Shown: piece by piece, positions 1 to 64,000 of the stretch
Numbering within the stretch: position 1 is the first letter of the stretch
How the letters are laid out: the number at the start of each line of letters is the position of its first letter
Assembly (NCBI RefSeq): GCF_014643735.1
Contig: NZ_BMKA01000006.1
Span: 1-64,000, forward strand
Length of the DNA: 64,000 nt
Source of the DNA: Neptunicoccus cionae
GTDB lineage: Bacteria > Pseudomonadota > Alphaproteobacteria > Rhodobacterales > Rhodobacteraceae
Reading direction: 5' to 3'
Notes under the pieces: model-generated
Database searches by the model: none
What the model saw: only the letters and a program-made list of their open reading frames with translations
What the model was told of the DNA's origin: nothing
Made by a program: the position numbers and the translations under genes

Positions 1-885
1 GGCACGCTGCCTCCCGAGGATTTCACCATCCCCTCCAGTGTACACCCGCTGGTCGCTGCAAACTATGACCTGATCCTTGATTTTGTGTCCGAGGAACTGG
101 GGTTGGATAACGTTGTGGATCCGGACCCCGATCCCGATCCTGATGTTGTCACAGGGACTGCGGACGATGATTTGCTTGTGGGCGGTGCCAGCTCTGACAT
201 TCTGGAAGGCTTGGGGGGCAATGACACTCTGTTAGGCCGGACACAAGACGACATCCTGTTCGGAGCGAGCGCCAACGACCTGCTGCGCGGTGGAAAAGGT
301 GACGACGCGCTCTATGGCGGGGGCGGAAATGACGTCATCAAAGGCAACAAAGGCGCGGACCGTATTTGGGCCGGCTCCGGAGATGACACCGTTAAAGGCG
401 GTAAAGGCTCTGACAGCATCAAAGGGGGGAACGGTGATGATGTCCTCTTCGGTGGCAAGGGATCTGATGTGATCAACGGTGATGCCCATGAAGATATTCT
501 GCGCGGCAACGGCGGCAGCGATACTCTTTACGGCGATAGCGGTGACGACATCCTTATTGGCGGTGCTGCGGGGGATGTTCTTTACGGTGGTGCCGGCGAG
601 GATACCTTTGTCTTTTCCCGCGCTTTCCAGTCGTCGACAGATGACCCCGACTTTATCGGGGACTTCACCAGAGGTGAGGATGTCGTGGATCTCTCCGGTT
701 TCAAACGGGGTATCAGCTTCGTAGGCACGGATGAATATACTTCCGGTGGCAAGGGGGAACTGCGCGTTGAAGTGTCGGGTGGCAATACATTCCTGCAGCT
801 TGATATAGATGGCGATGGCGCCGTGGAACTTGCCATTGAGCTCGGCGGGATCACCGGCTTTGATGCAAGTGATGTAATTGTCTGA
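1..885 (+). CDS. RTX calcium-binding protein, C-terminal part (5' truncated)
   Basis: The reading frame is open from the first base, so the gene starts outside the window and only its last 294 residues are seen. After about 40 residues of unrecognised sequence comes an Asp-Pro repeat linker, then a run of about 13 Gly/Asp-rich nonapeptide repeats of the GGxGxDxLx type, the calcium-binding beta-roll of RTX proteins. The last 90 residues (DTFVF, then an acidic, hydrophobic tail ending VIV) match the usual C-terminal region of type I secretion substrates, so the protein is probably exported without a signal peptide. The missing N-terminus would define the activity (enzyme, adhesin or structural protein). 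No type I exporter genes are nearby. Confidence 0.9.
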   Translation, partial: GTLPPEDFTIPSSVHPLVAANYDLILDFVSEELGLDNVVDPDPDPDPDVVTGTADDDLLVGGASSDILEGLGGNDTLLGRTQDDILFGASANDLLRGGKGDDALYGGGGNDVIKGNKGADRIWAGSGDDTVKGGKGSDSIKGGNGDDVLFGGKGSDVINGDAHEDILRGNGGSDTLYGDSGDDILIGGAAGDVLYGGAGEDTFVFSRAFQSSTDDPDFIGDFTRGEDVVDLSGFKRGISFVGTDEYTSGGKGELRVEVSGGNTFLQLDIDGDGAVELAIELGGITGFDASDVIV

Positions 886-1195
886 TTGCACAAAGGCACT
901 GACAGGGGGACGTCGCGTAAAAGAAGGCTTGTTAAGCACACTGCGACGTGCTGTCCCTAGTTGGTGTTTCCGGCCGCTTACAAGCCGCCACTTCCCGCAT
1001 GCGGTGCCCCGTAACATTTTGTAAGCATTTCGGCTTTCCTGTCTCGCAACCCGTTTTTTTTTGACGGAAGTGTCATTAGCAGAGCGCGCAACGAAGCGGG
1101 GCGGGGCCAAGGAGAATCGTTGATCTGCACGGCTTTTGTATTCAAACAGGAAGCCTTAATTCTATTGAAGATAATAACTGCAAAGGTATTCGCTT
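886..1195. other. Intergenic region, RTX gene to aminotransferase
   Basis: This 310-base gap holds an imperfect stem-loop just after the RTX stop codon (ACGTCGC at 910-916 pairing with GCGACGT at 943-949, flanked by AGGG and CCCT). There is no T-run directly behind it, so it is a weak terminator candidate. Near the right end is a good Shine-Dalgarno (AAGGAG at 1109-1114) serving a possible short leader frame, described separately. I see no clear sigma-70 promoter. Confidence 0.4.
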
Positions 1196-1203
1196 ATGGC
1201 TGA
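1120..1203 (+). CDS. Possible 27-residue leader peptide overlapping the aminotransferase start
   Basis: A TTG codon at 1120 lies six bases after a strong AAGGAG and opens 27 codons rich in Ile, Leu, Phe and Ala, with a TGA at 1201-1203. The stop lies within the first three codons of the aminotransferase gene (ATG at 1196), an arrangement typical of translational coupling. The aminotransferase ATG has only a modest site of its own (AAAGG). The peptide resembles no family I know; the frame could be accidental. Confidence 0.3.
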   Translation: MICTAFVFKQEALILLKIITAKVFAYG

Positions 1204-2323
1204 AGGCCGTCCGCTCTACGTCACTCGTCCGACACTGCCACCCTTGCAGGAAGTGATACCAATACTTGAAGATTTGTGGGAAAGCCGAATTCTGAGCAAT
1301 GGTGGTCGCTATCACCAAGAATTTGAAGCGGCACTCGGTACCTATCTGGGTGTTGAACATGTCAGTCTGGTTGCGAATGCAACTTTGGGTCTTATGCTAG
1401 CGTTGAAACAATGTGCCCTGAAGGGACAGGTTATTACGACGCCTTTCAGCTTTGTCGGCACCAGCCATACACTGGCGCTGAGCGGTCTGGAGCCGGTCTT
1501 TGCGGATATTGATCCGGTCACGCTGAATCTGGATCCGGCGGCTGTCACAGCAGCCTTGACCCCGCAGACCAGTGCCATCATGCCCGTGCATATCTTTGGT
1601 CGCGCATGCGATACGGAGGCTTTCGAGGCCCTTGCCAACGCCCACAACCTGAGATTAATTTACGATGCTGCCCATGCTTTTGGCGTGCGTGATTCAGGAG
1701 GAAGCGTGCTGCGCCACGGCGATATGTCTGTGTTGAGTTTTCATGCAACCAAGGTGTTCAACACCTTTGAAGGAGGCGCTGTTATCTGTAGGGATGCCAC
1801 CACAAAAGAGGGTATAGACGAACTTCGTAACTTTGGAATTATTGACGAAGTAACCGTGTCCCGTGTGGGTATGAACGCAAAGATGAACGAGTTCAGCGCG
1901 GGGCTCGGACTATTGCAGCTGAAATATATTGATGAGGCCACGGAGCGCAGAGGTCAGGCGGATGCCCGTTACCGTGATTTGCTGGCGCAGGTTCCCGAAG
2001 TTCGCTGCCTGCCTCTGGCCTCTGGTCAGACCGGAAATAAATACAGCTTCCCCATACTGGTACAACCGGATGCCGGTTTCACGCGGGATGCACTTTACGA
2101 GCGGCTTCGGGCCAATGGTATTTACGCGCGGCGGTATTTCTATCCGCTGATTTCGGATATGCCCATGTACCGTCACCTGCCCTCGGCGCAGCCCGAGAAT
2201 CTGCCCGTCGCCCGGGATATTGCACAACGTATCTTGTGCCTGCCGCTCTCGCCGGATCTGGATGCGGTGGAACAACAGCGTATCGTAAAGGTAATCGCCG
2301 AGACAAAGACAGGTTTGAGCTGA
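1196..2323 (+). CDS. DegT/DnrJ/EryC1/StrS family aminotransferase
   Basis: This 375-residue protein has the normal length and order of PLP-dependent sugar aminotransferases, which transfer an amino group to a keto-sugar nucleotide for amino-sugar synthesis. Visible marks are the VANATLGL segment near residue 60 that binds the cofactor phosphate, YDAAHAFG with the pyridine-contacting Asp near residue 157, and FHATKVFNTFEGGA with the Schiff-base Lys at about 186. A late NxKMNEF segment is also typical. It is followed after 3 bases by a glycosyltransferase gene and so probably starts a three-gene operon. The sugar substrate cannot be read from sequence. The ATG at 1196 is preceded by AAAGG. Confidence 0.9.
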   Translation: MAEGRPLYVTRPTLPPLQEVIPILEDLWESRILSNGGRYHQEFEAALGTYLGVEHVSLVANATLGLMLALKQCALKGQVITTPFSFVGTSHTLALSGLEPVFADIDPVTLNLDPAAVTAALTPQTSAIMPVHIFGRACDTEAFEALANAHNLRLIYDAAHAFGVRDSGGSVLRHGDMSVLSFHATKVFNTFEGGAVICRDATTKEGIDELRNFGIIDEVTVSRVGMNAKMNEFSAGLGLLQLKYIDEATERRGQADARYRDLLAQVPEVRCLPLASGQTGNKYSFPILVQPDAGFTRDALYERLRANGIYARRYFYPLISDMPMYRHLPSAQPENLPVARDIAQRILCLPLSPDLDAVEQQRIVKVIAETKTGLS

Positions 2324-2326
2324 ACA

Positions 2327-3574
2327 ATGGCCCTCCTTGCGATAATCCCCTCATTGCCGGCACATTCTGTGGCAGAAGGGCGGGTGTTGCTGACGAAGAA
2401 ATTTGTTGATGGCATGGCGCGGATGGCAATGTTGTGGGGGGGACCGATCGTGGCAATCATGCGCCCGCACACTGCTGCATCGACGGGGAATCTGGACGAT
2501 GCTGAATTCGATCTAGACCAGTTGCCGTTTTCTGTGCGTATCGTTCCTTATTCGGGAAACCATATTTATACGGCACTTGCCGATGCCGATGCGGTTATGC
2601 TGGGCGGCGATCACCGGCTCGCCAATCTTACGCAATGGTGCCGGTCCCAAGGGAAAAAGACTGTATTTGTGACCGAATATTCACTTCGCACAAGATTCCA
2701 GATCATTGATGCAGAAATCACAAATCCGATCATACGCTATCGAAGGTATCTTTGGGCATGGCGTCAGGAGCGCCGCAACCTTCGGGGAATAACGGCCGCT
2801 GATGCGGTGCAGTGCAACGGCACGCCGACCTATGACATCTACCGCAAGATAAACGGCAATACCCTGCTGTTTTTTGACAACCGGATGACCGTGGATATGC
2901 TGGCCGACTCCGAAGCGGTCGCTGCGAGACTCGGGGACATGGACCGCAACACACATCTCAGGATCGCTTATTCGGGCCGACTAACCGCGGTAAAGGGGGG
3001 AGATGATCTGATCGAAGTTGCCCGCCACCTGAAGGATGCGGGGCTGAATTTCAGTTTTGATATTTACGGTGAAGGCGACTTGCGCCCGATCATGGAGCAA
3101 CGCATCTGCGAGTATGGTCTTGGGGAAAGGGTGCGGCTGCATGGTGTTGTTGATTTCGCGACAGAGTTGCTTCCGGCTGTGCGCAGTCACGTCGACCTGT
3201 TTGTGTGTTGCCATCGTCAGGGAGACCCTTCCTGCACCTACCTTGAAACATTTGGCTGTGGTGTGCCGGTCGTAGGCTATGCAAATGACGCGCTTTGCGG
3301 TTTGACGAAAGGCAGAGCCATCGGCTGGACCACACCGATAAATGATGCCCGACAACTGGCGAAGAAAGTTGCCGATCTGCAGGCGCATCCCGAACAGCTT
3401 TCCCATGCCAGTTTTGAAGCGCTGGCCTTTGCCACGGATCATACCTTTGAAAAGGAGTTCGCAGCGCGGATTTCGCAGGTCAGAAAGCTTCTGGAAGACC
3501 CGCCATCCCCGTTAAGAGAACTGCCGTTGGCAAAGCCGGCTCTAAAAGATCAAAAAAATGCTGAGTCGAGGTAA
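2327..3574 (+). CDS. Glycosyltransferase, GT4-like (GT-B fold)
   Basis: The protein has 415 residues. The C-terminal half shows the GT4 pattern: a GRLTAVKGGDDLI segment near residue 215 (nucleotide-sugar domain entry), FDIYGEGDLRP, LHGVVDF, and the donor-binding segment PSCTYLETFGCGVPVVG near residue 300. In that segment one Glu of the usual EX7E motif is replaced by Ser/Cys while the second (YLE) is kept. The N-terminal acceptor domain is divergent. It sits 3 bases after the aminotransferase gene and 6 bases before the next transferase, which places it in the same operon. It probably adds a sugar during surface polysaccharide assembly. Donor and acceptor are unknown. Confidence 0.82.
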   Translation: MALLAIIPSLPAHSVAEGRVLLTKKFVDGMARMAMLWGGPIVAIMRPHTAASTGNLDDAEFDLDQLPFSVRIVPYSGNHIYTALADADAVMLGGDHRLANLTQWCRSQGKKTVFVTEYSLRTRFQIIDAEITNPIIRYRRYLWAWRQERRNLRGITAADAVQCNGTPTYDIYRKINGNTLLFFDNRMTVDMLADSEAVAARLGDMDRNTHLRIAYSGRLTAVKGGDDLIEVARHLKDAGLNFSFDIYGEGDLRPIMEQRICEYGLGERVRLHGVVDFATELLPAVRSHVDLFVCCHRQGDPSCTYLETFGCGVPVVGYANDALCGLTKGRAIGWTTPINDARQLAKKVADLQAHPEQLSHASFEALAFATDHTFEKEFAARISQVRKLLEDPPSPLRELPLAKPALKDQKNAESR

Positions 3575-3580
3575 ACCGTC

Positions 3581-4657
3581 GTGTTGACGCTCGTTACCGT
3601 GATATACGGCGATGCGCGCCGCTATCGTGTCGAACTTTTCGGCAGCATACTCAGCGCTTTGAAATTGCGCACCGATCCCGACACCCGGGTTGTGGTTTAT
3701 ACCGACCGGTCCCTTGGTGATTTTCCCCTGCCGATAACGGAGCGGATTATATCTGCGGCGGACTGGCAGAACTGGACCCGGGGATCCGGCGTCACCCATC
3801 TCGTCAAACTCCACCTTGTCAGACAAACTCTGGAGGAGAAGCTGGGGCCGGTCCTCTATTTTGACACGGATACGCTGTTTCTGGTGCCCCCGGAACATCT
3901 GGCCGCCCGCCTTTCGCCGGAGACGGCTCTGATGCATGCGAATGAGGGCCCGATTTCAGACCATGGTATCTGGTCGGATATTTCTGCGTGGCTTGGGGAA
4001 GGGCGCGAAATCTGCGGCCGGATGTTGTCGCGCCACTCTGTCATGTATAACTCGGGGATCGTCGGGGTTGTCGAGGCACATCACGACAGTCTGTGTCGCT
4101 CGATTGATATTGCAAATGTGCTGTATGACGTAGACCCTGTCTTCAGTCTCGACCAGTTTTCCACCGGCGTCGCCCTGAGCGGGCAAGCTAAGGTGGAAAC
4201 CTGCACACCTGAGGTATTGCATTACTGGGGTTGGCATCGCAGCTTCATTCGCGATGCAATTGACCGGTTCTGGCGGGCGCACCAGCAGGCAGATATCGCA
4301 GAACTCTGCGCGGATTTTGAGCCCTCTATATATGCCCGTCCCCCTGAAATTCGCTGGCAGGAAAAGCTTTATGCGCGCTATATGGGATTCCGCTGGCGCC
4401 TTAGTGATGACAACCGGTTTGCCTGTCTTGCTTTGGAAACAGCACGGCATCACGCAAAAAGCGACACAGAGATGGCCAACCGCTGGTTTGCTGTGCATAT
4501 GGATTTCATGCGCAAGCCAACATCATCAAGGGCGCAGATAAAGACCCTTGAAAGGGCATGGCGCACAGATCATCACGCTTGCCGGACATGGTTGAATACC
4601 CAGAACACAGTTGCTCTGGAGACTTGGATCAATGAAGCTCGCGCTGGGGCGCCATGA
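3581..4657 (+). CDS. Glycosyltransferase with DTD motif (GT8-like, GT-A fold)
   Basis: Translation starts at GTG 3581 (MLTLVTVIYGDARRY). The GT-A fold is suggested by the N-terminal LVTVIYGD strand, VVVYTDRS near residue 50 and a metal-binding LYFDTDTLFL segment at residues 92-101. Further on are YNSGIVGV and LDQF, both also seen in GT8-like enzymes. Length is 358 residues. The last 29 bases overlap the end of the convergent rhomboid gene. It is the third gene of the 1196-4657 run and probably extends the same glycan; the substrate is not predictable. Confidence 0.78.
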   Translation: MLTLVTVIYGDARRYRVELFGSILSALKLRTDPDTRVVVYTDRSLGDFPLPITERIISAADWQNWTRGSGVTHLVKLHLVRQTLEEKLGPVLYFDTDTLFLVPPEHLAARLSPETALMHANEGPISDHGIWSDISAWLGEGREICGRMLSRHSVMYNSGIVGVVEAHHDSLCRSIDIANVLYDVDPVFSLDQFSTGVALSGQAKVETCTPEVLHYWGWHRSFIRDAIDRFWRAHQQADIAELCADFEPSIYARPPEIRWQEKLYARYMGFRWRLSDDNRFACLALETARHHAKSDTEMANRWFAVHMDFMRKPTSSRAQIKTLERAWRTDHHACRTWLNTQNTVALETWINEARAGAP

Positions 4658-5288
4658 AGTCTCGGGGCCGGGCGCCGAGCCATTTTGCCAGCACCAATCC
4701 GGTCACAAAGCCGCCCAGATGGGCCTGCCAGGCCAGATGCCCGTTATACCACCAGTTCAACAGAATGTTCAGCAGTACCATCAGGGCGATACTGCCAAGA
4801 GCATAACGGGCGCGCCGGAGGATGGCGGCCGTGCTGTCGAAAAAACGCCAGCCAACCCCGATCCCGATCAGTCCGAAGAGCGCACCAGAGGCCCCGACCA
4901 TCGGGGTATTACCAGCGCTGAGGGCGGCAAAGGAGACCGCGCCTCCAAGGGCGGTCAATGCAAACACTCCCAGAAAACCGCCTTGTCCGATACGGGTTAC
5001 AACACCCTGACCCAGAAACCAAAGTGCGAGCGCATTGCCCGCCAGATGTCCCAAGCCGCCGTGAAGAAAGGCATAGGAGACAAACATGGTGACGGGCTGG
5101 GCGGCATAATTGGGCGCCCAACTGTCTAAAAGGCCGGGCCAGAACGCCCCGTACTGATAGGCCAGCGATCGCCACCGGGGGGACCCGATCCACCCAAGAT
5201 CCGCCATTTGCAGAGCAACCTCGCTGGCGATGATTACGGCTAGGATTGCAATAAGCGCCCCGCGGGGGGCGTGGGGTGTATTGAACAT
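4629..5288 (-). CDS. Rhomboid family intramembrane serine protease
   Basis: This 219-residue membrane protein has about six hydrophobic segments. The rhomboid catalytic dyad is visible: Ser134 in GASGALFG and His190 in AWQAHLGGFVTG. The HGGLGHLAGN segment (76-85) supplies the conserved His and Asn that form the oxyanion site. Rhomboids cut transmembrane segments inside the bilayer. It is the last gene of the leftward exopolysaccharide operon, 6 bases after the outer-membrane protein gene, and overlaps the convergent glycosyltransferase gene by 29 bases. Rhombosortases, a rhomboid branch, process GlyGly-CTERM tails; nothing here shows that this member does so, and it may simply be a housekeeping rhomboid. 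Confidence 0.92.
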   Translation of the reverse strand: MFNTPHAPRGALIAILAVIIASEVALQMADLGWIGSPRWRSLAYQYGAFWPGLLDSWAPNYAAQPVTMFVSYAFLHGGLGHLAGNALALWFLGQGVVTRIGQGGFLGVFALTALGGAVSFAALSAGNTPMVGASGALFGLIGIGVGWRFFDSTAAILRRARYALGSIALMVLLNILLNWWYNGHLAWQAHLGGFVTGLVLAKWLGARPRDFMAPQRELH

Positions 5289-5294
5289 CCGGAC

Positions 5295-6530
5295 TTAAGG
5301 ACGCCAGGTCAGACTGCGCCCCAGCACCATGAAGACGCCATTGGCGCGTGAGGCTGTGCCTGAATCCTTGCGCAAATCAGTGCGGGCCCCGAAATTGACC
5401 GACCAGTCCGGGGTCAGCTGGAGCCCGTAGCTGGCAGAAAAAGTGCCAACCGCTATATCTGCACCGTCATCCGTATCGCGCGCCCGGGCATAGTCGAGCA
5501 GCAGCCGCAGGTCGCTGATCGGGGTCAGCTCTTGGGTATAGCTGGCCTGAAGCGTCGTGTTGCGCCGGTCTGATCCCGCGGTCAGGTCATGGCCCGCGCT
5601 GAATTCAATGCGGCCCTCAGGCAGATCATAGCCATAGGCGACCCGCCCGATCAGCTGTGCTGTTGCGCTGTCATCCTGTGCCACCCCGAGTGTGATATCC
5701 AGATCCGCGCGGGGCAGTTCAAACTGGCGATTGACCGAGGCGGCCCAACGGGTTTCGCTGTCATCGTTATGGGCAACGGAGATTTGCGTCACCAACCGGC
5801 CCGATGGCCGGTCAAAGGTCAGCCCGCCCCTTAGGATAGCGGTGTTTTCGACGGCACTTCCATCGTCATCAATGATGTTATAGCGCAGGTTCAGGTTTGC
5901 GGTCGTGACCGGATTGATGTTGAACCGCAACCCGCCGGAAAGGGTCGTCGTCGTGCCATCCGTCAGGGTTGCACGGGCATTGTCATAGTCCTGAATCCGG
6001 TGGCGCAACTCCAGCGACGCCCCCAATGGCCGCAGCTCGCCCCAACGTAAGGAGGCGCCGAATGTGGTTGCGGTGCGGGTGCCTGTGCTGGTCAGTTGTC
6101 CCAGATCATCCGGTAGCACAACGATCCCGTCGGCGTCGACAAAGCTAGAGGCGCTTCGCAAAAAGGCCAAATCCGACTGGACCCATTCCGCCGTCAGATC
6201 GAGCACCGCATTGGCGCTTGTGCGGCGGTAGGACAGATCGGCGGTTGTGTCCGTGCGTGTCAGACCATCGCTCAGCTGGGTGCCGAACTCAAGTTCCAGC
6301 CGGTCCTGACGCGTTTCGCTCAGCGCGCCAAAGGTCAGGATCGTGGTGCTGCGTCCTCCGGGATCCTGACCCGCAACGCTCAGGCTTCGGTCGGTAAACG
6401 CCTCAAACTGCTGTCTCAGCCCAAACGTAAAAGAGAGCCCCCCCGGATCGGCATCTTGTGCCAAACCTGCAGCCGGACAGAGGCCGGTCAGAATAACAAT
6501 TCTGAAGAAATGATTCATTTGACGCAGCAC
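5295..6530 (-). CDS. Outer-membrane beta-barrel protein of the exosortase/EPS locus
   Basis: After a signal peptide ending near LAQ, the mature part is built of alternating amphipathic strands with many Arg, Thr and aromatic residues (GLRFNINPVTTANLNLRYN, VSYGLQLTPDWSVNFGART-like patterns) and ends in a terminal strand (RSLTWRP). That is the profile of an outer-membrane barrel. Position beside an export protein, a TPR lipoprotein and an exosortase suggests the family of outer-membrane proteins associated with exosortase/PEP-CTERM loci. It may form or support the polysaccharide outlet. The start could be GTG 6530 or ATG 6518 (MNHFFRI); the latter gives a more typical signal peptide. Confidence 0.75.
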   Translation of the reverse strand: MLRQMNHFFRIVILTGLCPAAGLAQDADPGGLSFTFGLRQQFEAFTDRSLSVAGQDPGGRSTTILTFGALSETRQDRLELEFGTQLSDGLTRTDTTADLSYRRTSANAVLDLTAEWVQSDLAFLRSASSFVDADGIVVLPDDLGQLTSTGTRTATTFGASLRWGELRPLGASLELRHRIQDYDNARATLTDGTTTTLSGGLRFNINPVTTANLNLRYNIIDDDGSAVENTAILRGGLTFDRPSGRLVTQISVAHNDDSETRWAASVNRQFELPRADLDITLGVAQDDSATAQLIGRVAYGYDLPEGRIEFSAGHDLTAGSDRRNTTLQASYTQELTPISDLRLLLDYARARDTDDGADIAVGTFSASYGLQLTPDWSVNFGARTDLRKDSGTASRANGVFMVLGRSLTWRP

Positions 6531-6552
6531 CCCCGGCCATCGTTCTGACGCG

Positions 6553-7146
6553 TTATTCGAACAAACGACGCTGTGGAACGATGATCACGTCGCCTTCCCG
6601 CAATCGCACGGTCCCGTTGGGACTGGTGCCCTTGAGTATTGCATCAAAGTTGACGGTGTAAATCTTGGCACTGCGGTGCAACTGGACACGTTTGGTGGCG
6701 GCGAAATTGGTGAAGCCTCCGAATTGGGCAATCGCCTGTAGCAAAGTGGTGCCGGGTTCCAGTTCCACCCGACCTGCATTTTTTATCTCACCGGCAACAA
6801 AGACCGCCGTGACCGGATCTTCGGCGGGGGGGGAAGGCACGGTGGGACGCAGTTCTTCGAGCGAGACATGTACGTTGGGCGGGTTGGCAAAGTTCGGTGC
6901 AAGCTGCGCGGTCAGGCTTCGTTGGATTTGCAGCATTGTGCGCCCGCCCGCTCGGACCTGCCCTGTACCGGGTAAAGAGATTCGCCCGTCCGGCGCGACC
7001 AACACAGTGCGATCCAGATTTGAGTCTTCAATGACTTCAATCCGGAGCGTGTCGCCGGGGCGCACCCGGTAATTTTGGGCGGTGGCGGTCGTTACACAAA
7101 GGATCAGGGCCAGAAAAGAGCCGAGAAGCGTGGAAATTCGGAACAT
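6553..7146 (-). CDS. Polysaccharide export protein (Wza-like, short form)
   Basis: The protein has 197 residues, starting at ATG 7146, which has an AAAAGG site; a TTG six codons earlier is less likely. A signal peptide (ending ATAQ) precedes the polysaccharide export domain with its hallmark NYRVRPGDTLRIEVIE, followed by PDGRISLPGTGQV, and then a single SLBB-like domain (VFVAGEIKNAGRVEL onward). There is no lipobox Cys, so it is probably periplasmic or a subunit rather than a lipoprotein. Short one-SLBB versions are common in exosortase-linked EPS loci. It is transcribed with the barrel protein 22 bases downstream. It is thought to guide the chain through the periplasm or outer membrane. Confidence 0.88.
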   Translation of the reverse strand: MFRISTLLGSFLALILCVTTATAQNYRVRPGDTLRIEVIEDSNLDRTVLVAPDGRISLPGTGQVRAGGRTMLQIQRSLTAQLAPNFANPPNVHVSLEELRPTVPSPPAEDPVTAVFVAGEIKNAGRVELEPGTTLLQAIAQFGGFTNFAATKRVQLHRSAKIYTVNFDAILKGTSPNGTVRLREGDVIIVPQRRLFE

Positions 7147-7273
7147 GAAGTGGCCTTTTGACAATATGGTGAAACAGGCAAAAGCCGTGTTGTAAAAGTC
7201 AGTCTAGCGTCCGTTGGCCAAGATCAAAATACAAAAAAGATATAAAGCACGGCAGAAGACCGCTCGGGTGATA

Positions 7274-9691
7274 TTAACCGCCCAATTCTTGCAATTGTTG
7301 GCGGGCGGTATCGAATTGGGGCAGGGCGCTGTCGCCAGCCAATTCAATAGCGCGGGTCAGAACCTTGCGCGCCTGGTCCATCTCTCCAAGGGCAGCATAG
7401 GCCATACCAAGGTGAAATTGCACCAAAGGATCATCGGGTAGGCCAGTGGCTGCCGGCTCCAGATAGTTCTTGGCTTCTTCAAAGTTTCCAAGCCGGAAGG
7501 CAATCCAGCCGTAGGTGTCCTGAAACGGCGGTATATCGGAATCGCGCAGACGTTTGGCGATGGTTGCAGCGCGTTTCAGGCTGTCGGTATCATCCTTATG
7601 TGTTGCAATGAGCGATGCCAGATTATTGGCGATGGTTACCGCATTAGTATTGGCAGCATAGATTTGCTCATAGAGACCAATGGCCGCGTCGATGTTACCG
7701 GATTTCTCCAGTTCACCCGCCCGGACCCACAGCAGGTTCAGTGATTGTGGCTGAGCGGTCAGCGCGGCATCGATTATTGCACCAGCTTCCTCGGCGCGGT
7801 TGGTCGAGATTAACAGGTTGTACAGTCGTAACACCGGTTCTTCGGATTGGGGGAATTCTTCAATTAGCTCGCGAAACTCCGCCTCGGCCTCAGCAAACTC
7901 GCCGGAAATAGCATGGAGAGTTGCGCCGAGCATTCGTAGGGTGCCATTGCGGGGATCATTTTCTAGAGCCTCTTCCAGATATATCCGAGCTGCCTTAACA
8001 TTGCCTGACAGCCATTGGATCTGTACCACCTGCGCAATGGCCGTGGTATCTGCATTGCCTTGTGCGATTTGTTCTTGCAAGAAGACCAGCCCGTCTTGGC
8101 TTCGGTTTTGGCTAAGCAACAGGGCGGTTTGCAATGAAATGGCCGCCTTTTGGGCGGCAGTGTCATTGAGGGTGCGCAATTCATTGGCGAGATCTTGGGC
8201 GGGGACCCAAGCCTCTTCGGTTACCAGAACTTTGGCGAGTTCGGTTAACACGGAGACATGGCCTGGGTTGGCGTTGCGGGCGTCTGTCAAAATGCTGCGG
8301 GCGGCGGGGGTGCGGCCGTTGCGCAGTAAAAAGGCGGCATATCGCAAGGACTCTTCAGGGCCGGCCCCCGAGACGTCCACTGCCAGGGCGAGACGCTCTC
8401 CCGCGAGGGCCTGGGCGCCTTCACGTTCGTGGGCTTGCGCCATGAGCGTCAGAATTTCTGCATCCCGGGGTTGCTGGCCCAGAGCGGTTCGCAGGTCCAC
8501 AATCGCCTCGGCAGCGCGGTCGTCGTCGATCGCCCAGGCCGCCCGCAGCTTCAGTGCATCCACGTTCGAAGAATCTTCGGTCAGGACGGTTTCGATCTGT
8601 GCTCTGGCGCCCACATGATTGTTTGTGGCGATCAGCAGACGGGCGAGAATGTTGCGAATTCTCCAAGTCTGTTCCGAGGGTTCTGCATTGGCTGCAATAT
8701 CTTCGATGATGCTGATGGCGGAATCGCGGTTCCCGCTATCAAAAGTAATCATTGCAGACAGGGTGCGGTAAATATCGGCGTTGGCATTATCGGCATTGGC
8801 CTTGGCAAGCCGGTTCAATTCGGCTTGTGCGGCTTCGGGGCCCTGGCTGCTCTGGATAAGCTGGATCACTGATATATGTCCGGCGGGATTGGCGGTGATG
8901 TCACCGGCAAGCTGGCGCAGGTAGTCTTCGGCGTCCGTCAGATTGCCCTGTGCGAGATACCAGTGAATAAGGGTTCGCGACAAATCCTGATCATCCGGAT
9001 AGAGCGCGACCATGCGCTTTAACTGCTGGCCGATGCCCAAAGTGTCCTGAACCTGATTCAGGAGTCTCAGGCGCAATGTATTATAAGGATAGCTTTGGGG
9101 GTCGCGTTCCAGCGCGCGCTCAATTTCGGCCATCGCGTCATAGGGCGTGTCACTGCGTAGCAGATGGTCGATCACCACCCGGCGCGATACTTCGTCCGAG
9201 GCATCAGCAGCCAACAGTTCCGAGGCAAGGCCCGCTGCACGGGCCCGCGCCTTGGCATCCTCTGCGTCACGATACTGAAAGGCTGCAGCCAGCGCCTGTG
9301 CTTCGGGATCTTCGGGAACAAGGGCGATGGCAGCCTCGCCGTGGCGGCGGGCTTCGTCCCAATTGTTCGTGTCCAACGCTACCCGTGCCAGAATAAGCCG
9401 GACCTCCGGCGTGTCGGGATATTGCTCTATCAGGCGGAGATACTGTCCGTAGGCTGCGCCGAAATTGCCTTGTCCCAGCCGGATATCTGCAAGTTTTCGG
9501 CGGGCGTCTTTATGTAGGTTATTGTGCTGAAAAACATTAAGGAATTCGATTGCTGCACGGTCGAGATCCCCCGCTTCCATCAAAGACAGACCGGATTGAT
9601 AGAAGGATTCGGCTTTTTCTTCAGGACTTTTGCACGCAGTTAGGGTCACAACAGTGATAAGCAGCAGAAAAACGCGCATATATCTCAGCAT
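7274..9691 (-). CDS. prsT: TPR-repeat lipoprotein, PrsT-like (exosortase system)
   Basis: An 805-residue lipoprotein: the signal peptide ends in a lipobox with Cys20 (VTLTAC). The whole mature part is helical tetratricopeptide repeats, with recognisable A-x-x-x-F/Y and P-x-x motifs from residue 30 to the end (for example NLHKDARRKLADIRLGQGN and FQDTYGWIAFRLGNFEEA). Length and layout fit the TPR lipoprotein PrsT found in PEP-CTERM/exosortase gene clusters. It would sit in the periplasm, anchored to a membrane, as a scaffold for the polysaccharide export machine. It follows the priming sugar transferase gene by 99 bases and precedes the export protein. The gene symbol rests on architecture and context. 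Confidence 0.82.
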   Translation of the reverse strand: MLRYMRVFLLLITVVTLTACKSPEEKAESFYQSGLSLMEAGDLDRAAIEFLNVFQHNNLHKDARRKLADIRLGQGNFGAAYGQYLRLIEQYPDTPEVRLILARVALDTNNWDEARRHGEAAIALVPEDPEAQALAAAFQYRDAEDAKARARAAGLASELLAADASDEVSRRVVIDHLLRSDTPYDAMAEIERALERDPQSYPYNTLRLRLLNQVQDTLGIGQQLKRMVALYPDDQDLSRTLIHWYLAQGNLTDAEDYLRQLAGDITANPAGHISVIQLIQSSQGPEAAQAELNRLAKANADNANADIYRTLSAMITFDSGNRDSAISIIEDIAANAEPSEQTWRIRNILARLLIATNNHVGARAQIETVLTEDSSNVDALKLRAAWAIDDDRAAEAIVDLRTALGQQPRDAEILTLMAQAHEREGAQALAGERLALAVDVSGAGPEESLRYAAFLLRNGRTPAARSILTDARNANPGHVSVLTELAKVLVTEEAWVPAQDLANELRTLNDTAAQKAAISLQTALLLSQNRSQDGLVFLQEQIAQGNADTTAIAQVVQIQWLSGNVKAARIYLEEALENDPRNGTLRMLGATLHAISGEFAEAEAEFRELIEEFPQSEEPVLRLYNLLISTNRAEEAGAIIDAALTAQPQSLNLLWVRAGELEKSGNIDAAIGLYEQIYAANTNAVTIANNLASLIATHKDDTDSLKRAATIAKRLRDSDIPPFQDTYGWIAFRLGNFEEAKNYLEPAATGLPDDPLVQFHLGMAYAALGEMDQARKVLTRAIELAGDSALPQFDTARQQLQELGG

Positions 9692-9790
9692 AGGATTACT
9701 TCGTGTTCCGTTTCATGCGGTTAGGGCGGCAACTTGGTTATATGTCCAGAAGAACCTTGCACTTATGGGATGTGTGCAAGGTTTGATCTA

Positions 9791-10468
9791 TTAATAGCCT
9801 GTACCACGAACAACGACTTGGGCAGTGGCTAGCAGCAATTTTAGATCGCTTTTAAAAGATATATTGGCACAGTAATCCGTGTCAAATCGCGCGCGATCGG
9901 CAAAGGTTGATTCATTGCGTTGGGACACCTGCCAGATACCGGTAATGCCGGGACGCTGGTCGTAATATGCCAGGCCGGGATAGAGGTCCTGTTGTTCAGG
10001 CAGCATCGGGCGCGGGCCTACAAGGCTCATGTCACCGATTAATACATTCCACAACTGAGGCAGTTCATCCATCGAGCACTTTCGCAAAACGAGGCCAAGT
10101 GGGGTGATGCGGGGATCATTTTTGAGCTTCTGGGTTGTTGTCCACTCAGCGTTGGCTGCAGGGTTTTTGGCCAGATAGACCATAAGCTGTTGATCTGCGT
10201 TGGCAACCATTGTGCGTAATTTCCACATCCGGTAGGTTTTGCCACCACGACCAACGCGTTTTTGACAATAGAAGGCACCATCGCCATCGCGTGCCACCAA
10301 AAGGGCTAAAACAGCTATTATTGGAAAAATAATGGGCAGGGCAACAAGAACTAAGAAGATGTCGAACCCGCGTTTGAAAACGGCTTCGTAGGGACCCGGT
10401 TTGGACAGTCCAGAGGTGACAGAAGATGCCTGGGCTTCGTTTGGGATATTGCTATAATGTATCGTCAT
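9791..10468 (-). CDS. Priming sugar transferase (undecaprenyl-phosphate glycose-1-phosphate transferase)
   Basis: A 225-residue enzyme of the bacterial sugar transferase family (ExoY/WcaJ C-terminal type). It has one hydrophobic segment after KRGFDI (residues ~33-57), then FYCQKRVGRGGKTYRMWKLRTM, the basic catalytic region, then DELPQLWNVL and GDMSLVGPRPMLP, and lastly YDQRPGITGIWQVSQR. All are diagnostic. It moves a sugar-1-phosphate from a nucleotide sugar to undecaprenyl phosphate, the first step of repeat-unit assembly. It leads the leftward operon and starts at ATG 10468 beside the divergent control region. Confidence 0.95.
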   Translation of the reverse strand: MTIHYSNIPNEAQASSVTSGLSKPGPYEAVFKRGFDIFLVLVALPIIFPIIAVLALLVARDGDGAFYCQKRVGRGGKTYRMWKLRTMVANADQQLMVYLAKNPAANAEWTTTQKLKNDPRITPLGLVLRKCSMDELPQLWNVLIGDMSLVGPRPMLPEQQDLYPGLAYYDQRPGITGIWQVSQRNESTFADRARFDTDYCANISFKSDLKLLLATAQVVVRGTGY

Positions 10469-11074
10469 AATTAAGGTTGCTCACATACTAAATTAAAGCC
10501 GTTTAAAACGCCTGCATTCAGAAACTATTCAGAATCGTATAGTTGGTTGTTAAGAATCAAGACTAAGTTATTAAGATTATATTAACTAATTTTTTTTAAA
10601 AAATATAGACTGCTGCAGGCAAGATTTTTTTACTGAAAACACTTTAAGTAACTGCTTGGAAATACTTTTACTTATTGTTTCTCCTCAGAAACAGTCTGTT
10701 TTTTTGTAGAACAGGGCCACAAGCTTGCCAAACCGGATCATTCAGTTAAGAGGGGCCCTGATCCCTTTTGCCTTTGCTGCTGCTGTGATGCTGCCCGCCT
10801 GCGGATCGCCGGTTTCCGGAATTTCAGGCATGAAATTGCGTCGGGAAGCTGATGGTTGGTCCCAATCTACCAATACTTTCAGGGAGTGATCATACATCCA
10901 AGAACGCGCACACTACCCTTGATAAGCGCATGCCAGACACCGCATACTCAATCCAAGCAGAATTATGAAAGACAGGATCGCTTTGGCACGTCCTGTAACA
11001 GATGGTGTCTGTGGTACTCTTTGACTTAAATTGCCCTTTCTTGACGGGTTACTGTTTTTTATTTTGGAACACTG
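10469..11074. promoter_or_regulatory. AT-rich divergent intergenic region
   Basis: About 600 bases separate the divergent EPS operons. The first 250 are strongly AT-rich (runs of T/A at 10560-10640) and are the likeliest site for divergent promoters; I cannot fix the hexamers. The middle holds a possible small lipoprotein frame (10725-10889, separate entry). The rest (10890-11074) shows no gene. Confidence 0.45.
10725..10889 (+). CDS. Possible small lipoprotein (54 residues)
   Basis: A TTG at 10725 with CAGGG about nine bases upstream opens 54 codons. The sequence has a basic start (NRIIQLR), a hydrophobic stretch (ALIPFAFAAAVM), then a clear lipobox LPAC with Cys26 followed by GSPVSG and a short polar tail ending TFRE. 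This is the layout of a small bacterial lipoprotein. The frame is closed by a TAG 15 bases before the TTG, so it cannot be longer. Against it: the rare start codon and the short length. It lies between the two EPS operons, in the same direction as the ATPase gene. Confidence 0.4.
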   Translation: MPNRIIQLRGALIPFAFAAAVMLPACGSPVSGISGMKLRREADGWSQSTNTFRE

Positions 11075-11959
11075 ATGAATTACTCGATCAACCTTTATCT
11101 TGATTACTTCGGTTTGCGCGAACGACCGTTTAATCTGGTGCCGGATCCGGAATTCCTATTCTGGTCCCCGGCCCACCGGCGCGCCTTTGCGATGCTTGAA
11201 TATGGAATAGTGACCAGTGCGCCTATCACCCTCATCACCGGGGATGTGGGTGCAGGCAAGACTACGCTATTGCATCACCTGCTCAATTCGCTCGGGGATG
11301 ATCTGCAAGTGGGGCTGATTTCCAATGCGCACGGCACCCGCGACGAACTGTTGCGCTGGGTGTTGCAAGCATTGGACCAGGACTGCCCCGCCGGAGCCGG
11401 CTACGTAGAGCTGTTCGGGATGTTTGAGCAGTTTTTGATCGCGGAATATGCTGAAGGGCGCCGGGTTGTTCTTGTTTTTGATGAAGCGCAAAATCTCAAC
11501 CGTGAGAGCCTAGAAGAACTGCGGATGTTCACCAATATCAATTCTAACAAGGATGTGTTGTTGCAGTTGGTGCTGGTTGGCCAGCCCGAGTTGCGCGATG
11601 TCGTGCATCAGGCCGACCTGACACAATTTGCCCAGCGGGTCGCGGCCAGCTTCCATTTGTCCGCGCTTGATGCGGTGACGGTGCGCGATTACATTGATCA
11701 TCGCTTGCAGATTGCCGGTGCAACGACTGAGCTTTTCAGCCCGAAGGCGGCCAACGCGATTTACAACGCGACCAAAGGTGTTCCCCGCCTGATTAATCAG
11801 CTTTGTGATTTGTCCCTGCTTTATGCCTATACTGACGATCGGAAAATGGTAACCGCGTCTGTCGTGCAGCAGGTACTGGATGATGGTGTCTTTTTTGGCG
11901 GCGGCGCAGCCTCTGTAGCGCCGGACAATTATATATTTACACCGCGCAGTTTGAAATAA
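11075..11959 (+). CDS. ExeA/GspA-like AAA ATPase of the exosortase/EPS locus
   Basis: This 294-residue ATPase starts with the family signature YFGLRERPFNLVPDPEFLFW. Walker A is GDVGAGKT at residues 56-63 and Walker B is VVLVFDEAQN at 131-140 (Asp136, Glu137). An ExeA-like segment LVLVGQPELR follows. It lacks the C-terminal peptidoglycan-binding part of ExeA. Such ATPases accompany chain-length determinants in exosortase-linked clusters and are thought to power or control chain export. It leads the rightward operon, with the chain-length gene 10 bases downstream. Confidence 0.9.
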   Translation: MNYSINLYLDYFGLRERPFNLVPDPEFLFWSPAHRRAFAMLEYGIVTSAPITLITGDVGAGKTTLLHHLLNSLGDDLQVGLISNAHGTRDELLRWVLQALDQDCPAGAGYVELFGMFEQFLIAEYAEGRRVVLVFDEAQNLNRESLEELRMFTNINSNKDVLLQLVLVGQPELRDVVHQADLTQFAQRVAASFHLSALDAVTVRDYIDHRLQIAGATTELFSPKAANAIYNATKGVPRLINQLCDLSLLYAYTDDRKMVTASVVQQVLDDGVFFGGGAASVAPDNYIFTPRSLK

Positions 11960-11969
11960 CGGGTTGAGT

Positions 11970-13538
11970 ATGGATTTTAAATTTTACCTTTTGGTTTTCT
12001 GGCGGCGCTTTCCCTATTTTTTCATCCTGCTGTGTCTGGGCATAGGGGCGGGGGTTGCCGCCGCCTTGCTCCTGCCTCCGGTTTACGTGGCCGAAGCACG
12101 GCTGGTGGTCGAATCCGAGCAGATCCCTGATAAACTGGCGGAGTCTACGGTCCAGACCGATGCTTCGGAACAGCTCCAGATCATTGAGCAGCGGATCATG
12201 ACTCGCGATAAACTGCTTGAGATGGCCAACAGGCTGGGCATTTATCGCGGCGCGGGGACGCCTGCCAACCCGATGACCCCGGACGAGAAAGTGCGTGACC
12301 TGCGCGACCGGGTTCAAATCCGTACCTTTGGCGGGTCGGTCCAGCGGGGGCAATCCACCGCGACCGTCGTCATCGTGGGCTTTGAGGCACCGACAGCAAA
12401 AATGGCGGCGGCGGTGACAAATGAAATCGTGACCTTGATGTTGCAAGAAAATGTCGAGATGCGCACGACTGTGTCCGGACAGACGCTGGATTTCTTCACC
12501 CAGGAAGTGGCCCGACTGGAACAGAGCCTCGCCCAGACCAGCGGGCAGATCCTGAAATTTCAGGAGGCCAATGAAGATGCTTTGCCCGACAGCCTGAGCT
12601 TTCGGCGCAACGAACAGACCGCAGAACAGGAACGCTTGCTCGAACTTGAGCGGGAGGAAAACCAGTTGCGTGACCGGCGCAACAGAATGGTGGCTCTCTA
12701 TGAGAGAACCGGTGATATCGGGCGGGTCGAAGAAGACGCCCGCACCGCTGAGGAACTGCAGTTGCAAGAGTTGAAGGACCGGCTGGCCACTTCGGTGGCG
12801 GTGTTGTCGCTGGATAACCCGCGCGTGGTGGTACTGCGGGCCCAGATTGCGGCCCTTGAGGAGGTTGTCGCCGAACAGCAGGCCGCGCTCGCGATGTCCG
12901 CAGTGAATGAAGACGGCACCCAGCTGACGCCTTATGAACTCCAGCTTGCGGATATTGACGGGCAACTGGAGTTCATCGCAGAGCAGAAACAGCAGATCAA
13001 TTCCAAACTTGAAGCCCTGAAAGCCTCTATCGCCGCCACGCCGGGAAATGCGCTGACTCTTGATACGCTGACACGCAACCTTCAGAACTTGCGGTTGCAA
13101 TATGATCAGGCCGTGGCCAACCGCGCCCGAGCAGAGACAGGCGATATGATCGAGGCGCTGTCCAAGGGCCAACGGATTACCGTGATCGAGCAGGCGATTG
13201 CGCCCTCCAAACCGCAAAGTCCCAATCGCAAGAAGATCGCCGCAATGGGGGTCGCCGCAGGGTTGGGGCTGGGGTTCGGCTTTATCGCCCTGCTGGAGCT
13301 TTTGAACACGGCCGTGCGCCGCCCTACGGATTTGGTCAACGGACTGGATATAACTCCGATTGTCACTCTGCCCTACATGCGCACGCGGGGTCAGATATGG
13401 CGGCGTTGGTTGATCATTTTAACAAGTGCACTGGTCGTGCTGGTCGGAATACCGGCAGGCTTGTGGTATATTGATGCCAATATCCGTTCGTTACAGCCCA
13501 TTCTTGATGCGCTGCTTGCACGAACCGGACTGGGGTAG
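11970..13538 (+). CDS. Polysaccharide chain-length determinant (Wzz/GNVR family)
   Basis: A roughly 522-residue inner-membrane protein. TM1 lies at about residues 15-35 (FFILLCLGIGAGVAAALL), a long periplasmic part has heptad-rich coiled coils (about 170-360), and TM2 lies near the end (WLIILTSALVVLVGIPAG). The ends around the TM segments carry the Wzz pattern VYVAEARLVVES and PSKPQSPNRKK. A GNVR-like tail is seen before TM2. It sets the length of the polymer together with the kinase-like ATPase encoded 9 bases downstream. ATG 11970 follows GGGTTGAG; a TTG two codons earlier is an alternative. Confidence 0.9.
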   Translation: MDFKFYLLVFWRRFPYFFILLCLGIGAGVAAALLLPPVYVAEARLVVESEQIPDKLAESTVQTDASEQLQIIEQRIMTRDKLLEMANRLGIYRGAGTPANPMTPDEKVRDLRDRVQIRTFGGSVQRGQSTATVVIVGFEAPTAKMAAAVTNEIVTLMLQENVEMRTTVSGQTLDFFTQEVARLEQSLAQTSGQILKFQEANEDALPDSLSFRRNEQTAEQERLLELEREENQLRDRRNRMVALYERTGDIGRVEEDARTAEELQLQELKDRLATSVAVLSLDNPRVVVLRAQIAALEEVVAEQQAALAMSAVNEDGTQLTPYELQLADIDGQLEFIAEQKQQINSKLEALKASIAATPGNALTLDTLTRNLQNLRLQYDQAVANRARAETGDMIEALSKGQRITVIEQAIAPSKPQSPNRKKIAAMGVAAGLGLGFGFIALLELLNTAVRRPTDLVNGLDITPIVTLPYMRTRGQIWRRWLIILTSALVVLVGIPAGLWYIDANIRSLQPILDALLARTGLG

Positions 13539-13547
13539 GGAAGACAG

Positions 13548-14414
13548 ATGGATAAAATACAAGCCGCCATTGGTAAAGCGCGTGCCGCACGGGCCGCCGC
13601 GACCGCCCCAGATCCGGCGTCTGCGCCCCCGACATCGCAGTTTGCACCGGACCCGGCCAGCGCATCCCGATCAACAGGACCAGAGCAACGGGCCGAGGCG
13701 TGGAGACCTCTTGCAACTTTTGCCCCCAAAGCGCGCCAGATGGCACGACAACGGATCGTAACCTTTGCCACCACCGGGCAATCCCTACCCGGGGAGGTGG
13801 CCTTTGGTGTCTTGCGCACGAAAGTGTTACGAGAGATGCGTGCCAACGGCTGGAAACGACTAGCAATTACGTCTCCCGGGGCAAACTGTGGTAAAAGCAC
13901 CGTGACGTTGAACCTTGCATTCTCTCTGGCTAAACAGAAGGATGTGCACACCATTGTGGCTGAGCTGGACATGCGTCGCCCGTCACTGGCAAAAATGCTG
14001 GGCGTTAAGGGGAAGACCGGTTTTGACACTGTTATTGAGGGCAAGGCGGATTTCGCATCCTTGGCTGTGCGGCCGCGCCCCAATCTGGCCTTCGGACTGA
14101 ATTATTCTCGGGCTCAAAGTCCCGCAGAACTATTACAAAGCCCGACCGTCGGGCCTGCACTGGCCAGGATCGAGGCAGCCTATGCCCCCGATTTAATGAT
14201 TTTTGATATGCCTCCCATGCTGGTTAACGATGATACGCTGGCGTTTGTCGGGCAGGTTGATTGCGTACTTTTGGTGGCAGAGGCTGGAACCACGTCTATG
14301 CGCGAAATTGATGTTTGCGAACGTGATCTGGCGGCCCAGACGAATGTGTTGGGTGTGCTTTTGAACAAATGCCGCTACATGGAGAAAAACGACGGCTATG
14401 GTGGCTATAACTAG
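13548..14414 (+). CDS. Tyrosine-kinase-like ATPase (CpsD/CapB, BY-kinase family)
   Basis: This 288-residue cytoplasmic protein begins with an Ala/Pro-rich low-complexity stretch (about 10-50). The P-loop domain has Walker A SPGANCGKST (109-118), Walker A' ELDMRRP (139-145) and Walker B IFDMPPML near 215, the set found in bacterial tyrosine kinases. The C-terminus has few tyrosines (RYMEKNDGYGGYN), fewer than classical BY-kinase tails. In such systems it pairs with the chain-length protein just upstream to control polymerisation. It is the last gene of the rightward operon, convergent with a sulfotransferase 53 bases away. Confidence 0.88.
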   Translation: MDKIQAAIGKARAARAAATAPDPASAPPTSQFAPDPASASRSTGPEQRAEAWRPLATFAPKARQMARQRIVTFATTGQSLPGEVAFGVLRTKVLREMRANGWKRLAITSPGANCGKSTVTLNLAFSLAKQKDVHTIVAELDMRRPSLAKMLGVKGKTGFDTVIEGKADFASLAVRPRPNLAFGLNYSRAQSPAELLQSPTVGPALARIEAAYAPDLMIFDMPPMLVNDDTLAFVGQVDCVLLVAEAGTTSMREIDVCERDLAAQTNVLGVLLNKCRYMEKNDGYGGYN

Positions 14415-14467
14415 TCCCGTAATCATTTCGAGTTGTCGGGAAGGGGTGCGACACGGGCGGGGCGACC

Positions 14468-15418
14468 TTATTTAACAGCCCTCTGGTCAATCTTGTTCAT
14501 ACGCTGGCGAAAGTGACGGTGGAGTCCGGCAATACGCAGCCAGCGAGTCAGTTTTTCGCAATAAAAATTTGTCGCCCCGTAACGGCGGTGGCGAAATGCC
14601 CAGACGTGGGACTTGTTGCGTAAGGCAAGCAGGAAGCGTTCCATCACGCCAAGTTCGACGGGTGGCATTTCGGGAAGATATCCGCGCGCTTGCATCATTG
14701 CACCGGCCCTGTGTTCCAATATGGCAATATCTCTCGGGTCAGCTTTGTGACGCCATTGCTGGACAAGTGTGTGATCCGGAGCCGAATACGTGGTCCCGTG
14801 GTAGTAATCCATCATCTGCGGATCATAAGAAAGCCCGAGGAAATTACAGATGTCCCGAAGCTGGTTTTCAGGATCGGAAAGAAGCGTTTCATATTTCAAT
14901 GTGAAGACGGGCGGGGGGGATGTTTCGCTCTCTACGACATTCCATGCGGTTTCGGTGTGTAGCCAATGTTCCACCCCGTGATAGGTTGTACCTGCCCAAC
15001 CCATGACAATTGAGGACCGTGCCACATCGCGGGGATCGCGCATCAGGTGGATCAGCGGTGCATGCGGCAGGATGGCAATAATCCGATCCACATGACGGTG
15101 GATATTGATCGACAGAATTTTTTCGGAGTGTTGGCCTTTAAGTTCGTCCAGAAAAGCCTCTAGCAGGTCCAGCCCGTCCAGCCCGGGCAACAGGGTCATG
15201 CCATGAACTTGAAAAATCCGGTTCAGCGTGAGCGCCGCCAGATCATAGCGCCAGCCGGTTGGATGGGTCGGGTCGGGGTGCAGATGGTCAAACAGAAAAT
15301 CCATTTCACCAGGATTGGCAATTTCGGGATGGGCGTTCAGCATCAACCGGAACACCGTTGTGCCTGACCGCAGTGCGCCATACACGAACACAATGTCGCG
15401 GGTTGTCAAAGTATTCAT
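14468..15418 (-). CDS. Sulfotransferase family protein
   Basis: The 316-residue protein has the 5'-phosphosulfate loop near the N-terminus (VYGALRSGTTVFRLMLNAHP, with RSGTT) and the 3'-phosphate-binding segment HLMRDPRDVARSSIVMGWAG. LKYETLLSDPENQLRDICNFLGL follows, as is usual in PAPS-dependent sulfotransferases. No signal peptide or TM, so it acts in the cytoplasm on a sugar or lipid-linked intermediate. It lies between the EPS operon and the RTX/glycosidase gene. The acceptor is unknown; sulfation of the polymer is the likely role. Confidence 0.88.
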   Translation of the reverse strand: MNTLTTRDIVFVYGALRSGTTVFRLMLNAHPEIANPGEMDFLFDHLHPDPTHPTGWRYDLAALTLNRIFQVHGMTLLPGLDGLDLLEAFLDELKGQHSEKILSINIHRHVDRIIAILPHAPLIHLMRDPRDVARSSIVMGWAGTTYHGVEHWLHTETAWNVVESETSPPPVFTLKYETLLSDPENQLRDICNFLGLSYDPQMMDYYHGTTYSAPDHTLVQQWRHKADPRDIAILEHRAGAMMQARGYLPEMPPVELGVMERFLLALRNKSHVWAFRHRRYGATNFYCEKLTRWLRIAGLHRHFRQRMNKIDQRAVK

Positions 15419-15551
15419 GAATATCCCCTGTTAGCGTCTGGATAGAAACTAAATGGGTAATGGTAAATTGTGAAGCATTCAGATTGAGTGCCGAATATCA
15501 CAGTTATACCGCTTGCACCGTGGCGGATGTATCACGACCGCACGTATAGTA

Positions 15552-15588
15552 TGTAACACTCTGAAGTCGGAGGCTTCAGAGTGTTACA
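15552..15588. repeat. Perfect 15-bp inverted repeat (stem-loop)
   Basis: TGTAACACTCTGAAG (15552-15566) is the exact reverse complement of CTTCAGAGTGTTACA (15574-15588), with a 7-base loop. It lies between the RTX/glycosidase gene and the sulfotransferase gene, both leftward. No T-run follows on either strand, so it is either an RNA processing or stabilising hairpin or a DNA operator. Confidence 0.6.
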
Positions 15589-15623
15589 GGACAGTTTCCC
15601 TGTCAGAATTGTGCCCTTACAGG

Positions 15624-15666
15624 GCAGGTCGCGACGCTTTGGTTGAAATGTTCCGGCGCGACCTGC
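15624..15666. repeat. 10-bp inverted repeat beyond the RTX/glycosidase stop
   Basis: GCAGGTCGCG (15624-15633) and CGCGACCTGC (15657-15666) are exact inverted copies with a 23-base loop, starting 21 bases after the stop codon of the leftward RTX gene. It may protect the 3' end of its mRNA or end transcription weakly; no T-run follows. Confidence 0.5.
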
Positions 15667-15687
15667 TCTGAGACGGGATGGATCGGG

Positions 15688-18513
15688 TCAGGCGATGCTG
15701 TCTTTAACCCAATCAAAATCATCCATGCCCAATCCTAACAACGTGATGCTGTCTTCGCCATTGCTAAGCACCAGATTGCCGTCTGCCATGCTGGCGGCGT
15801 CATCAATGCTTTGGCCGTCGGACAGGAAGTCTTTGAGGGTCAGGGTGTCTTTAACTGAGAAATCGGTCACAATGTCCTGACCAGTGCCAGCGCTAAATAC
15901 GAACTCATCCTTGCCCGATCCGCCGGTCATGATGTCATTGCCTGCTTGGCCGGACAGCTTGTCGTCACCGCGGCCCCCTTTAAGGGTGTCTGCCCCGGAC
16001 CCGCCATTTACCGTGTCATCGCCCTTACCGGCAAAAATTTTATCCTGACCTTTGTTCCCGTGCAGGACGTCGTCATTGTTCATACCGTAAAGCCGGTCGT
16101 TTCCGGCCTTGCCGCGCAGGTAATCATCGCCCCCCCGTCCGTAAAGCGCATCATCACCACCGGCCCCGTTCACACGGTCCTCCATACCGGAGCCCCGAAG
16201 GATATCGTCTTCCTTGGTTGCTGTGATCGTCGGCGCACCTACAGTGATCGCTGCATTGTTCAGATCCAACGAGGCAGAGCTGTTTTCCAGTGCGTCTTCG
16301 GGATTGTCAGTGTTGGAAGCATAAAAGATATAGCTGGGTTTCTCTCCGGATTCATCCAGAGACAGCAGTGTACCCAAAGCCGAACCGTGGTCGATTGCCT
16401 TGATGACGACACCCTCGCCTGCACTGCCCAGATTGCCAAGCTTGACCTCGTCCAGTGTCTCGCCGTTAACGACCTCGGTTTCCTTGATACGGATTACATC
16501 GGAGCCGGGATCGGTCGGATCAATCGGCCCGGTTCCTTCGGTCAGTTCCAACACACCATCGGAATTGGCTTCTAAATCAGCCAGAATGACCACCTCGCCC
16601 GTACCAAAGGCGAGTTCTTCCACATTGATAATAAAGTCGCTGCCATCGGGGCCGTTGATCCGGTAGCCGTCTCCTTCGATGCGCAGGGAGTAATCTGCAG
16701 GGCTGCCCGACAGAACCACGCGATCCGTCCCGCGGCCGCCGTTGATGCCGTCATTGCCCTTTCCGGCGATGAAGGTGTCATTGCCACGGCCGCCCATAAG
16801 ATAGTCTTCCTCAGGGGTGCCGATCATGACGTCGTTTGCATTGGTGCCTGTTTCAGTAACACCTTGCTGGCGGAACTCCCCGCCCTCGGCCTCGGACCAC
16901 CAGGGAGACGTCCTGTCGTTGAGACGTTCCAGCAATTCTGATCGCGGGGTGCTATCATCCAGACTGTCATAAAGCGCCCATGACCCCCATTTGGAGGGGG
17001 TCGCAATATCGGTGAACTGCATAAAGGCCCCATCGCCATGCTCAGTCCAGGCATCCCATATCTGCTGGTAGAGCTCGGCCATTTCTTCGGACCGTACGAA
17101 ATCAATCATAAAGTCGTTCAGAGCTGTAATATGGGCTTCGGTCAGACCACTTACGGCGAAAGAATGATGTACATGCTGGCCCCCCTCATAGGAGACGAGC
17201 TTGAGGCCATTGTCATGCGCAACAGCTGCGGTCTCTTTGAGGGATCCTGCTATTTGCGGGATCGAGTTGGTGTAGTTGGGATCTTGCAGCCGGTTTGCCA
17301 GCCATTGCTTGGCATCTATCGCCGGGTTGCTGATTGCGGCGATCAGATCGTCTCTGAGGTCGTTATGGCCCATTGTGGCCACGCCAAAATAGGTTGTTGT
17401 GGCCAGCTCTTCAAAGACTGTGGTTGGGTCGACGTAATTTTCCGGCTCGTTCTCGCGCCAGATGGCGGCGTCCAGAAGGCGTTCGGACAGCCAGGGGTTT
17501 ACAGCGTTTGTCCCCAGCACATTCGCCAAACGCCCGCCGTCTGCCTCAGGACCATAGACGTCTTCCCAAATCAGGGCAGTCTCAACAGCCTTCTTGACAT
17601 GGTAATCAAAGCGGGCGCTTTCCCCCCATTCAGCTTCGGATTGATCACGGACCCAGCGGGCCTGTTCAAAGGAAAGGTTCCAGACCTCATTGGAATATTC
17701 GACCCGTGCCGTCAGCTCTGGGTCGAGATTGTCCCGCACATAGGTCGCAAAATTGCGGATATATTCGTCATCGGCAAGGTGGGGCATTGTGAACCATGGA
17801 TCCACACCCAGTTCATTAGCCAGTTGCACCATATATTCCACCGGCATGCCCTGCTTGCCGAATGGCCCGGTGACGGAGGGCATGTCATCCCAGGAGGTCA
17901 CTTCGGAATTATTCGTTTCCATCCAGTTCATGAAGCGCAAGTCGCGGGCATCTTCGACCAAGGCAAGCCAGTCGGGATTAAACACCGCCCCCGCATCGTA
18001 CAGGTCTTTGTGCTCTTCTGCTACGATCGAGATGTTCTTGATGTAATTCCCGTTGTTTCTGGGGTCCGTTTCCATGATGTTCATGAGGAACTCTGCGGCA
18101 TCGGCATTTTCGAAAACGATGCGCCCGGGCTCGGAAGAAATAATCGTGGCATCGCCGCGCAGCTCGATGGTGCCTTCGCCTTCGTATTCCAAAACGTAAA
18201 CGCCGGCATGGTCGTTTCCGGCGTTTTCACGGAAATCGCTCCAGGCCCAGATTGTGCCAATCCGTTCAAGTCCGGCGGGGATTTCGGTCGGCCAGCCATC
18301 GGCGTCCAGATAGCCGCCATCGCGCAACTCGTCGGTGGTCATGCCACCCCAACCGCCGTCAACATGCCCGATCCAGGGGCGCATCATTTTTGTCAGGTCA
18401 AGAAACTGCAGTCCCGGATTGTAGTCATAAGCCCCAGCCAGATTGAATGAGAGCGTCGGGTTGTCCAGTCCTTGTGCTGTTTCGGCCTGTGCCAGTTCGG
18501 ATTCGTAAGCCAT
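15688..18513 (-). CDS. RTX protein with clan GH-A-like glycoside hydrolase N-terminus
   Basis: I start it at ATG 18513 (MAYESELAQAE), which has GGGA upstream; the frame stays open for 49 more codons, but that extension looks unlike a protein start. The product has 941 residues. Residues ~25-540 resemble a TIM-barrel glycosidase: EYSNEVWN (272-279) with an Asn-Glu pair fitting the acid/base Glu276, and SYEGGQH (441-447) fitting the nucleophile Glu443. From ~557 come RTX repeats, an insert (about 600-770), and a second RTX block, ending in a type I secretion-type tail (WVKDSIA). Probably a secreted glycanase that trims or remodels the polymer made here. Family membership and catalytic residues are inferred from motifs only. 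Confidence 0.8.
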   Translation of the reverse strand: MAYESELAQAETAQGLDNPTLSFNLAGAYDYNPGLQFLDLTKMMRPWIGHVDGGWGGMTTDELRDGGYLDADGWPTEIPAGLERIGTIWAWSDFRENAGNDHAGVYVLEYEGEGTIELRGDATIISSEPGRIVFENADAAEFLMNIMETDPRNNGNYIKNISIVAEEHKDLYDAGAVFNPDWLALVEDARDLRFMNWMETNNSEVTSWDDMPSVTGPFGKQGMPVEYMVQLANELGVDPWFTMPHLADDEYIRNFATYVRDNLDPELTARVEYSNEVWNLSFEQARWVRDQSEAEWGESARFDYHVKKAVETALIWEDVYGPEADGGRLANVLGTNAVNPWLSERLLDAAIWRENEPENYVDPTTVFEELATTTYFGVATMGHNDLRDDLIAAISNPAIDAKQWLANRLQDPNYTNSIPQIAGSLKETAAVAHDNGLKLVSYEGGQHVHHSFAVSGLTEAHITALNDFMIDFVRSEEMAELYQQIWDAWTEHGDGAFMQFTDIATPSKWGSWALYDSLDDSTPRSELLERLNDRTSPWWSEAEGGEFRQQGVTETGTNANDVMIGTPEEDYLMGGRGNDTFIAGKGNDGINGGRGTDRVVLSGSPADYSLRIEGDGYRINGPDGSDFIINVEELAFGTGEVVILADLEANSDGVLELTEGTGPIDPTDPGSDVIRIKETEVVNGETLDEVKLGNLGSAGEGVVIKAIDHGSALGTLLSLDESGEKPSYIFYASNTDNPEDALENSSASLDLNNAAITVGAPTITATKEDDILRGSGMEDRVNGAGGDDALYGRGGDDYLRGKAGNDRLYGMNNDDVLHGNKGQDKIFAGKGDDTVNGGSGADTLKGGRGDDKLSGQAGNDIMTGGSGKDEFVFSAGTGQDIVTDFSVKDTLTLKDFLSDGQSIDDAASMADGNLVLSNGEDSITLLGLGMDDFDWVKDSIA

Positions 18514-19001
18514 TATATAGAGTCCCAGTATGAGCCGGAGAATGAATGGCAGGGCACCAGAAATCCGACGGCATAGAAGTTCGTGCCAACACATAAAAAC
18601 TATTACCCCCGTGTCTATTCTATGTTGTGACCATGACCATTTCAGGCGGAATATTACCACATTTGGGAACGATGGGCAGATTACAGCTCAAAATTGGGGG
18701 GATCGCTTCCACGGCAGCACATGTCGAGGGGGTGTCGTGGTAGAAACCGCAGCCCGACAGGGCAAGACATAACAGGTTCTGGGCAAGAATGCGTTGGCGA
18801 TTCAGGTGGAAGTCACGTTCTTTAATTTGGCAAGATGGGGATAGGCGATATTAGGAGCGCCGTGAATGTCGTCCGCTTCAGGGCCTGCTATTGGACGCAT
18901 TTGGCGATGGAGAGTATGTACATGGCGAGATTTGTATTTTGCGAAACGCCATAAAACACACCTCGGAATAAAGTAATGAACGTGGATTGTACGGGATATT
19001 A
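18514..19001. other. Intergenic region, no gene seen
   Basis: This is the upstream region of the RTX/glycosidase gene. I see no convincing coding frame; the frame overlapping its start is only an upstream extension of that gene. Short dyads occur (ATGGCG near 18920 with CGCCAT near 18950), too weak to call. Its promoter should lie here. Confidence 0.4.
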
Positions 19002-19229
19002 TTATTCAAATCTGCTTTGCGGAATCCGTTGGGCGTGCGGGCTGGGAGACGGGTGTCGGGTGAAACCGTTGCGCGCGAGTATCAACCAGAGTGCACTAGC
19101 ACTGACCCCGACGATACCTCCGAACATATATGCAGCAATGGCCATTAATATTCCCGCTCCTGAAACGAGAGTCGCAATGGCGGCAAAGATGCCTGAGATT
19201 ATTCCGAGAGTGATGTAGACAATAAACAT
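19002..19229 (-). CDS. Small membrane protein (75 residues)
   Basis: The predicted peptide has two hydrophobic segments (about residues 2-22 and 26-52, rich in Ile, Ala, Gly) joined by a Gly turn, then a basic, polar tail (ARNGFTRHPSPSPHAQR). ATG 19229 is preceded by AGGAT at a fitting distance. It stands alone between the exosortase and the RTX/glycosidase gene, both leftward. I do not recognise the family. The opposite-strand frame over the same bases lacks such organisation. Confidence 0.5.
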   Translation of the reverse strand: MFIVYITLGIISGIFAAIATLVSGAGILMAIAAYMFGGIVGVSASALWLILARNGFTRHPSPSPHAQRIPQSRFE

Positions 19230-19872
19230 CTGTTAATCCTATTCGCTATGTCTTCTTAAAAGAAACGTCACTCCCATGTCCATTTCATGGACAAATTATG
19301 TCATAATTGAGCGGAATTTAACCACAATTGCGAAACTGTGGATGTATTCTTGCTCAATCTTAAGGTTGCGTGTTTATTTAGACACAATACTCTAAGTCGT
19401 TTCTCGTGTAAATTGTGTATAACCTAAAGATGCAATCTAAAGATGATTTTTTGGTAGTGATATTTGGCGGTTCCAGTTTAATGCGACCTGCAAGCTGTTA
19501 TGGTTGTTAGAATTAAATTTTAATTGTTAATTTATTATTAATTAAGATGGATTTTAGCCGCAATACAGGCGCAGAAGCATAGGTGGACTATGCTAGAAGC
19601 ATATCATCTATGCTTTTGGATCGTTTTTTGCCAAATCTTCAATCGCCACATTAGGTGGTGGAGTGGCGAGTTAATTCTATGAGCAGGGGGAGCGGGTTCT
19701 ACAGATTCAGATTGATTCGCTTGTCCGGGCCCTTTTAGAGCGCATTGATTGCTCAATACGCGTTTTTGAAGTCTGCGGCCGTTTCAATAGATCAACTGTA
19801 AATGCCCTCAGAAGGCTTTCACTAATCTAGTGAGTCGGTTCTCCCGAGGCTGGCGCGTGTAATTCCCTGACA
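19230..19872. other. AT-rich intergenic region with paired inverted repeats
   Basis: About 640 bases without a convincing gene, strongly AT-rich between 19300 and 19560. It lies downstream of the exosortase gene and upstream of the small membrane protein gene. It holds the two tandem palindromes at 19575-19615 (separate entry), which may be a control site. Confidence 0.45.
19575..19615. repeat. Two tandem palindromes AAGCATA-N-TATGCT
   Basis: AAGCATA (19575-19581) pairs with TATGCT (19589-19594), and a second AAGCATA (19597-19603) pairs with TATGCTT (19609-19615). The units begin 22 bases apart, close to two helical turns, which suits two dimers bound side by side on DNA. The stems are too AT-rich for a strong terminator. 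Confidence 0.45.
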
Positions 19873-21489
19873 TTAAAGCTCTGGGACAAAACGGGGCATC
19901 ACGGTGGTAAGCTCGAGGAAGGTGTCTTGCAGACGCGCCTCTGCTTGGGCATCTGTTTCGTCTTTGGTAATCGGGGTCGTCAAACGCACGAGCGCGCCGT
20001 CAGTCCGGCCAATCGTCAACCCGTCCCAAAGAAGATACATTTTGGCCGCCAGATCCCAGGCCACGTGGCGGCCGTGCTGTTCAAACCAGTAATAGACCAG
20101 CATTCGGGATTCGCCCTTTTGGATCACCGCGCGGTTTAAATTGTAAGTCTCGGAAAACCCGACTTGGGGGGCGACATCGACCCGTTCCAACCATGCGATC
20201 TCCCAGCCCGCACCCGGCAGGCAGATTTCAGGCGAATGGGTGCCATTTCGGGTCTGATCGTCATACCAAGCAATGAACAGTCCCACTTGTGCTGCGGCAT
20301 CAGAACGGGAGAGCTGGACCGCGAGGTAGTCATCTGCTGCCAATACCTGCGCGACATTTTCAGTTAGAACCTCGGGGATACCGACATTCCATGGGCCCAG
20401 AGTTGTCGGGAACAGCAAAAATGGTTCGCGGTCGACCGGGCCGGTGTCTATCTGCGGGCGGACCTGCCAGCTTATCGTTGCCAGCGACAGTAGGACGGCT
20501 GACAAAATGAGGGCCTTTGACGGCTCGATCAAGCGGATGCGGGTCGCCTGCGTCACCCAGCCGGAGGTGTCCAGATCCAGCGCATCCAGAAGCGGCATTT
20601 TCTCAGCCGTGAACCGCAGCATGACCCAGGCAAGAAGAAACAGGATCACCACGCAAATCATAAAGATGACCCAGCCTTCAAAGAAATGGCTGAAGCCTTC
20701 GAGGTATTCCAGCCCCAGATAGTTCACCAGCCAGCCAGCAAAGGCGATGCGCACTGAGTTCATCACAATTGTGATCGGTGCGGCCGCCAGAAGCAGGACG
20801 GCTTTATGCCAGATGGAACCGCGAAACAGCACTGCAAAAATGTAAGAGAACGACATGATGGGGAACAGATATCGCAGGCCGGAGCAGGCTTCGGCCACGT
20901 GCAATTTGTAAACCCCGAGATCAATGATATTGCCTTCAAGGAAGACAGGCACATTGATCAGTTGCAACATCCAGACGCCAAGTTCCGATGACCAGGCTTG
21001 CAAGATGGTGGACATCTTATAATAAATGACCCCCGGCAACGGCAGCATGAAGACAAGATGCACCACCGGTGGCCAAAACTGCTTGCCCTGTTGCCAACCC
21101 CAAGAGATGAGCAACATCGCACCCACCCAGAGGATCAGCGCATAAGCTACGATATCGTCAATCTGGGCCTGCTTGCCCACGGCCCCGACGAGCAGGGCAA
21201 ATACCAGCAACGCGATACCGGCGCCCCGGTCGGCAACAGGATCGGAGGTGACGGGGACATCTTTAAGCTGACGTAAAAAGAGCAACAGGGACAACACCGG
21301 AATCAGAGGTCCATGGCTGTACTCGGGGAGTTCCCAAGCGGTTAACAGCGCGGCAACGCCCTCTTGGAAATACAACAGCGCGGCAAGTGTTGCGATTGCC
21401 AGCCAGAAGGTGCCAGCGTGGAAATACCCATTCAGAGCGGAAAACGTTCTTGGTTTATGGATCGCGGGCATCTTTGAAACACTCGTCAA
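19873..21489 (-). CDS. xrtD: Exosortase with fused EpsI-like domain (VPLPA-CTERM type, XrtD-like)
   Basis: A 538-residue polytopic membrane protein. The exosortase core (about 25-290) shows the catalytic triad: Cys202 in VAEACSGLRYL, Arg247 in MNSVRIAF and His268 in GFSHFFEGW. After the last TM segments, residues ~340-538 form an EpsI-like periplasmic domain (AWYDDQTRNGTHSPEICLPGAGW). A core fused to EpsI is the layout of the exosortase specific for VPLPA-CTERM proteins. It would cut the sorting tail and pass the substrate to the outer surface or matrix. The probable substrate gene lies 48 bases upstream in the same direction. The symbol rests on architecture and neighbour. Confidence 0.88.
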   Translation of the reverse strand: MTSVSKMPAIHKPRTFSALNGYFHAGTFWLAIATLAALLYFQEGVAALLTAWELPEYSHGPLIPVLSLLLFLRQLKDVPVTSDPVADRGAGIALLVFALLVGAVGKQAQIDDIVAYALILWVGAMLLISWGWQQGKQFWPPVVHLVFMLPLPGVIYYKMSTILQAWSSELGVWMLQLINVPVFLEGNIIDLGVYKLHVAEACSGLRYLFPIMSFSYIFAVLFRGSIWHKAVLLLAAAPITIVMNSVRIAFAGWLVNYLGLEYLEGFSHFFEGWVIFMICVVILFLLAWVMLRFTAEKMPLLDALDLDTSGWVTQATRIRLIEPSKALILSAVLLSLATISWQVRPQIDTGPVDREPFLLFPTTLGPWNVGIPEVLTENVAQVLAADDYLAVQLSRSDAAAQVGLFIAWYDDQTRNGTHSPEICLPGAGWEIAWLERVDVAPQVGFSETYNLNRAVIQKGESRMLVYYWFEQHGRHVAWDLAAKMYLLWDGLTIGRTDGALVRLTTPITKDETDAQAEARLQDTFLELTTVMPRFVPEL

Positions 21490-21537
21490 GATAACGCCGG
21501 GCCAGCTATGAATTGGGGCCGGAGAGAAACGGGCGCA

Positions 21538-22200
21538 TTACGCCCGTTTGCGACGCCGTGCAAAACCCAAGGCTCCAAGTGCGCCGAGCAGAAGCATGCC
21601 GCCTGCGGGCAGTGGTACAACTGCCGGAACAGCATCAGCCGAACGGACTGTTATGTTCGCAATGGCAAAGCTGGAATGCTTGAACTTGTCCTTCTTTTTA
21701 AGAAAGGAGTCTATGGCTGAAACATCAAACCTGTTTGAGGTGTAATCGTCTGTGAACGTATAGGTTTCCACAACGTCACCTGTCAGTGCATCAAGGCCGC
21801 TCGTTGAAAAGCCGAAGTCGTCGCGCTTGATGAACTTAGTGAATGTGATGCTTTCAATGGTGACATCGGTGTCAAAGTTAAAGACAACCGTTTCTTCAGC
21901 GCCTTTGGAGTCAATTTTGGCGGAATTGTCTTTTTTGCCAGATTTCACGCCTAAACCGAAATTCTTAGTCAATACTTTGGAGCTGGACGTGACATCTTTG
22001 GGGTTGGTCTTAATGGCGCTAACCGTCAAGCCAATGTCGCCCTGTGTGAAATCGAGCATCTTCGCCCGTTTCATCTTTTCGGCAGTGAAGTCAAAGGTAA
22101 CGCTGGCGGCCCCGGCCGTTACCGTCGAAAGAGCCATTCCAAGCCCTAAGGCCAAAGCTCCGTTAGTCAGGTTCTTCAAATTCAATTCAAAACTCCACAT
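21538..22200 (-). CDS. VPLPA-CTERM sorting-domain protein (probable exosortase substrate)
   Basis: A 220-residue secreted protein with an N-terminal signal peptide (ending near TAGAAS) and a C-terminal sorting tail: VPLPAGG at residues 195-201, a hydrophobic helix (MLLLGALGALGF), then a basic cluster ARRRKRA. Between them is a beta-rich part with many Thr, Ser, Asp and Lys and only weak family resemblance. The tail is the recognition signal of exosortases. The gene lies directly before the exosortase gene in the same direction. ATG 22200 has a GAAAG site. It is divergent from the adenylation-fusion gene, across a 404-base control region. Confidence 0.88.
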   Translation of the reverse strand: MWSFELNLKNLTNGALALGLGMALSTVTAGAASVTFDFTAEKMKRAKMLDFTQGDIGLTVSAIKTNPKDVTSSSKVLTKNFGLGVKSGKKDNSAKIDSKGAEETVVFNFDTDVTIESITFTKFIKRDDFGFSTSGLDALTGDVVETYTFTDDYTSNRFDVSAIDSFLKKKDKFKHSSFAIANITVRSADAVPAVVPLPAGGMLLLGALGALGFARRRKRA

Positions 22201-22416
22201 AGTACAACTTTCACAATCTGGCTATTTGCGCAGATCCCTGCAAACTAAAAACTGACGAAGCCTGATACGTAGACTTCCGAGACTCACTTTATCTAATTAG
22301 TTAATCTAAACACAGTTGGAGCAATTTTCCAACCGCAACATTCGCTAGATCCGGTAACTTTTAAGAGACTTAACGCGCGAAAACTGTATTTCCAGTATTA
22401 TTCCAGCAAAACCGCC

Positions 22417-22458
22417 CCCAAAATGCGCTTTTTGGAAAAGGCAGGGTGGCATTTTGGG
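22417..22458. repeat. 10-bp inverted repeat with 22-base spacer (operator candidate)
   Basis: CCCAAAATGC (22417-22426) and GCATTTTGGG (22449-22458) are exact inverted copies, with centres 32 bases apart or about three helical turns. It lies about 150 bases upstream of the adenylation-fusion start. No T-run follows, so an operator is more likely than a terminator. Confidence 0.45.
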
Positions 22459-22538
22459 TGCCGTAAGGTAGCCAATTTTGCTGATAAGAGCGCGGAAACA
22501 ACTTCTGGAACTTTCTTTGGTTACTGTGTAATCGAAAT

Positions 22539-22553
22539 CTGTAAATTTCACAG
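22539..22553. promoter_or_regulatory. Short palindrome CTGTAAATTTCACAG (possible operator)
   Basis: A 15-base palindrome with one mismatched pair, about 50 bases upstream of the fusion-gene ATG. It resembles GntR- or CRP/FNR-like sites in shape, but it is short enough to occur by chance. Confidence 0.25.
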
Positions 22554-22604
22554 AGATGCGCCTGCTGTGCTGGCATCTTCCGGTATTACAAGGCCATTGA
22601 ACAG

Positions 22605-25394
22605 ATGACGATTGCACAAACTGTCCCCTCTCAGAACCAGACCTGGCGTGCCTGGCATGATTTTGCAGCGATGGCCAAAGCCCATCCGGGCCGGCCGGCC
22701 CTTCGGGTGGACGGAGTGCGGTACAGCTACGGCCAACTGGCGGAGATGGTCAGTGGTTTTGCCGGTGCGATCCGCGCTGCCACATCAGCAGAACAAGCGC
22801 CGGTCACGGGGTTTTTTGCGGATCGAAGTGTCCAGTCCTATGTCGCGGTGTTGGCAGCGCTGCGCTGTGGCCATGCCTATGTGCCACTGAACCCGAAATT
22901 TCCTGACAGCCGCAATCGTCTGATACTTGAACGTTCGGGTGCGTCCTGTCTGATCGCCTCGCCGCGGGCGCAAGGACGCGGCAAAGCAATTCTGACGACC
23001 GAGACGGATATGACGACACAAGCAGGGGGCGGTGGCGCTCCGGCTCTGATTACTGTGGCGGATATGGTGCCGGAGCCTTTGGAACCGGCACCGCATGACA
23101 ACGGCTATGCCTATGTTCTGTTCACCTCGGGCAGCACCGGCACTCCGAAAGGGGTTGCGATCCGGCATTCCAATCTGGAGGCCTATCTGGAAGCGACGTT
23201 CGCTGCGGTGCCTTACAGTGCAGAAGACCGCTTTTCACAGAACTTCGATCTGACCTTCGATCTGTCGGTGCATGACATGTTCTGTTGCTGGCGCGCGGGC
23301 GGCGAACTGGTTGTTCCGAGCGTGGCGGATCTGGATGATCCGGCGGCTTATGTAAAACGGGAGGGCGTTACGGCGTGGTTCTCGGTGCCTTCTCTGGCGC
23401 AGAAGATCGCTCTACGGGGTAATCTGGACCGTGAAACTCTGGCCGGTTTGCGGATTTCCCTGTTCTGCGGCGAGGCTTTGCCGATGGAACTGGCGCAGAA
23501 CTGGCAGGCGGCAACGGGGCAGGGCGTGGAAAATTGGTACGGCCCGACGGAGGCGACCATTGCCTGCACCCGTTATGTGCTGCCCGCTGCGGGTGCGCCT
23601 GTATCCGAACGTTTTGGTCTCGCCCCGATCGGGCAGGCGCTGCCTGGAATGAAGACTCTTATCTTGCGCGAAGACGGCAGTGCGGCGCCGGTGGGGGACA
23701 CCGGCGAATTGCTGGTATCAGGGCCACAATTGGCGGATGGTTATCTGGCGGACCCTGAAAAAACCGCAGCCGCTTTTGTGGACCTGCCAGAGTTTGGCGG
23801 GCGTTATTATCGCACAGGGGACCGTGTTCTTGCTGATGAAACCGGCGCGATTTTCTTTGTGGACCGGATCGACAACCAGATTAAGATCCGGGGCTATCGT
23901 GTTGAATTGGGTGAAATAGAGGCCGAAATCCGCAATCGCGTAGACGGGTGTTCTGTCGTCGTGACACCGCTGCCGCTGAAATCCGCCACTCCGACAGCGC
24001 TGCTGGCCAGTGTCGAAGGCTGGACAGGGGATACCCGCGCGGTGCTGGAGGATCTCAAACGCGCCTTGCCCGATTATATGGTGCCCACAGACCTGCGCAG
24101 TCTGGGACAGTTCCCTAAGAATGCCAGCGGCAAGATTGATCGCGGGGCCATTGGCGCATTGGTGACAACCAATCCCGCCGCGGCCGCTTCGGGCCAGCCA
24201 AAACGGGTGCGCAAGCAGGTGATCGAACTGGTTCAGGCCATCAATCCGGCCATCTCCCGCGAGCGGATACTGGAGGCTCCGGATCTGATGGAGGCGGGGC
24301 TGGATTCCCTTGCCTTTACCGAATTTACCCTCGCGCTGGAAAAAACCTTCGGCATTGCGCTGAACCAGATGCTGGTGGCGCGGATGTCCGAAATGTCGAT
24401 CCAGAACCTTGTGCCACTGATCAAGCGCCGGATGGAAAACACCCCGATGGCGAAGAGGGGGCCGAAGGGTAAAGCTGGCAACAGCAAAGGTGGTAAAGGA
24501 AGAGGTAAGGGCGCACAGGATTTGAAAAAGACCGTCCACTACCGGGCCCGCCGTGCCGTGGAATGCGTGGACAAGTTTCCCGATTTTGTCGCGGCAGCGC
24601 CCCATCCCCTTGCCCTGTTTATCGGGTCTTCGGGGATGATGTCAGGGGCCGTGGCGCCGGTGATTGAGGCGCGGGCTGCCGAACTGGGGATGCCGGTGAC
24701 GGCGGCCAATCTTGGCACCGGAAAGCTGTCCAACGCGGGGACCACGGAGCTGGCGGAATTTGTCCGTGACACCCTGCGCGCTGCCGGAAAGCCTTTGGCC
24801 TTTGTGATCTACGAAGTGGAGCTGATGCAGATGTCTTCCCTGCCGTCAGGTCGGGAAATCGAGGTGGTAAAAGACTATCTTGACGGGGGCTATGAGGTAG
24901 GTGATCTGCCAAGCCTTGATCCCAATAATATCTGGGATCCGGCAACCGGAGGGACCATTGGTTTGAAGGAGGGGAAGACTCTTTCCGATCCCGAAGGTGT
25001 CAGTGCAAGCGAACCGGACTGGATGAAGAAACGGGCCACAGAAGTGATGGAAACGTATCTGGGGAAGACAGAAATGGTGCCCGCCGAGGCGGATATTTTC
25101 CTGCGTGGTGTCGCTGCAATGAAAGAGATTTGCGACACGGTGATCGGCTTTGTCCATCCGTTGAATGCAGAAGGCATCGCAGAGGCCCGCGCAGCCAATC
25201 CAAACAACAGGTTTGATCCTTTCATCAGGGATCTGGAAACCCGTGGCGGTTTTGACATCCTGCCTCATACGGATTTCGTTCTGGCCGCTGAAGATTACCG
25301 CGACAAGAACCACGTCAATAAAGCGCGCGGTGCTGCTAGTCTGTCACGCCTGTTGGCTGAGGCCGGTGTTAAAGCCTTGAACATCAAAGGTTAA
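22605..25394 (+). CDS. Adenylation-carrier-SGNH fusion (DltA/DltC/DltD-like)
   Basis: A 929-residue, soluble, three-part protein. (i) Residues 15-520: amino-acid adenylation domain, with VLFTSGSTGTPKGVA (171-185), FDLSVHDMF (218-226), FCGEALP (287-293), NWYGPTEATIA (310-320), YYRTGDR (401-407) and NASGKIDRG with the catalytic Lys510. FDLSV and FCGE with Cys288 resemble D-alanine ligase DltA. (ii) 535-608: carrier domain, with GLDSL carrying phosphopantetheine Ser568. (iii) after a Lys/Gly-rich linker (613-640), 645-929: SGNH/DltD-like domain, with GSSG (674-677) and D900-x-x-H903. It probably activates a small amino acid, loads it on the carrier and transfers or releases it. The target is unknown, perhaps the glycan or matrix. 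No separate dltB-like MBOAT gene is in the window. Confidence 0.85.
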   Translation: MTIAQTVPSQNQTWRAWHDFAAMAKAHPGRPALRVDGVRYSYGQLAEMVSGFAGAIRAATSAEQAPVTGFFADRSVQSYVAVLAALRCGHAYVPLNPKFPDSRNRLILERSGASCLIASPRAQGRGKAILTTETDMTTQAGGGGAPALITVADMVPEPLEPAPHDNGYAYVLFTSGSTGTPKGVAIRHSNLEAYLEATFAAVPYSAEDRFSQNFDLTFDLSVHDMFCCWRAGGELVVPSVADLDDPAAYVKREGVTAWFSVPSLAQKIALRGNLDRETLAGLRISLFCGEALPMELAQNWQAATGQGVENWYGPTEATIACTRYVLPAAGAPVSERFGLAPIGQALPGMKTLILREDGSAAPVGDTGELLVSGPQLADGYLADPEKTAAAFVDLPEFGGRYYRTGDRVLADETGAIFFVDRIDNQIKIRGYRVELGEIEAEIRNRVDGCSVVVTPLPLKSATPTALLASVEGWTGDTRAVLEDLKRALPDYMVPTDLRSLGQFPKNASGKIDRGAIGALVTTNPAAAASGQPKRVRKQVIELVQAINPAISRERILEAPDLMEAGLDSLAFTEFTLALEKTFGIALNQMLVARMSEMSIQNLVPLIKRRMENTPMAKRGPKGKAGNSKGGKGRGKGAQDLKKTVHYRARRAVECVDKFPDFVAAAPHPLALFIGSSGMMSGAVAPVIEARAAELGMPVTAANLGTGKLSNAGTTELAEFVRDTLRAAGKPLAFVIYEVELMQMSSLPSGREIEVVKDYLDGGYEVGDLPSLDPNNIWDPATGGTIGLKEGKTLSDPEGVSASEPDWMKKRATEVMETYLGKTEMVPAEADIFLRGVAAMKEICDTVIGFVHPLNAEGIAEARAANPNNRFDPFIRDLETRGGFDILPHTDFVLAAEDYRDKNHVNKARGAASLSRLLAEAGVKALNIKG

Positions 25395-25424
25395 TCCTAA
25401 AGCTCCCAGTTGCATTTCCGGTCG

Positions 25425-25454
25425 CGCGTGCTCTCTTGTTTATAAGAGCACGCG
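25425..25454 (+). terminator. Stem-loop downstream of the adenylation fusion
   Basis: CGCGTGCTCT (25425-25434) and AGAGCACGCG (25445-25454) form an exact 10-bp stem with a 10-base loop, 30 bases after the stop codon. No T-run follows, so it is a stabiliser or a weak/Rho-dependent end rather than a classical terminator. Confidence 0.45.
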
Positions 25455-25614
25455 GGCAGCCAGATGTGTCTGTCATCCTAACCGGCGCTCACGGCGGCTT
25501 CACGCTCAGGTGAAAATAAATTTACTTTTGCACGGAACTTCTCGTGCGATGGTTCGTTGTTTCTTCATCAAGGGCCTGGGGGATAACTGGGCTGGAACTA
25601 AGAAGGAGAAACCC

Positions 25615-26481
25615 GTGAAACATTTTATGATGACGACCGCGACTGCATTGATTCTGGGCACCACCGCATATGGCGAAGCCCACATGGCAGCCTTTCCCGA
25701 AATGACATTTGATGCCACACAGAACCTCAACGCGTCCGAGTTGATCGGCAAGCGGGTTTATGTGAGCGAAGCCGAAATGAACGCGGAAATGACCGTGGCT
25801 GAAGACGGCGAAAAAGAGTGGGACGACATTGGTGAAATCAATGAAATCGTTCTGAACCGCAGCGGCGAAGTTGCTTCTGTGATTGTTGGCGTTGGCGGTC
25901 TGGCCGGTATCGGCGAGAAAGACGTAGCGATCGATATGTCCCAACTGCAATTCGTGTCTGAAGAAGGCGAAGACGCAGACGATTACTTCCTGGTGGTGAA
26001 CTCCAATGTTGCCGCTGTTGGCGAAGCTCCGGCATATGAATCCCACAACCGCGTCATGAAAGACGACGACGCTGTAATGGAAAAAGATGAAAACGCTGTC
26101 GTGAAAAAAGACGATGACATGCAGAACGATGTCGCTGTGAACGACGAGCCGCGCGAAGATATTATGGCGCCAAGCATCGAGCGTGACGGCTACCAGCCTG
26201 TTGTTGCTGACGATATGACAGCCGAAGACCTGACAGGTGCCCGCGTTTACGGTGTAAACGACGAAGATGTTGGTGAAATCAGCGAACTGATCCTGACAGA
26301 CAACGGTAAAGTTGAAAAAGCTGTTATCGACGTAGGTGGTTTCTTGGGCATAGGCGAAAAGCCGGTTGCTGTTAAGATGGACGAACTGACAATCATCCGT
26401 AACGATGCGGGCGACGATCTGCGCGTCTACATCGAAAGCACTGAAGAATCCCTTGAGGGTCGTGCCGAATACGAAGGCTAA
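25615..26481 (+). CDS. Secreted protein with two PRC-barrel domains
   Basis: The start is GTG 25615, six bases after AAGGAG; an upstream extension in the same frame lacks such a site. The 288-residue product has a signal peptide (ALILGTTAYGEA) and two PRC-barrel domains: ELIGKRVYV...GIGEKDVAIDMSQL in the first half and DLTGARVYGV...GIGEKPVAVKMDEL in the second. They are joined by an acidic, Lys/Asp-rich linker (about 140-200) of imperfect repeats such as MEKDENAVVKKDDD. PRC-barrels bind proteins or ligands and are common in alphaproteobacterial envelope proteins, but the exact job is unknown. A strong terminator follows, so it is probably transcribed alone. Confidence 0.87.
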   Translation: MKHFMMTTATALILGTTAYGEAHMAAFPEMTFDATQNLNASELIGKRVYVSEAEMNAEMTVAEDGEKEWDDIGEINEIVLNRSGEVASVIVGVGGLAGIGEKDVAIDMSQLQFVSEEGEDADDYFLVVNSNVAAVGEAPAYESHNRVMKDDDAVMEKDENAVVKKDDDMQNDVAVNDEPREDIMAPSIERDGYQPVVADDMTAEDLTGARVYGVNDEDVGEISELILTDNGKVEKAVIDVGGFLGIGEKPVAVKMDELTIIRNDAGDDLRVYIESTEESLEGRAEYEG

Positions 26482-26526
26482 CCCCTTTGCCAGATGGTGC
26501 ATAGCGCGGTTCTTATAACCGTGCGG

Positions 26527-26556
26527 GGGCTGGGCGTTACGCCCGGCCCTTTTTTT
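26527..26556 (+). terminator. Rho-independent terminator after the PRC-barrel gene
   Basis: GGGCTGGGCG (26527-26536), loop TTA, then CGCCCGGCCC (26540-26549) with one G-T pair, followed directly by seven T. A classical intrinsic terminator 45 bases after the stop codon. Confidence 0.9.
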
Positions 26557-26631
26557 GAACCCGTGTTTCGGACCGGTGTTCAGGAGTTTAATTTCAAGAT
26601 TTAACACCAAAGATTTAAAGGACTTTCCCAG

Positions 26632-27753
26632 ATGCGCCAGCCGCAAACAGACCAGCAACGAATTACCAACCGGATGCTCGGGGTGATTTTGATGCTGATG
26701 TGTTTTGCAGCTCTTTATGTGGCCAAGGATCTGGTTCTGCCGCTTGTGCTCGGGGTGATGCTGGCCCTGACCCTTAGCCCCTTCGTGCGCGCGATCGGGC
26801 GGCTTGGCGTGCCTGTGCCTGTGGCGGCAATTCTGGCCACTTTTGGAATGGCCGCACTGGCCATTACCGGAGTGGCGCTGCTTGGGGGGACGGTGACAAG
26901 CTGGTTTGACGACATCCCCCGCATCACCGAAGAAGTGAAATACAAGCTGCGCGACCTGTCCCATACGCTTCAGGCGGTGAAGGATGCCTCTGAGCAGGTG
27001 GGTAATGTCACCAGTGGCGGGGCCACAGAAGAAACCGAGAAGGTCGTGGTGCAACAGCCCGGCCTGCTGACCGCGGCGGTCAGCAGTCTGGCGGAATTTT
27101 CCACCTCTCTGGTGGTGGGGTTGATCCTTGCACTGTTCCTGCTGTCGTCGGGAAATATGTATTACCTCAAGATCGTAGAGGCACTGCCACGGCGCAGTGA
27201 CAAGAAGCGCGCTTTGCGGATTCTCCACGATATAGAGCGGCGGATGTCCTATTACCTGTTGGCGATCACCACGATCAATGCGGGTCTTGGAGTGTCGGTG
27301 GGGGTGGCTATGTATCTGGTAGGGGTGCCTTATCCGCTGGTTTGGGGGTTGGCGGCCTTTGCACTGAACTTTCTGCCCTACCTTGGCGGCGCGCTAGGCA
27401 CGCTTGGGGTGGCGGCGTTTTCTCTGGTGACGTTTGAAAGCCTGACTTACGCAATGGTGGCCCCGCTGGTCTATTTCACCCTGACCAGTCTGGAAGCACA
27501 GTTCATCACGCCGGTTCTGCTGGGCATACGAATGAAGATGAACACGGTGGCGGTGTTCGTTTCGGTGATCTTCTGGGCCTGGCTTTGGGGTATCCCCGGC
27601 GCACTGATTGCGGTGCCCATTCTGGCGGTGATCAAGACGATCTGCGACCACATAGAGGGACTGTCCACCTTCGGGAACTTCCTGTCGGTGGCGGAAGAAC
27701 CCATAGACCATGAAGCCGCCTGCAAGGACACCCCCGATCCGGAGGGGCATTGA
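26632..27753 (+). CDS. AI-2E family transporter (PerM/TqsA type)
   Basis: A 373-residue polytopic membrane protein of the AI-2 exporter family. There are TM segments near residues 15-30, 33-50, 60-90, and a cluster of five between about 155 and 345. Family marks include VLPLVLGVMLALTLSPFV, the short cytoplasmic or periplasmic part with amphipathic helices (95-150), YLVGVPYPLVWGLAAFALNFLPY, EAQFITPVLLGIRMKMN and PGALIAVPILAVIK. Members export quorum signals or act as ion antiporters; the substrate cannot be read here. ATG 26632 is preceded by AAAGGA. It ends 8 bases before the convergent lipoprotein gene. Confidence 0.92.
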   Translation: MRQPQTDQQRITNRMLGVILMLMCFAALYVAKDLVLPLVLGVMLALTLSPFVRAIGRLGVPVPVAAILATFGMAALAITGVALLGGTVTSWFDDIPRITEEVKYKLRDLSHTLQAVKDASEQVGNVTSGGATEETEKVVVQQPGLLTAAVSSLAEFSTSLVVGLILALFLLSSGNMYYLKIVEALPRRSDKKRALRILHDIERRMSYYLLAITTINAGLGVSVGVAMYLVGVPYPLVWGLAAFALNFLPYLGGALGTLGVAAFSLVTFESLTYAMVAPLVYFTLTSLEAQFITPVLLGIRMKMNTVAVFVSVIFWAWLWGIPGALIAVPILAVIKTICDHIEGLSTFGNFLSVAEEPIDHEAACKDTPDPEGH

Positions 27754-27761
27754 GGGTCGAT

Positions 27762-28550
27762 TCAAAACTCCGCCGCGATCCCGCTTTGCAGTGAAAGGCC
27801 CGCATCGGGATAGTATTTCAACCGGGTGCGCAGTTTTAGGGCTCTGTTGGGTTTCGGGGATGCGTTGTGCAGGCCAAGCCCTACATCCGTATAGATAAAA
27901 CCCGCCGAAGTGCTGGAGCGGTTTTCTACATTCAGCAGGGCGGAATTTATCTGTGTGCGGGTCTGCGCCACGGTGCCGCCGAACCCCATGCCAAACAGTG
28001 AAGACACGAAGTGGGAATGTCGTTTGCGCCAAGCCACTCCGGTTTCCAGTTCCACCCCGTGACTGGCAAAGCGGATGGTTGTCGGGTCTTTCAGAATACC
28101 GGCCCCTTCGGGCAGGACGTAGCGGCTTTTGCCGTAAAACAGGCTCGCGCCTGCGTGGAGGGACAGCGCCCCGCCGAGGGGCTGTTCAACCTGTGCCCCG
28201 AGCCGGATCTGGCGCGACTTTTTTCTATGATAGGGGGTGTCGCTGTCCGGTGAAAGTGTGTCTTCGTCAATGTCTACCACCAGCCCGTCAGCCGCAGGCG
28301 GAGCTGTCGCAGTTCTTGCGGCGGTTTTGGGGGATGGGGTGAAAAATTGTTCTGCGGTGGCTTGCAGAGCTGAAGGGATGAAAAACATATCATCCTGCCC
28401 GTAACCGAGCGTGAAAGACGGCTTTGACGGCGGGGCGGTACCACAGCCCGACAACATCACCAGAAGCAGCCCGAAAGAAAACAAATAAGAAGCGGTAGAT
28501 TGGGCATTATGCAATTGATTTTCCGTTACCGAACTTAATAAGTTATCCAA
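27762..28550 (-). CDS. Lipoprotein with beta-strand-rich, barrel-like body
   Basis: A 262-residue protein whose signal peptide ends in a lipobox with Cys36 (LLVMLSGC). The mature part is Gly-, Ser- and aromatic-rich with alternating strands (GGALSLHAGASLFYGKSRYV, GFIYTDVGLGLHN, LRTRLKYYPDAGLSLQ) and ends in Phe (GIAAEF), as outer-membrane barrels often do. A lipidated N-terminus with a barrel-like body is uncommon. The family is not recognised. It is divergent from the RTX gene at 28598, with a 47-base gap. Confidence 0.62.
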   Translation of the reverse strand: MDNLLSSVTENQLHNAQSTASYLFSFGLLLVMLSGCGTAPPSKPSFTLGYGQDDMFFIPSALQATAEQFFTPSPKTAARTATAPPAADGLVVDIDEDTLSPDSDTPYHRKKSRQIRLGAQVEQPLGGALSLHAGASLFYGKSRYVLPEGAGILKDPTTIRFASHGVELETGVAWRKRHSHFVSSLFGMGFGGTVAQTRTQINSALLNVENRSSTSAGFIYTDVGLGLHNASPKPNRALKLRTRLKYYPDAGLSLQSGIAAEF

Positions 28551-28597
28551 GAGGATTCCCGTTAAAATGGAATTGATTGTTACAAAGGTAAGTTATC

Positions 28598-30874
28598 ATG
28601 GTGCGTATTATAGTGAAATCGGAATTTGGTAAGGGGATTGACGCCGGTTATCTGGAACAGGCACTTCCGGACATGGAAGGCACCTACGGCGATTTGCTCG
28701 GGGATCTGGGCTGGGCTATGGAAAACGGCTTGTCTCCGGTCAGTCTGACTGCCACTGAAATCCGGTTGCGCGGCAGCTCGGATGGGAAGTCACCGTTTCT
28801 TAGTCCTGTCGATTTTGACATCGTGGTTTCGGGTTCGGGGATTTCGCCGGTCAGCAGCATTGACGAACTGGATGATGCGCTGACAGAGGGGATGGCCACA
28901 GGGACATTCAACAAGATCAGCTTTACTGCCAGCAAAGACGCAGGGTTTCCGGGGGATACCAGCTTTGATGATGAAGAATTCCTGACCGTAGATATTGCGA
29001 AATCCGGTTATACCCTGACCTCTGGCGCGCAGGTGATTTCGATCACCGGTTCCGTCATTACCAGCCTTGAAGAACTCAGCGGCGTGGCTGAACTGGCGGA
29101 AGGGCTTGGCGAATATGACAGCCTGTCTGCCAGCGAGCGGTCCTTCCTGCTGAGCAAACTTGCCGATTACGGCATCACCGGTTTCAGCATTGCCAGCGAA
29201 GGTGTTGAGGTTCTGGCCTTTGACGCATCGACGACAGCCATCTCGCTCAGCGTGTTGGGCTATAAATACCAGCTGAACGGCAGCTTCCCGACAGATTTTG
29301 GCGGCGCAGTTCCGATGCTGATGGAAGTAACCGATTTTCTCGACTCCGGCGGCAAGCTGAAATTCAATGATATTGCCGGCTTCAGCGTCAACAACATCCG
29401 TGTCTTCAACCCCGACGGGGATGTGATCCTGAAATCCAAAGGCGGGCTTGGCAACACAGACACCATCGGCGATGCCATCCTGAAATTCGACGGCTCACTT
29501 ATCAAGAACCTGATGGTGGGGGAAAACGGGTCCAACGATCTGGAGTACTACACTCCGGGCGATTATCTGAATGGTACTGGGGGCAAGGACCACATCTTCG
29601 GTCTGGCCGGTCATGACAGCCTGAACGGGGCTGGCGGCAATGATTTCCTGTACGGTGGCAGCGGCAATGATGTGCTGCACGGGGGCGCTGGCAACGACCT
29701 GCTGAACCCCGGCGACAACCTGTCCTACGACCAGATCAATAGTTCTGCTGGCGATGATACGATGGTCTTTTCAGATATGCTGACCGGCTATGTGGATCTG
29801 ACTTATTCCGCCGAATCCAAAGGGATCACAGCCGTTATCGACGGAAACGCAGGCACCGGCACAGTGGTCAAGAAAAGCGGCACCGATACGCTGGTGGATG
29901 TGAATATGCCAATGCAAGCCGCCTATATGCCACCGGAGATCGGCGGTTTCGGGCTGATCGGCACGCAGTTTGCTGACAGTTTCACGGCAACGGTTGCAGA
30001 AAACGGCTGGATGTCTGTCTTTGGCGGCGCTGGCACCGACAGCTTTGATCTGACCATTGAAAGCGGATCAATCCTGCGCCTGTCATTTGACAGCGGATTT
30101 GTTGGCGGAACCGACGGCGCGGATGTCGATGTCGCGGGCGGTGTCATCAATAACGACGGCTATGACAATGTCGAAAGCCTCAATGTGACCTCCAACGGCG
30201 GCCGCTTGGAACTGCAGGGGACAATGTTCAATGACCGTCTGGTGGGCAGCAGTGACGATGAGCGTTTCATTCTGCTGGGCGGAGATGACTATGCCGATGG
30301 CGCGGGCGGCGTGGATCTGGTGCGCTATGACCGCTTTGGCGTGGATTACGTTGATGCCCATCTGGGCAAAAGCAAAGCCACGGGTGTCTGGAGCGGGATG
30401 GAGTTCACCCATAAAATCAAAAACATGGAAGACCTGCGCGGTTCGCGGGACGGCGATGACAAGCTGATCGGAAACGGCAAGGCCAATGAAATCCGCGGCC
30501 GGGGCGGTGATGACAAGCTGATCGGCAAGGGCGGCAAGGACGACCTGCGCGGTGAAGCGGGCGATGATCTGCTGAACGGTGGCGGTGGCCGCGACAGGCT
30601 GACCGGCGGCAGCGGCGATGACGTGTTGCTGGGCAAGAAGGGCAATGACACCTTTGTCTTCAACGGTTCTGCGAATGAAGGCCGTGATACAATCCGCGAT
30701 TTCAAGAACAATCAGGATACGCTGGAAATTTCGGGGGAAAGCTTTGCCGAGCTGAACATCAAGAAATCCGGCGGCGGTTCCGATACGCTGATCACCCTTG
30801 AAAGCGGCACGGAAATCCTGCTGGAAGGCGTTGCCAAATCCCAAATCGACGCGAGCGATTTCGACTTCGTCTAA
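28598..30874 (+). CDS. RTX calcium-binding protein, type I secretion substrate
   Basis: A 758-residue acidic protein without a signal peptide. The N-terminal ~310 residues form a domain I do not recognise (beta-rich, with GSSDGKSPFLSPVDF and repeated ITS/ISL strands). Nonapeptide repeats appear at about 325-375 (GTGGKDHIFGLAGHDSLNG, GGSGNDVLHGGAGNDLL) and again at 625-690 (GGRGGDDKLIG, GGSGDDVLLG), with a beta-rich part between. The end (DTFVFNGS...SDFDFV) is a typical type I signal region. It probably acts as a surface or matrix protein; no enzyme motif is seen. It is convergent with the RTX gene at 30949, sharing a bidirectional terminator. Confidence 0.85.
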   Translation: MVRIIVKSEFGKGIDAGYLEQALPDMEGTYGDLLGDLGWAMENGLSPVSLTATEIRLRGSSDGKSPFLSPVDFDIVVSGSGISPVSSIDELDDALTEGMATGTFNKISFTASKDAGFPGDTSFDDEEFLTVDIAKSGYTLTSGAQVISITGSVITSLEELSGVAELAEGLGEYDSLSASERSFLLSKLADYGITGFSIASEGVEVLAFDASTTAISLSVLGYKYQLNGSFPTDFGGAVPMLMEVTDFLDSGGKLKFNDIAGFSVNNIRVFNPDGDVILKSKGGLGNTDTIGDAILKFDGSLIKNLMVGENGSNDLEYYTPGDYLNGTGGKDHIFGLAGHDSLNGAGGNDFLYGGSGNDVLHGGAGNDLLNPGDNLSYDQINSSAGDDTMVFSDMLTGYVDLTYSAESKGITAVIDGNAGTGTVVKKSGTDTLVDVNMPMQAAYMPPEIGGFGLIGTQFADSFTATVAENGWMSVFGGAGTDSFDLTIESGSILRLSFDSGFVGGTDGADVDVAGGVINNDGYDNVESLNVTSNGGRLELQGTMFNDRLVGSSDDERFILLGGDDYADGAGGVDLVRYDRFGVDYVDAHLGKSKATGVWSGMEFTHKIKNMEDLRGSRDGDDKLIGNGKANEIRGRGGDDKLIGKGGKDDLRGEAGDDLLNGGGGRDRLTGGSGDDVLLGKKGNDTFVFNGSANEGRDTIRDFKNNQDTLEISGESFAELNIKKSGGGSDTLITLESGTEILLEGVAKSQIDASDFDFV

Positions 30875-30894
30875 GACCGCGAACTGATTGAAAC

Positions 30895-30933
30895 AAAAGG
30901 GGCCGCAGTGTGAAACTGCGGCCCCCTTTTTTA
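30895..30933. terminator. Bidirectional Rho-independent terminator
   Basis: GGGGCCGCAGT (30899-30909), loop GTGAA, then ACTGCGGCCCC (30915-30925), with TTTTTT on the right and AAAA on the left. It can end transcription of both convergent RTX genes. Confidence 0.9.
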
Positions 30934-30948
30934 TTGTCTGAGTTCAGC

Positions 30949-32058
30949 CTAGATAAAGTCGATGCTGCCAGCGCCGATGAACGTGTCGTCGTGCCCGACC
31001 AATATGATGGTGCCATTGTCATGGCTGATCACTTTGTCCCGTCCTGATACGCTGATGTCCAAAGACTTGAAGCCGCCGGAATGGCCCTCAATCGCGATGG
31101 TATCCTGTTTTTTGGAGTAGCCTTTGACCTTATCCGTTCCGGCATCATAGCCAAAGACGAAAGTGTCCCTGCCGCCACCGCCTTTGAGCACATCATCCCC
31201 ACCGGCCCCTTCCAAGCGGTCGTTGCCCTTGCCCCCGATCAGGAGGTTGTTCTGACTATCACCGGTCAGATGGTCATCATGTTTTGAGCCTTTTATATTC
31301 TCAAACCCTGTGGCCAGAAAATATCCCACGGATTCAACATAATGGAAGCTGTCGTTGAATTCATACTCGACATCATTTTTGGCGTTGGACAAATCAAGCA
31401 GATCCACGCCTTCCCCGCCGCTGGCATAAAAGCCGTATTCGAAACCCTCCGCCGCGTGGAGCTTGACCTTATCGTTTCCGCCTCCTGTATCGAGGTAATT
31501 TACCCCACCGCCGGTAGTGACCTTATCGTTTCCAGCGCCAAGCCGGATGGTCCCCACCCCGCCCTCGCCGGTTTTCAGGATGGTCGCGTCTGCACCGACC
31601 TTGATAGTGCTCACCCAACCGTCTGTAGTCGTTATCTTATGGGTATAGCCGCCGGATTCAGAGCCTAAGTCGATGGTCCCCACCCCGCCGACGGTCTTCA
31701 AAGAAATGGTGGCTTCCCACGTCTCGATCAGCGCCACATAGCCATTGCCAGTGGTGATATTCGCCTCGCCGTCATAATATTGTAGCACGCGAACACGGGA
31801 ACTGTCGTTCATCACCAGATCGAGATCGGTGCTGGAGACATTCATGTAACTGATCCGCGCCGTGCCATCCAACGAGGCTTCCACCATGCCGCCATCGCCA
31901 CTGAATTTCAGTGAATCAATCCGCGCACTGCCGGTCATGGTGATGGATTTATCCCCGCCCGAAAGCTTCAGATAATCTTCGGTCCCACTGTTAAAAACCA
32001 GTGTGTCTTCCGGGGCAAATGCGGCCGCCTCTGCGTTGTGTTTTTGAAGTTTCATCAT
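30949..32058 (-). CDS. RTX calcium-binding protein (369 residues)
   Basis: No signal peptide. Residues ~15-180 are a beta-helix-like stack of short strands rich in Ser, Thr, Gly and Asp (KSITMTGSARIDSLKFSGDG, ARISYMNVSSTDLDLVMND). RTX-like repeats follow near 190-225 (GAGNDKVTTGGGVNYLDTGGGNDKV) and 275-310 (GGKGNDRLEGAGGDDVLKGG), then DTFVFGYD and a type I-type end (GAGSIDFI). The N-terminus looks like a solenoid or adhesin-type spacer; no catalytic motif is seen. It is probably exported by a type I system encoded elsewhere. It is convergent with the larger RTX gene at 28598. Confidence 0.83.
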   Translation of the reverse strand: MMKLQKHNAEAAAFAPEDTLVFNSGTEDYLKLSGGDKSITMTGSARIDSLKFSGDGGMVEASLDGTARISYMNVSSTDLDLVMNDSSRVRVLQYYDGEANITTGNGYVALIETWEATISLKTVGGVGTIDLGSESGGYTHKITTTDGWVSTIKVGADATILKTGEGGVGTIRLGAGNDKVTTGGGVNYLDTGGGNDKVKLHAAEGFEYGFYASGGEGVDLLDLSNAKNDVEYEFNDSFHYVESVGYFLATGFENIKGSKHDDHLTGDSQNNLLIGGKGNDRLEGAGGDDVLKGGGGRDTFVFGYDAGTDKVKGYSKKQDTIAIEGHSGGFKSLDISVSGRDKVISHDNGTIILVGHDDTFIGAGSIDFI

Positions 32059-32230
32059 AAAATCCGGTGAAAAAAGGGTTCAATAAGCCCCCTATCTTAG
32101 GTCTTCTCGGCTAAATTTTCACGTGTTTTCGCAATTCCAGCCGGAAGACCGCATCGGATCAAAGGCGCACATTGCCCTGTCCGGCTCTGGATGGGGCGGA
32201 AAAATGCGGGATATCAAGCCCTAGGGTGGA

Positions 32231-33139
32231 TTACTTCGTGTAACCCATCTTTTTGGCCAGCGGGAAATTGATCCGCTCGGCCATTTTGCGGTAGCGGGCA
32301 TTTTCCTCGGATTTCCAGCTTTCTGAGGGTTTGATCTGGATGTGTGTGGCGCGTTTTTCCAGCACTTCCTCGTTTGCGGGGGGGAAGAGGTGGTTGCGCT
32401 CCCAGGAGATATCCGCCTCGGCATCGGAGGTGAAAAACGGGGTGGCCACCTGCAATCCGGCCCAGGACTGGATGTCCTCGATGGTTTTGCGCGGGGCGGT
32501 GGCCAGTGTTTCATAATGCAGTTGCAGGAAGGGGGCATCGCTGCCTTGTTGAAACGCCTCCATCCGGCGCACGCGGTTGTTCCAGTTGCGCGCCCGCTGT
32601 TGCAGGGTCTCTTTCTTCTGCACCCGTTTGGCCCAGCTGGCATTCACCGCACGGGGATCGCGCAGCAGGTTCAGCGTATAAAGCGAGATTTCGGGGATCA
32701 GGCTGAGGGACAGCGCCACATCAGGGGCTTTGGAACTGTCGATCAGCGCGGCGCCGCCCGCTTGCCGTGCGGCAGTTGCATAGAGATCGCCAAGCAGGCT
32801 CAGATACTCTGCATTTTCCTGCCGGATCAGATCCCGCACGGCGGCGTCTTCCCAGCCGCTGTTCTGCGTGGCCGAGGTTTTGAACGCGGGCGCGCCGGTT
32901 TTCAAACGCTCGAACACATCTTCGCCATGCCGGTCTGTCATTTCTGCGGCCACCGGCCCCCAATAGGCGCACTCCTGTATCGGCTGATGGCAGGCACAGG
33001 TCTCATTGCGTTTCAGGGCAAGAGGCAGGTGGCGGATCTGCCCGAGGTTGAAGCAATCGTCGTTCTGGGACAGCAACTGGGACAGGAAGGTGCTGCCGGA
33101 CCGGCCGGCCCCTGCGATATAGACAACTTTGGTAGACAT
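32231..33139 (-). CDS. Sulfotransferase family protein
   Basis: A 302-residue protein with the 5'-phosphosulfate loop at the very start (YIAGAGRSGSTFLSQLLSQ), the 3'-phosphate segment LLRDPRAVNASWAKR, and the late LHYETLATAPRKTIEDIQSWAGL, as in PAPS-dependent sulfotransferases. It is cytoplasmic with no TM. It lies 39 bases after the KpsM-like permease gene in the same direction, so it probably modifies the capsular chain before export. It starts at ATG 33139. Confidence 0.85.
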   Translation of the reverse strand: MSTKVVYIAGAGRSGSTFLSQLLSQNDDCFNLGQIRHLPLALKRNETCACHQPIQECAYWGPVAAEMTDRHGEDVFERLKTGAPAFKTSATQNSGWEDAAVRDLIRQENAEYLSLLGDLYATAARQAGGAALIDSSKAPDVALSLSLIPEISLYTLNLLRDPRAVNASWAKRVQKKETLQQRARNWNNRVRRMEAFQQGSDAPFLQLHYETLATAPRKTIEDIQSWAGLQVATPFFTSDAEADISWERNHLFPPANEEVLEKRATHIQIKPSESWKSEENARYRKMAERINFPLAKKMGYTK

Positions 33140-33178
33140 GACAGCTTGCTCTCTGGAAAAGGGGTCAGGATTATCGGG

Positions 33179-33988
33179 TTACAGGTTCAACAGATCACGG
33201 TGATACCGGTTCAATAACAACAGGCCGAGCGCCAGCGTGATCAGTCCGAAGCATAGCACATAGGGGATCGAGACATAGCTTGCCTCATACGTGGGGTAAA
33301 AACCGCGCCGCATTAAACCAGTAATATGGGCGACAGGGTTGAACCACAGGATATCGCGGAACTGTGAAGGAATATCCTCCATTATGAAGAAGATACAGGA
33401 CAGGATGAACATCGGCGTGGTGATAATACTCCAGAGAGTGCCCCACATGGGAAACCGCGTGATCAGATAGCAGTTCAGACAGCCCACCCCAAGCCCCAGC
33501 AACGCGGCCAGCGCAAAAGCGGTGATGATGGTGGGCAGGTCGAGAATGGTTTCAATGCGAAACAGCATGATAATCAGCGAGAACAGCAGATAGGACACGG
33601 CGATCTGGGTTATGACGTTCAACAAGAACCGCGCAATAATGGCGTCCGTATAGCGCACGCCCGGATAGCGCAGCAGCGGTTTGGAGAAGCTCAGCGCATT
33701 GGACAGTTTGCTTGACAGCTGCATATAAAGCTGGAAGGGCATCATCGCGCTGGCATAAAACAGCCCGAAACTGGTCCCGAGCGAGGGGCTGCGCAGGGCG
33801 GCGGAAAACACGAAGGTCATCAGGGTGATCGCGGCCACAGGCTCCATCACCGCCCAGAAATACCCCCCCGGCGTGCGCCCGTAGGTGGTCGACATTTCGC
33901 GCAGGATCAGCGCCACAATGGTGCGTGGCGTTTTCAGCCGGCGGGGCTTGAGCGGTGCGGCTGGTGCAGGGATTTCGCTGGAGGACAT
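33179..33988 (-). CDS. kpsM: ABC-type capsule export permease (KpsM-like)
   Basis: From ATG 33988 (MSSSEIPAPAAPLK) the product has 269 residues and about six TM segments, as for the ABC-2 polysaccharide export permease KpsM. Conserved parts include ALILREMSTTYGRTPGGYFWAVMEP before TM1, YASAMMPFQLYMQLSSKLSNAL, and IPSQFRDILWFNPVAHITGLMRRGFYP before the last segments. With the KpsT-like ATPase it moves lipid-linked polysaccharide across the inner membrane. A longer start at 34102 would abut the divergent KpsE start and leave no promoter, so I prefer 33988. It is divergent from kpsE and followed by a sulfotransferase. Confidence 0.87.
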   Translation of the reverse strand: MSSSEIPAPAAPLKPRRLKTPRTIVALILREMSTTYGRTPGGYFWAVMEPVAAITLMTFVFSAALRSPSLGTSFGLFYASAMMPFQLYMQLSSKLSNALSFSKPLLRYPGVRYTDAIIARFLLNVITQIAVSYLLFSLIIMLFRIETILDLPTIITAFALAALLGLGVGCLNCYLITRFPMWGTLWSIITTPMFILSCIFFIMEDIPSQFRDILWFNPVAHITGLMRRGFYPTYEASYVSIPYVLCFGLITLALGLLLLNRYHRDLLNL

Positions 33989-34102
33989 GGCGCGGGGATA
34001 TATTCCATCAGGGCAGGGCTTGGGGCGGAATTCGTACTTGGGTTTATGGCCAAGCACAGGTAAACAATCAAACATAAATTTACGCGGGCGCGAGGGCGGC
34101 AT

Positions 34103-35407
34103 TTGGAAGATCGGGACAACAGGGGTGCAGAGGCTGACGATGCATCACAGGATGATCAGAACGCAGACGATCAAAACGGGGGCGGGAATAACAAACCCAA
34201 GAAACAACGGCGCCAGATCAAGAAACTGAAGCAGGAACTGCGCGAGGTGCAAAAGGCACCACCGACCGTGGTGGTGGCCGATGTGGCCCCGCGCGCAAAA
34301 ATGAAGAAACGCCACTACGGGGTTCTTCTGATCTTTCTGTTTTTCGTTGTACTGCCTTCGGCAGGGGTCTTCTGGTATCTTCAGGAACGGGCGGCGGATC
34401 AATACGCCTCGCGGATCGGTTTTGTGGTGCATACCGAAGACACCAGCGCTGTGACCGATGTGCTGGGCGGGGCGATCCAGCTGGGCAGCGGTGGCTCCAA
34501 GGACACGGATATCCTTTATGAATTCATCCGCAGCCAGCAGCTGGTGTCTCTGGTGGATCAGAAATTGGACCTGCGCGCGCTCTATTCCAAGCCACAGAAT
34601 GATCCCATTTTCTCTTTTCAGCAGGATGGCACGATCGAGGACCTTCTGGACTACTGGTCCAGCATGGTGCGGGTTTATTACGATGTGGACACCCAATTGA
34701 TCGAATTGCGGGTGCAGGCGTTTGATCCTGATGATGCCTATAACATCGCGCAGGAGATTTTCGCCCAGAGCACCGTGCTGATCAACCGGCTGTCCGCTGT
34801 GGCGCGGGAAGACACGCTGCGCTATGCCCGCGAAGAACTGCAAACTGTCGAAGACCAGTTGAAAGCGGCCCGTCAGGCGCTGACACGGTTCCGCAACGAA
34901 ACCCAGATCGTCGATCCTTCGGCGGATGTGCAGGGGCAGATGGGGCTGTTGAACACGCTGCAGGCGCAACTGGCGGCAGCTTTGATTGATCAGGACATCC
35001 TGCGCGACACCACGCGGGACAATGATCCCCGTATGGTGCAGGCCGCGCGCAAGATCGAGGTGATCCGCAAACGGATTGCCGAAGAGCGCCAGACCTTTGG
35101 TCTGAGCGGCGACGGCGGCGGCAGTAATTCCGAAGAATTCAACGAGTTGCTGGCCCAGTTTGAAGCACTGACTGTGGATCGTGAATTTGCCGAGAAAGCC
35201 TGGCTCGCGGCCCGTTCCGCCTATGACGGCGCGGTGATCGAAGCCAATCGCCAAAGCCGCTATCTCGCGGCTTATGTGGGGCCGACCCGTGCAGAAAAGG
35301 CGCAATATCCCGAACGGATCATGCTCTGGATCATGACGACACTGGTGCTGTTCCTGGCCTGGTCGATCCTGACCCTGATCGGCTATTCCATCAAAGACCG
35401 CAGGTAG
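34103..35407 (+). CDS. kpsE: Capsule export inner-membrane protein (KpsE/BexC-like)
   Basis: A 434-residue membrane-periplasmic protein starting at TTG 34103 with GAGGG upstream. The N-terminal ~65 residues are polar and charged (DDQNADDQNGGGNNKPKKQRR). TM1 lies at about 72-92 (LIFLFFVVLPSAGVFWYL), a large periplasmic part carries coiled coils (about 235-300), and TM2 is near 408-428 before KDRR. This is the KpsE-type polysaccharide co-polymerase, bridging the ABC exporter to the outer-membrane Wza/KpsD-type protein. It lies 6 bases upstream of kpsT in an operon. Confidence 0.87.
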   Translation: MEDRDNRGAEADDASQDDQNADDQNGGGNNKPKKQRRQIKKLKQELREVQKAPPTVVVADVAPRAKMKKRHYGVLLIFLFFVVLPSAGVFWYLQERAADQYASRIGFVVHTEDTSAVTDVLGGAIQLGSGGSKDTDILYEFIRSQQLVSLVDQKLDLRALYSKPQNDPIFSFQQDGTIEDLLDYWSSMVRVYYDVDTQLIELRVQAFDPDDAYNIAQEIFAQSTVLINRLSAVAREDTLRYAREELQTVEDQLKAARQALTRFRNETQIVDPSADVQGQMGLLNTLQAQLAAALIDQDILRDTTRDNDPRMVQAARKIEVIRKRIAEERQTFGLSGDGGGSNSEEFNELLAQFEALTVDREFAEKAWLAARSAYDGAVIEANRQSRYLAAYVGPTRAEKAQYPERIMLWIMTTLVLFLAWSILTLIGYSIKDRR

Positions 35408-35413
35408 GTCCCG

Positions 35414-36088
35414 ATGATCCGACTGGAGGGGCTGAATAAAACCTTCATCATGCGGGGCCGCCGCAAGGTGATTGCAAACGATATGAACATCGTTTTTCCC
35501 AAGGGCGTGTCTGTGGCGCTGCTCGGTCGCAACGGGGCGGGGAAATCCTCGCTGCTGGCGATGATCTCGGGGTTTCTGGCGCCCGATAGCGGCAAGATCC
35601 ACATAGAGGGCAGCCTGAGCTGGCCGGTGGGGTTTGCCGGCAGTTTCCACAAGGATCTGACCGGCGCCCAGAACATCCGCTTTATTGCGCGGGTCTACGG
35701 TGTGGATACGGACGGGCTGATCGATTTCGTGCGGGACTTTGCCGAACTCGGGCCCCATTTTGATCTGCCGGTACGGACCTATTCCTCGGGGATGAAATCG
35801 CGCCTGTCGTTCGGGGTCTCTATGGGGGTGCGGTTTGACACCTATCTGGTGGATGAGGTCACAGCCGTTGGCGATGCGGACTTCAAAAAGAAAAGCCGCG
35901 CGGTGTTTATGGAACGGATGAACGCCAGTGGTTCGATTTTTGTCACCCACTCCATGGGCGGTGTGCGTAATTTCTGCGAGGCGGCGGCGGTGCTCGAAAA
36001 AGGCAAGCTGACCTATTACGACGATGTGGAAGAAGGCATTGCGGCCCATCAGGAGAACATGGGCGGTGATGAGGATGACGACGATTAG
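35414..36088 (+). CDS. kpsT: ABC-type capsule export ATPase (KpsT-like)
   Basis: A 224-residue ATPase. Walker A is GRNGAGKSSLL (about 38-48), the ABC signature is YSSGMKSRLSFGV (about 118-130, with SSGM in place of LSGGQ as usual in this branch), Walker B is DTYLVDEVTAVGD, and the switch His is in FVTHSM. FAGSFHKDLTGAQNIRFIARVYG is the family-specific segment. It powers export of capsular polysaccharide through the KpsM-like permease. The C-terminus is acidic (GGDEDDDD). Confidence 0.93.
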   Translation: MIRLEGLNKTFIMRGRRKVIANDMNIVFPKGVSVALLGRNGAGKSSLLAMISGFLAPDSGKIHIEGSLSWPVGFAGSFHKDLTGAQNIRFIARVYGVDTDGLIDFVRDFAELGPHFDLPVRTYSSGMKSRLSFGVSMGVRFDTYLVDEVTAVGDADFKKKSRAVFMERMNASGSIFVTHSMGGVRNFCEAAAVLEKGKLTYYDDVEEGIAAHQENMGGDEDDDD

Positions 36089-36109
36089 GTCATGAAATTA
36101 ATTTAGTGC

Positions 36110-36290
36110 AATTCCTGATTTAATCTTTTACCTCAATCGGTTTCGTAACTCCATCAGCTCGCTTTCGAACACCTCAGCAGGCGTCTGGTAGTCGAGGCAT
36201 CGCGGCCTAAGTGGCCCGCGATCTCCGCAATTGGCCATCTTCCGTTCTCCTTGCTTTCCAGCAAGATAGGGGATTTGTCGCAACCCAGTA
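36110..36290 (-). pseudogene. IS30-family transposase remnant (internal deletion)
   Basis: The leftward strand holds two bits of an IS30-like transposase in different frames. The N-terminal helix-turn-helix region reads RWPIAEIAGHLGRDAST (about 36195-36275). The C-terminal end reads RPRCLDYQTPAEVFESELM and stops at 36128. They meet near 36200, so most of the gene, including the DDE core, is deleted. The outer parts (about 36105-36125 and 36265-36290) are weakly inverted-repeat-like, with 11 of 21 matching positions in my alignment, as expected of decayed IS ends. The rest of the 36089-36425 gap holds nothing else but the terminator at its right. Confidence 0.55.
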
Positions 36291-36371
36291 TAGAATGTGC
36301 CCCTGCTACAAGTGTGTAAACGCGTAATGTTTCTTATGTTAACTTACACACAATATTATTTCTATCGGGCG

Positions 36372-36400
36372 AAAAAAAGGCGGGCTGTTTCCAGCCCGCC
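36372..36400 (-). terminator. Rho-independent terminator for the Thr-rich peptide gene
   Basis: GGCGGGCTG (36379-36387) and CAGCCCGCC (36392-36400) form a 9-bp stem with a 4-base loop; on the leftward strand it is followed by seven T (A-run at 36372-36378). Confidence 0.88.
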
Positions 36401-36425
36401 TTTCACATCCCAAGTCAAAAAAGAC

Positions 36426-36668
36426 TTAAGGCAGTGTTGTTGTTGTTGTGCCGGTGCCGCCGTCATCCGCAACAGATGCCACAACAATCGCGGCAACCAC
36501 TGCGCCAGCTACGGCTGTGCCAACGGTCAGACCGCCAACCAGAGTGTTCGTAGCAACAGTTGTTGTTGTCGTAGTTGTTGTTGTTGCAGTTGTAGCAGTT
36601 TGCGCTACCGCAGCTGTGGATACCATGCCCAGAACAGCGGCAGATGCGATGCATTTAGCGAGTTTCAT
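36426..36668 (-). CDS. Small secreted Thr-rich peptide
   Basis: ATG 36668 has an ideal AGGAAG site, better than an ATG seven codons upstream. The 80-residue product has a signal peptide (MKLAKCIASAAVLGMVSTAAVAQ), then a run of Thr (TATTATTTTTTTTT), a hydrophobic Gly/Ala/Val segment (VGGLTVGTAVAGAVVAAIVVASV) and a second Thr run before the C-terminal LP. The runs come from GTT/TGT triplet repeats, prone to slippage. It lies between YjbF and the KpsT gene with its own terminator. Function unknown; it may be a small matrix or surface peptide. Confidence 0.75.
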   Translation of the reverse strand: MKLAKCIASAAVLGMVSTAAVAQTATTATTTTTTTTTVATNTLVGGLTVGTAVAGAVVAAIVVASVADDGGTGTTTTTLP

Positions 36669-36844
36669 ATTTATCTTCCTTAATACCAATAGGATCCTGT
36701 CGTGACCTGTGCCGCAACCCTATCAAAGGCCGTCGGTCAGGTCAAAGGCTTACAGGGGTGACCCCTGCTGAGGATATAGTGCACAAGGCCGCAGTGTCAC
36801 ATCTTTACCCCATCCAGCCCCAAACCGGCGGATTTTGGGGCCGT

Positions 36845-37552
36845 TTAGCGGGGGCTGAGCACTTCGATCTCGGCGCGGCCGAACTTCTCCGAGATAAACT
36901 GGCGCGACTGGCGCACTCTACCACTGCCTGATTCGACCCAGTAGAAGTTCTCAAAAGCCAGCTTTTTCCCGTCCAGCGCTTCGCCCTGACACCATTCCTT
37001 TACCTGCCTCACACCGTAGCTGCGATCGAGTATCGTAATGGGGCCGTGGGCCGAGGATGTCACAAGGCAGGACATTTCCACCGTGGCCAGTTTTTCATCG
37101 CCATCAAGATAGCGGTAGGCGCGGGTCGATTCACCGGCTTTGATCGCAGCCGCCAGCCCGGGTGAGGATAGTCCCATCAGATCATCGCCCAGCCCCCGCG
37201 TTCCCACCAGAACACCGCCGCGGAACAGCAGGCCAATGCCATCTCCGGTCATATAGGTGCTGTAAGCCCCCTGCCGGTCCACTTCGGCCAGGGTCGACAT
37301 CGCCCCTGTGCCCTCTATCCGGACCCGCAGGATCGGAACTCCCGCTGCATCGACATCTGCGCGGCTGACCTGCAATACGGCTTGTTGGCTTGCGGCCACT
37401 GCGGCCTTGTCGTTCATCGCCCGCTGGCCCAGCCGTTTGGTAATCTCGGTCAGTTCCAGTGCGGATTTATCCGACCCGCAGGCCACCAGCCCCAGCGCGA
37501 GACCGGCCCCGCAGACCAGTGCCCGCAGGGTTTTTACAGTCATGAAAGTCAT
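36845..37552 (-). CDS. yjbF: YjbF/GfcB family lipoprotein
   Basis: A 235-residue lipoprotein (lipobox LGLVAC with Cys25) of the YjbF/GfcB family, which accompanies YjbH/GfcD in exopolysaccharide and group 4 capsule loci. Visible conserved parts are GDGIGLLFRGGVLVGTRGLGDDLMG and the C-terminal FENFYWVESGSGRVRQSRQF. The gene overlaps the end of yjbH by four bases (ATGA), so the two are translated together. It probably sits at the outer membrane and supports polymer export. The ATG at 37543 is an alternative start. Confidence 0.87.
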   Translation of the reverse strand: MTFMTVKTLRALVCGAGLALGLVACGSDKSALELTEITKRLGQRAMNDKAAVAASQQAVLQVSRADVDAAGVPILRVRIEGTGAMSTLAEVDRQGAYSTYMTGDGIGLLFRGGVLVGTRGLGDDLMGLSSPGLAAAIKAGESTRAYRYLDGDEKLATVEMSCLVTSSAHGPITILDRSYGVRQVKEWCQGEALDGKKLAFENFYWVESGSGRVRQSRQFISEKFGRAEIEVLSPR

Positions 37553-39678
37553 CGCCAGACCCTTCCGAAGGTTTCAGAGACCGCACGGCCATCCGCTTTG
37601 GACACAATCCCGTAAAGCCGGTTTTCGACTTTCAGGCGCGCGCCACCGTCCCGTGTCAGCGGACGGATCTGTGTATCGATGGTATTCCGAGAAGCCCGCC
37701 CGATGCCCCAGGAGAAGGGGATCGACAGGGTGATACCCTTGTCAAAGCTGCCTTCGCCAAAGTCCTCAAACGGGATGTCGGTCAGGGTAAAGAAGGCCCC
37801 GACGACCCAGCCGTTGTTGAAGGTCCGGTTCAGCCCGAAGGTCGCCCCGTAATCCCCCGCCAGATAGCGCCCAGCATCCACCTGCGCGGTAAAGCCGTTG
37901 TCCATGTCATAATAGGCCGACACATGCCCTGTCAGCACATCATAATCGCGAAAACCGAAACGCTGCTCGAACTCCCGTTGTTTGACGTAGTTCAGTTCCG
38001 CCCCGAGCGCGAGCTTGCTGTTGGCCGGTTTCCAAAGGATCTCTGAAGAGACACCGCCATACATGAATTCCAGATAGCCCGCGGAAATCCGCCCATAGAC
38101 ATTGGGATGCAGTTTGAACAGATAATCCGCTGTCAGCCGCTCCAGCGCGGGATCGCCCTCGCTGTAATAGCGCGCTGCAAAGGACCGCACGCGGGGCACT
38201 TTGCCAGTGGCGCCGCCTGCCCGTTTGATATCACCGAGATTGCCCACCAGCGGTTTGTTTATCGATCCGCTGAGGGTCAGGCCCGGTGCGATGGTATAGC
38301 TGGCCTTGGCGCGCACGCCCAGATCAATACGGATCGGGGCGTCGGGATCGAAAAAGCTGCTGCGGACACTGGGCGCGATGCTCCACTTGAAACGGGGGTA
38401 GCGCCCGTCTTCATAGACCAGTCCTTCGGGGCGGCGTGCCGGACCGCTGGCGATCGTGCTGCGCTGGTGCAGTTTCTCTGCGCCATAAGGATCATAAGAC
38501 AGGGTTTCCACATCGCGCCGCTGCATCGTCACCTTTGTAACCGGCAGATCTTCTTCCACCAGCACAATGTTGAAGGTTTCAATACTGCCCGGCAGCCCGC
38601 GGGACAGGGCGCGTGCTGCGCGGCCGACGGCCTCGGAGGGGGCAATAAATGTCTTGTTCAGCAGATAAAGCGTGGCGGAGGTCGAAGTGACCTGTAGCCC
38701 TTCCATTTCAAGCTGGCTTGCTTCCAGAAGCGGGCGGACCTGACCGCGAATGATCCGCGGCGAGGCGGGATCGGCCGACCAGTTGTCCGCATAGCGAGTG
38801 GCGCCCCCTGTCAGGGGTTTGCGCACCAGCACCGGCAGCGGCGCGGATTCCAGACCGCTTGGCGCAGGGGGATCGCTCGGGTTGAAGCTGAGCGAGGCCA
38901 TCAGCGCGAACTGGTTGCCGTTCAGGTAATAAGCGCCGAGTTTCACCGCTTCGTTGTAATCATACTCCACACCGAAGTTGGCCGAAGACTTGCGCTCGTA
39001 AACCCCCTGATTGACCTCCACCGCATAGGCATCCGAGGAATACTCCGCCTTCAGGCGCAGACCCTCTATCGGCGTTTGCCATTCCAGACCACCAAAAGGC
39101 TGCACCGGACCACGGAACCAGTTGCCCGCATCAGGCACCCCGCCCTTGCCGATGTTGATGGTGCGCCCAAGATAACCGTCCCGCCCGCCAAGCCGTCCCC
39201 AGCCCACACCTGCAGTGGCTTTCAGCGTTGGTAAAAGGTTTTTGGTGGCAACAATATATTCGCCCGAAAAGACCCCCGTGCCGGCAAAATCCTGCAAACC
39301 GATGGTCACGGCGGGCACGAACTGGCTTTCTTCAAAGACCCTGTAGCGGATATCAAAGCTGCGGTCATAGCGGGTATCCCGCCCGACCGAGTTATAGCCG
39401 TCGATGGTGGAATAGCGGAAAGAGCCGGAAATCCGTGGCGTGATCTGAAAGGTCAGCGTGGTGCGCGTAGACCCGCTGTAGCCCGCGACACTGGTGGTAA
39501 TCTGGCCGGCTTTCTGATGCTCGGCACTGGGCATATCGATCAGCCCGACAGAGCCGAACAGGTTGGTAGAGGGTTCGGATGCAACCTGCGCCAGCGTCGG
39601 AGACGCCGCCATACCGGTCAGCCCGATCCCCAGACACAGCGCACCTGTCATTCGCATGATTGCCAACTTGCTGCTCAC
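37549..39678 (-). CDS. yjbH: YjbH/GfcD family outer-membrane protein
   Basis: A 709-residue protein with a signal peptide (ending TLAQV) and family marks FGSVGLIDMPSAEHQKAGQI near the start, GVGWGRLGGRDGYLG and, near the end, LGAELNYVKQREFEQRFGFRDY and SAYYDMDNGFTAQVDAGRYLAGDYGATF. Many alternating strands suggest a large barrel or pair of barrels in the outer membrane. YjbH acts with YjbF in export of an exopolysaccharide. GTG 39678 is the start (GGTGGGATT upstream), with ATG 39657 possible. It is divergent from the export lipoprotein gene at 39882, 203 bases away. Confidence 0.88.
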   Translation of the reverse strand: MSSKLAIMRMTGALCLGIGLTGMAASPTLAQVASEPSTNLFGSVGLIDMPSAEHQKAGQITTSVAGYSGSTRTTLTFQITPRISGSFRYSTIDGYNSVGRDTRYDRSFDIRYRVFEESQFVPAVTIGLQDFAGTGVFSGEYIVATKNLLPTLKATAGVGWGRLGGRDGYLGRTINIGKGGVPDAGNWFRGPVQPFGGLEWQTPIEGLRLKAEYSSDAYAVEVNQGVYERKSSANFGVEYDYNEAVKLGAYYLNGNQFALMASLSFNPSDPPAPSGLESAPLPVLVRKPLTGGATRYADNWSADPASPRIIRGQVRPLLEASQLEMEGLQVTSTSATLYLLNKTFIAPSEAVGRAARALSRGLPGSIETFNIVLVEEDLPVTKVTMQRRDVETLSYDPYGAEKLHQRSTIASGPARRPEGLVYEDGRYPRFKWSIAPSVRSSFFDPDAPIRIDLGVRAKASYTIAPGLTLSGSINKPLVGNLGDIKRAGGATGKVPRVRSFAARYYSEGDPALERLTADYLFKLHPNVYGRISAGYLEFMYGGVSSEILWKPANSKLALGAELNYVKQREFEQRFGFRDYDVLTGHVSAYYDMDNGFTAQVDAGRYLAGDYGATFGLNRTFNNGWVVGAFFTLTDIPFEDFGEGSFDKGITLSIPFSWGIGRASRNTIDTQIRPLTRDGGARLKVENRLYGIVSKADGRAVSETFGRVWR

Positions 39679-39881
39679 GTTAATCCCACCCTTTTTTCTT
39701 TCGAAAGCCCTGCCTTATCCGTTTTACGCGGACAGGGCAGCAGACTCAAAACAAATCTGCCGCACCTCCCTTAAACCGCGCCCGTAGGGAAAAAACATCA
39801 GTTGACCTGTTGCCCCAAGCCAGTATCTTGCCAAGCTGTTGCAAATGGGTGCCGCTCGCGCACCCCACTTAAGGAAGAAAC

Positions 39882-40997
39882 ATGTCCCACCGGCTGTTTT
39901 CCCCGTTAAAAAAACTGATTTTTCTGGGGGCCGTCTTGGGAATCGTCGTCGCCTGTTCGCTGCCGCGCGGTGCGCCGTTGCAACGGGAACTGACCAAACA
40001 GGATAAAAACGAACCGGCTGAATTCGCGGTCTATCAGATCACTAAAAACCTGCTGCCCCAGATCGAACGCTGGCCAAGCGACACCAGCGCGGAACGGCAC
40101 TGGCTGCGCGGCGGCGGCGCCACCCGCGTGGCGATTGCGCCCGGGGATGTGGTCAACCTGACAATCTGGGACAGTGAAGTGAACTCCTTGCTGACCAGTC
40201 CCGACCAGAAGAGCACAACACTTGAGAATATCCTCGTGTCCCGCAGCGGCACGATCTTCATGCCCTATATCGAGAAAGTCCACATTGCAGGGCTCTCGGC
40301 GGATGCAGCGCGCCAGAAAATCCAGCGCCAGATGGAACAGATCATCCCTTCGGCACAGGTGCAACTGGCCGTCACACCGGGATCGCGCCATTCGGTGGAT
40401 CTGGTGGGGGGCGTGTCCCAGCCGGGCAGCTATCCGCTGAATGATCCGGACGGGCGGATGAGCGTCCTTGGTCTGATTTCACTGGGCGGTGGTGTACGGG
40501 ACGGGCTGGAAAACCCGCAAGTGTCCCTGACGCGGGGCGGCAGGGTCTATCAGATCGCACTGAAGCGTCTTTATGAAAACCCGACCCTTGATACGGTGCT
40601 GCGCGGACGCGACAAGGTGATTGTCTCCAGCGACGACCGGTTCTTCCGCTCGCTTGGGGCTTCTGCCACCGAAGCCATCGTGCCCTTTGATCGTGAAACC
40701 ATTTCCGCCCTTGATGCCATGTCGATGATCGGCGGGCTGCGGGAAAACCGCGCAGATCCCAAAGGCATCCTGATCCTGCGGGAATATCCGGCTGCGGCCG
40801 TGCGCAGCGGCGGGCCAAACCACCAGCGGGTGATCTTTACCGTGGACCTGACCAAAGCGGACGGGCTGTTCAGCGCAGATCAGTTCCTGATCCACCCAGA
40901 AGACACTGTAATGGTTACAGAAAGCCCTGTTGTACTGGCAGAGACCGTGATCGGCCTGTTCACCAGCACAGTCCGCGCCGGCAACACAGCATTCTAG
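39882..40997 (+). CDS. Polysaccharide export lipoprotein (Wza/KpsD family)
   Basis: A 371-residue lipoprotein (lipobox VVAC, Cys25). The polysaccharide export domain spans about 80-170 (ATRVAIAPGDVVNLTIWDSE, then LVSRSGTIFMPYIEKVHIAGL), and two SLBB-like domains follow (HSVDLVGGVSQPGSYPL about 170-250; ILREYPAAAVRSGG and IHPEDTVMVTESP about 290-350). The lipid-anchored, multi-SLBB form is the outer-membrane outlet for capsule. It presumably works with the KpsM/E/T exporter. A perfect dyad follows (41006-41032). Confidence 0.9.
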   Translation: MSHRLFSPLKKLIFLGAVLGIVVACSLPRGAPLQRELTKQDKNEPAEFAVYQITKNLLPQIERWPSDTSAERHWLRGGGATRVAIAPGDVVNLTIWDSEVNSLLTSPDQKSTTLENILVSRSGTIFMPYIEKVHIAGLSADAARQKIQRQMEQIIPSAQVQLAVTPGSRHSVDLVGGVSQPGSYPLNDPDGRMSVLGLISLGGGVRDGLENPQVSLTRGGRVYQIALKRLYENPTLDTVLRGRDKVIVSSDDRFFRSLGASATEAIVPFDRETISALDAMSMIGGLRENRADPKGILILREYPAAAVRSGGPNHQRVIFTVDLTKADGLFSADQFLIHPEDTVMVTESPVVLAETVIGLFTSTVRAGNTAF

Positions 40998-41002
40998 AAA
41001 AA

Positions 41003-41032
41003 GATCGGATCAGGCGGGCCTAGCCTGATCCG
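41003..41032 (-). terminator. Terminator overlapping the 3' end of the M20 gene
   Basis: CGGATCAGGC (41006-41015) and GCCTGATCCG (41023-41032) form a perfect 10-bp stem with a 7-base loop; on the leftward strand it is followed by ATCTTTTTC. The stop codon of the leftward M20 gene falls in the loop, so the stem includes its last codons. Confidence 0.75.
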
Positions 41033-42180
41033 AGCAGATCCCGTGTGATCCGTTCAAAGATGGCCGCGCCAAGCGGGATGATATCATCTGGAAAATCGTA
41101 ATCGGGATTGTGCAGCGCGGCATAATCTTTGCCCGGACCAAGACACAACATCGCGGCTTTTGCGCCCCAACCAAAGACACCGAAATCCTCGGAGGCGCGC
41201 ATCGGCAGACCTTCCGGTCCGCAAGCCACGCCAAGCGCTTCCATCGCGGCCCCTGCCACATCCACGGCGGCGGGATCATTGATAGAAGCGGCGAAATCAT
41301 CGCAGACTGCAAATTCCACCGACAGCCCTGCGCGGTCCGCTGCATCCTCTGCCAGCGCGCGGGCCTGTGCGGCCATATCCGCCAGTGCCGTGTCTTGTGT
41401 GGCCCGCAGGGTGACATGGAGCAGCGCATCCGCTGGGGCGATGCCGAAAGTGGCCTCGCCGATATTCACATGGGTCAGGGTCGAAAGGCGAAAGCTATCG
41501 TCCAGATTGCCCCCCTGCCCCAAAGCCGCCAGCGCGGGGATCAGTTCGGCCACCGCCAGCGCGGGGGAGACGCCGTCTTCGGGACTGGCGGCATGAGCGG
41601 TTTTACCCTGCAGGCGGATCGCCAACCCCTGAGAGGCGCAATTCATCAGCCCCGCCCGTGTGGCGACAAAGCCGAAAGGCCGCCCCGGTTCCAGATGGAT
41701 CGCAAAGGCCCAGTCGGGTTTGATCGCCTCGAACGCCGGATCGGCCACCACTGCACGCGCACCGGCCCCGTCTTCTTCCGAAGGCTGGAACATCAACACC
41801 ACACGACCCCGCGCCACAGGGCAGCGCGCAATCAGCCGTCCAAGCGCCAGCAACATGGTCATATGCCCGTCATGGCCGCACAGATGCCCCTTCCCCGGAA
41901 CCTGTGACACCCACTCCAGATCGTTGATTTCCTGTATCGGCAATGCGTCAAGTTCGGCGCGAAACAGCACCGTTGGCCCAGCCACACCGCTGTCAAAAAC
42001 CGCCGCCACCCCGTGCCCGCCAAGCCCCGTCAGTATGCGCGTCGGGGACAGCGGCTCAAGCGCGGCGACAATCCGCGCTGCAGTCTCGCGCTCCTCTCCG
42101 GAAATTTCAGGGTAGCGGTGCAACAGCCGGCGAAACGCGGTCAGTTCCACCAGATCGGAATTGCTCAGACCGGAGTGCAT
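41020..42180 (-). CDS. M20 family amidohydrolase (hippurate/IAA-amino acid hydrolase type)
   Basis: A 386-residue metallopeptidase. Visible metal-binding and family segments: LHRYPEISGEE near the start, FRAELDALPIQE, CGHDGHMTMLLA (metal His and Asp), MFQPSEEDGAGA with the catalytic Glu pair, and MRASEDFGVFGWGAKAAMLCLGPGKD near the end. It cleaves N-acyl amino acids or similar amides. It does not fit the polysaccharide genes around it and probably has a separate job. It starts at ATG 42180 and ends in a terminator shared with the export lipoprotein region. Confidence 0.92.
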   Translation of the reverse strand: MHSGLSNSDLVELTAFRRLLHRYPEISGEERETAARIVAALEPLSPTRILTGLGGHGVAAVFDSGVAGPTVLFRAELDALPIQEINDLEWVSQVPGKGHLCGHDGHMTMLLALGRLIARCPVARGRVVLMFQPSEEDGAGARAVVADPAFEAIKPDWAFAIHLEPGRPFGFVATRAGLMNCASQGLAIRLQGKTAHAASPEDGVSPALAVAELIPALAALGQGGNLDDSFRLSTLTHVNIGEATFGIAPADALLHVTLRATQDTALADMAAQARALAEDAADRAGLSVEFAVCDDFAASINDPAAVDVAGAAMEALGVACGPEGLPMRASEDFGVFGWGAKAAMLCLGPGKDYAALHNPDYDFPDDIIPLGAAIFERITRDLLGSG

Positions 42181-42416
42181 TGAATTTTCTCTTTCAAGGA
42201 CGTGCGATAGAGAACTGCACTGACAGGGGGAACCATATCCAATAGCGTTTCATCTAAAGCCTGCTTCATACAACACTGCTTGAAATAGTAAATTTCCATT
42301 TCGTATGTGACACCTTAACCACTAAGTGAAACGAGAAGTACTTCACTCCTCGTCATATCCTGATAGAATACAGGATAACTTGCCATTATTTTAAAGCGTA
42401 TGTACGGTCGCTTCAA

Positions 42417-43625
42417 ATGACAATATCTCCCCAAAACAAACCAAAAATTTTCCTCATTGAATTTGCTGCGAATACGTGGATTGGACACCGTGCCAATACT
42501 CTAGCAGCGCTGCACGGCGCTTTGAAAAAGCGGGGGCATATTGTGGAGTGCGGTATTAGTGTTAAAGCTGCGCCCGAGATGCTGGAAACCTTGAACGCAA
42601 AACCTGTTTTCAGTTTGATGCCGTGGCCCGCCCTGTCAACAGACCGGATAAGTGGAGAGATAGAGTCTTTTCTTGCTTATGGGGAAAGGACACCGACTGA
42701 ATTCGAAAGTTTCTTATCGGAAGCACAAGCCACAGATATCGTGATCCTGAATACGGCCTCCGAGAACGAACTCTGGGGCTTTGTGTGTTGGATGGAACAG
42801 CGTGCGGCGCACCGGCGCCCCAAAGTCGTTGCCAATGTAATGTTACCCCAGTTTTTTGATCCGATCACAGAAGAGCCGACACAGCGGGGCCGATTGTTGC
42901 GGGTGGCTGTAAAGAAACTGATGGAGCTTTTACCGGCGGAAAAACTGTTGTTTTTGGCGCTGACAGAACGGCTGAGTAATTTGTTCAGCAGTCTGACTTC
43001 CGCGCCGTTTCAAGTGTCTGTTACGCCTCTGGATCTTGCCAGCTTTTTGCGCAGTGATGAGGATGCGGCGCGATCTCGGCCGGTGCGCATTGGGGTTGCC
43101 GGGGCACCTAAAACGACGAAAGGAGAGCATCTCGTCCCCGAGATTGCCGAGATGTTGCTGGCCAGACATCCTGAAGTAATGTTCTATGCCCAGAACTGGC
43201 CTGCCAATAAGCTTATACCGAACAATGTTGAGGTTACTCCATCGGGGGTCGGGCGACAAACTTATATCGATTTGCTTAAAAGCTGCGATATTTCTTTGAT
43301 TATGTATGATCCGATCTACTACAAACACGGGGGGTCAGGCGTTTTTGAAGAAGCTGCAAGTGCGGGGCACGGGGTCGTGGTGACGCAGGATACTTGGATG
43401 ACACCTTTTGTAGACTCCGGTGTCGTTGAGGGAATTTCTGTACCCTTCGGGGATACCAAAGCCGCAACCGAGGCGTTGTGCCGTTTGATCGGGCAGGTGC
43501 CGGAATTGCGCAAGAAAAGTGTAGTGAACGGGCATTCCTGGGCAAAAACACGGGATGTTGAGGTATATCTTGACCAGGTGTTTGACGCCCTGTGCCCGGG
43601 CCAGAACTTATCGCGAACCTCCTAA
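42417..43625 (+). CDS. Glycosyltransferase-like protein (GT-B fold, GT4-like)
   Basis: A 402-residue protein. The C-terminal half suggests a GT-B transferase: RIGVAGAPKTTKGEHLVPEI (about 223-242), a strand VMFYAQNWPANKL, IDLLKSCDISLIMYD, then GGSGVFEEAASAGHGVVVT, which matches the donor-binding region of GT4 enzymes, and a final HSWAKTRDVEVYLDQVF. The N-terminal domain is divergent (FAANTWIGHRANTLAALHGALKKRGH). It leads a rightward run of glycan genes; the preceding 236 bases are AT-rich and probably hold the promoter. Donor sugar unknown. Confidence 0.68.
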   Translation: MTISPQNKPKIFLIEFAANTWIGHRANTLAALHGALKKRGHIVECGISVKAAPEMLETLNAKPVFSLMPWPALSTDRISGEIESFLAYGERTPTEFESFLSEAQATDIVILNTASENELWGFVCWMEQRAAHRRPKVVANVMLPQFFDPITEEPTQRGRLLRVAVKKLMELLPAEKLLFLALTERLSNLFSSLTSAPFQVSVTPLDLASFLRSDEDAARSRPVRIGVAGAPKTTKGEHLVPEIAEMLLARHPEVMFYAQNWPANKLIPNNVEVTPSGVGRQTYIDLLKSCDISLIMYDPIYYKHGGSGVFEEAASAGHGVVVTQDTWMTPFVDSGVVEGISVPFGDTKAATEALCRLIGQVPELRKKSVVNGHSWAKTRDVEVYLDQVFDALCPGQNLSRTS

Positions 43626-43719
43626 AGATGGTATAAACAGTAAGAACACCAGAATAGGTTTCGGGCGCACTAAACGGGGGCTTTCGGACTATCAATTCAG
43701 CGCGAAATCATTTTAAACC

Positions 43720-44898
43720 ATGGCCAATAGACAATTGGATTCGAGAGATCCCCTTACTTGTCATAACGCGTTATTTGAGGACATCAGCTTGACATATTCA
43801 TCATCTCCAAAGTCTGAAGCGGGATTGATTTCCAAAGGCAAATCTGTTGCTGTAGCCGCCTTTATCGGAAAGAACGGCGTAGACGCTTCAATTGACCGGC
43901 TTGTGAATTGGCTGCAAACTGCAGATGTCTCGATCGTATCGGACCTCGATGAACAGACTTCCGAGATGCCTGCTATCCTACTGTACGACAGAGCCCAGAA
44001 TTCTGTTTTAAAAGGGTTGGGGCAGGGTCAGGGACCCATGGAAGCTCTGATGGGATGGCGCACCGTTTCAGAAAAATGTCTGGCAAAATACCGAAGCAAC
44101 AGGCGCGGGACTGCCCTGTTGGATGTGCAAAGCTTTGAGGAGAACCCACAGAGCTTTCTACAAGCACTTGCGAAAAAATTTGATTGGGATTTGAAAGATC
44201 TCGATACCGTAGCTGTATCCCAAGACGTTGCATCAGAAACGGCACAGGATGAAATTCTTCGGGTGATTGCGGCGGTTGCCGTATCCGGTGACCCGCAGGC
44301 CCGCCGCCTTGAAGGGGAACTGGAAGCGGGATCTTTGTGGCTGGATCAGGCAAATGGGCCTGCCCTCAAAAGAGCTGATCCCGAGTTAGCTCTTTCAGCC
44401 TATCAGAAAACTCAAAAGCGCCAGTCAGCAGACATCGAAGCACAGTTACAGGCAGCCCTGTTGGAAAAGACCGCTGTGATGCAGCAATTGATGGATACCC
44501 AAGAGGAATTGGAAAAATTTGCCATTTCTGCCGGGGATCAGGAGAAATCATCGGATCGGGAAAAAGATCTGCTGATGCAGCAACTGTCAAATACACAGTC
44601 AGAGCTTGAGACCTATTTTGACGAGCTGCAAAAAAAGCAGAAACAGTTCGGGGCTTTAGAGAGAGAGCTGCAAAAGAAGCAAGAACAGCTTGATGGTTTA
44701 GAGATAGAGTTGCAAAGCGCTAACGAGAAAGCTCAAAGGGAAGAGGAAGAATCCCGACGCAAGATAGATACCTTGAATGACGAAATCCTCTTTAAGAACG
44801 GGGAAATTGAAGCTTTGCGTAACTCCACGTCCTGGAAGGTAACAAGCCCGTTGCGCGGAGTTGGTGATACTCTAAAATCAGCGAAGAAACGGGGGTAA
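43720..44898 (+). CDS. Protein with N-terminal sulfotransferase-like trace and C-terminal coiled coil
   Basis: A 392-residue protein. The first ~200 residues include VAAFIGKNGVDASIDRLVNWL and FGL-like helices; I do not recognise a firm family. Segments such as LLDVQSFEENPQSFLQALAKKFDWDL recall the C-terminal part of bacterial sulfotransferases. From about 230 to 370 it is a long coiled coil with Gln/Glu/Leu heptads, and the end (NSTSWKVTSPLRGVGDTL) is the tail commonly found after coiled coils in glycosyltransferase clusters. Two bases separate it from the next gene, which also carries a coiled coil, so the two may form a complex. Confidence 0.6.
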   Translation: MANRQLDSRDPLTCHNALFEDISLTYSSSPKSEAGLISKGKSVAVAAFIGKNGVDASIDRLVNWLQTADVSIVSDLDEQTSEMPAILLYDRAQNSVLKGLGQGQGPMEALMGWRTVSEKCLAKYRSNRRGTALLDVQSFEENPQSFLQALAKKFDWDLKDLDTVAVSQDVASETAQDEILRVIAAVAVSGDPQARRLEGELEAGSLWLDQANGPALKRADPELALSAYQKTQKRQSADIEAQLQAALLEKTAVMQQLMDTQEELEKFAISAGDQEKSSDREKDLLMQQLSNTQSELETYFDELQKKQKQFGALERELQKKQEQLDGLEIELQSANEKAQREEEESRRKIDTLNDEILFKNGEIEALRNSTSWKVTSPLRGVGDTLKSAKKRG

Positions 44899-44900
44899 TC

Positions 44901-46415
44901 ATGTCAGATTCCAAATTTGACACCCCCATCGGGGTTGTCGTTCATATCGGCGCAGGGACAGGGCAATCCCTCAAGGAGCTCGTAGCGGAGCGTCCGGACC
45001 ATATTATGTTGATAGAACCTCATCCTGAAACTGTTGCTCGGTTGCACGAGGCAGTGAAAGAGGCAAAGAGGAATACCTCCGATCTTTCCATAGAGGTCAT
45101 TAATGCGGCAGTAAGCCAGCAGACGGGCCAGTCTCCATTTTATATGCTGAATTTCACTGACCTTAGCAGTTTATGTCAGCCCACCGCTCTGACTGATTTG
45201 ATGCAAGGAGTGCGTGTTGAGCAAACCATGCCGGTTAAGACCCTAAGGCTTGCGGATATGTTGGAAAATGTGACTTTCCAAAACGGCAAACGCCACCGCT
45301 TAATCCTGGAAGCTCCAGGTATGGAGATGGCAATTCTCAAGGATTGTGCGGCAACGGGGTTGTTTGACCGCTTCGAGGACATCCATGTTTCTGTGGGTAT
45401 CGAAACCTATTTCGACGGGGCTGCTGACAGCCAACATGTATTGGAATTCCTGTTCGAGACAGGATATGTTTTACTAGCGCAGGATGAAACTGCGGACCCA
45501 GACTGGCCACATTTTTCGCTGCATCGTAATCCAGTGTCTGCGAAGTTGAGCGAAGTTGTCAAAACCCATGAAATTGAAAAAGAAAAACTGCAGAAGCAAC
45601 TGTCAGAGGCAACGCAGGTCGGTCAGAATGCTGAGGAAGCGCTGAAAGAGCAAGCTACTGCGGCTGAAGCTGAGAAAAAGAGATCTCAGGAACAACTGGC
45701 GCAGGCCACGCAGGAACGGGATTTTGCAAGACAACAAACCAAGGATGTGGAACGCATACTTAAGGAGCGCAATGCAAAGGCTGAGGCAGAACTTGCCAAA
45801 ACCTATGAGCACGAACAGCAGAGCTTGCAGAAGCAACTTGAACAGGCGCTCACAGAGCAAAAAACTCTATCTGAAAAGTTATCAAGCTTAGAGCAGGAGC
45901 AGAAAACAAAGCTGGCAGATGGGGCAGTGGCCTTGGCTGCGTCAGAAGCTTCTTTCGGGGTTTTGCGGGCTAAATTGGAAGCCGCCGAAACCTTACGAGC
46001 GGAGGCTGAAGACAAAGCAACCCGTGCGTACAATGAACAGGTCACTGCTGAACGGGAAGGGAAGCGGGAACTGGCCATGGCCTTGCGTTTACAAACACTA
46101 CAACAGCAGGACCTTGCCGAATTGCAGCAGCGCTATGCCGCCGCGCAGGTGGAGTCCCGTAAACAGGAAGATCTGCTGATCAAGCTGACCCAGAAACTGG
46201 GGAGTGCAGCAGGGTATTTGCATGGCTTGACTGACGATAGTCCTACACCGGAGCGGATTTCCCAACCAGCTCCCCGAAAGAATACGCCAAAAAAGCGGGC
46301 TCCCGCTAAAGTGTCAGGTGAAGCTGCTGCCACCTCCCAAAAGACGACAACAGCTAAAACCAAAACGAAGGCCGCGGCAAAGCCAGCATTACGAAAGAAA
46401 AGCGGTAGTACATGA
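44901..46415 (+). CDS. FkbM-like methyltransferase domain with coiled coil and Lys/Ala-rich tail
   Basis: A 504-residue protein. Residues ~10-210 look like an FkbM-type SAM-dependent methyltransferase: VVVHIGAGTGQSLKEL (motif I), LIEPHPETVARL, VINAAVSQQTG, VKTLRLADML and LEAPGMEMAILKD, the last two being FkbM marks in altered form. From about 215 to 445 it is an uninterrupted coiled coil. The last ~50 residues are Lys/Ala/Thr-rich (KKRAPAKVSGEAAATSQ), histone-H1-like. It overlaps the next gene by 4 bases. It may methylate a glycan; the coiled coil suggests assembly with the preceding protein. Confidence 0.7.
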   Translation: MSDSKFDTPIGVVVHIGAGTGQSLKELVAERPDHIMLIEPHPETVARLHEAVKEAKRNTSDLSIEVINAAVSQQTGQSPFYMLNFTDLSSLCQPTALTDLMQGVRVEQTMPVKTLRLADMLENVTFQNGKRHRLILEAPGMEMAILKDCAATGLFDRFEDIHVSVGIETYFDGAADSQHVLEFLFETGYVLLAQDETADPDWPHFSLHRNPVSAKLSEVVKTHEIEKEKLQKQLSEATQVGQNAEEALKEQATAAEAEKKRSQEQLAQATQERDFARQQTKDVERILKERNAKAEAELAKTYEHEQQSLQKQLEQALTEQKTLSEKLSSLEQEQKTKLADGAVALAASEASFGVLRAKLEAAETLRAEAEDKATRAYNEQVTAEREGKRELAMALRLQTLQQQDLAELQQRYAAAQVESRKQEDLLIKLTQKLGSAAGYLHGLTDDSPTPERISQPAPRKNTPKKRAPAKVSGEAAATSQKTTTAKTKTKAAAKPALRKKSGST

Positions 46416-47338
46416 CCGGAACTTCTGTGAATAACACCGCTTTGTTGGGTGCTATCGAAGAAGCGCTTGATCTGCTGGAAACCCGTGACAGGCACCAAAA
46501 CCGTCAGGCATTGGTTGTTGAACCCCTTCCAAGCTTGTTGGAGCAATGTGAACGGATGCGGGACCAGATTGCTGCGCGGCCCAAAGCGCCCGTTCGTCTA
46601 GTCCATCATTTCGCCTGCACCGGGGGCACACTGTTTTCAAAGTGTCTGGCGGCTGTACCAAACACTCGTTTGCTCAGCGAAATTGATCCGCTTAGTCCGA
46701 TTACGACCCATCAGTTTGCCCCCACAGATTTGATCCGCCATCTGACCCACGATTTGCGCGGGGCTGATCCGGAACTGCTTATAGATATCTTTCTGTCTGG
46801 AACAGTTGCCTTGTATGATTGGTGTGAGAGCCGCGGCCAGCGGTTAATCCTGCGCGATCATAGCCATTCGCATTTTTGCACAGGGGCCGGGCAAATTCCG
46901 CAACGCCCGACACTGCGCGAGATAGTAACCCGTCGCTTGCCTGCCCTGTCGGTATTGACAGTGCGCCACCCGATGGAGTCCTATCTTGCATTAGCAGAAA
47001 AAAAGTGGTTTCACTTCGCACCCACAACACTTGAGGAATACGCCCGTCGCTATCTGGTGTTTCTGGACTGCTATTCTGATGCCCCGTCGTACCGCTACGA
47101 AGATATGGTTGAAGATCCCCATGAGCTTTTCAAACAGATATGTGACAGTCTGGACCTACCTTTTTCCGAAAATATTTTTGACATTTTCCCCGTCATCTCC
47201 TTGACGGGAGACAGTGGACGGCAAGGCGGGCTGATTGCGCCCCGTGCGCGTCGAGATGTGCCTGCGAATGTTGCTGCTCAAGCCGAAGCAAGCTCTTCTT
47301 ATGCCCGATTGTGTTCCAGGATGGGTTATAATCCCTAA
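46412..47338 (+). CDS. Sulfotransferase-like protein
   Basis: A 308-residue protein. HHFACTGGTLFSKCL (about 64-78) fits the 5'-phosphosulfate loop, and LSVLTVRHPMESYLALAEK the 3'-phosphate site. YRYEDMVEDPHELFKQICDSLDL follows, as in other sulfotransferases. The first 60 residues are helical and polar. The gene overlaps its neighbours by 4 bases upstream and 1 base downstream, so it belongs to a tight operon for glycan building. The acceptor is unknown. Confidence 0.75.
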   Translation: MTGTSVNNTALLGAIEEALDLLETRDRHQNRQALVVEPLPSLLEQCERMRDQIAARPKAPVRLVHHFACTGGTLFSKCLAAVPNTRLLSEIDPLSPITTHQFAPTDLIRHLTHDLRGADPELLIDIFLSGTVALYDWCESRGQRLILRDHSHSHFCTGAGQIPQRPTLREIVTRRLPALSVLTVRHPMESYLALAEKKWFHFAPTTLEEYARRYLVFLDCYSDAPSYRYEDMVEDPHELFKQICDSLDLPFSENIFDIFPVISLTGDSGRQGGLIAPRARRDVPANVAAQAEASSSYARLCSRMGYNP

Positions 47339-48381
47339 TGGTTCCGGTTTTTCTATTCGGAGATTTTGCCCATCGGATCCCTTTGGCCTATGCCCCGATT
47401 GCATCCCTTTGTCACGACCGGATCAAGGTGGTGGATCAAATTCATCAGGCCAAACTGATCCTGATCGGTCACAGTAAAGATATTGCGCGTTATGAAGCGG
47501 AACTTGCCGCAGCACTACGTGCAACCCCCCGATGCCATGCGGTGTTTTTATCTGAAGAGCCCTTTTGGGATATAATCTGGGGCGCAGATCCGTTTTCACG
47601 CCAGCAATTCATGGAGATTGACGGCGACCGCTTTCCTTTGACGGTGTTAAACCACACCACATCGGATATTTTTGCCTTCAACCGTATTCCTTATTTTCTA
47701 CTGACGGATCTGGGTTTTGCGACCCGCTATGCGCTCCGATTTAGAAGGAATGCGCGAAAGTCCCCGGAGGACTGGGCCGACCACTTTTCCAACTGCTCCT
47801 ATCGAGCCGCCTTTATTGCAGAAAAGCGGTTGAACCCGAAATTCGCAGTGTCCTTTCCGCAAGAAGACACTTTTGGCCTGTGTCGATTTCGCAGTCTGGT
47901 GACGCAAGATTACAAGACTGGACAGGTATTGCGTGCGGGCGCAGGCTGGCGGAAAGCACCGCGACGACAAGCACTTGGTAACTGGCATTTGGACAAGTTG
48001 ATGCAACTGGATCAGCGCTGTCGCTTCGTCTCGGCACTAGAAAACACCCATCAGCGGCAGTATGTCACCGAAAAATTTTTCGATGCTTTTGCAGTTGGGG
48101 CCGTGCCGCTCTATTTTGCTTCGCAAGGGCATCGGGTCCATGATATTGCGCCTGCAAATGTTTGGGTCAATCTGTTTAACTCAGATATTGAAACCGCCGC
48201 TGCCCATGCATGCCAAAGCATCGACGCGTTTGCTTTTGATGCCCCGTTCTTTCAATCCTATTGTGCTATACAGGCACGGTTGGCAGATACGTTCGCCAAT
48301 CCTGCTGTGCTACTGGCTGAACAAGACAGGTTGAGTGCGGCTTTGATTGGGGAATTGCAAACCCTAGCGACCGGAGTTTGA
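47338..48381 (+). CDS. GT10-like glycosyltransferase (alpha-fucosyltransferase family)
   Basis: A 347-residue protein. The C-terminal half has the GT10 signature: FVSALENTHQRQYVTEKFFDAFAVGAVPLYFA (given as two parts, FVSALENT and YVTEKFFDAFAVGAVPLY, about 222-257), matching the FENS...DYVTEK...GxVPV pattern of alpha-1,3/4-fucosyltransferases. The N-terminal half is divergent. It starts on the last base of the preceding stop codon. The GDP-fucose pathway genes (gmd, fcl, manC) lie about 8-11 kb downstream, which supports a fucosyl donor. Confidence 0.75.
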   Translation: MVPVFLFGDFAHRIPLAYAPIASLCHDRIKVVDQIHQAKLILIGHSKDIARYEAELAAALRATPRCHAVFLSEEPFWDIIWGADPFSRQQFMEIDGDRFPLTVLNHTTSDIFAFNRIPYFLLTDLGFATRYALRFRRNARKSPEDWADHFSNCSYRAAFIAEKRLNPKFAVSFPQEDTFGLCRFRSLVTQDYKTGQVLRAGAGWRKAPRRQALGNWHLDKLMQLDQRCRFVSALENTHQRQYVTEKFFDAFAVGAVPLYFASQGHRVHDIAPANVWVNLFNSDIETAAAHACQSIDAFAFDAPFFQSYCAIQARLADTFANPAVLLAEQDRLSAALIGELQTLATGV

Positions 48382-48386
48382 CTGAT

Positions 48387-49079
48387 ATGGTACAATCTTG
48401 TCCCCGCCTGCCCCGTTTCAAAAATCGCCATATCGGGGAAACCTGCGTTCTCGTGTGTAACGGGCCATCGCTGAACAAAATGGATCTGGAACCGTTAAAG
48501 CACCAGACGGTGATCGGGCTAAACAAGATCCATCTGGGGGTCGAGAAATTCGGATTTTATCCCAAGTACCTAGTGGCAGTGAATGAGAAGGTGATCGGGC
48601 AGTCAGCACAGGATATTGCCGCAATGAACTGTGTGAAATTTATCAGCAATAAGGGCGCTCAGCACGTGCCTGCCGATGCGCTGACCTATCACATCAATAC
48701 GAAATCCCCGCCTGCACGGTTCTGCCGCGATATCACTGCCGGTATCCGTGAAGGGGGGACTGTTACTTATGCTGCATTACAGATCGCCTACTTCATGGGG
48801 TTCGCGCGGGTGGTGATCATCGGCATGGACCACCGGTTTGATTTCAGCGGCAAACCCCATGAGGCGCATCATATGAAGGGGCCGGATGTAAACCATTTCA
48901 GCCCTGCATATTTTTCCGGCCAGACCTGGGACAACCCCGATTTGCAACGCTCTGAAGAGTCTTACCGGATTGCGCGGGAAATCTTTGCGGCAGAGGGGCG
49001 CGAGATCATCGATGCCACTTTGGACGGAGGCTGCGAGATATTTGTGAAACACCAACTCAGCGACATTTTGGGAGGTTGA
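48387..49079 (+). CDS. MAF/DUF115-like glycan-associated protein
   Basis: I place the start at ATG 48387, ten bases after GGAG; a TTG at 48378 overlapping the previous stop is too close to that site. The 230-residue product opens with CVLVCNGPSLNKMDL, a nucleotide-binding GNGPSL motif of the MAF/DUF115 family, and continues with AALQIAYFMGFARVVIIGMDHRFD, DVNHFSPAYFSGQTWDNP. These segments match the C-terminal module of the 1184-residue protein at 50878 (FFMGF...IGMDFDY, NHFHKDYFG). Members help transfer sialic-acid-like sugars to flagellins or act on glycans; here a nucleotide-sugar-linked role is likely. Confidence 0.7.
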   Translation: MVQSCPRLPRFKNRHIGETCVLVCNGPSLNKMDLEPLKHQTVIGLNKIHLGVEKFGFYPKYLVAVNEKVIGQSAQDIAAMNCVKFISNKGAQHVPADALTYHINTKSPPARFCRDITAGIREGGTVTYAALQIAYFMGFARVVIIGMDHRFDFSGKPHEAHHMKGPDVNHFSPAYFSGQTWDNPDLQRSEESYRIAREIFAAEGREIIDATLDGGCEIFVKHQLSDILGG

Positions 49080-49173
49080 ACGGAGCTCCGCCTATAGCTT
49101 AGAAGGCCCCTGTAAAGTTGAAAGTATTTTATTTATAAGGTCTTTCATCGATATTAAATTTGCTACCATTTGG

Positions 49174-50151
49174 ATGGACACACCGGATATGCGCGCCAGC
49201 ATTGTTATTCGAACGCTGAACGAGGCCAGACATCTGGGCGATCTGTTGGCTATGGTAGATCGTCAAATTACAAACGGGCTGGAACATGAAGTGGTCCTGA
49301 TCGATTCAGGTTCCACAGACGGAACAGTTGAAATTGCCCGTGAATACGGCTGTAAGATCACGACCATCACCAAAGAAGAATTCTCTTTCGGGCGCTCTCT
49401 CAACCGCGGTTGTGCCTTTGGATCAGGCGACATTCTGGTATTGATCAGCGGCCACTGTGTGCCGGTGGACGAACACTGGTTGCAAAACCTGTGCCAGCCG
49501 CTGATGGACGGGGTGTGCAGCTATACCTATGGCCGCCAGGTGGGCGATGATGACAGCCATTATTCCGAACGCCGGATTTTTGCGAAATACTTCCCCGAAG
49601 AGTCCGCTCTTCCGCAAGAGGGGTTCTTTTGTAACAACGCCAATTCCGCTGTGCTGCGTTCGGCCTGGGAAGAGTACCAGTTTGACGAAGATCTGACCGG
49701 ACTTGAAGACATGGAGCTGGCCAAGCGGATGGTCGCCAATGGCCATAAAGTGGGCTATGTGGCCGAAGCGCCGGTGTTCCATCACCACGATGAAACCTGG
49801 ACTTCGGTGCGGCGACGCTTTGAGCGGGAGGCCATTGCTTTGCAACAGATTATGCCAGACGTGACCATCTCGCAGCTGGACCGAGGCCGCTATATTGTCA
49901 CCAGTATAGCCCTGGATCTTCGCTCGGCAGCGCTGACTGGTCATTTGGGCTCCTGCTGGGCCAATATCTTCAGATACCGCTGGCATCAATACACCGGCTC
50001 TTACAAGGGCAATCATGGTTTGCGGCGTGTGTCTCGAGCCAGAAAAGAGAAATTTTTCTACCCCTCTACCAATGAAAGAGAAGACCAAAATGACTGGCTC
50101 AAACCGCACCGTCGCCCTGCTGCCCATGAAGGCCAACAGCCAAAGGGTTAA
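49174..50151 (+). CDS. Glycosyltransferase family 2
   Basis: A 325-residue GT-A transferase: SIVIRTLNEARHLGDLL at the start, VVLIDSGSTDGTVEIAREYG, SFGRSLNRGCAFGSGDILVLISGH in the position of the metal site, EDMELAKRM as the ED acceptor region near 190, then GYVAEAPVFHHHDETW and RRRFEREAIALQQ. Its tail overlaps the start of the cytidylyltransferase gene by 62 bases. It lies 94 bases after the MAF-like gene. Donor and acceptor unknown. The start is ATG 49174 or ATG 49189. Confidence 0.87.
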   Translation: MDTPDMRASIVIRTLNEARHLGDLLAMVDRQITNGLEHEVVLIDSGSTDGTVEIAREYGCKITTITKEEFSFGRSLNRGCAFGSGDILVLISGHCVPVDEHWLQNLCQPLMDGVCSYTYGRQVGDDDSHYSERRIFAKYFPEESALPQEGFFCNNANSAVLRSAWEEYQFDEDLTGLEDMELAKRMVANGHKVGYVAEAPVFHHHDETWTSVRRRFEREAIALQQIMPDVTISQLDRGRYIVTSIALDLRSAALTGHLGSCWANIFRYRWHQYTGSYKGNHGLRRVSRARKEKFFYPSTNEREDQNDWLKPHRRPAAHEGQQPKG

Positions 50152-50776
50152 GGGCAAGAATTTCCGCGATTTCTGTGGCAAGCCTCTGTTCCGCTGGATT
50201 CTCGACGCATTGCTGGCGGTTGAGGAAATCGACGCGGTGATCATCAACACCGATGCCCGGCACATACTGGCGGAAAACGGTTTGGTAGAGACAAACCGCG
50301 TGATCATCCGCGATCGCAAGCCCGAACTGATCGGGGATGAAGTCTCGATGAACCTGATCATTGCCGATGATGTGGCCAGCGTGCCCGCAGACACCTATCT
50401 GATGACCCACACTACCAATCCGCTGCTTTCAACTGGCACCATCCGTGCCGCGCTGGAGAGGTTCAACGCAGCGCAGGGTGAAGGCACTGCGGATTCCCTG
50501 TTTACCGTGAACAAGATCCAGACCCGCTTTTACCGCGCGGATTGTTCGGCCATCAATCACGACCCTGACAACCTGATCCAGACACAGGATCTGGAACCGT
50601 GGTTCGAGGAAAATTCGAACCTCTACATCTTCACCGCTGAGAGTTTCGCCAGCACCAAAGCGCGGATCGGATCAAAACCGATGATGCACGAAACGCCGGG
50701 GCTGGAAGCCAGCGACATTGATACACCGCAAGACTGGGACATGGCTGTGGCCGCTGCGGGAATTTTGCATAAGTAA
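50090..50776 (+). CDS. Acylneuraminate (nonulosonate) cytidylyltransferase-like protein
   Basis: I start it at ATG 50090 (MTGSNRTVALLPMKANSQRV), with AAAGAGAAG upstream; a frame 25 codons longer lies within the preceding gene. The 228-residue product has ALLPMKANSQRVKGKNFRDF, the CTP-binding loop of CMP-sialate/CMP-KDO synthetases (usual form ARGGSKGIPGKNI, here variant), then CGKPLFRWILDAL, VIINTDARHIL and THTTNPLLSTGTI. It would activate a nine-carbon or related sugar with CTP. No neuB or neuC homologue is in the window, so the sugar must come from elsewhere or the substrate differs. Confidence 0.8.
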   Translation: MTGSNRTVALLPMKANSQRVKGKNFRDFCGKPLFRWILDALLAVEEIDAVIINTDARHILAENGLVETNRVIIRDRKPELIGDEVSMNLIIADDVASVPADTYLMTHTTNPLLSTGTIRAALERFNAAQGEGTADSLFTVNKIQTRFYRADCSAINHDPDNLIQTQDLEPWFEENSNLYIFTAESFASTKARIGSKPMMHETPGLEASDIDTPQDWDMAVAAAGILHK

Positions 50777-50803
50777 AGACCTGTAAAGCACTACTATTCA
50801 TAC

Positions 50804-50840
50804 AAAAAGCTGGCCCCATGTCCAATGGGGCCAGCTTTTT
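50804..50840. terminator. Bidirectional Rho-independent terminator
   Basis: AAAAGCTGGCCCCAT and ATGGGGCCAGCTTTT form a long perfect stem with a short loop. Its A- and T-rich ends act on both strands, between the convergent cytidylyltransferase and the 1184-residue protein gene. Confidence 0.9.
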
Positions 50841-50877
50841 CCGTTTTGGTGGTGGGCTGAATGAATAGGCCCGCGTT

Positions 50878-53800
50878 TTAGCTCTGTTGACGCGCGTACT
50901 CCGCGAATTGCTTGTACATATTTAATTTGCGCTCTTGATAGAGTGCGTCACATATTTCTGCGCATTTAGTAAATTCACCTGCGTTAAACAACGCATGGGC
51001 TTGGGTGATAGACAGATCAGTAGGGTCGACCCGGACCTCTTTAGCCCCAAAAGACGATACTGGTTCTGGATTGATTGCAGCAGCCGGTCTTGTAACAGGG
51101 CCGCCACCAAACAGACTGGAGTAATCCACTCGCTCAAACACCTCTAGTTTGCCACCGACGGTCGCATTGTAGATGGTGCGGCCAACTGCAGAATAAGCCA
51201 GATCAGCCATTTTGTAGTTCATCAAAACCCGTTCCAGTTTGGGATCTTTCCAAGTTTTGCCTTTGCCGAAATAATCCTTGTGGAAGTGGTTCGGATCATC
51301 GGTTGTAGAGAGAATATTATCACCGTTTCTTTTATGACTTTCAGGAATAACATAATCGAAATCCATTCCGATCAGGTAAACCTCGGTAAAGCCCATGAAA
51401 AACGCCAGTTGCAGGTTGATATAGGTTACGGATTGCCCACAATACAGCACCTTGCTGGCGTCAGTTGAAAACCGGGGTACAGCATAATTAGGGGAAGTCT
51501 TTTCGTAAAACCCCCGGTTCATTTCAAAAAAGAATGTGTTGGGGGTCTTCGGGTGCAGTTTGCTATAAATTGTAGGGAAGAACTTGTAAGGTGCTTCATA
51601 TGCAACAATTTCTCCGATATTTTCTTTCATAACAGAGCTGTCCTCAACCACAAAGAACGTAGGGCGAAAGCCGTTTTCACGCGTCTTGTAATAGATTGAA
51701 TTTACAGCAAAACTATATTCACCTTCCAGTAGCGATAGATCATGTTGATTTAATGAGGGGCCGTTTCCAACGATGAAACAGCGCTGGCCCTGAAACCGAT
51801 TGTGGAATCGCGCAAGTTCATCTCCATCAGGAGGAGGGGTGTTGCCATAGAGTTCTTGCTTGGGGTAAGAACCCAAATCTTTAAAATTAGGTGGGAATAT
51901 TAGATCCTCAGAAAGGTTTTCCACCCGGGCTGGGGATTTTATTCCGTTGATTGGTAATTTTTTATCACTACGATATAGGTCCAAATCTCCATAGCTCTGT
52001 GTGCGTTCAAGCATCATGGCCAGTGTTTTTTCTTTTCCCACATGATTGCACTGGCCGTGTACATAGTCAGTTGGACCAATATCCTTAGCGACACGACAGC
52101 CAAAATTTTCCCGCAAGTGGCGAAACAGTTCTGGTGCATGTGGGCGTGGCTCACCACCAACTGAATGATGTAAATGCACGTATGTAAACGGTGATTGCAC
52201 TATACTTTCAGGAGGGAGATGATTGAGGACAGTAACGTCCAAGGCGCGATCTTCCCCTGCGTATTCAATATACTGTTCAAACCCTTTTAAAGAATTATAA
52301 ATATCGCGGCGTATGATCACGATACCCCCCGTAAGTGTGGTAGGTTTTTGGATGTTTGGCGTTGATATAACCTCGACGGCTTTTTCACTGCGTATCTGTT
52401 TGGTTTCAGTGGGCGAAGAATAATGTATATACGTATAGGGTGATACCAAACTTTTACCGTTATAGCACCGCAAAATATCTGTTAGAAAATTTTCACCTGG
52501 CAATACGTCAGAGTCCATTAGGCAGACGACGTCAGTTTTACAGAAGTGGCGCACAGAGGCGTTATATGCCCACCCACGATTAAAGGGCTTAGGATTAAAG
52601 ATAAACTCGTGCCGAACTCGAGAGGGCATAAGATGAGACACATCGGCCCATTTAGAATTCAAGTCTTGTTCAATAATTAGAAGATCGATCAGGTTTCCAT
52701 AGCATCGATCTAACCAGTTTACGACAACTGCAAGATTCTCTATCCGGTCAGGTTCATTGGCCTTGATCTTAATCGCAATAATTGCGGTGGCAATGGGGTC
52801 TGTTGGTCCGACATCAGCTAGAGCTCGCGCTTCCATTGCCCGCTGCGACGACACCGGCTTTGCGTCTACGATAGGAAACTCCAAGCTTGGGATTACCTGC
52901 GTTGAAGGGAACAAAGACGTTAAAAAATCCGCGTTAAAAAATTCCGTTATTTTCGAAATAGGACTAAGGTTGATAACTTCCGCCCCTTGCTTCCGAGCGT
53001 AGTCGGCACTTTTTTTCCAAGCATTCTGATGTGTTTGTGAGCGTGGTAACGAATAAAGGTCACCTTTACGCTGATATCCTTCAAAGAAGTAATTTGGATT
53101 TTTGGTAGGGGAGTGTTCAATAACTCGAATAGTTTCAAAAAAGAGTCCAGTCGGTCCCTTCTCAAGGGCAAGAGCCCCTTTCATTTCGCTGCGTAGGCTG
53201 TCTAGATCGAGCTCGTTATATTCTTCTGCTGTGATTGGCCGCGATCCTACAACTTCTTCAGTATAAGAGCCTTCCATTCCAATCATGTATATTTTTTTAT
53301 ACCCAAAGTTAACAGCTTTGCGTAACAGAAAATCTCCAGTAGAGCCGTGAGGTACTTTGATCTGCCGCTTAATGGGAGATACCTTTAAAGAGAAATAGAA
53401 GAAATCAGTTGGAATTGATGGATCTTCAGATATTCGCCTGAGTTCTTGTGCGTGGGATTTCACAACCTTCGCATCGCACCAAGCGTAATATTTTGGCCAC
53501 CATTTTAACTCTTGGAACAACCGATAGGCAGCGCCGCATCCGAAAGTGTCGATATTTCTTGGTAGATTTTCAAAACCACGTTCAAGTAGAATTTTAGATG
53601 ATGGTCCATTCCCGATTAATAAGATTGCTTTATCAGGCTTATTAGCATCGAATAAATCGTTAAAGATGAGATTACTGATTTGATCATATACATAATTACT
53701 CCCCGTTTCGGTGAGATGAATATTATCGCAGGTGAAGTTTTTGATCTGATCATTGTCCCACGCGCGCAAATCTACAACTGACATACCTGCCTGCCCCAAC

Positions 53801-54432
53801 TCTTCTGCGAATAGATCGGAATATTGATGTGTAATATCAATGTTTCTGGGACGGCCTCGTTTGAAATCCCCTTCCCAATCTGGAACAAAACGGTTGGCGG
53901 AAACGAAGATCAGGTTGTTAATTTTTTTCAGCCTTGGCAACAGATCTCTGCGCGCCATTTCGATACTGTACATATTATTGGTTTTTTCCCCTTCGTATTC
54001 TTGCTCAAAAGGGGTGTCAAAATGGTCTTTTAAAGCCTCGGCACCAAAAACCTTATCAAAGATCTTTTTCTTGTTGTTCACGATCTTTTTTGAATAATCT
54101 CGCGTATTTAGAGCCAAGTTATCCGCATTTTGCGGTTTCGGGTTATTGTATAGATCGTTGATTGCACTTGATGCGGGGCGCGGGGACCATTCGACAATGC
54201 CTGTGTATAGAATGACATGGTCATATTGTTTGAGTTCATTTTCTGAAAAAGTTTCCAAAAAATCCAGCGTTGTTGTCCACTTCATCGGGCATAGATAAAG
54301 ATCAACGTCCAAACGCGGATCAGCAGCCAACCGTTCTGCAAAAAGCTCGTGAGAGGTTCCGGCAGGTTTATGCTGGCCACGGCTATCCGTAAAAATAAGG
54401 ACACGTTTTTTCTGCAGTTTTTGGTCGGACAT
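50878..54432 (-). CDS. Four-module glycan protein: SGNH, two MAF/DUF115-like domains and a GT2 domain
   Basis: An 1184-residue protein without TM. (i) Residues 8-260: SGNH-hydrolase-like, with FTDSRGQ (block I, Ser17) and CDNIHLTETG (Asp236, His239). (ii) 265-510: MAF/DUF115-like, with LLIGNGPSS (272-279) and KIYMIGMEGSY. (iii) about 560-800: GT2-like transferase, with IIAIKIKANEPDRIENL, LLIIEQD, NRGWAYNASVRHF and the metal site CLMDSDVLPGENF. (iv) about 884-1105: second MAF-like module (CFIVGNGPSLNQHDL, GFTEVYLIGMDFDY), followed by a linker and a TPR-like end. Base composition is visibly more AT-rich than the genes around it. It may make and attach or de-acylate a glycan; the substrate is unknown. 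Confidence 0.75.
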   Translation of the reverse strand: MSDQKLQKKRVLIFTDSRGQHKPAGTSHELFAERLAADPRLDVDLYLCPMKWTTTLDFLETFSENELKQYDHVILYTGIVEWSPRPASSAINDLYNNPKPQNADNLALNTRDYSKKIVNNKKKIFDKVFGAEALKDHFDTPFEQEYEGEKTNNMYSIEMARRDLLPRLKKINNLIFVSANRFVPDWEGDFKRGRPRNIDITHQYSDLFAEELGQAGMSVVDLRAWDNDQIKNFTCDNIHLTETGSNYVYDQISNLIFNDLFDANKPDKAILLIGNGPSSKILLERGFENLPRNIDTFGCGAAYRLFQELKWWPKYYAWCDAKVVKSHAQELRRISEDPSIPTDFFYFSLKVSPIKRQIKVPHGSTGDFLLRKAVNFGYKKIYMIGMEGSYTEEVVGSRPITAEEYNELDLDSLRSEMKGALALEKGPTGLFFETIRVIEHSPTKNPNYFFEGYQRKGDLYSLPRSQTHQNAWKKSADYARKQGAEVINLSPISKITEFFNADFLTSLFPSTQVIPSLEFPIVDAKPVSSQRAMEARALADVGPTDPIATAIIAIKIKANEPDRIENLAVVVNWLDRCYGNLIDLLIIEQDLNSKWADVSHLMPSRVRHEFIFNPKPFNRGWAYNASVRHFCKTDVVCLMDSDVLPGENFLTDILRCYNGKSLVSPYTYIHYSSPTETKQIRSEKAVEVISTPNIQKPTTLTGGIVIIRRDIYNSLKGFEQYIEYAGEDRALDVTVLNHLPPESIVQSPFTYVHLHHSVGGEPRPHAPELFRHLRENFGCRVAKDIGPTDYVHGQCNHVGKEKTLAMMLERTQSYGDLDLYRSDKKLPINGIKSPARVENLSEDLIFPPNFKDLGSYPKQELYGNTPPPDGDELARFHNRFQGQRCFIVGNGPSLNQHDLSLLEGEYSFAVNSIYYKTRENGFRPTFFVVEDSSVMKENIGEIVAYEAPYKFFPTIYSKLHPKTPNTFFFEMNRGFYEKTSPNYAVPRFSTDASKVLYCGQSVTYINLQLAFFMGFTEVYLIGMDFDYVIPESHKRNGDNILSTTDDPNHFHKDYFGKGKTWKDPKLERVLMNYKMADLAYSAVGRTIYNATVGGKLEVFERVDYSSLFGGGPVTRPAAAINPEPVSSFGAKEVRVDPTDLSITQAHALFNAGEFTKCAEICDALYQERKLNMYKQFAEYARQQS

Positions 54433-54542
54433 TTTTCACCTAAGCAAATTAGTTATTCAATTCTTGTGGCCAGAACTTCCTGGGTCTTTAACAGATTACT
54501 CTGTAAAGATATCACTCTTGGAGGAAGGTCTGATGGTTGGCA

Positions 54543-55475
54543 TCACGCCAAAAACCCTGCAATCTTGTCTATCGCTTCGTGGCTCGCGCGGATTACAGCG
54601 TCTTTGGTGTTGGATCCGTTATGGGTGCCAAAGACACAGCGTGGCATGTCTCGTAGGGGAGAGTTGTCTGGCAGCGGTTCGATTTCAAACACATCCAGAG
54701 CGGCGCTGAAGACCTTGCCTGATTGTAAGGCACTGATCAAAGCGGATTCATCAATCAGCGGGCCGCGGGCTACATTGACGATGCGGATACCGTCTTTGGC
54801 GCCGTTCAGAACATCTGCATTCAGCATGTGGAAGTTGTGTTGGTTCAGCGCACAGGTGAAAACCAGAAAGTCCAGTGTATCGGTCTGTTCGGGCCAGCTT
54901 GCGCGGCGTAAGGCGGGAAGACCCGCATCCCCTTCTACCCCTGGGTCATAGGCCACAACATCCATGTCACAGGCCAGCAGGCGTTTGCAAACATTATAAC
55001 CGATGTCTCCCAGGCCGACCACGCCAACCTTTTTACCTTCCAGACTGATCCCAGCGGGTTTGGGCCAAGCTTTATCCTGACGTACGCTTTGGTTGATCTC
55101 AAACAAATGCCGCGCCAGGCCGATCACATAGGCGACAGCGATATCCGAGACTTCTTTGCCAAACATCATCGGTGTGTTGATGATTGGGAGATCGAGTGCC
55201 TTACAAGCGGCGAAATCCACATTATCGACGCCAATACCCCATTTGACGGCTGCTTTTAGCTGGCCCTCTTTCCCAGCTTTAAACACGGCTTCGGTTGCCG
55301 GGTCGTCACCAATGATCCAACCATCATATTGTGGTACTTTTTCCACCAGCTCTTCAACCGAAAGAACTTGGGTCACCTTGGCGGGTACGAGGGTTATGCC
55401 GCGCTCTGCCGCATAAGATGTAAATTCATCAATAAGCCCCAGCATGGGTGGGCAGGTGACTAGAACGTTTTTCAT
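54543..55475 (-). CDS. D-isomer-specific 2-hydroxyacid dehydrogenase
   Basis: Start at ATG 55475 (MKNVLVTCPPMLG), with AAGGG upstream; the frame extends 15 codons farther without a site. The 310-residue product has the NAD-binding GKKVGVVGLGDIGYNVCKRL in the middle, the substrate Arg in NVARGPLIDESAL, the Glu of the charge-relay in DVFEIEPLP, and the catalytic His in CVFGTHNGSNT. It is related to phosphoglycerate dehydrogenases and may supply a hydroxyacid for sugar building. It stands between the 1184-residue gene and gmd, in the opposite direction to gmd. Confidence 0.9.
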   Translation of the reverse strand: MKNVLVTCPPMLGLIDEFTSYAAERGITLVPAKVTQVLSVEELVEKVPQYDGWIIGDDPATEAVFKAGKEGQLKAAVKWGIGVDNVDFAACKALDLPIINTPMMFGKEVSDIAVAYVIGLARHLFEINQSVRQDKAWPKPAGISLEGKKVGVVGLGDIGYNVCKRLLACDMDVVAYDPGVEGDAGLPALRRASWPEQTDTLDFLVFTCALNQHNFHMLNADVLNGAKDGIRIVNVARGPLIDESALISALQSGKVFSAALDVFEIEPLPDNSPLRDMPRCVFGTHNGSNTKDAVIRASHEAIDKIAGFLA

Positions 55476-55698
55476 AATAAACCCTTGGTTTTGCCGATCG
55501 CGTACATTGCGCACAGCCATACTGGACTGACCTTAGGTGTCAAGAAGCCCGGACGGCAGATCGCTGGCATCCGCCGAAAATAAAAACGTTCCTTCGAACC
55601 GTAGTTCATATCCAGAGATGTATTTGTAAACTCTTGCACAGCTTGATAGGGCTATTTCAGGCATGCATAGGCTGCTGTGGCCATTCAAAGAGTATCAC

Positions 55699-56817
<1,119 letters not shown>

Positions 56818-56828
56818 GGGGACACCCC

Positions 56829-57785
56829 ATGAAAATATACATCGCAGGGCATCGGGGGATGGTGGGCAGCGCCATTCTGCGCCAGTTACAGGCGCAGGGG
56901 GGGCATGAACTGATCACCCGCACCAGTGGCGAACTGGACCTCACCAATCAGGCGGCGGTGCAGGACTTTATGGCCGCAGAAAAGCCCGATCAGGTTATTC
57001 TGGCGGCGGCCAAGGTGGGGGGCATTATTGCCAACAACACCTATCCGGCAGATTTCATTTATGAAAACCTGATGATCGAATGCAACGTGATCCACGCGGC
57101 CTATACGGCGGGAGTTCACAAGCTGTTACAGCTCGGTTCCAGCTGTATTTATCCGCGTCTGGCAGAACAGCCGATGCAGGAAAACGCCCTGCTGACTGGC
57201 ACGTTGGAGCCCACGAACGAACCCTACGCCATTGCGAAAATCGCGGGGATCAAGCTGTGTGAAAGTTATAACCGGCAGTATGGCACGGATTACCGCTCTG
57301 TGATGCCGACAAACCTTTACGGCCCCGGCGATAACTTCCACCCCGAGAACTCCCATGTGGTGCCCGCCCTGATCCGCCGCTTCCATGAGGCGACGCAGAA
57401 CAACACCCCCGAAGTGGTGATCTGGGGCACCGGCAAACCCATGCGCGAATTCCTGCATGTGGATGATATGGCCGAGGCCTCGCTGTTTGTGATGGGGCTC
57501 GATGATGCCACCTACAGGGCCAATACCGAACCGATGTTAAGCCACATCAACGTAGGCACCGGCAGCGATGTGACCATCGGCGAGCTGGCCCATATGGTGG
57601 CAGAGGTGACGGGGTTCCAAGGCGCAGTCAGCTTTGACACCGACAAGCCCGACGGCGCCCCGCGCAAACTGATGGATGTCAGCCGGTTGAAAGACATGGG
57701 CTGGAGCGCGCGGATTGGTCTTAAAGAAGGGTTAACCAATGCCTATCAATGGTATCTGGACAATCAGACTACCCTGCGGGGATAA
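56829..57785 (+). CDS. fcl: GDP-L-fucose synthase
   Basis: A 318-residue short-chain dehydrogenase/epimerase: [68 protein letters not shown] with the Tyr-x-x-x-Lys pair, and [19 protein letters not shown]. It epimerises and reduces GDP-4-keto-6-deoxymannose to GDP-L-fucose. It lies 11 bases after gmd and ahead of manC in one operon, so the three supply GDP-fucose. Confidence 0.97.
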
Positions 57786-57845
57786 TGTGATTAAGACCCG
57801 CCAGCCGCGGCTGTGACCGCAGGGCGCTTTAAGGAGTTTTCAGCA

Positions 57846-59279
57846 ATGACTTTAACCATCCACCCCGTTCTTCTCGCCGGCGGGTCCGGCACGCGGCTTT
57901 GGCCGTTGAGCCGTAAATCCTATCCTAAGCAGTTTTCACCGCTTTTGGGCGAAGAGAGCCTGTTTCAGGCCTCGGCCAAGCGGTTGTCGGGGGCGGATTA
58001 TGCCGCGCCTGTGGTTCTGACCAATGATGCCTTCCGTTTTATTGTGACCGAGCAGTTGGCAGATGTAGGGATCGAGCCTGCGGGGATTTTGATTGAACCC
58101 GAAGGGCGCAACACGGCCCCTGCGGTTCTGGCGGCGGCTTTGTCGTTGCAGCAAAAAGATGCGGATGCCCTGATGCTGGTGGCCCCGTCCGATCACGTAA
58201 TCCCCGATGTGGCGGCCTTTAACGCCGCCGTGGCTGCGGCAACAGAGGCAGCACAGGCTGGCGATCTGGTGACATTCGGCATCACCCCGACACGGCCCGA
58301 AACCGGCTATGGCTATCTGGAGCTGGAAACCGCGCCCGAAAGCGGCGGCGCCCCGCGCCCCGTCAAACTGACCCGTTTCGTTGAAAAACCCGATGCGGAG
58401 CGGGCCTTGCAGATGCTGGCGGCAGGCAACTACCTGTGGAACGCAGGGATTTTCCTGTTTTCCGTCAAGACCATCATTGCCGCTTTTGAAGCGCACGCCC
58501 CATCCCTGATGGACCCGGTGCGCGCTTCGGTCGAGAACGCGCAAAAGGATCTCGGCTTTACCCGTCTGGCGGCAGAAGCATGGTCACAGGCCGAAGATAT
58601 TTCCATCGACTATGCGGTGATGGAAAAGGCGCAGAACCTGTCTGTTGTGCCTTACGCCAGCGGCTGGTCCGATCTTGGCGGCTGGGATGCGGTCTGGCTC
58701 GAAAGCGGACCGGACAGCGACGGGGTTGCCACCAATGGTGCGGCGACGGCGATTGACTGTAAGGACACCTTCTTACGCTCTGAATCCGATGAACAAAAGA
58801 TCGTTGGCCTCGGGCTGACAAATGTGGTGGCTGTGGCCATGCCCGATGCGGTTCTGGTGGCGGATAAATCCCGTGCGCAGGACGTGAAAACCGTAGTGTC
58901 CGCGCTGAAGGCCCAAGGCGCGAAACAAGCGGAAACCTTCCCCCGTGATCACCGCCCTTGGGGCTGGTTTGAGAGCCTTGTCGTGGGCGAGCGCTTTCAG
59001 GTGAAACGCATCGTGGTGCATCCGGGGGCGGCGCTGTCGCTGCAATCCCACCACCACCGCGCCGAACACTGGATCGTGGTGCAGGGCACGGCCAAAGTCA
59101 CCGTGGACGAAGAGGTCAAACTGATCAGCGAGAACCAATCCGTCTATATCCCCCTTGGCGCGGTGCACCGGATGGAAAACCCCGGCAAAGTGCCAATGGT
59201 GCTGATCGAAGTGCAAACCGGAAGTTATCTCGGGGAGGATGACATTATCCGCTATGAGGATGTCTATTCCCGCAGCTGA
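57846..59279 (+). CDS. manC: Mannose-1-phosphate guanylyltransferase / mannose-6-phosphate isomerase
   Basis: Start at ATG 57846 (MTLTIHPVLLAGGSG), nine bases after AAGGAG; an upstream in-frame start is not needed. The 477-residue bifunctional enzyme has LLAGGSGTRLWPLSRKSYPKQ (nucleotidyltransferase loop), VAPSDHVI, FVEKPD, YLWNAGIFLF, DYAVMEKA and, at the C-terminus, the cupin isomerase with RPWGWFESLVVGERFQVKRI and HHRAEHWIVVQGTAKV. It makes GDP-mannose, the precursor for gmd, and closes the gmd-fcl-manC operon. Confidence 0.95.
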   Translation: MTLTIHPVLLAGGSGTRLWPLSRKSYPKQFSPLLGEESLFQASAKRLSGADYAAPVVLTNDAFRFIVTEQLADVGIEPAGILIEPEGRNTAPAVLAAALSLQQKDADALMLVAPSDHVIPDVAAFNAAVAAATEAAQAGDLVTFGITPTRPETGYGYLELETAPESGGAPRPVKLTRFVEKPDAERALQMLAAGNYLWNAGIFLFSVKTIIAAFEAHAPSLMDPVRASVENAQKDLGFTRLAAEAWSQAEDISIDYAVMEKAQNLSVVPYASGWSDLGGWDAVWLESGPDSDGVATNGAATAIDCKDTFLRSESDEQKIVGLGLTNVVAVAMPDAVLVADKSRAQDVKTVVSALKAQGAKQAETFPRDHRPWGWFESLVVGERFQVKRIVVHPGAALSLQSHHHRAEHWIVVQGTAKVTVDEEVKLISENQSVYIPLGAVHRMENPGKVPMVLIEVQTGSYLGEDDIIRYEDVYSRS

Positions 59280-59359
59280 GCCCTTGCGTAATAATGTCTG
59301 GTTCCAGTGCGCTTTAAAATGTTCTAACAGGGGGTGAATTCTTAAGGGAGCGACCTCTG

Positions 59360-59896
59360 ATGACCAATAATATCCGTCTTGGACCGGACGCCAATGCCAA
59401 CCAGATCCTGCGGGTGCTGCGGGTAGAAAATCCGACCGGCGATATCGAATGCGACACGCCGATTGCGCCGGGTGTGTTGTTTTCTTTCGATCCCACAGGC
59501 ACGCTTAAGGGCAGCCTGCAAGGCAATGAAGACGCGCTTTTGTCGTTTCGCATCGAGAGCCTGAAAGACAGTCACTGGCTGGCGCTGCATGTGTCTTTGG
59601 GCGGCTTTGATCTGGACGGATTCGGGGTGATCGGCTTTATTTGCAAAAGCACAGCACCTTCGGCTGTGGCGATGAAAACCTGCATCCGGTCAGGCACCGA
59701 GGCGGGGTTCGTGGACTGTTTCTTTGACAAGCAGGTGGTGTCTTACGCAGAAACGAGCACCCATCTGGATGCAATGGACGTTGAGGGGCGCAAGAACCTG
59801 CCGAAGCAGGCCCCTTGGCGGGATTTCATCCTGTTCCTGCCGCCGGATCGTCCGGTTGAGGCGACTTTGCAGGACCTGCGTTTCTTCATCGTATGA
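59360..59896 (+). CDS. Hypothetical protein in GT2 operon
   Basis: A 178-residue acidic protein with a beta-rich composition (VLFSFDPTGTLKGSLQGN, WLALHVSLGGFDLDGFGVIG, WRDFILFLPPDRP). No signal peptide, TM or motif is recognised. ATG 59360 has AAGGGAG upstream. It overlaps the following GT2 gene by 4 bases (ATGA), so it is co-translated with it and probably works with it, perhaps as a carbohydrate-binding or regulatory partner. Confidence 0.6.
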   Translation: MTNNIRLGPDANANQILRVLRVENPTGDIECDTPIAPGVLFSFDPTGTLKGSLQGNEDALLSFRIESLKDSHWLALHVSLGGFDLDGFGVIGFICKSTAPSAVAMKTCIRSGTEAGFVDCFFDKQVVSYAETSTHLDAMDVEGRKNLPKQAPWRDFILFLPPDRPVEATLQDLRFFIV

Positions 59897-60861
59897 AACT
59901 TTCCCTTGTCATTCCTGTCTTTAATGATCCCGAAGGGGTCGGGCGGCTGCTGGCGCAGGTGGTGACGCTTGGTTTTTTTGCCGAAGTGGTTATCGTCGAT
60001 GATGCCTCTGAAAACCGCAGCGATCCTGCCGCGCTCGGGCTGAACCCTGCCACCCTGCCCTTCAAGCTGAAGTACCACCGCGTGCGCAAGAACCGTGGCG
60101 CGGGGTATGCCCGAAACAAGGGTCTTTCGTTATGCAGTGGCAGCCATGTGATCTTCTTTGACAGCGATGATCTGTTCACGGACGGATTTACCCTGCTGGT
60201 GGACCGGTTACAGGGCCGCGAATTTGATTTCTGTATCTTCAAACATGTGGACAGCCGCGTGCGTGCACGAGGCGGCAGCGGTCTGTTGGCAAGCGACGAG
60301 GATCGCTGGCAAGACGCTGATGCCCGCGGTGCGCTCGGTACGCTCTCTGCTGAGGGCGCGCAGATCCTCTGCACCGTGGCCGCCTATCCGTGGAACAAGA
60401 TATACCGCGTTGATTTCCTGCGCGAAAACGCCATTCGCTGCACGGAAATTCCGGTGCATAACGATATTGAAATCCACTGGATGGGATTTTTGCACGCGCA
60501 GACCATTCTCTATTCCGACCTGATCTGCTGTGAACATTTTGTCGCCGAGGGGCGCGGGCGTCTGACCAACCGGCGCGGGCGGGAGCGTTTCGCGGTGACA
60601 GAGGCGCTGATAGAGGTGCAAAAGGCCCTTGGCACCAACCCGCAGACCCGCAGTTTCATCGTCCCTTTCACCGGCTTTTACATTGGCCTGTTCCATTGGA
60701 TCGAAGCACAGCTTGTCGAAGATCTGCACAGACCCTTCCGCGAGTTGATACAGGAGTTTCTGCGTCAGAACCTGCCGCTCGAACATTATATCCGCGTGGT
60801 GGACACCGATCCCGAGCTTGGCTTGCGGATCAACCGGATTCTGAAGGGACAACGGGCATGA
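59893..60861 (+). CDS. Glycosyltransferase family 2
   Basis: A 322-residue GT-A transferase: LSLVIPVFNDPEGVGRLL, VVIVDDASENRSDP, NRGAGYARNKGLSLCSGSHV, FFDSDDLFTDGF with the DSDD metal site, then WNKIYRVDFLRENAIRC and NDIEIHWMGFLHA as the acceptor-side region. It overlaps its neighbours by 4 bases on each side, so it is in an operon with the next GT2 gene. Sugar specificity unknown. Confidence 0.9.
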   Translation: MKLSLVIPVFNDPEGVGRLLAQVVTLGFFAEVVIVDDASENRSDPAALGLNPATLPFKLKYHRVRKNRGAGYARNKGLSLCSGSHVIFFDSDDLFTDGFTLLVDRLQGREFDFCIFKHVDSRVRARGGSGLLASDEDRWQDADARGALGTLSAEGAQILCTVAAYPWNKIYRVDFLRENAIRCTEIPVHNDIEIHWMGFLHAQTILYSDLICCEHFVAEGRGRLTNRRGRERFAVTEALIEVQKALGTNPQTRSFIVPFTGFYIGLFHWIEAQLVEDLHRPFRELIQEFLRQNLPLEHYIRVVDTDPELGLRINRILKGQRA

Positions 60862-61985
60862 GCGTTTCCTTCATCATTACCAGCTATAATATTGATCCTT
60901 ATATAGAAAAATGCCTTCAAAGTGTCGCGAGTTCGGCCCGTGCAGGGGATGAGATCATCGTGGTGGATGACGGTTCCAAAGACCAGACCGTCGATATGGT
61001 CCGCAGCTTCATGGCGCGCAGCGACCTGCCCGAAGGGGTTGATCTAGTGCCGGTGTTTCTGGGGGCCAATACCTTTGGCGGCGTGGGGATTGCCGCCAAT
61101 ATCGGCCTTGATCATGCCAGCCGCGACACGGTGTTCTTTGTGGACGGGGATGACTGGCTGAACCCTGCCACTTTCAACAGTTGCCGCGCGGTGTTTGACC
61201 AGCGCGGCGTTGATTTCCTGATGGTGAACTATCTGGAATACGACGAACTGCTGGACGAGATGCGCCCCCCTGCGGATCAGGGACGCTGGCGGTTGCTCGA
61301 TGCAGGGTTTACCCCACAAGAGCGCCGCGATTTTGCCCTGTCGATGATCGCCGTGCCCTGGCGCAAATTTTACCGCCGCGACTTCCTGAAAACCCATAAA
61401 CTGCGCTTTCCCGAAGGGGATTTCTTCTTTGAAGACAACCCCTTCCACTGGGCGGTATGCCGCGCCGCGAGCAATTTCTCCTTCTTTGATCAGGTGATCT
61501 GCTATCACCGCGTCAATCGTCCGGGCCAGACCATGGCCTCGACAGGTGCAGAATTGATGGCGTTTTTCACCCATTACGATCTGATCACTGCCGATCTGCC
61601 TGCGGACGATCCGGCGCTGAAAGTGGCAGCGATGCGCTGGCTGGTGAACAATATGTCCTGGCATATGACCCGCCTGCGGCCCGCAGTGCTCCATGCTTAC
61701 GGGCAGGCCGCCGCCGCCCGCATCCGCGCCTTTGACGAAAGCCTCTGGAACGATCACATCCTGACCGGTTTTGCCCAAAGCCCGATGATTGATGCGATTT
61801 TGTCTCTGCGGGCCGGCGATCTGGCGGGGTTTGTTGCGGGCGCCAAACTCGACAATCTTCAGCGCCAGCTTGAAACCTTGCACCACCAACTGCTGGAACA
61901 GGCAGAGACCGGCGCCGACACCCGCGCCCAGATCGACAGGCTGCGGGCGGTGCAGGAATTTGATGCGCTGACCCGCAGATTCTAG
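60858..61985 (+). CDS. Glycosyltransferase family 2
   Basis: I start it at ATG 60858 (MSVSFIITSYNIDPYIEKCL), overlapping the previous stop as ATGA; the frame extends farther upstream inside the preceding gene without need. The 375-residue product has DEIIVVDDGSKDQTVDMVRS, NIGLDHASRDTVFFVDGDDWLNP with the DGDD metal site, PWRKFYRRDFLKTHKLRFP and FFEDNPFHWAV, all of the GT2 type. The C-terminal ~60 residues are a coiled coil (LQRQLETLHHQLLEQAETGA). Confidence 0.88.
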   Translation: MSVSFIITSYNIDPYIEKCLQSVASSARAGDEIIVVDDGSKDQTVDMVRSFMARSDLPEGVDLVPVFLGANTFGGVGIAANIGLDHASRDTVFFVDGDDWLNPATFNSCRAVFDQRGVDFLMVNYLEYDELLDEMRPPADQGRWRLLDAGFTPQERRDFALSMIAVPWRKFYRRDFLKTHKLRFPEGDFFFEDNPFHWAVCRAASNFSFFDQVICYHRVNRPGQTMASTGAELMAFFTHYDLITADLPADDPALKVAAMRWLVNNMSWHMTRLRPAVLHAYGQAAAARIRAFDESLWNDHILTGFAQSPMIDAILSLRAGDLAGFVAGAKLDNLQRQLETLHHQLLEQAETGADTRAQIDRLRAVQEFDALTRRF

Positions 61986-61993
61986 ACAGTTTT

Positions 61994-62037
61994 AAGGTAA
62001 ATTCTCAACCTCCCCTACGGCTTGTAGAATTTACCTT
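61994..62037. repeat. Perfect 12-bp inverted repeat in the leader of the last gene
   Basis: AAGGTAAATTCT (61994-62005) and AGAATTTACCTT (62026-62037) are exact inverted copies with a 20-base loop. A second short stem, ACCCTC (62047-62052) with GAGGGT (62061-62066), follows. No T-run follows, so it may be an RNA leader or operator for the gene at 62116. Confidence 0.5.
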
Positions 62038-62115
62038 CGCGGGGAAACCCTCTAGGACGGGAGGGTCCGCTCGGGGCAGAATTGCGAATAGATTCACGAT
62101 CAAAGAGATTACAAA

Positions 62116-64000
62116 ATGAACTTCCAAAAAATCCAGCGGGCCTATGCGGATATGCGCCGTATTCTCGAAATCGCCAACGGGCGGCGCGGGCTTCTGACCG
62201 ATGCTGAGATAAAGACTCTCTCCAAAGCTCTCGAAGCCACGGGGGAGGCCAATGATTTTGGCGCCATCATCTATCTTTATGAACGTCTGCTGCATCTCGG
62301 CGCAATACTGGATGAAGGACCGATGTCCCCCGAACGCCAGCGGTTCCATTTCCGCTATATCCGCGCCCTGCTGAAAACCTGTGATTTTGAAACCGGACTG
62401 GCCTATCTGAACAAGGCATTGGAACGCTTCCCCAGCAGTCTGGATCTATGGACCCTGCAGCTGCATTATCTCTGGTTCAATCGTCCTTCCGATCTGGTAG
62501 AGATGGCGCGGGCGGGGCGATTGGATGCGCTGCCAAGCACTGGTTTGATCGGTCTTTACGGGGAAATTTTCATCCTAGCAGGCCAGCATGAACGGGCCCG
62601 CGAACTGGTCAACGGGGCCAATGCCGCAGGGCAAGGCAGCCCTGATCTGCTGTTCCTGCAAATGAACAGCGAAACCGATTCCGCGCGCAAACTTTCGGCC
62701 TTCAACAGCTATCTGTCCCAGAACAACCTGCGCCCGCTGAAGCTGCGGGATGACAGCCAGCCCATTGGCATCGATAATCTGGTGGCTGCAGATCCCCACG
62801 GGGATCACACCAGCGACGGGCCGCTGGTAACGGTGATCACCACCGCTTATGAATGCGCGGAGTATCTTGAGGTCTCCGCCCGCTCGATCCTGGATCAATC
62901 CTATCGCAATATCGAACTGATGCTGGTGGATGACTGTTCGGATGATGCGACACGGGCCAAAATCGCCGAACTGGCCGCACAGGATTCCCGCGTGGTGCCG
63001 GTTTACCGGTCCGAAAATGCCGGTACTTACATCGCTAAATCCGAAGCCTTCCGCCGCGCCAAAGGCGAATTCACCATCTTCCATGACAGCGACGACTGGG
63101 CCCACCCCGACAAGATCCGAAGCGAAGTCAAAGAGTTGCGCGCCAACCGCGATCTGGTCTGCCTGCATTCCAGCTGGGTGCGCATCAACGAGGAAGCCCA
63201 TATCCTGATGCAGCTTTCGGGCAATTACGGCCATCCTGATCCGGCGGCCACCATGCTGCGCACGGAACCGGTGCTGGCCCGTTGCGGTACGTTCGATCCG
63301 ATCCGTACCGGTGCGGACACCGAATTCAAACGCCGCATCCAGCATGCTTTCGGCCCGCGCAGTCTGCGCACGGACCGGCGGGTTCTGGTGCTCGGGCGGC
63401 AACACGGGGAATCCCTGACCCAAAGCGGTTCTTCCACCATGAAGAATTTCGGCTGGTCGGTGCCCCGCGCGCTCTATCGTGCCAGTTGGTTTGACAATTA
63501 CGCCACCGAAAACCGCAGCCGGAACTACTGGTCCCCCCTTGGCGTGCGCAAGATCCCGATTCCGGTGCAATATGATTTCGGCGACCTGATGAAATACGAC
63601 AGGCTGGCCCGTCTCGGGCTCGACCAAAAGTTCGAAGACATGATCTTTGTGATCCGTGGCCAGCACGCCAAACGGCACCTGACCCAGATTCACCGGCTGA
63701 TCCTGTCACTGCATCATAACGGCTATCGTGTTGGTTTCTGGTTTGAAGACAAAGACTGGGCCCATGACACATGGCAGGGCAAACACCTGCGCAAGATGCA
63801 GTATCTGCATTACTATCACACGCTCGACAATCTGACCGGCAAGCTGTGCCTGTTGCTCGACAGCACAGAAACCGGCGTCACCGCGCAAATCGTCGATCCG
63901 GACCAGTTGCAACGGGACGGCACGGCTGAAGCCGGCCCGTCGGAGACTCTTGAAAGTTTCTCCCGTTTCCTGATCTCACCCAACTGGGCCCAACATATGG
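62116..64000 (+). CDS. Glycosyltransferase family 2 with helical N-terminus (3' truncated)
   Basis: The frame runs from ATG 62116 (MNFQKIQRAYADMRR) past the end of the window, 628 codons seen. Residues 1-230 are helical and repeat-like (TPR-type, for example TGLAYLNKALERFPSSLDLW). The GT2 domain starts near 236: PLVTVITTAYECAEYLEV, IELMLVDDCSDDATRAKI, NAGTYIAKSEAFRRAKGEF, IFHDSDDWAHPDKI with the DSDD metal site, and a region ending CGTFDPIRTGADTEFKRRI. The remaining ~200 residues are of unclear type. It is preceded by a structured leader and is separate from the GT2 operon before it. Confidence 0.88.
   Translation, partial: MNFQKIQRAYADMRRILEIANGRRGLLTDAEIKTLSKALEATGEANDFGAIIYLYERLLHLGAILDEGPMSPERQRFHFRYIRALLKTCDFETGLAYLNKALERFPSSLDLWTLQLHYLWFNRPSDLVEMARAGRLDALPSTGLIGLYGEIFILAGQHERARELVNGANAAGQGSPDLLFLQMNSETDSARKLSAFNSYLSQNNLRPLKLRDDSQPIGIDNLVAADPHGDHTSDGPLVTVITTAYECAEYLEVSARSILDQSYRNIELMLVDDCSDDATRAKIAELAAQDSRVVPVYRSENAGTYIAKSEAFRRAKGEFTIFHDSDDWAHPDKIRSEVKELRANRDLVCLHSSWVRINEEAHILMQLSGNYGHPDPAATMLRTEPVLARCGTFDPIRTGADTEFKRRIQHAFGPRSLRTDRRVLVLGRQHGESLTQSGSSTMKNFGWSVPRALYRASWFDNYATENRSRNYWSPLGVRKIPIPVQYDFGDLMKYDRLARLGLDQKFEDMIFVIRGQHAKRHLTQIHRLILSLHHNGYRVGFWFEDKDWAHDTWQGKHLRKMQYLHYYHTLDNLTGKLCLLLDSTETGVTAQIVDPDQLQRDGTAEAGPSETLESFSRFLISPNWAQHM

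Follow-up and report, generated by a model that had tools for sequence, protein, structure and literature searches.

Known envelope aminoacylation systems, Dlt and Alm, consist of separate proteins. The Dlt system includes an adenylation enzyme, a carrier and an SGNH-fold protein, DltD, which acts outside the cell (PMC3783018, in excerpt). The AlmEFG system, which glycylates lipid A in Vibrio cholerae, activates glycine in a Gram-negative bacterium by means of a DltA-like adenylation domain; its transferase, AlmG, is of the LPLAT type, and the excerpt of PMC3783018 that covers this system mentions no sulfotransferase. Note that the names AlmE and AlmF are swapped in that paper (2013) relative to the excerpts of PMC11253843 and PMC12930378.

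Other relevant systems combine a sulfotransferase with a carrier and a releasing enzyme. In the termini of CurM and OLS, the thioesterase has a fold other than SGNH, and to our knowledge there is no amino-acid adenylation domain. The substrates there are polyketide beta-hydroxyacyl groups, as described for the sulfotransferase and thioesterase of OLS in the excerpt of PMC3903477. In the sulfazecin system, the sulfotransferase SulN works with SulM, where a non-ribosomal peptide synthetase (NRPS) module ends in a releasing domain. Acting in trans, SulN sulfonates a tripeptide that is still PCP-bound, ahead of the thioesterase step; this system has several modules, a 2,3-diaminopropionate substrate and a thioesterase with an active-site cysteine (PMC11298585, in excerpt).

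Here, we describe a protein family in which adenylation (A), carrier or thiolation (T) and SGNH domains form one chain. The family resembles the Dlt system in these three parts, but differs from it in being a single protein with sulfotransferase partners, and no MBOAT protein was seen among the 30 proteins scanned with Pfam in the window (the whole stretch of 64,000 nucleotides analysed here), which is consistent with the original prediction. It differs from AlmEFG, too, in being one chain with sulfotransferase partners, and also in having an SGNH domain in place of the LPLAT-type transferase. What is new here is the sulfotransferase partnership.

The A-T-SGNH protein (P0001, 929 amino acids) is encoded by an uninterrupted open reading frame on the forward strand (22605..25394), and its architecture is shared by 35 relatives. 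In the Pfam search of its product, AMP-binding (residues 22-381, 230 bits) and PP-binding (residues 560-591, 25.5 bits) are above the cut-off, and AMP-binding_C (residues 446-510, 18.3 bits against a cut-off of 24.5) is below it. These matches, all on the forward strand, correspond to the adenylation core (22668..23747), to the carrier domain at approximately residues 530-605 (24192..24419), in which G565, D567 and the phosphopantetheine serine S568 are present in 36/36 aligned rows, and to the adenylation C-terminal subdomain at approximately residues 446-519 (23940..24161), which contains Lys510. A linker that is rich in Lys and Gly and varies in length among the relatives (approximately residues 606-644, 24420..24536, forward strand) leads to the SGNH-fold domain (residues 645-929, 24537..25391, forward strand). 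The three-domain, one-chain architecture, claimed in the original prediction, is thus confirmed by Pfam and by a fold model, and every residue named in that prediction is present in the sequence.

The product passes the NCBIfam model for amino-acid adenylation, TIGR01733, with 338.9 bits against 317.4, and both D219 and K510, the aspartate for the alpha-amine and the A10 lysine, are present in 36/36 rows; we therefore regard it as an amino-acid adenylation enzyme. Motif roles of this kind are described in part in the excerpt of PMC11253843. The sequence matches in the PDB include IdnL7 (6akd, identified in the same excerpt; 261.7 bits), AlmE (4oxi, 231.5 bits), module 2 of LgrA (220.2 bits for that domain) and DltA (3e7w, 216.8 bits). 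However, the protein scores only 271.5 bits with the DltA model, TIGR01734, whose curated cut-off is 559.85; therefore, it is not classed as a DltA, although it resembles Dlt and Alm in parts. Pfam finds no condensation domain in the 929 residues. A role in defence was considered and rejected, since PADLOC gave no match for this protein, SulfB or one SulfA (see below).

The substrate pocket, for which we assume GrsA numbering, was mapped over ten positions by motif and by eye, without alignment to GrsA or DltA. It includes D219, L220, H223, C288 and W311 and reads DLHSLCWIAK in 27/36 rows; His223 and Trp311 occur in 36/36 rows, L220 in 30/36 and C288 in 32/36. In AlmE, L248 and C316 lie near the glycine carbon, and the corresponding residues for D-alanine in DltA, close to the alpha carbon or methyl of the substrate, are L198 and C269; C217, A285 and T318 are the residues given for IdnL7, an enzyme that accepts Gly, L-Ala and L-Ser (PMC11253843, in excerpt). 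By motif mapping rather than alignment, L220 and C288 are the apparent counterparts of the AlmE and DltA pairs. Because a leucine after the aspartate together with a cysteine fits the AlmE/DltA pattern, the predicted substrate is most likely glycine, with D-alanine next. The likeness to DltA that had been proposed is apparent in this almost constant, motif-mapped pocket, which also resembles that of AlmE, but does not extend to the family model, where the score is well under the cut-off.

The C-terminal domain was not recognised by sequence: Pfam and PDB searches found nothing for it, and when 35 members were searched at E<=1, none matched an SGNH/GDSL family of Pfam. Its predicted structure (pLDDT 90), by contrast, has an SGNH fold, and on this basis we place the domain in the SGNH superfamily, in agreement with the original assignment. 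PatB occupies the first three rows of the Foldseek output, where DltD is also among the first rows; PatB and other SGNH O-acyltransferases act on acetyl groups after export and are not known to contain an adenylation or carrier domain. In VIA-align, esterases and thioesterases, including those of the TesA type, rank best, and none of the best 50 rows is DltD. Therefore, the predicted fold alone does not distinguish transfer from hydrolysis. The landmarks of the domain are Ser675/Ser676 (in the GSSG motif), N702/G704, E737, H851 and H903. Both GSSG serines are invariant, and every row that covers the position of His903 retains the histidine, but Asp900 of the DxxH motif noted earlier is replaced by Asn in 13/36 rows and a complete triad is consequently not general in the family. 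Export of the SGNH domain would be surprising because the A and T domains precede it in the same chain.

When GTDB genomes were scanned, 43 loci emerged, and in 35 of them there is a relative with all the same domains. The figure of 35 includes L018 and L033, which are cut by contig ends, and leaves out L012 (which shares a contig with L006), L035 (split into two open reading frames) and L040 (cut by a contig end). The relatives range from 94% identity (Neptunicoccus sediminis) to approximately 34%, and belong to Rhodobacterales and Gammaproteobacteria, which contain most of them, Burkholderiales, Rhodospirillales, Caulobacteraceae and, in one case, Verrucomicrobiales. The gene is rare in the groups sampled: in large genome searches, with scoring limited to 5 or 6 candidates from each genome, an SGNH profile matched in 6/390 Rhodobacterales, one match being a 53.6-bit fragment with an internal stop, and in 2/369 Gammaproteobacteria. 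Among plasmids, 1729 records match at E<=1e-20, and in two of these (CP104103 and NZ_CP109794, from Roseobacteraceae) a single region covers at least 80% of the query; both copies are annotated solely as non-ribosomal peptide synthetase.

Clustering of the neighbouring open reading frames revealed sulfotransferase-type frames in 33 of the 43 loci, in a cluster that included a few antisense frames, and each of the other clusters occurred in at most 7/43 loci. The Sulfotransfer_3 neighbours split into two types, SulfA and SulfB. Seven SulfA/SulfB members score 45 to 96 bits with Sulfotransfer_3, and we class the two types as PAPS sulfotransferases on the grounds that they exceed the gathering score of this family and carry GRSGS/T and RDPR motifs, which we take to be PAPS-binding. 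SulfB is encoded near the A-T-SGNH gene; in the window, it is a protein of 302 amino acids encoded 6.8 kb from that gene (32231..33139, reverse strand; 383.8 bits with the first SulfB HMM, 50.9 bits with Sulfotransfer_3 against a cut-off of 27).

The first SulfB HMM included two wrong-frame rows (L005 and L030), and a clean profile was used for the genome searches and for a recount of the loci. With this profile, the best domain reaches at least 230 bits within 31/35 loci, namely at least 300 bits in 28 and 231 to 236 bits in three (L016, L028 and L038); the count is partly by construction, since loci contributed 15 rows to the profile, although 16 of the positive loci gave no row. Among the loci that gave rows, 13 of 14 score at least 300 bits with the clean profile, as does L020. 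When the rest of the genome is included, SulfB is present with 34/35 relatives: in L001 the locus edge contains one end of it (108 bits) and the whole gene is found 9.7 kb away (434 bits); in L026 an edge fragment (69 bits) is accompanied by a match of 271 bits on another contig; and in the genome of L033 both SulfB (396 bits) and SulfA (590 bits) are on other contigs. Only the genome of L015 has no SulfB; a profile search of it found neither SulfB nor SulfA. SulfB is the next gene in both plasmid copies (441 and 371 bits) and lies approximately 11 kb from the split copy, L035 (389 bits), and neither SulfA nor SulfB was found in the five loci that have the A domain only or in the three genomes of these that were searched.

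In the large genome searches, SulfB at E<=1e-40 was found in 5/390 Rhodobacterales and 2/369 Gammaproteobacteria, which are exactly the genomes with a full A-T-SGNH gene; the full gene is absent from all the 385 Rhodobacterales and 367 Gammaproteobacteria that lack SulfB. The E-value limits (1e-40 for SulfB, 1e-30 for SulfA) were chosen by us. Since all seven positive genomes were already in the family scan and several had supplied profile rows, this co-occurrence is informative mainly through its negatives. SulfB is the strongest, near-universal partner of the A-T-SGNH family, and was missed by the original prediction.

SulfA is an optional member of the system. It scores at least 300 bits in 21/35 loci and is truncated in L013. 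In most loci that have it, SulfA is located upstream in the same direction, often overlapping the start of the gene, and it is located downstream in L006 and L009. Six loci encode a fusion with SulfA at the N-terminal end of the A-T-SGNH protein, and in three, all from Burkholderiales, SulfB and SulfA are fused to each other; in a tree of the 36 rows, each fusion type is confined to one supported clade. Among nine searched genomes with the gene, SulfA was found in two, those of L033 and L026. In Rhodobacterales, SulfA scores at least 362 bits in 4/5 genomes with the gene. One of these is the sister species, in which SulfA stands alone amid housekeeping genes; four genomes without the A-T-SGNH gene gave weaker SulfA matches (145 to 175 bits).

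The explanation that in our view fits best, with a probability somewhat short of even, is a cytosolic one-chain glycyl/D-alanyl transferase that works with one or more dedicated sulfotransferases on one acceptor; the cytosolic location, the substrate, the acceptor and the direction and order of the reactions are what we infer. The A domain would adenylate a small amino acid (glycine is the likeliest, then D-alanine), and the aminoacyl group would be loaded on the carrier, at the phosphopantetheine of Ser568. From there, the SGNH domain, with Ser676 as the probable nucleophile and His903, would take over the group and attach it to the acceptor at a hydroxyl or amine. The same acceptor would be sulfated by SulfB and, in many lineages, also by SulfA, and the product would bear an amine and sulfates.

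We regard as possible, though somewhat doubtful, a wider proposal of compact sulfo-aminoacylation, in which one chain both charges and transfers glycine or D-alanine and one or two dedicated PAPS sulfotransferases, fused to it in one clade, sulfate either the same acceptor or the carrier-bound group. This would be an amine-plus-sulfate decoration made wholly in the cytosol, in scattered Pseudomonadota and one Verrucomicrobiota relative, for which the searches found no sulfotransferase. The near-constant pairing with a sulfotransferase suggests an undescribed mode of decorating some cell molecule, and we recognised no description of such a system in the literature searched, which included few subscription journals and preprints. 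If true, one chain plus a sulfotransferase would be a new route to an amine beside a sulfate on a bacterial molecule, and would assign a function to proteins annotated (in two plasmid records) merely as 'non-ribosomal peptide synthetase' and 'sulfotransferase'. A-T-SGNH and SulfB together form a small genetic unit that is testable in non-pathogenic marine bacteria.

The main rival, which we consider rather unlikely, is sulfonation on the carrier: SulfA and SulfB would act on the carrier-bound aminoacyl group or a later acyl group, and the SGNH domain would then release, cyclise or transfer the product. The N-terminal SulfA fusion of six loci is consistent with this, and the excerpted accounts of SulN with the SulM thioesterase in monobactams and of the sulfotransferase-thioesterase pair of CurM/OLS provide precedents. 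Moreover, the closest solved sequences to the SulfA and SulfB profiles are CurM, with 75 bits for SulfA and 43 bits for SulfB, and a cyanobacterial PKS sulfotransferase. However, this likeness is partly generic and not decisive as proof of carrier-bound sulfation, since CurM likewise ranks first in the PDB (34.5 bits) for another sulfotransferase of the window, used as a control; this control protein (14468..15418, reverse strand; 97.3 bits with Sulfotransfer_3) is only distantly similar to the SulfA HMM (55 bits) and a doubtful part of the system. The lack of a condensation domain also counts against tethered sulfonation. A shared acceptor fits better, because the predicted glycine or alanine has no side-chain hydroxyl and the islands around some relatives include ABC exporters.

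Less probable still, and unlikely in our judgement, is a small NRPS-like enzyme whose product is sulfated and diffusible; the SGNH domain would then simply be a thioesterase that releases this product. The TIGR01733 score, the annotation of both plasmid copies and the TesA-type thioesterases among the best VIA-align rows agree with this idea, but there is a single module with the condensation domain missing, the neighbours scanned include no recurrent family of transporters or of further tailoring enzymes, and an enzyme that hydrolysed the amino acid it had itself loaded would achieve nothing unless that amino acid were acted on. An exosortase-linked modification of a VPLPA-CTERM protein or its glycan anchor, which the gene order of the window brings to mind with XrtD (630 bits against a cut-off of 400) and such a protein directly upstream of the gene, is highly improbable and, as a general function, close to refuted, because the co-occurrence survey that had been proposed for XrtD found homologues of both beside the gene in just 1/35 loci, that of the sister species, and the link was thus rejected as a family feature.

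To return to the proposed transfer of glycine or D-alanine to an acceptor that is also sulfated, the likely acceptor in some Rhodobacterales is a glycan that is assembled in the cytosol before an ABC transporter exports it. Polymers exported by ABC transporters are finished inside the cell, and with such an acceptor no membrane MBOAT step would be needed. In the window, SulfB adjoins an ABC-2 type exporter permease, a presumed member of the system (33179..34102, reverse strand; ABC2_membrane, 45.4 bits), which is followed by a protein of 434 residues (34103..35407, forward strand) that has no Pfam match at E<=1e-4 and is presumably a KpsE-like polysaccharide-export component, and by an exporter ATPase (35414..36088, forward strand; ABC_tran, 53.6 bits); YjbF, YjbH and Poly_export proteins lie beyond these. 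The permease and the 434-residue protein each have homologues in 4/35 loci and the ATPase in five, the fifth (L022) being weak; note that the flank examined in L001 stops short of the exporter genes. L004 is near a UDP-galactopyranose mutase and a protein weakly similar to galactofuranosyltransferase 2 (25.7 bits, just below the cut-off).

Outside the clade of the window, queries with the exporter permease, the 434-residue protein, the mutase and the glycosyltransferase gave no matches, and ten neighbours from five loci showed no glycan theme. In a Pfam search of 123 neighbours, which were picked by hand from 170 to drop redundant loci and exclude the sulfotransferase clusters, none of the 25 largest of 141 families occurs in more than four, and no conserved acceptor gene was found among the neighbours scanned. 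The polysaccharide context given in the original prediction is therefore a feature of part of the family: besides the loci with exporter homologues, it is seen around both plasmid copies, with glf, glycosyltransferase and ABC-transporter genes in CP104103, and rfbABCD, YjbH, YjbF and calcium-binding proteins in NZ_CP109794.

Three cysteines of SulfB, the Sulfotransfer_3 protein that is a near-universal partner of the gene family (window copy at 32231-33139 on the reverse strand), are invariant across all 16 rows of the cleaned alignment of this protein and its relatives. These residues, C48, C50 and C57, form a CxC...C pattern, and judging from this pattern they could bind a metal. In Thalassobium sp. 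R2A62 the gene itself is a broken-up copy, namely two overlapping ORFs in different frames (L035, 9977-12671), and the genome retains a SulfB about 11 kb from it.

SulfA, the second and optional type of sulfotransferase, lies on a separate contig from the gene in the sister species of the window's organism, where it (L099, 9095-10084, reverse strand) is flanked by a Methyltransf_4 protein and EPSP synthase. The window encodes an additional sulfotransferase-like protein at 46412-47338, which matches Sulfotransfer_3 at 27.8 bits against a cut-off of 27 and stands between an FkbM-methyltransferase-like and a GT10-like neighbour. Furthermore, ORF cluster c4 is present in six loci (L020, L022, L025, L027, L031 and L035), and its one annotated member, in L027, is a Sulfotransfer_2 protein.

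Among the other window proteins, the stretch 19873-22200 has a single ORF that combines XrtD with an EpsI-type C-terminal domain and adjoins a VPLPA-CTERM protein, and a 1184-residue protein (50878-54432) carries an MptE-like domain at residues 872-1028.

At the RNA level, strong folding (-38.2 kcal/mol) is predicted for window positions 22500-22620, which extend from upstream of the gene across its start codon; the z-score is -4.25, and none of 200 shuffled sequences reached an equally low energy.
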